DNA of 10,000 nt from Methanospirillum hungatei (GTDB lineage Archaea > Halobacteriota > Methanomicrobia > Methanomicrobiales > Methanospirillaceae): the NCBI RefSeq assembly GCF_020216685.1, contig NZ_JAIWNS010000045.1, forward strand, positions 1 to 10,000, given 5' to 3'. The stretch's first letter is position 1. The number at the start of each line of letters is the position of its first letter. Positions 1 through 10,000 of this stretch are shown here, piece after piece. Below the pieces are notes generated by a model. That model was not told the origin of the DNA. It worked only from the letters and a program-made list of their open reading frames with translations, and did not search any database. Position numbers and translations under genes: made by a program.

Positions 1-997
1 AAACAAATATGGTAATCTGCTTGCATACCTCAAGGAATTTCCCACTCTTTATAAGAATCCCCCGCTTCGCTGCAGGACCAATCGCTGCAAGGACAGCTGA
101 CGGGGTGGCCAGGAGGAGTGCACAGGGACAGGAGACGATAAGGACAGTGATACCTCTGGTTATGTCACCGGTTATAAGGGTAATCATACCGGCGATGATG
201 AGAATGACCGGCGTGTAATACCCGGCAAACCTATCTATCATCGGATGGGACGGAGGCCTTCGAAGTCCTGCTTCTTTGACCAGTTCCACAACTTTTGCAT
301 AGGATGACTGAGCGGCAGGGTTTGATGCGGTAATAACCAGTGCCCCGTCAAGGTTCATACTTCCTGAGAAAACGGCATCACCGGGTTTTTTATTGATTGG
401 AAGGCTTTCTCCGGTGCGGAAGGATTCATCCACGTCCGAATGCCCGGTGACGATATACCCATCCACGGGGATTCTCTCACCCGGATGGATCATGATCTGG
501 TCACCGGTCCTGATATCCTCAACTGGTATTTCGTGAATTGTTTCATCAAGAATGAGACTGGCTGTCGTGGGGGCTGCCTGCACCATCATATTCAGGTCTT
601 TTTTTGTCCTGGTGTAGAGGAAGTCTTCTACCAGTTCTCCAATCGTGAGGATGAGGGCTATTTCAGCAGCAGCAGTAAATTCTCCAATCAGCACCGCTGC
701 AACAAGAGCAAGGGCTGCAAGTTCACAGACATTCCATTCTCTTCTGATAAGTCCCTGGATTGCTTCCTTGATAATTGGGTAGGCAGTGAGGGCAAGGGCT
801 GCAAGAGCTGCAGGGATCTGAATCTCTTCAACCGGGATGATAGTATATTCCGTCAGTACGGCGATGAAGACAAAAACCCCGGCTATGAGCACTCGTATGA
901 TGGTCTTTTTCAGGTCCTCTTCCGCATGGTCATGAATGCACCCACAATCATGAGAGCAGCCGGTCTTCCTATCGCAGGTTCTCTCTTCTGAAGTCAT
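1..997 (-). CDS. P1B-type heavy-metal-translocating ATPase, N-terminal half (cut by window edge)
   Basis: Membrane pump that exports a soft or transition metal using ATP. 332 residues are visible; the C-terminal half lies beyond base 1, so the protein is cut just before the expected DKTGT phosphorylation motif. Seen: membrane helices at about 33-55, 62-78, 92-122 and 260-305; the actuator loop TGES at 195-198; and the transport-site motif SCPCALLLATPSA at 289-301, followed by AAKRGILIKSG. The N-terminus has no HMA domain but a Cys/His-rich tail (C8, C14, H16, C18, C20, H22, H24) that probably binds metal. The AAKRGILIK stretch resembles Zn/Cd pumps, while LATP after CPC is also common in Cu pumps, so the substrate is not settled. 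The ATG at 997 follows a GGTGA site 7 nt upstream and lies 16 bp after the marR stop, so the two genes are likely one transcript. Confidence 0.93.
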   Translation of the reverse strand, partial: MTSEERTCDRKTGCSHDCGCIHDHAEEDLKKTIIRVLIAGVFVFIAVLTEYTIIPVEEIQIPAALAALALTAYPIIKEAIQGLIRREWNVCELAALALVAAVLIGEFTAAAEIALILTIGELVEDFLYTRTKKDLNMMVQAAPTTASLILDETIHEIPVEDIRTGDQIMIHPGERIPVDGYIVTGHSDVDESFRTGESLPINKKPGDAVFSGSMNLDGALVITASNPAAQSSYAKVVELVKEAGLRRPPSHPMIDRFAGYYTPVILIIAGMITLITGDITRGITVLIVSCPCALLLATPSAVLAAIGPAAKRGILIKSGKFLEVCKQITIFV

Positions 998-1013
998 GGA
1001 TGGTTCACCTACT

Positions 1014-1442
1014 TTAAATATGCTCATTTATCTTCTGCAAAATCTCAATGAAGGTCCGGGTATCATCTTCCCCGAGGACTGAGGCGATTTCTCCTGCCAG
1101 GTTCAGATGGTGGCGGTGATGCTCTTCATATGCCAGTGTCCCTTCCTCGGTTAGTTCAATGATATAGGATCGCCGGTCATGTTCTGCTCTCACCCGTCTT
1201 GCAAATCCTCCCCTCTCCAGACGATCAACAGCCATGGTGGTTGTCCCGGTGGTGATACCAAGTCTGCATGCCAGTTCTTTCATATTCATCCGGCCATGAT
1301 GACCAAGAATCTCGATGGCATGTGCATCAGATATCTTCATGTTTCCAGATTCAATGACCGATGATTCCCATGAGGTGAACCGGTCAAAAAATTCTACGAG
1401 TTTTTCGTTTAATTCTTCTCTGAGATGATCTTTTTCTTCCAT
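1014..1442 (-). CDS. MarR-family regulator, AdcR-like metal sensor
   Basis: A 142-aa winged-helix regulator, probably a dimer that controls itself and the downstream metal ATPase. The MarR fold is clear: recognition region ELACRLGITTGTTTMAVDRL at 56-75 and wing residues R83-R91 including HDRRS. The run EEHHRHH at 106-112 closely matches the EEHHHHH run of streptococcal AdcR, where His108 and His112 bind Zn(II) with Glu24 and His42. Here H108 and H112 fall at the same numbers, with H41 and E26 as candidates for the other two ligands. This points to a zinc-sensing MarR; the ligand assignment is inferred. AdcR itself represses uptake genes, so a role next to an exporter would need different logic. 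The ATG at 1442 has an in-frame TGA two codons upstream, which fixes the start; its ribosome site is weak. Confidence 0.88.
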   Translation of the reverse strand: MEEKDHLREELNEKLVEFFDRFTSWESSVIESGNMKISDAHAIEILGHHGRMNMKELACRLGITTGTTTMAVDRLERGGFARRVRAEHDRRSYIIELTEEGTLAYEEHHRHHLNLAGEIASVLGEDDTRTFIEILQKINEHI

Positions 1443-1467
1443 TGTTCATTCACTCGGATATCGAATT

Positions 1468-1482
1468 GTTTGATTATCAAAC
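1468..1482. promoter_or_regulatory. Perfect palindrome, candidate MarR operator
   Basis: GTTTGAT-T-ATCAAAC is a perfect inverted repeat with 7-bp arms around one central base, 26-40 bp upstream of the marR start. The AT-rich TATA-like segment lies about 15-35 bp further upstream, so the palindrome would overlap the transcription start, where a repressor could block RNA polymerase. Its size and symmetry suit a MarR dimer. That it is this regulator's site is inferred. Confidence 0.55.
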
Positions 1483-1494
1483 TATTTGGATTAT

Positions 1495-1520
1495 TGATAT
1501 TTATATTTATTGAATATATG
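1495..1520. promoter_or_regulatory. Shared TATA-rich promoter region of divergent genes
   Basis: An almost pure A/T stretch (ATTTATATTTATTG followed by AATATATG) lies between the divergent marR operon and the receiver-PAS-PAS gene. It can supply archaeal TATA boxes in both directions: about 25 bp before the palindrome on the minus strand, and about 85-100 bp before the plus-strand gene. Exact TATA and BRE positions cannot be fixed by eye. Confidence 0.45.
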
Positions 1521-1548
1521 AATTCCTAAATATCTGTTTTTTATCTCT

Positions 1549-1584
1549 CCAAAAAAAATTTGGGTTTGTCCTAAATGGACCAAA
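1549..1584 (+). promoter_or_regulatory. Leader with competing short inverted repeats
   Basis: Three related words lie just before the receiver-PAS-PAS gene: CCAAA at 1549-1553, TTTGG at 1559-1563 and CCAAA at 1580-1584. GTCC at 1568-1571 can pair with GGAC at 1577-1580. The middle word can pair with either flank, so two alternative hairpins are possible. This may be an operator or a leader RNA structure, and no purine-rich ribosome site follows it. No function is established. Confidence 0.3.
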
Positions 1585-1601
1585 TAAAATAAGTGTGTTA
1601 C

Positions 1602-2900
1602 ATGCTTTCACCAGCTCAATCAGATCTTTTCAACCACGAGATTTCATCAGAAACACGTCCTGCCCTCTCTTCAGTTTTGTTTCCACACCTCAGCGTTGAT
1701 GTAAAAGAATCCTCTCCTGATTACATCAATCGAGTTCTGCTCGTAGATGACGAACCTTCATTGCTTGAGATCTCTTCTCTTTTTATTGAAAAAAAAGGGA
1801 ATATATCTGTCGTAAGTTCAGAATGCGCAGAAGATGCCCTAGATATTCTCTCATCCGAGTCATTTGATGCAATTGTATCTGATTATGACATGCCGTGCAT
1901 TAATGGTTTCGAGTTTCTCTCGGTTTTACGAAAAATGGGAAATAATATTCCTTTCATACTCTTCACCGGCAGAGGGAGGGAAGAGGTGGTCATTGAGGCA
2001 TTAAACCGGGGAGCCTCATATTATATCAGAAAAGGTGGAACTCCCACTGTTCAGTTTACCGAACTTGCGCATATTATTCAGCAGGCGGCTCTCAAGCGGA
2101 GGTATGAAGACAGAATTCGGGAGTCAGAAAAACTGATTTATTCGATATTTCACCATCTGCCTGATGCAGCATATGCTTTTGATACGAATGGAAGAGTTCT
2201 GGCATGGAATCACGAGATGGAAGGGCTGACCGGCATTGCGGCAGATAAAGCAATTGGCAAGAAAAATCCTGCACATCTCATCCCATTTTATGCATCCTCT
2301 GATGTTGTGGTAGGGGATATTCTGATACAACCCGGGATTTCGTACCCTGATTGCTGGACAATCCTAAAAGAGCGGGAAGGGATGGTCGTTGCCGAAGTGA
2401 CCTGTGAGCGTCAGACCATGCCAGTCACCTTCAGGGTTACATCCACTCATGTCTATGATCCTGATGGAAAGATCATAGGGGCGATTGAATCTGTCCGCGA
2501 TGTTACTCTGGAAAAGAAAATGCACCAGGATCTTGAAGAGGTGAATTTGTATCATCGGATACTGATTGAATCACATATAGATCCGCTGGTCACCTTGTCT
2601 CCTGATCTGACTATCTGTGATGTGAATGCTGCAACTGAAAATCTCTTCGGCTATTCAAGAGTTGATCTTCTCGGAACAGACATTGCCAGATGGTTTTTGG
2701 AACCGGAAAAGATCCGAAATGTCTGCACTGATATGATGTCCAAAACCGGGTACGTGACCGGGCATCCGTTCACCATTACCTGCAGAGACAGAGAACAGGA
2801 GATCTTCTTGTACGCAACTTCATATCGGGATCCTGAAGGGAGGGTCATGAAGGTTTTTGCTGAGTTTCATGAGTCAGTCCCCTCTGTTCTGAATTCATAG
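1602..2900 (+). CDS. Receiver-PAS-PAS signalling protein (no kinase or DNA-binding domain)
   Basis: A soluble two-component signalling protein. Numbering below is from the alternative GTG start at 1593 (435 aa); the ATG at 1602 gives 432. A receiver domain spans about 46-165, with acidic pair D52/D53, phospho-acceptor D97 in SDYDMP, T125 in LFTG and K147 in YYIRKGG, all the residues needed for phosphorylation. A PAS domain covers about 178-305 (FHHLPDAAYAFDTNGRV) and a second about 320-428 (SHIDPLVTLSPDLTICDVN). No histidine kinase, HTH or output enzyme follows, and the chain stops after the second PAS. Such proteins may relay phosphoryl groups or sense a ligand for a partner kinase. Neither start has a clear ribosome site; ATG is preferred because TAA lies directly before the GTG. 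The partner kinase is unknown; the DtxR-kinase fusion nearby is a possible but unproven one. Confidence 0.87.
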   Translation: MLSPAQSDLFNHEISSETRPALSSVLFPHLSVDVKESSPDYINRVLLVDDEPSLLEISSLFIEKKGNISVVSSECAEDALDILSSESFDAIVSDYDMPCINGFEFLSVLRKMGNNIPFILFTGRGREEVVIEALNRGASYYIRKGGTPTVQFTELAHIIQQAALKRRYEDRIRESEKLIYSIFHHLPDAAYAFDTNGRVLAWNHEMEGLTGIAADKAIGKKNPAHLIPFYASSDVVVGDILIQPGISYPDCWTILKEREGMVVAEVTCERQTMPVTFRVTSTHVYDPDGKIIGAIESVRDVTLEKKMHQDLEEVNLYHRILIESHIDPLVTLSPDLTICDVNAATENLFGYSRVDLLGTDIARWFLEPEKIRNVCTDMMSKTGYVTGHPFTITCRDREQEIFLYATSYRDPEGRVMKVFAEFHESVPSVLNS

Positions 2901-2908
2901 TCAGTAAC

Positions 2909-2930
2909 TTTTTTCTTTCAGAAATTTTTT
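2909..2930 (+). terminator. U-tract terminator after receiver-PAS-PAS gene
   Basis: Two runs of six T (2909-2914 and 2925-2930) begin 9 bp after the stop codon. Archaeal RNA polymerase terminates on such U-rich stretches without a hairpin. Confidence 0.5.
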
Positions 2931-3003
2931 CGGTCACCTCTCATCTCTACCAAAAAACAGAAAGTGATATGCGGGAGTGAAAATCCCAAACCAGGAGTAT
3001 TGA

Positions 3004-3186
3004 ATGAGTGAAAAATCAGATCTCATCTCTCATATGAAAGATGAGCTCTTCCATGTTCATGGGGATATCGAACACGTTCAACGGGACCTGGAAGCTCTCA
3101 TCAGTCACATTAAAAACCTTGACGAGCATCTCCATCATCTGATGGATGAAACCTCGCAATCTTCCATACATTCCGAACCGTTCTAA
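3004..3186 (+). CDS. Small helical protein of unknown function (60 aa)
   Basis: Not recognised as any family. The ATG is preceded by AGGAG at 2993-2997 with 6-nt spacing, a strong archaeal ribosome site, which is the main reason to believe it is expressed. The product is acidic and His-rich. Residues 4-49 can form one long amphipathic helix with hydrophobic positions spaced by three and four (LISHMKDEL, LEALISHIKNL, LHHLM), suggesting a coiled-coil dimer or a partner-binding helix, followed by a short polar Ser-rich tail. There is no membrane segment or cysteine. It begins about 100 bp after the receiver-PAS-PAS gene, beyond T-tracts, so it probably has its own transcript. A longer ORF on the opposite strand here has unlike composition and no ribosome site. 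Confidence 0.55.
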   Translation: MSEKSDLISHMKDELFHVHGDIEHVQRDLEALISHIKNLDEHLHHLMDETSQSSIHSEPF

Positions 3187-3213
3187 ATGGATCGGTCTGT
3201 TGGATGAATATTC

Positions 3214-3238
3214 AAACAAAGATACATCATCTTTGTTT
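3214..3238 (+). repeat. Perfect 10-bp inverted repeat (hairpin)
   Basis: AAACAAAGAT at 3214-3223 and ATCTTTGTTT at 3229-3238 are exact reverse complements around the 5-nt loop ACATC, starting 27 bp after the stop of the 60-aa gene and ending 32 bp before the next small ORF. No T-run follows it. It may be a transcript 3' end, an RNA-stability element between two small genes or a protein-binding site. Confidence 0.6.
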
Positions 3239-3270
3239 AGGTGGATAATCAGTTCACACACGGAGGTCAC

Positions 3271-3414
3271 ATGGGAAGTCATGCATCTATCAGAGGGGTA
3301 TTGGCACTGGATCTCATTCCGGAATTTCTTTGGAAATATATGGATATTCCAGAAGATGATACCCGGCTGATGGGTACTGTTCAAGCGAATGATATCACAG
3401 ATAATCAATTATAG
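3271..3414 (+). CDS. Putative 47-aa small protein
   Basis: An ORF from ATG 3271 to TAG 3412-3414 with a GGAGG ribosome site at 3262-3266, 4 nt before the start. The site is a full match to the anti-Shine-Dalgarno sequence, but the spacing is at the short end. The product begins MGSHASIRGVLALDLIPEFL, continues WKYMDIPEDDTRLMG and ends with a polar ITDNQL. It is acidic, has no cysteine and no obvious membrane helix; the hydrophobic part (about 7-25) could be an amphipathic helix. Family not recognised. It sits downstream of the 60-aa gene and the hairpin, and may belong to the same small-protein cluster. The ribosome site and protein-like composition support it; its short length is the main doubt. 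Confidence 0.45.
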   Translation: MGSHASIRGVLALDLIPEFLWKYMDIPEDDTRLMGTVQANDITDNQL

Positions 3415-3485
3415 AGGTCATGCAGGTCGTCACTATTGTCTGAATTTGATGGTAACTATTGGTTATCATCTGCGGTCATGAAGAA

Positions 3486-3691
3486 ATGACAGACAATCAG
3501 GATCGTGTAATCTCCACACCTGAATTAACCAAAGCAGAGATCCCTCCTTTCCGGCAGCTCCATTAGTGTCTGTTTTGGATGGTTCAGAGATTATCCGATC
3601 TCACCCTGGGTTCTCTCAACGAATTGATTATCTGAAAAAATCATTTGATTTTGTAATTACTGCTTTTTTCCAAAATCTATTGTCTGAATAA
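3486..3691 (+). pseudogene. Probable small gene broken by a 1-nt frameshift
   Basis: Frame one runs from ATG 3486 to TAG 3564 and reads like protein (MTDNQDRVISTPELTKAEIP then PFRQL). The next frame, entered near 3560, then stays open to TAA 3689-3691 and also reads like protein: PLVSVLDGSEIIRSHPGFSQ, then RIDYLKKSFDFVITAFFQ and NLLSE. Restoring a single C at the CTCC around 3558-3561 joins them into one 68-aa protein with a helical, hydrophobic C-terminus. I therefore read it as a small gene with a recent 1-base deletion, or a sequence error. There is no clear ribosome site before the ATG. The family is not recognised. Otherwise 3415-3753 would be a gap with nothing else visible except the terminator at its end. 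Confidence 0.35.
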
Positions 3692-3730
3692 TCCTGGTTA
3701 TCCAATGAACCCCTCTTATAGAAATGGAAT

Positions 3731-3749
3731 AAAAAAATACGAAAAAAAA
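3731..3749 (-). terminator. U-tract terminator of the feo operon
   Basis: On the minus strand, runs of eight and seven T (plus-strand A-runs at 3742-3749 and 3731-3737) begin 4 bp after the stop codon of the last operon gene. Two adjacent U-tracts are a typical strong archaeal terminator. Confidence 0.6.
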
Positions 3750-3753
3750 GAAT

Positions 3754-4986
3754 TTATTGAACCTGAAATGAGCAGGGATGAGATATGGGTTGACTGATGT
3801 CAGGTAAAACCGGTTCGGCTTTGGGTATGGGCATGTTCACAAACCGGTACAGCCCATTTGGAATCATTATCTCAAATCGTGCTCCTGCTCCATATGTACC
3901 GCATTCTGTTATCTGCATACCGCAGGCACTCAGGACCTGATATGCAAGATACAGGCCGGTTCCTCTGTTATTCTGTGCAGATGTCCGAAACAGCTGATCC
4001 TTATACTCGTCAGGGATTCCGATGCCATCATCCTGGATAAACCATACCAGCGAGTTTTCCTTCTGCATATAACCGCATGTAATCCGGGTCACCCCGTCTC
4101 CATGTCTGATTGCGTTGTCTATCAGGTTATATACCACTTTTTCGATTAAAGTATCTCCGAATATTTCAATTAAATCAAGATTTTGCTCAACGACTGCTGA
4201 TCCTAAGAGCACCATTGATTCTGCATGGGTGATGAGCTGACCAAGATTCATCCATTTCTGTCCTGCAAGACCTGGAATGAGATGATCTGAACTGGTTGAT
4301 ACCTGTCTGTTCATCGCCTGGACTGTCCCTTCGATACGTGAGACAACAAGTTTCATCTCTTCACTGGTCGTCATGGTCCTCAGCAGATCCAGGTACCGGT
4401 ACAGGGCGGTTATCGTATTGAGCAGGTCATGGCGGGTAATAAGCGATAAGATCTCATGATTTGCCTGAGATTTCCGTGCTGAGTGCATGACCATCTCTTT
4501 TAAAACCGGTTCCTGAACGGTTGCTGCATTTTCCCATGATATCCCGGTATTCTGCATCTTCAGAAAGAATTTCAGGGCAGATATGGTCTGACCTCCAGCC
4601 GGAGTGCCCAAAAAACTTACCAGGTTTCCTATAGCAGAAGTAGTGACGGGGGATAACTCATGTTCGATAATACAGGCTTCCTTATTTGCAATATCCGGGG
4701 AAACCCCGATAAATTCAAAAAATTGTCGCAGTGTTTCATGACGGATGTGAATGACTTCTCCCCGTAATCTTCCCTCCTGAGTGAGAAATATCCCTTCATA
4801 CCGTCTCCATTCAACAAAACCGAGCTTTGCTATCTTTCCGACCATCTCAACCACGGAAGATGGTGAGACGTTCAGTGACCTGGCTATCTCCCCGGTCCGT
4901 GCATATCCTTTGTCTTTACTGAGAACATAAATTGTCTCGAGGTAATCTTCCATTGCCTGAGATAATTTCTGAACTTGTTTTTTCAT
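3754..4986 (-). CDS. DtxR/MntR-type metal repressor fused to a histidine kinase
   Basis: A 410-aa two-part regulator. Residues 8-140 are a DtxR/MntR repressor: winged helix at about 14-72 and the dimerisation/metal domain after it. The candidate metal ligands are D14, E17, H83, C105, E108 and H109. D14/E17 match the MntR arrangement, while C105-x2-E108-H109 matches DtxR, where this position is Cys and the metal is iron. Residues 176-230 carry a kinase dimerisation helix with H-box TRHDLLNT (H186). Residues about 245-377 are the ATPase domain with N-box NLIDNAIRHG (287-296), DDGIGIP (319-325) and RGTGL (341-345). No transmembrane segment or SH3 domain; a Pro-rich tail follows 378. The start at 4986 has AGGAGG at 4994-4999. 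As the last gene of the feo operon it probably senses Fe(II) and represses the operon. What the kinase phosphorylates is unknown. Confidence 0.9.
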   Translation of the reverse strand: MKKQVQKLSQAMEDYLETIYVLSKDKGYARTGEIARSLNVSPSSVVEMVGKIAKLGFVEWRRYEGIFLTQEGRLRGEVIHIRHETLRQFFEFIGVSPDIANKEACIIEHELSPVTTSAIGNLVSFLGTPAGGQTISALKFFLKMQNTGISWENAATVQEPVLKEMVMHSARKSQANHEILSLITRHDLLNTITALYRYLDLLRTMTTSEEMKLVVSRIEGTVQAMNRQVSTSSDHLIPGLAGQKWMNLGQLITHAESMVLLGSAVVEQNLDLIEIFGDTLIEKVVYNLIDNAIRHGDGVTRITCGYMQKENSLVWFIQDDGIGIPDEYKDQLFRTSAQNNRGTGLYLAYQVLSACGMQITECGTYGAGARFEIMIPNGLYRFVNMPIPKAEPVLPDISQPISHPCSFQVQ

Positions 4987-5278
4987 CCCATTTCCTCCTG
5001 ATTAGGGTCTGTCCCCGTTGCGTGAGTTCTACTCTGCTTTCACTGAAATTTTTCTTTTCTTCACAGGTACAATGACAGCAGACGCATTTCATACCGCTTT
5101 TCCTGCATGCACAACCTTTTGATTCTTCTCCGTCCCGTTTCAGATACCCGGTGCTGCACCACATGGAAATCCAGGATTGTACTGATTGTACCGGGATATC
5201 AAGTTCCAGAGCAAGTTCGGAGAGGAGGCATCCCCCCCGTTTCCTGATGAGCTGAAGAATTTCAAGACCTTCACTCAC
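4916..5278 (-). CDS. FeoC-like winged-helix protein with dense Cys cluster
   Basis: A 120-aa cytoplasmic protein. Residues 1-50 form a winged-helix HTH (GLEILQLIRKRGG, then LSELALELDIPVQSVQSWI), as in FeoC, the small partner of FeoB. In bacterial FeoC the wing carries four Cys that bind an oxygen-sensitive Fe-S cluster. Here residues 56-72 hold seven (C56, C58, C65, C67, C68, C70, C72), plus C17, C41 and C118. A basic tail follows. The start is chosen as GTG 5278: a perfect GGAGGTGA lies 5 nt before it, and the GTG overlaps the end of the membrane gene by 8 nt, implying translational coupling. Upstream in-frame ATGs lack such a site. Its 3' end overlaps the DtxR-kinase gene by 71 nt. It may sense Fe-S status and modulate FeoB or transcription; FeoC identity rests on fold and context, not close sequence match. 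Confidence 0.78.
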   Translation of the reverse strand: MSEGLEILQLIRKRGGCLLSELALELDIPVQSVQSWISMWCSTGYLKRDGEESKGCACRKSGMKCVCCHCTCEEKKNFSESRVELTQRGQTLIRRKWDEKTSSEIISGNGRLPRDNLCSQ

Positions 5279-5714
5279 AGCAGTCACCTCCACATGAACA
5301 CCCATACAGGAGTTTTGATACTCCGGCAAGGAGGGGTATGGCGAGAATTGCTGCCCATATGAAAGATGAACTAACGATAGTCAGGAGATGTGCCTCTTCA
5401 CCCTCCATGATGAGGGTAAGGAAATTACCGGTTTCAACCAGGATTGCACATCCGGCAAATACTACCAGGAGCAGGGCCCCGATGTAGGAGAAGCTGATCC
5501 AGCCCGGACGGTCTGTTCTGCCTTTTATGACTGCAGTAGCGAAGAGTGCAGCGATAAGGAGAAGGATGCATCCACCGGGGATATCCGGGATGAAAAGACC
5601 AGTCCCTATTCCGGCTCCCTCTCGTATTGATATGATACCGGCGATACCGGTGGTCAGTGTTACTATTCCTGTCCACCCATAGAGATACTGGTGAGGGTAT
5701 GTTGTATTATTCAT
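5271..5714 (-). CDS. Four-helix membrane protein with Cys-rich C-terminal tail
   Basis: A 147-aa integral membrane protein of no family I recognise. Hydrophobic segments at about 13-30, 47-63, 73-93 and 109-136 give four helices, which would put both ends on the same side. It ends in YGCSCGGDCCE, with C139, C141, C145 and C146 in eight residues, plus C49 and C89 inside helices. This recalls the short FeoB-associated Cys-rich membrane proteins of bacteria, which are one-helix peptides with a Cys/Gly tail, but here the anchor is four helices. It begins 2 nt after the feoB stop with a GGAG site inside the end of feoB, so it is made together with the transporter. A role in receiving or handing over Fe(II) at the FeoB exit is an inference from position and cysteines. 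Confidence 0.82.
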   Translation of the reverse strand: MNNTTYPHQYLYGWTGIVTLTTGIAGIISIREGAGIGTGLFIPDIPGGCILLLIAALFATAVIKGRTDRPGWISFSYIGALLLVVFAGCAILVETGNFLTLIMEGEEAHLLTIVSSSFIWAAILAIPLLAGVSKLLYGCSCGGDCCE

Positions 5715-5716
5715 GT

Positions 5717-7705
5717 TTATGCTCCGATGAAGAGTGAACCTACGTGTACTATGATGAATGCGAAGACGTATGCGACGAAAATTCCCCATCCGATTGCGAT
5801 TCCTGTCCATTTCCAGGTGCCCATCTCCTGTCTGATTACTCCGAGTGCAGCCACACAGGGAAGGTAGAGGAGGACAAAGACCATGTATGCCAGGGCAATT
5901 ATCGGATGTAAGGTCGGGTCTGCAGCAAGGGATGATTCCAGCATCTCTTCTCCTCCATAGAGGGTTCCAAGAGATCCGACGACGACTTCTTTTGCGATGA
6001 ATCCGAAGATGAGTCCGACGACCAGCTGCCAGTTAAACCCAAGCGGGGCAAATACTGGCTGGAATACCTGTCCGATGATTCCTACAAGGCTGTCTGCTGA
6101 TCCATATTCAACTCCTGCCGGGAGGGTTGCTAATGCCCAGACGACGATAACTCCTCCAAAGATGACAAGACCTGCACGTTTCAGGTATTCCCTGCCTTTG
6201 AACCACATATGAACCGCTGCAGCAAATCCGCTGGGTTTCCGGTATGGTGGGAGTTCCATGATGAAGGGTGATGGTTCATCCTTGAATACCAGCCGCCGGA
6301 ATATCAGGGCTGACAGGATTGCAACCACGATTCCGAGGACATACAGGAAGAATATGACATTTCCTGCAGCAGCTCCGAAGAATACGCCTGCAAAGAGTAC
6401 ATATACGGGAAGTCGTGCTGCACAGGACATGAACGGGATGGTGATGATGGTAATAATCCGGTCTGCTCTGCTCTGCAGTGTTCTGGTTGCCATGATAGCC
6501 GGCACATTACACCCAAATCCGATAAGGAACGGAATGAATGAACGACCATGCAGACCGACCGAATGCATAAGCCGGTCCATGACAAATGCTGCCCTGGCCA
6601 GGTATCCCGTATCTTCAAGGATGGAGAGCAGCAGGAACATGACAAATATGCTTGGAACAAAGACGAGCACCGATCCCACTCCGCCTATTACCCCGTCAGA
6701 CAGAAATGATCTGATCAATGGATCCATATCGACGCTGTTCATGAGCTCAGTGAAATACCCGAATATGTACTCTATTCCGACGATGAACGGGTTGGAAGCA
6801 CTGAAGGTGAGCTGGAACGCAAACCACATGCATGAGAGGAAGATTGGTATCCCGAATAACCGATGTGTCAGGACCTGGTCGATAAGATCACCGGGCATGA
6901 CCCTGCCCATGGAACATTGTACTGAACAGGTTGTGATCTCTTCCGAAATCTTGTATCTGGCAAGTAAAATGTCCTCAGCAATACCGTCCCGCTCTGCCGG
7001 ATCAGTGGTATCGATGAATGGAATGGTACATCCTTTTTCATGCAGCATCTTTTCAAGGTGTTCGTCACCTTCCATCAACCGTATTGCTGCGTAGTGAGGA
7101 GAAAGACTGCCCAATAGTGATGCGTGTGCACTGAGATAATTACCGATTTCGGAGATGTGGGATGTGACCGAATGGGGGTATTCGACCGCTCTGTGGACGG
7201 CGGGGGTTTTATGTGTGGAGACCTGAATGATGGTTTTGATTAATTCCTCTACTCCTTCTCCTTTCCGTGCAACAATCCTGACAACCGGAATCTTCAGATT
7301 CCTCTCAAGGCAATCGGCATCGATGGTCATTCCTTGTTCATCTGCAAGATCACACATATTGAGAGCGATGACCATTGGAAGTCCGATTTCCATCAATTGT
7401 GTGGTTAAAAACAGGTTTCTTTCGATATTTGTGGCATCAATGATCTGGATGACTACATCCGGACCAGACGATAGGAGTGCGTCACGGGCAACCTGCTCAT
7501 CCGGAGTAAATGCTGACAGACTGTATGTCCCGGGAAGGTCAGAAACAATGATTGAGTGGCCATTGATCTGCCGTTTTCCTGTCTTTATCTCAACCGTCAC
7601 TCCAGGATAATTCCCGGTGTGCTGGTGTACCCCGCATATGCTGTTAAACAGGGTGGTTTTCCCCACATTCGGGTTTCCTGCAAATAATATACGAATATCT
7701 TTCAT
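5717..7705 (-). CDS. feoB: Ferrous iron transporter FeoB
   Basis: A 662-aa inner-membrane Fe(II) importer with an N-terminal GTPase. G-protein motifs: G1 GNPNVGKT (10-17), switch region TGNYPGVTVE (30-39), G3 DLPG (56-59) and G4 NMCD (116-119), which specifies guanine. A helical linker runs to about 265, followed by the membrane core. Core signatures are the Gate-type motif GFGCNVPAI (396-404, with C399) and AKEVVVGSLGTLYG (571-584). Length is somewhat shorter than the 700-770 aa of enterobacterial FeoB, as in many archaeal forms. The start is ATG 7705, just before MKDIRILFAGNP, with GAGG overlapping the feoA2 stop; a farther upstream ATG would overlap feoA2 deeply and lacks support. It is third in the feo operon. 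Confidence 0.97.
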   Translation of the reverse strand: MKDIRILFAGNPNVGKTTLFNSICGVHQHTGNYPGVTVEIKTGKRQINGHSIIVSDLPGTYSLSAFTPDEQVARDALLSSGPDVVIQIIDATNIERNLFLTTQLMEIGLPMVIALNMCDLADEQGMTIDADCLERNLKIPVVRIVARKGEGVEELIKTIIQVSTHKTPAVHRAVEYPHSVTSHISEIGNYLSAHASLLGSLSPHYAAIRLMEGDEHLEKMLHEKGCTIPFIDTTDPAERDGIAEDILLARYKISEEITTCSVQCSMGRVMPGDLIDQVLTHRLFGIPIFLSCMWFAFQLTFSASNPFIVGIEYIFGYFTELMNSVDMDPLIRSFLSDGVIGGVGSVLVFVPSIFVMFLLLSILEDTGYLARAAFVMDRLMHSVGLHGRSFIPFLIGFGCNVPAIMATRTLQSRADRIITIITIPFMSCAARLPVYVLFAGVFFGAAAGNVIFFLYVLGIVVAILSALIFRRLVFKDEPSPFIMELPPYRKPSGFAAAVHMWFKGREYLKRAGLVIFGGVIVVWALATLPAGVEYGSADSLVGIIGQVFQPVFAPLGFNWQLVVGLIFGFIAKEVVVGSLGTLYGGEEMLESSLAADPTLHPIIALAYMVFVLLYLPCVAALGVIRQEMGTWKWTGIAIGWGIFVAYVFAFIIVHVGSLFIGA

Positions 7706-7712
7706 CGTATCC

Positions 7713-7937
7713 TCATTTTCGTGGTTCAACGAGAACCATGCTGGCTGCTCCGGCTCCAAGGGCGTATCTGCTCTCTCCTATCCGGACAATCACTGATTCT
7801 TTTGCTTTTTGAATGATTGTAAGTTCGATTCCGATAATGATCCCGAGCTGACCCAGAGTTTTCGCCAGGTGGCCGGTCCCACAGATTGACCTGACTACAA
7901 CCTTTTCACCGCTCTTTGTAAGGCTGAGAGGAACCAT
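7713..7937 (-). CDS. feoA: FeoA domain protein (second copy)
   Basis: A 74-aa cytoplasmic SH3-like protein of the FeoA family, needed with FeoB for Fe(II) uptake. The FeoA pattern is visible as LAKTLGQLGIIIGIELTIIQ (34-53), then VIVRIGESRYALGAGAASMVLVE. It differs strongly from the first FeoA in the operon, lacking the basic RRRLMEMG stretch, so the two copies have probably specialised, perhaps as the two faces of a hetero-oligomer on FeoB. The ATG at 7937 lies 7 nt after the feoA1 stop; a TTG 30 nt upstream would extend it into feoA1 and is less likely. Confidence 0.92.
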   Translation of the reverse strand: MVPLSLTKSGEKVVVRSICGTGHLAKTLGQLGIIIGIELTIIQKAKESVIVRIGESRYALGAGAASMVLVEPRK

Positions 7938-7944
7938 GGCGCTC

Positions 7945-8187
7945 TCACTTCCCCTTCTTTGGTTCAACGGTTATCAGGGCCGCTTCTGCCCTACGGAGGG
8001 AGAGTTTGTACCCACGAATGTTGCATTCGGCAGGGTCTCCAAGGGGTGCCCATTTGATAAGGGTAAGTTCAGAACCTGGCAGAACGCCCATTTCCATTAA
8101 TCTTCGACGAATAGCCGGTTCCCCCTGAATTGACGAAATAATTCCTGATGTTCCAGGGGGAAGTTGCTCAACAGTGATCGTAGACAT
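7945..8187 (-). CDS. feoA: FeoA domain protein (first copy)
   Basis: An 80-aa SH3-like FeoA protein, first gene of the iron operon. The family core is clear: LPPGTSGIISSIQG (9-22), RRRLMEMGVLPGSELTLIK (27-45), NIRGYKLSLRRAEAALITVE (56-75). In the family it binds the FeoB transporter in the cytoplasm and supports iron uptake; in a DtxR-like relative the same fold is a regulatory SH3 domain. That is interesting because the DtxR-kinase at the end of this operon lacks that domain. AGGTGA at 8191-8196 is its ribosome site, with a short 3-nt spacing. Only about 20-25 nt of leader are expected from the TATA position. Confidence 0.95.
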   Translation of the reverse strand: MSTITVEQLPPGTSGIISSIQGEPAIRRRLMEMGVLPGSELTLIKWAPLGDPAECNIRGYKLSLRRAEAALITVEPKKGK

Positions 8188-8202
8188 AACTCACCTAATA
8201 AT

Positions 8203-8218
8203 TTTAGTATAATCTAAA
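8203..8218. promoter_or_regulatory. Dyad at the feo transcription start, candidate iron-repressor site
   Basis: TTTAG-TATAAT-CTAAA is an inverted repeat with 5-bp arms and a 6-bp spacer, and the flanks (AAT on the left, TTT on the right) nearly extend it. It lies 16-31 bp before feoA1 and about 25 bp downstream of a TATA box, on the expected transcription start. TTAG/CTAA half-sites also occur in DtxR/IdeR-type boxes. The DtxR-kinase encoded at the operon's end is the obvious candidate binder; this is inference. Confidence 0.42.
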
Positions 8219-8230
8219 TTTTTATGTGAA

Positions 8231-8242
8231 CATATATAAAAT
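8231..8242 (-). promoter_or_regulatory. TATA box of the feo operon
   Basis: On the minus strand the sequence reads TTTTATATATG, a good archaeal TATA box, about 45 bp upstream of the feoA1 ATG. Initiation would be expected near 8210, inside the dyad at 8203-8218. Confidence 0.55.
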
Positions 8243-8545
8243 TAGTGACATCAATAAATGGAGGGATCCATCGATGAACCGGTGATTTGGGGATAAAAGG
8301 CGAAATCAATTGTAAAATTTTAAAAATTTCCAAGAGCGAATGAGACGGAGGTAACAATTGGTTTTGTCATCTTAATAGGAGTTTTTTGGGGGTAAAAATC
8401 CAATTTGCATGATTTTATACAGATTTTACACTGGAGCTTTTTAGTCGGGTTTCATATCGCGGGCACAAAATCTGAATAGAAGGCGATCTATCATGAGTGA
8501 AAGACAAGGGGTAAATGATCTGTATGCAGATTACTATAGATCTCA
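8243..8545. other. Intergenic region between divergent feo operon and DJ-1 gene
   Basis: About 300 bp with no supported gene. It must hold the promoter of the DJ-1 family gene; ATTTTATACA near 8410 is the best plus-strand TATA candidate and would give a leader of roughly 110 nt. A GGAGG at 8347-8351 is not followed by a usable ORF. No strong inverted repeat was found apart from A/T-rich palindromic words near 8317-8330. Confidence 0.5.
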
Positions 8546-9172
8546 ATGCCACCATCAAAAAGCGTTTATCTCTTTCTATGTCCTGGAATGGCAGACTGGG
8601 AACCTGCGTATGCAATCTCACTGCTGTCAGATCATTATACCACCATACCCAAAACCAATAGTTACCAGGTTCGCACCTTTGGAGTAACAAAAGAGCCGGT
8701 GCGATCCGTTGGGGGGCTTACCATTGTTCCGGATTTTTCAGTTGATGACGTCAGCATCGACGATGTTGCCATGGTAATCCTTCCCGGTTCAACATATTAT
8801 GAGAAGGAGGATCCTGATCAGCTGGCATCACTTATATCCAGGTGCATTCAGGCACACATCCCGGTGGCAGCTATCTGCGGGGGGACTTTATTTCTTGCCA
8901 GGCATGGTTTTCTTGATACCGTACGACATACCAGTGCAGGAAAAAAGTGGTTAAAGGCCCATGCACCACAATACCGGGGTGAACAATTCTATACTCCCTC
9001 ACCGTCAGTTTCAGATAAGGGCATTATAACGGCCAACCCCCTGGGATTTCTAGAATTTGCTGCACATATCTTTCTTGAACTCGATGTTTTTCCGTCTGCT
9101 TTTGTTGACCAGCTGGTTTCAATGACAAAAGGAGGATATTTTGATGCAGATGCCCTGAATGGATCTGAGTAG
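8546..9172 (+). CDS. DJ-1/PfpI family protein
   Basis: A 208-aa cytoplasmic protein of the DJ-1/PfpI (class I glutamine amidotransferase-like) superfamily. Catalytic-site residues are visible: the acid E19 in LCPGMADWEP, the nucleophile C111 in the elbow AAICGGTLFLARHGFLD, and H128 in RHTS. Members act as glyoxalases, deglycases, proteases, chaperones or amidase-like enzymes. This sequence is closest to the YdeA/YoaZ-like group whose substrates are unknown, so no reaction is assigned. The start ATG 8546 is fixed from upstream by an in-frame TAG 6 nt before it, but no ribosome site precedes it, so it may be translated from a poorly matched or structured leader. It is divergent from the feo operon and has no evident link to iron. 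Confidence 0.9.
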   Translation: MPPSKSVYLFLCPGMADWEPAYAISLLSDHYTTIPKTNSYQVRTFGVTKEPVRSVGGLTIVPDFSVDDVSIDDVAMVILPGSTYYEKEDPDQLASLISRCIQAHIPVAAICGGTLFLARHGFLDTVRHTSAGKKWLKAHAPQYRGEQFYTPSPSVSDKGIITANPLGFLEFAAHIFLELDVFPSAFVDQLVSMTKGGYFDADALNGSE

Positions 9173-9201
9173 AGAGATCGGGGGATATCCTCTCTTGTTT
9201 T
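9171..9201 (+). terminator. Hairpin plus T-run after DJ-1 gene
   Basis: AGAGAG (9171-9176) pairs with CTCTCT (9190-9195), and GAT/ATC can extend the stem with one bulged C; TTGTTTT follows directly. The stem overlaps the stop codon. It has the form of an intrinsic terminator. Confidence 0.5.
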
Positions 9202-9262
9202 ACCGGGTGATATTGTTTCTATGACCAGAAAATTCATAATCGTATGAACCGTACGTGATAGT

Positions 9263-9898
9263 ATGGATCTATTTCGATTATGCAGTTGTTTTTGCCTTTT
9301 CATTGCTGCAGTCCTCATCCCAGTCTCTGCAGCCGAGTCAGTAACTTCTGCAAACCAGACGATAAACGATGAATTTGTAGTGAAATTGCCTGCCGACTGG
9401 TCAAATTTTGCCGTAAATTCATATGCAGGGATGGCTACCGGTGTCATGGATAATAATGATATCGCGAATGTAATCACCATTAAGATATTTCAGAATATGA
9501 ATTGTTCCCCGGTTGCTCAGGAAAACCTGAAAGTAAACCTGGATGAATTTAATGCAAAAACCGGTATTGCAGCCCTTACCGACCCGGTATTTGGGAACGA
9601 TACGGTGACCCAGTATGGAAAATATTCTGATGGAAAGACATCACATCTCTTCTTACGACTGATTGACGGAAATGTTGTTGCAGTCTTTGGCTCATATGAT
9701 ACCATGGAAGATGCAAAAGCAAAGGCAGAAGAGTTTACTGCTATTGCAGCATCGGTAATTCCCCTTCATCCTTTCGTAAATGAACTTTGTGCTGCGCAGA
9801 ACGAGAAACCAACTCCGGTCCCGACTACGACCTATAAACCCCGGCCGGTTCCGACCGTGAGTAATACGATAGCCCCGACTGAGGCTCCGGTATCTTAA
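9263..9898 (+). CDS. Exported protein of unknown function with Pro/Thr-rich tail
   Basis: A 211-aa secreted or cell-surface protein. Residues 1-24 are a signal peptide: a short start with R5, a hydrophobic run through CFCLFIAAVLIPV, and a likely signal peptidase I cut after VSA or AA (about 23-24). No lipobox is evident, as the Cys residues are inside the hydrophobic core. The globular part (about 30-178) begins with VKLPADWSNF and has alternating strands and helices; the pattern resembles PsbP-like or stress-response exported domains, but I cannot assign a family. C81 and C176 could form a disulfide. Residues 182-211 are a Pro/Thr/Ser-rich linker (TPVPTTTYKPRPVPT) with no membrane anchor after it. 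GTGA 4 nt before the ATG is a weak ribosome site. It is preceded by a terminator, so it is likely a single-gene unit. Confidence 0.82.
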   Translation: MDLFRLCSCFCLFIAAVLIPVSAAESVTSANQTINDEFVVKLPADWSNFAVNSYAGMATGVMDNNDIANVITIKIFQNMNCSPVAQENLKVNLDEFNAKTGIAALTDPVFGNDTVTQYGKYSDGKTSHLFLRLIDGNVVAVFGSYDTMEDAKAKAEEFTAIAASVIPLHPFVNELCAAQNEKPTPVPTTTYKPRPVPTVSNTIAPTEAPVS

Positions 9899-9913
9899 AA
9901 AAATATCGTTCTC

Positions 9914-9927
9914 TTTTTTTCCTTTTT
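9914..9927 (+). terminator. U-tract terminator after exported-protein gene
   Basis: Seven T at 9914-9920 and five T at 9923-9927, starting 15 bp after the stop codon. A run of seven A just before it (9898-9904) gives a U-tract on the other strand, so it could also end a minus-strand transcript from the right. Confidence 0.5.
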
Positions 9928-9934
9928 GGGTTGA

Positions 9935-9950
9935 TGGTAAGAATTTACCA
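9935..9950. repeat. Perfect 6-bp inverted repeat near right edge
   Basis: TGGTAA (9935-9940) and TTACCA (9945-9950) are exact reverse complements around a GAAT loop. It lies between the U-tracts and the right edge, and could be part of a two-way terminator or an operator for a gene beyond the window. Confidence 0.4.
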
Positions 9951-10000
9951 CGTTGATTTCCTGATTAAGAGGCTTTGAGATAGTACTTCATACCAAAACG

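Follow-up and report, generated by a model that had tools for sequence, protein, structure and literature searches.

DtxR-family regulators and histidine kinases belong to two styles of control that are usually separate, the one-component repressor and the two-component kinase. What, then, might be sensed, and what might be controlled, by an archaeal protein that combines them? We addressed this question for a gene in a 10,000-nt stretch of Methanospirillum hungatei DNA (hereafter, the window), for which an initial annotation, made from the sequence alone, had proposed a DtxR-type metal regulator fused to a complete histidine kinase. Such a molecule could bind DNA and also send a phosphate signal upon a change in metal level.

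A metal repressor and a kinase core in one frame

The gene is one open frame with an ATG start, encoding an MntR/DtxR repressor (residues 7-128) joined to a histidine-kinase core (approximately residues 173-382; Table 1). A domain search bore out the proposed combination: the N-terminal DtxR domain (Fe_dep_repress, PF01325; E 1.8e-19, 70.1 bits against a cut-off of 26), the DtxR dimerisation domain (Fe_dep_repr_C, PF02742; E 1.5e-11, 44.6 bits against 27) and the ATPase domain (HATPase_c, PF02518; E 4.7e-13, 50 bits against 26.4) all exceeded the curated Pfam cut-offs. The residues named at the outset were all found in place, namely D14, E17, H83, C105, E108 and H109 of the metal site, of which the first two are supplied by the first helix, as well as H186 and the ATP-site boxes NLIDNAIRHG (the N-box), DDGIGIP and RGTGL. 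Pfam HisKA did not match the protein at E 0.01, and the phospho-acceptor helix was identified by alignment to the other kinases of the genus (consensus TRHDILN), with which H186 aligns within the motif TRHDLLN.

The MntR equivalog model of NCBIfam (NF003025) scored 114.2 bits on the window protein, under its curated cut-off of 138; the fusion is a member of the DtxR family but not the named MntR equivalog. MntR structures are the nearest solved relatives of its DtxR part. The predicted structure of the fusion (mean pLDDT 66.4, pTM 0.40) was poor in the linker and the phospho-acceptor region, and the model was used for the domain folds only and not for their coupling. Where the fusion proteins are named in databases, they appear as 'ATP-binding protein', 'hypothetical protein' or 'Mn-dependent DtxR family transcriptional regulator'.

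Table 1. Features of the fusion locus, in window coordinates.
Feature	Position	Strand	Basis
REC-PAS-PAS protein, tail-to-tail with the fusion, candidate partner response regulator	1593..2900	+	Pfam, locus comparison
DtxR/MntR-histidine kinase fusion gene, 410 aa	3754..4986	-	ORF, Pfam, conservation
HATPase_c catalytic ATP-binding domain, residues 280-376	3859..4149	-	Pfam
Phospho-acceptor/dimerisation helices (DHp), residues 173-230; H186 codon at 4429-4431	4297..4470	-	Alignments
Linker, residues 129-172	4471..4602	-	Alignment of full-length fusion rows
Fe_dep_repr_C metal-binding/dimerisation domain, residues 69-128 (H83, C105, E108, H109)	4603..4782	-	Pfam
Fe_dep_repress winged-helix DNA-binding domain, residues 7-65	4792..4968	-	Pfam
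Ribosome-binding site AGGAGG, 7 nt upstream of the fusion's ATG	4994..4999	-	Read directly
137-aa protein, Cys-rich C-terminal half; its end overlaps the start of the fusion	4916..5329	-	ORF
Small hydrophobic-looking protein, Cys-rich C-terminus; ORF of 179 aa, true start probably inside	5271..5810	-	ORF
feoB, ferrous iron transporter	5717..7759	-	Pfam, NCBIfam
feoA2 (first-start ORF; true start may be further in)	7713..7967	-	Pfam
feoA1, first gene of the row	7945..8187	-	Pfam
Candidate operator AATTTAGATTATACTAAAATT upstream of feoA1	8200..8220	-	Cross-species comparison, pattern search
TATA-like element upstream of the operator, promoter role inferred	8232..8239	-	Read directly

As compared with MntR of Bacillus subtilis and B. 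halodurans, also of the DtxR family, the fusion has a cysteine at the Glu99 position and carries a histidine-kinase core after the DtxR domains. The same mixed Asp/Cys/Glu/His site occurs in MntR of Porphyromonas gingivalis (PgMntR), a DtxR-family protein with a C-terminal extension of its own; this extension consists of two FeoA domains, a manganese-transporter promoter is bound by the protein, and no kinase is described in the part of that source considered here (PMC4805248). PgMntR takes both Mn(II) and Fe(II), of which Mn(II) strengthens and Fe(II) weakens DNA binding (PMC4805248). Because its ligand set matches this mixed site, the metal of the fusion need not be iron, although the feo setting described below favours iron.

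Distribution and origin of the fusion

We found the fusion in at least 27 protein clusters, 26 of them with residues 1-175 as the query and the 27th by profile search. One of these, P0008, is a 274-aa fragment that has no ATPase domain, another (P0026) is without the N-terminus, and a third (P0015) is without a precomputed HATPase_c match. The source names of the clusters, where given, are Methanospirillum, 'Methanomicrobiales archaeon', 'Methanobacteriota archaeon' or a bare family name. In 9 of 12 Methanospirillum genomes the frame is intact (G000, G198, G201 and G203-G208), and intact copies include those of M. hungatei (P0003; a single contig of 3,544,738 bp) and M. stamsii DSM 26304. In a tenth genome, G200 (99% complete), what is left is a DtxR fragment of about 80 residues, interrupted by a stop and a frameshift (L081:8048-8290), and feoAAB and both small genes are retained, representing a natural loss of the fusion. 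The fusion was not found in the two remaining genomes, G199 and G202, which are 67% and 84% complete.

Profile searches, which scored the candidates sharing most words (7,999 and 7,998) and of which the second gave the best 120 of 361 matches, detected no fusion beyond these clusters among the matches listed, the others being stand-alone DtxR proteins, ordinary kinases or fragments. A scan of named genome contigs yielded three loci, all of the DtxR-kinase fusion family. A DtxR match of some kind is present in 227 of the 232 genomes of the order Methanomicrobiales; among the matches listed for these genomes, open DtxR frames longer than 300 aa outside the genus were seen in G081, G082, G094 and G212, with no kinase match to the DtxR frames of the last three. 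The scan for this architecture that the initial annotation had called for showed the fusion to be a conserved, feo-linked feature of the genus, with none elsewhere among the matches listed.

The best stand-alone DtxR regulators of the Methanomicrobiales are about 50% identical to the DtxR part, with the same six metal ligands in all 32 aligned relatives; unlike the fusion they have no kinase and are mostly about 145-190 aa in length, nearly all of those outside the genus being shorter than the fusion among the matches listed. We read 12 of their loci, picked from the best or longest DtxR frames outside the genus (L049-L060), and found feoA/feoB matches in 11, L058 being the exception; some of these feo matches are to distant FeoB types.

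The kinase part has its relatives closer by. With the whole fusion protein as the query, the window's genome gives 73 matches, almost all of them via the kinase part. The histidine kinases of Methanospirillum share with the fusion the TRHDxxN acceptor motif and the HATPase core, and their long matches to it reach about 40% identity. These kinases carry PAS, REC, HAMP or Cache-type domains: in 60 kinase frames (the 30 best in each of two genomes; 25 of 28 families shown, with some frames cut at the N-terminus by stretch ends), the PAS model matched 42 and the DtxR models matched 2, leaving 58 without a DtxR match. Because the 73 matches run mostly through the kinase part and the acceptor motif is held in common, the simplest history would be one in which a kinase core from the large family already present in the genus was joined to a feo-linked repressor.

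Both halves of the protein are ordinary, and it is their combination that appears to be new. The word DtxR is absent from the main text of the archaeal two-component census (PMC5847659) and from the M. hungatei genome paper (PMC4704411), and a literature search of titles and the starts of abstracts, with most subscription journals outside its coverage, found no description of a DtxR-kinase fusion among the papers listed.

Between the window and G198 (L044:6231-7463), the two kinase halves hardly differ (dS 0.00-0.02) and the DtxR halves differ more (dS 0.21), a pattern that hints at recombination of the kinase end.

The feo gene row and a candidate operator

The fusion gene is the last of a feoA-feoA-feoB row in 8 of the 9 intact loci, and the contig of the ninth (G206) ends before feoB. 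Directly ahead of it, two small genes are present in all nine: the protein that follows feoB (5271..5810) and the 137-aa protein (4916..5329) are each conserved in place, between feoB and the fusion, at every intact locus. Neither has a match in Pfam or NCBIfam; we take the 137-aa protein to be, possibly, a FeoC-like regulator.

Ahead of feoA1 lies a dyad, TTTAG-N6-CTAAA, in a region that can be aligned across species only close to the gene. In the closer species a TATA-like element is followed by AATTTAGATNANNCTAA, with G204, G207 and G200 carrying a less symmetric form. Since the dyad (8200-8220) directly follows the TATA-like element (8239-8232), it would cover the expected transcription start.

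The pattern that we searched for was built from the feoA1 promoters, and its matches at feoA1 are therefore by construction. At no more than one mismatch it occurred once in the window's genome and 16 times across the 12 genomes, compared with 18 times for the reversed control, so that the motif shows no genome-wide enrichment and its value lies in its position. Nine of the 16 matches are at feoA1 (including G200, in which the site is still present at one mismatch although the fusion is lost), one is at a second feo operon of G198, and 6 are elsewhere. All six exact matches in the 12 genomes lie upstream of a feoA; of these, only the match at the second feo operon in G198 is independent of the sites used to build the pattern. 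A weight matrix derived from six feoA1 sites scored the second feo site at 27.8 in G198, 13.9 in G000 and 12.6 in G203; scores of about 11-14 are also found at unrelated places. The three second-operon sites lie about 28 bases before a feoA (Pfam), at the same distance in all three genomes. At the second feo operon of G208 there was no matrix score above 11, and a weaker similar sequence can be read there by eye. The 11 loci of stand-alone DtxR relatives that were searched gave only loose TTTAG/CTAAA-like matches, in some of them, on which we base no conclusion.

A one-mismatch operator-like site also occurs in G204 (L092:1497-1513, minus strand), about 60 bases before a gene of the CbiM type for cobalt uptake (Pfam CbiM, E 5.4e-56); this may be a chance match.

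Proposed coupling of the two halves and a candidate partner

We aligned 35 rows (the window, P0001-P0027 and seven genome copies; 33 distinct sequences). The six metal ligands are invariant in all 34 rows with an N-terminus (P0026 being without the first two), and H186 is kept in all 35, so that the loss of ATP binding and of this residue in all relatives, which had been raised as a means of refutation, was looked for and not seen. The linker is 44 residues long and gap-free in all 33 full-length rows (P0008 and P0026 excluded), with a mean identity of 0.43 overall and 0.35 over residues 141-172. For comparison, the DtxR part has no gaps and a mean identity of 0.79, DHp has one type of gap (0.56), the catalytic ATP-binding part (CA) has four (0.51), and the C-terminal tail has fifteen (0.12). 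A linker whose length is fixed while its sequence diverges suggests that two dimeric modules may be mechanically coupled.

The reading that we tentatively prefer, at a confidence just short of even, is that the fusion is an autoregulating feo repressor and a metal sensor with two outputs, in which the metal domain replaces the PAS sensor of a cytoplasmic kinase. As homology and the fixed ligands suggest, Fe(II) or Mn(II) would fill the MntR-type site of the dimer. The metal-bound dimer would then bind the TTTAG-N6-CTAAA dyad just past the TATA-like element, a step for which the basis is sequence footprinting, and would shut off feoAAB and its own gene; it would probably act on the second feoAB operon as well. 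Binding of metal or operator would in turn set the state of the dimeric kinase core, in which phosphate would pass from ATP to H186, because the DtxR domain occupies, on a linker of fixed length, the position of PAS in sibling kinases. Three directions of coupling had been left open by the initial annotation, and the data lean to the metal domain as the predicted input of the kinase. We infer metal-dependent repression of feo and of the gene itself, kinase activity, coupling and partner alike from sequence. Against this reading stand the 8 of 34 rows, including that of M. stamsii (G208), that are without at least one of the ATP-site residues checked, the genome that has lost the fusion and yet keeps feo and its upstream site (G200), the second-operon site, whose score drops in G000 and G203 and does not reach the threshold in G208, and the weakness of the structure model in the linker and phospho-acceptor helices. 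Within a single stretch of 7 kb are a likely input (a metal), a probable target promoter and a receiver candidate, so that the input side of an archaeal kinase can be tested directly.

A bolder form of this proposal, which we regard as somewhat doubtful, is that of a DNA-bound histidine kinase, a metal repressor seated on its operator in which metal and DNA occupancy would switch the attached kinase directly. If true, transcription factor and phosphorelay head would be one molecule.

Coupling in the reverse direction seems unlikely to us. Here, ATP binding, phosphorylation of H186 or reversed phosphotransfer from a phosphorylated receiver would alter the hold of the dimer on the feo operator, and the kinase would feed the transcription factor as an additional sensor, either of the energy state or of some other pathway. 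The clearest output of the protein is indeed a DNA-binding domain beside a candidate operator, and H186 is kept despite an eroded ATP site in P0014, P0015 and G205, as if this histidine were phosphorylated from elsewhere; the invariant length of the linker fits either direction. However, the other domains of the sibling kinases are mostly sensor types such as PAS, indicating that the position is usually that of an input, and no receiver gene adjoins all of the fusion copies.

We also consider it improbable that the kinase is silent, serving as an extra dimerisation clamp or as a phosphatase or docking module in an otherwise ordinary DtxR repressor. The kinase core had been described as complete, which is true of the window protein and of 26 of the 34 ATPase-containing rows, in which all four ATP-site residues checked are kept. 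In the other rows at least one is gone: the N-box Asn 291 (kept in 30/34) is lost in P0009, P0014, P0015 and G205, the G1 Asp 319 (32/34) in P0015 and G205, the first G2 Gly (27/34) is replaced in P0006, P0010, P0014, P0015, G208, G206 and G205, and the second (30/34) in P0009, P0014, P0015 and G205. As P0015 is the same record as G205 and P0006 resembles G206, these losses represent fewer lineages than rows. They fit a silent kinase, as do the loss of the gene in G200 and the faster drop of CA identity than of DtxR identity among the fusions. Set against them are the universal retention of H186 and a CA conservation within the range of ordinary kinase orthologues: between G000 and G201 the fusion is 0.75 identical in DHp and 0.62 in CA, values that fall inside the spread of 15 further reciprocal-best kinase pairs, taken from the top 30 kinase loci per genome, and the difference of 0.13 compares with -0.04 to 0.18 in those pairs. 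The CA dN/dS was 0.11-0.39 over the pairs that NG86 resolves, many pairs being saturated.

To the idea that two genes were read as one through sequencing or assembly we give practically no credence, since a stop or frameshift between residues 140 and 176 was looked for and not found, the same unbroken frame recurs in nine genomes, of which G198, G201 and G207 are each a single contig, and in many protein clusters, and no point in its support was found.

If the fusion is a metal sensor with two outputs, as we prefer, its phosphate would pass to a receiver, and the REC-PAS-PAS protein encoded tail-to-tail with it comes first among the candidates. The archaeal census of Galperin et al. (2018) describes kinases located in the archaeal cytoplasm, as well as REC-PAS-PAS regulators for which no output is known (PMC5847659). 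For M. hungatei, the genome paper reports 82 kinases that are generally unlinked genetically, and hence suggest no partner (PMC4704411). Of the 9 intact fusion loci, 5 have a REC-PAS-PAS gene on the far side of the fusion, in tail-to-tail orientation (G000, G208, G204, G207 and G205, where it is cut by the contig end); in each of these genomes nothing matches the window copy better than this neighbour, and all five keep the acceptor motif SD(Y/F)DMP. In G198 only the last 69 residues of the neighbour are left, and in G201, G203 and G206 (2.5 kb seen in the last) no REC-PAS-PAS gene adjoins the fusion, which is retained in all four; longer, partly similar proteins are found further beyond the fusion in G201 and G203. 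Because it is absent or a remnant at some loci where the fusion persists, we regard the REC-PAS-PAS protein as an ancestral neighbour and as a candidate but non-obligate partner, and a receiver encoded elsewhere would have to serve where the gene is absent. The locus of G205, in which the neighbour is kept beside a fusion with an eroded ATP site, argues against a strict kinase-receiver pair.

The window also encodes a MarR-family regulator (1014-1442, minus strand), a close relative of which, 79-93% identical, also lies beyond the fusion in G198, G201, G203 and G208.
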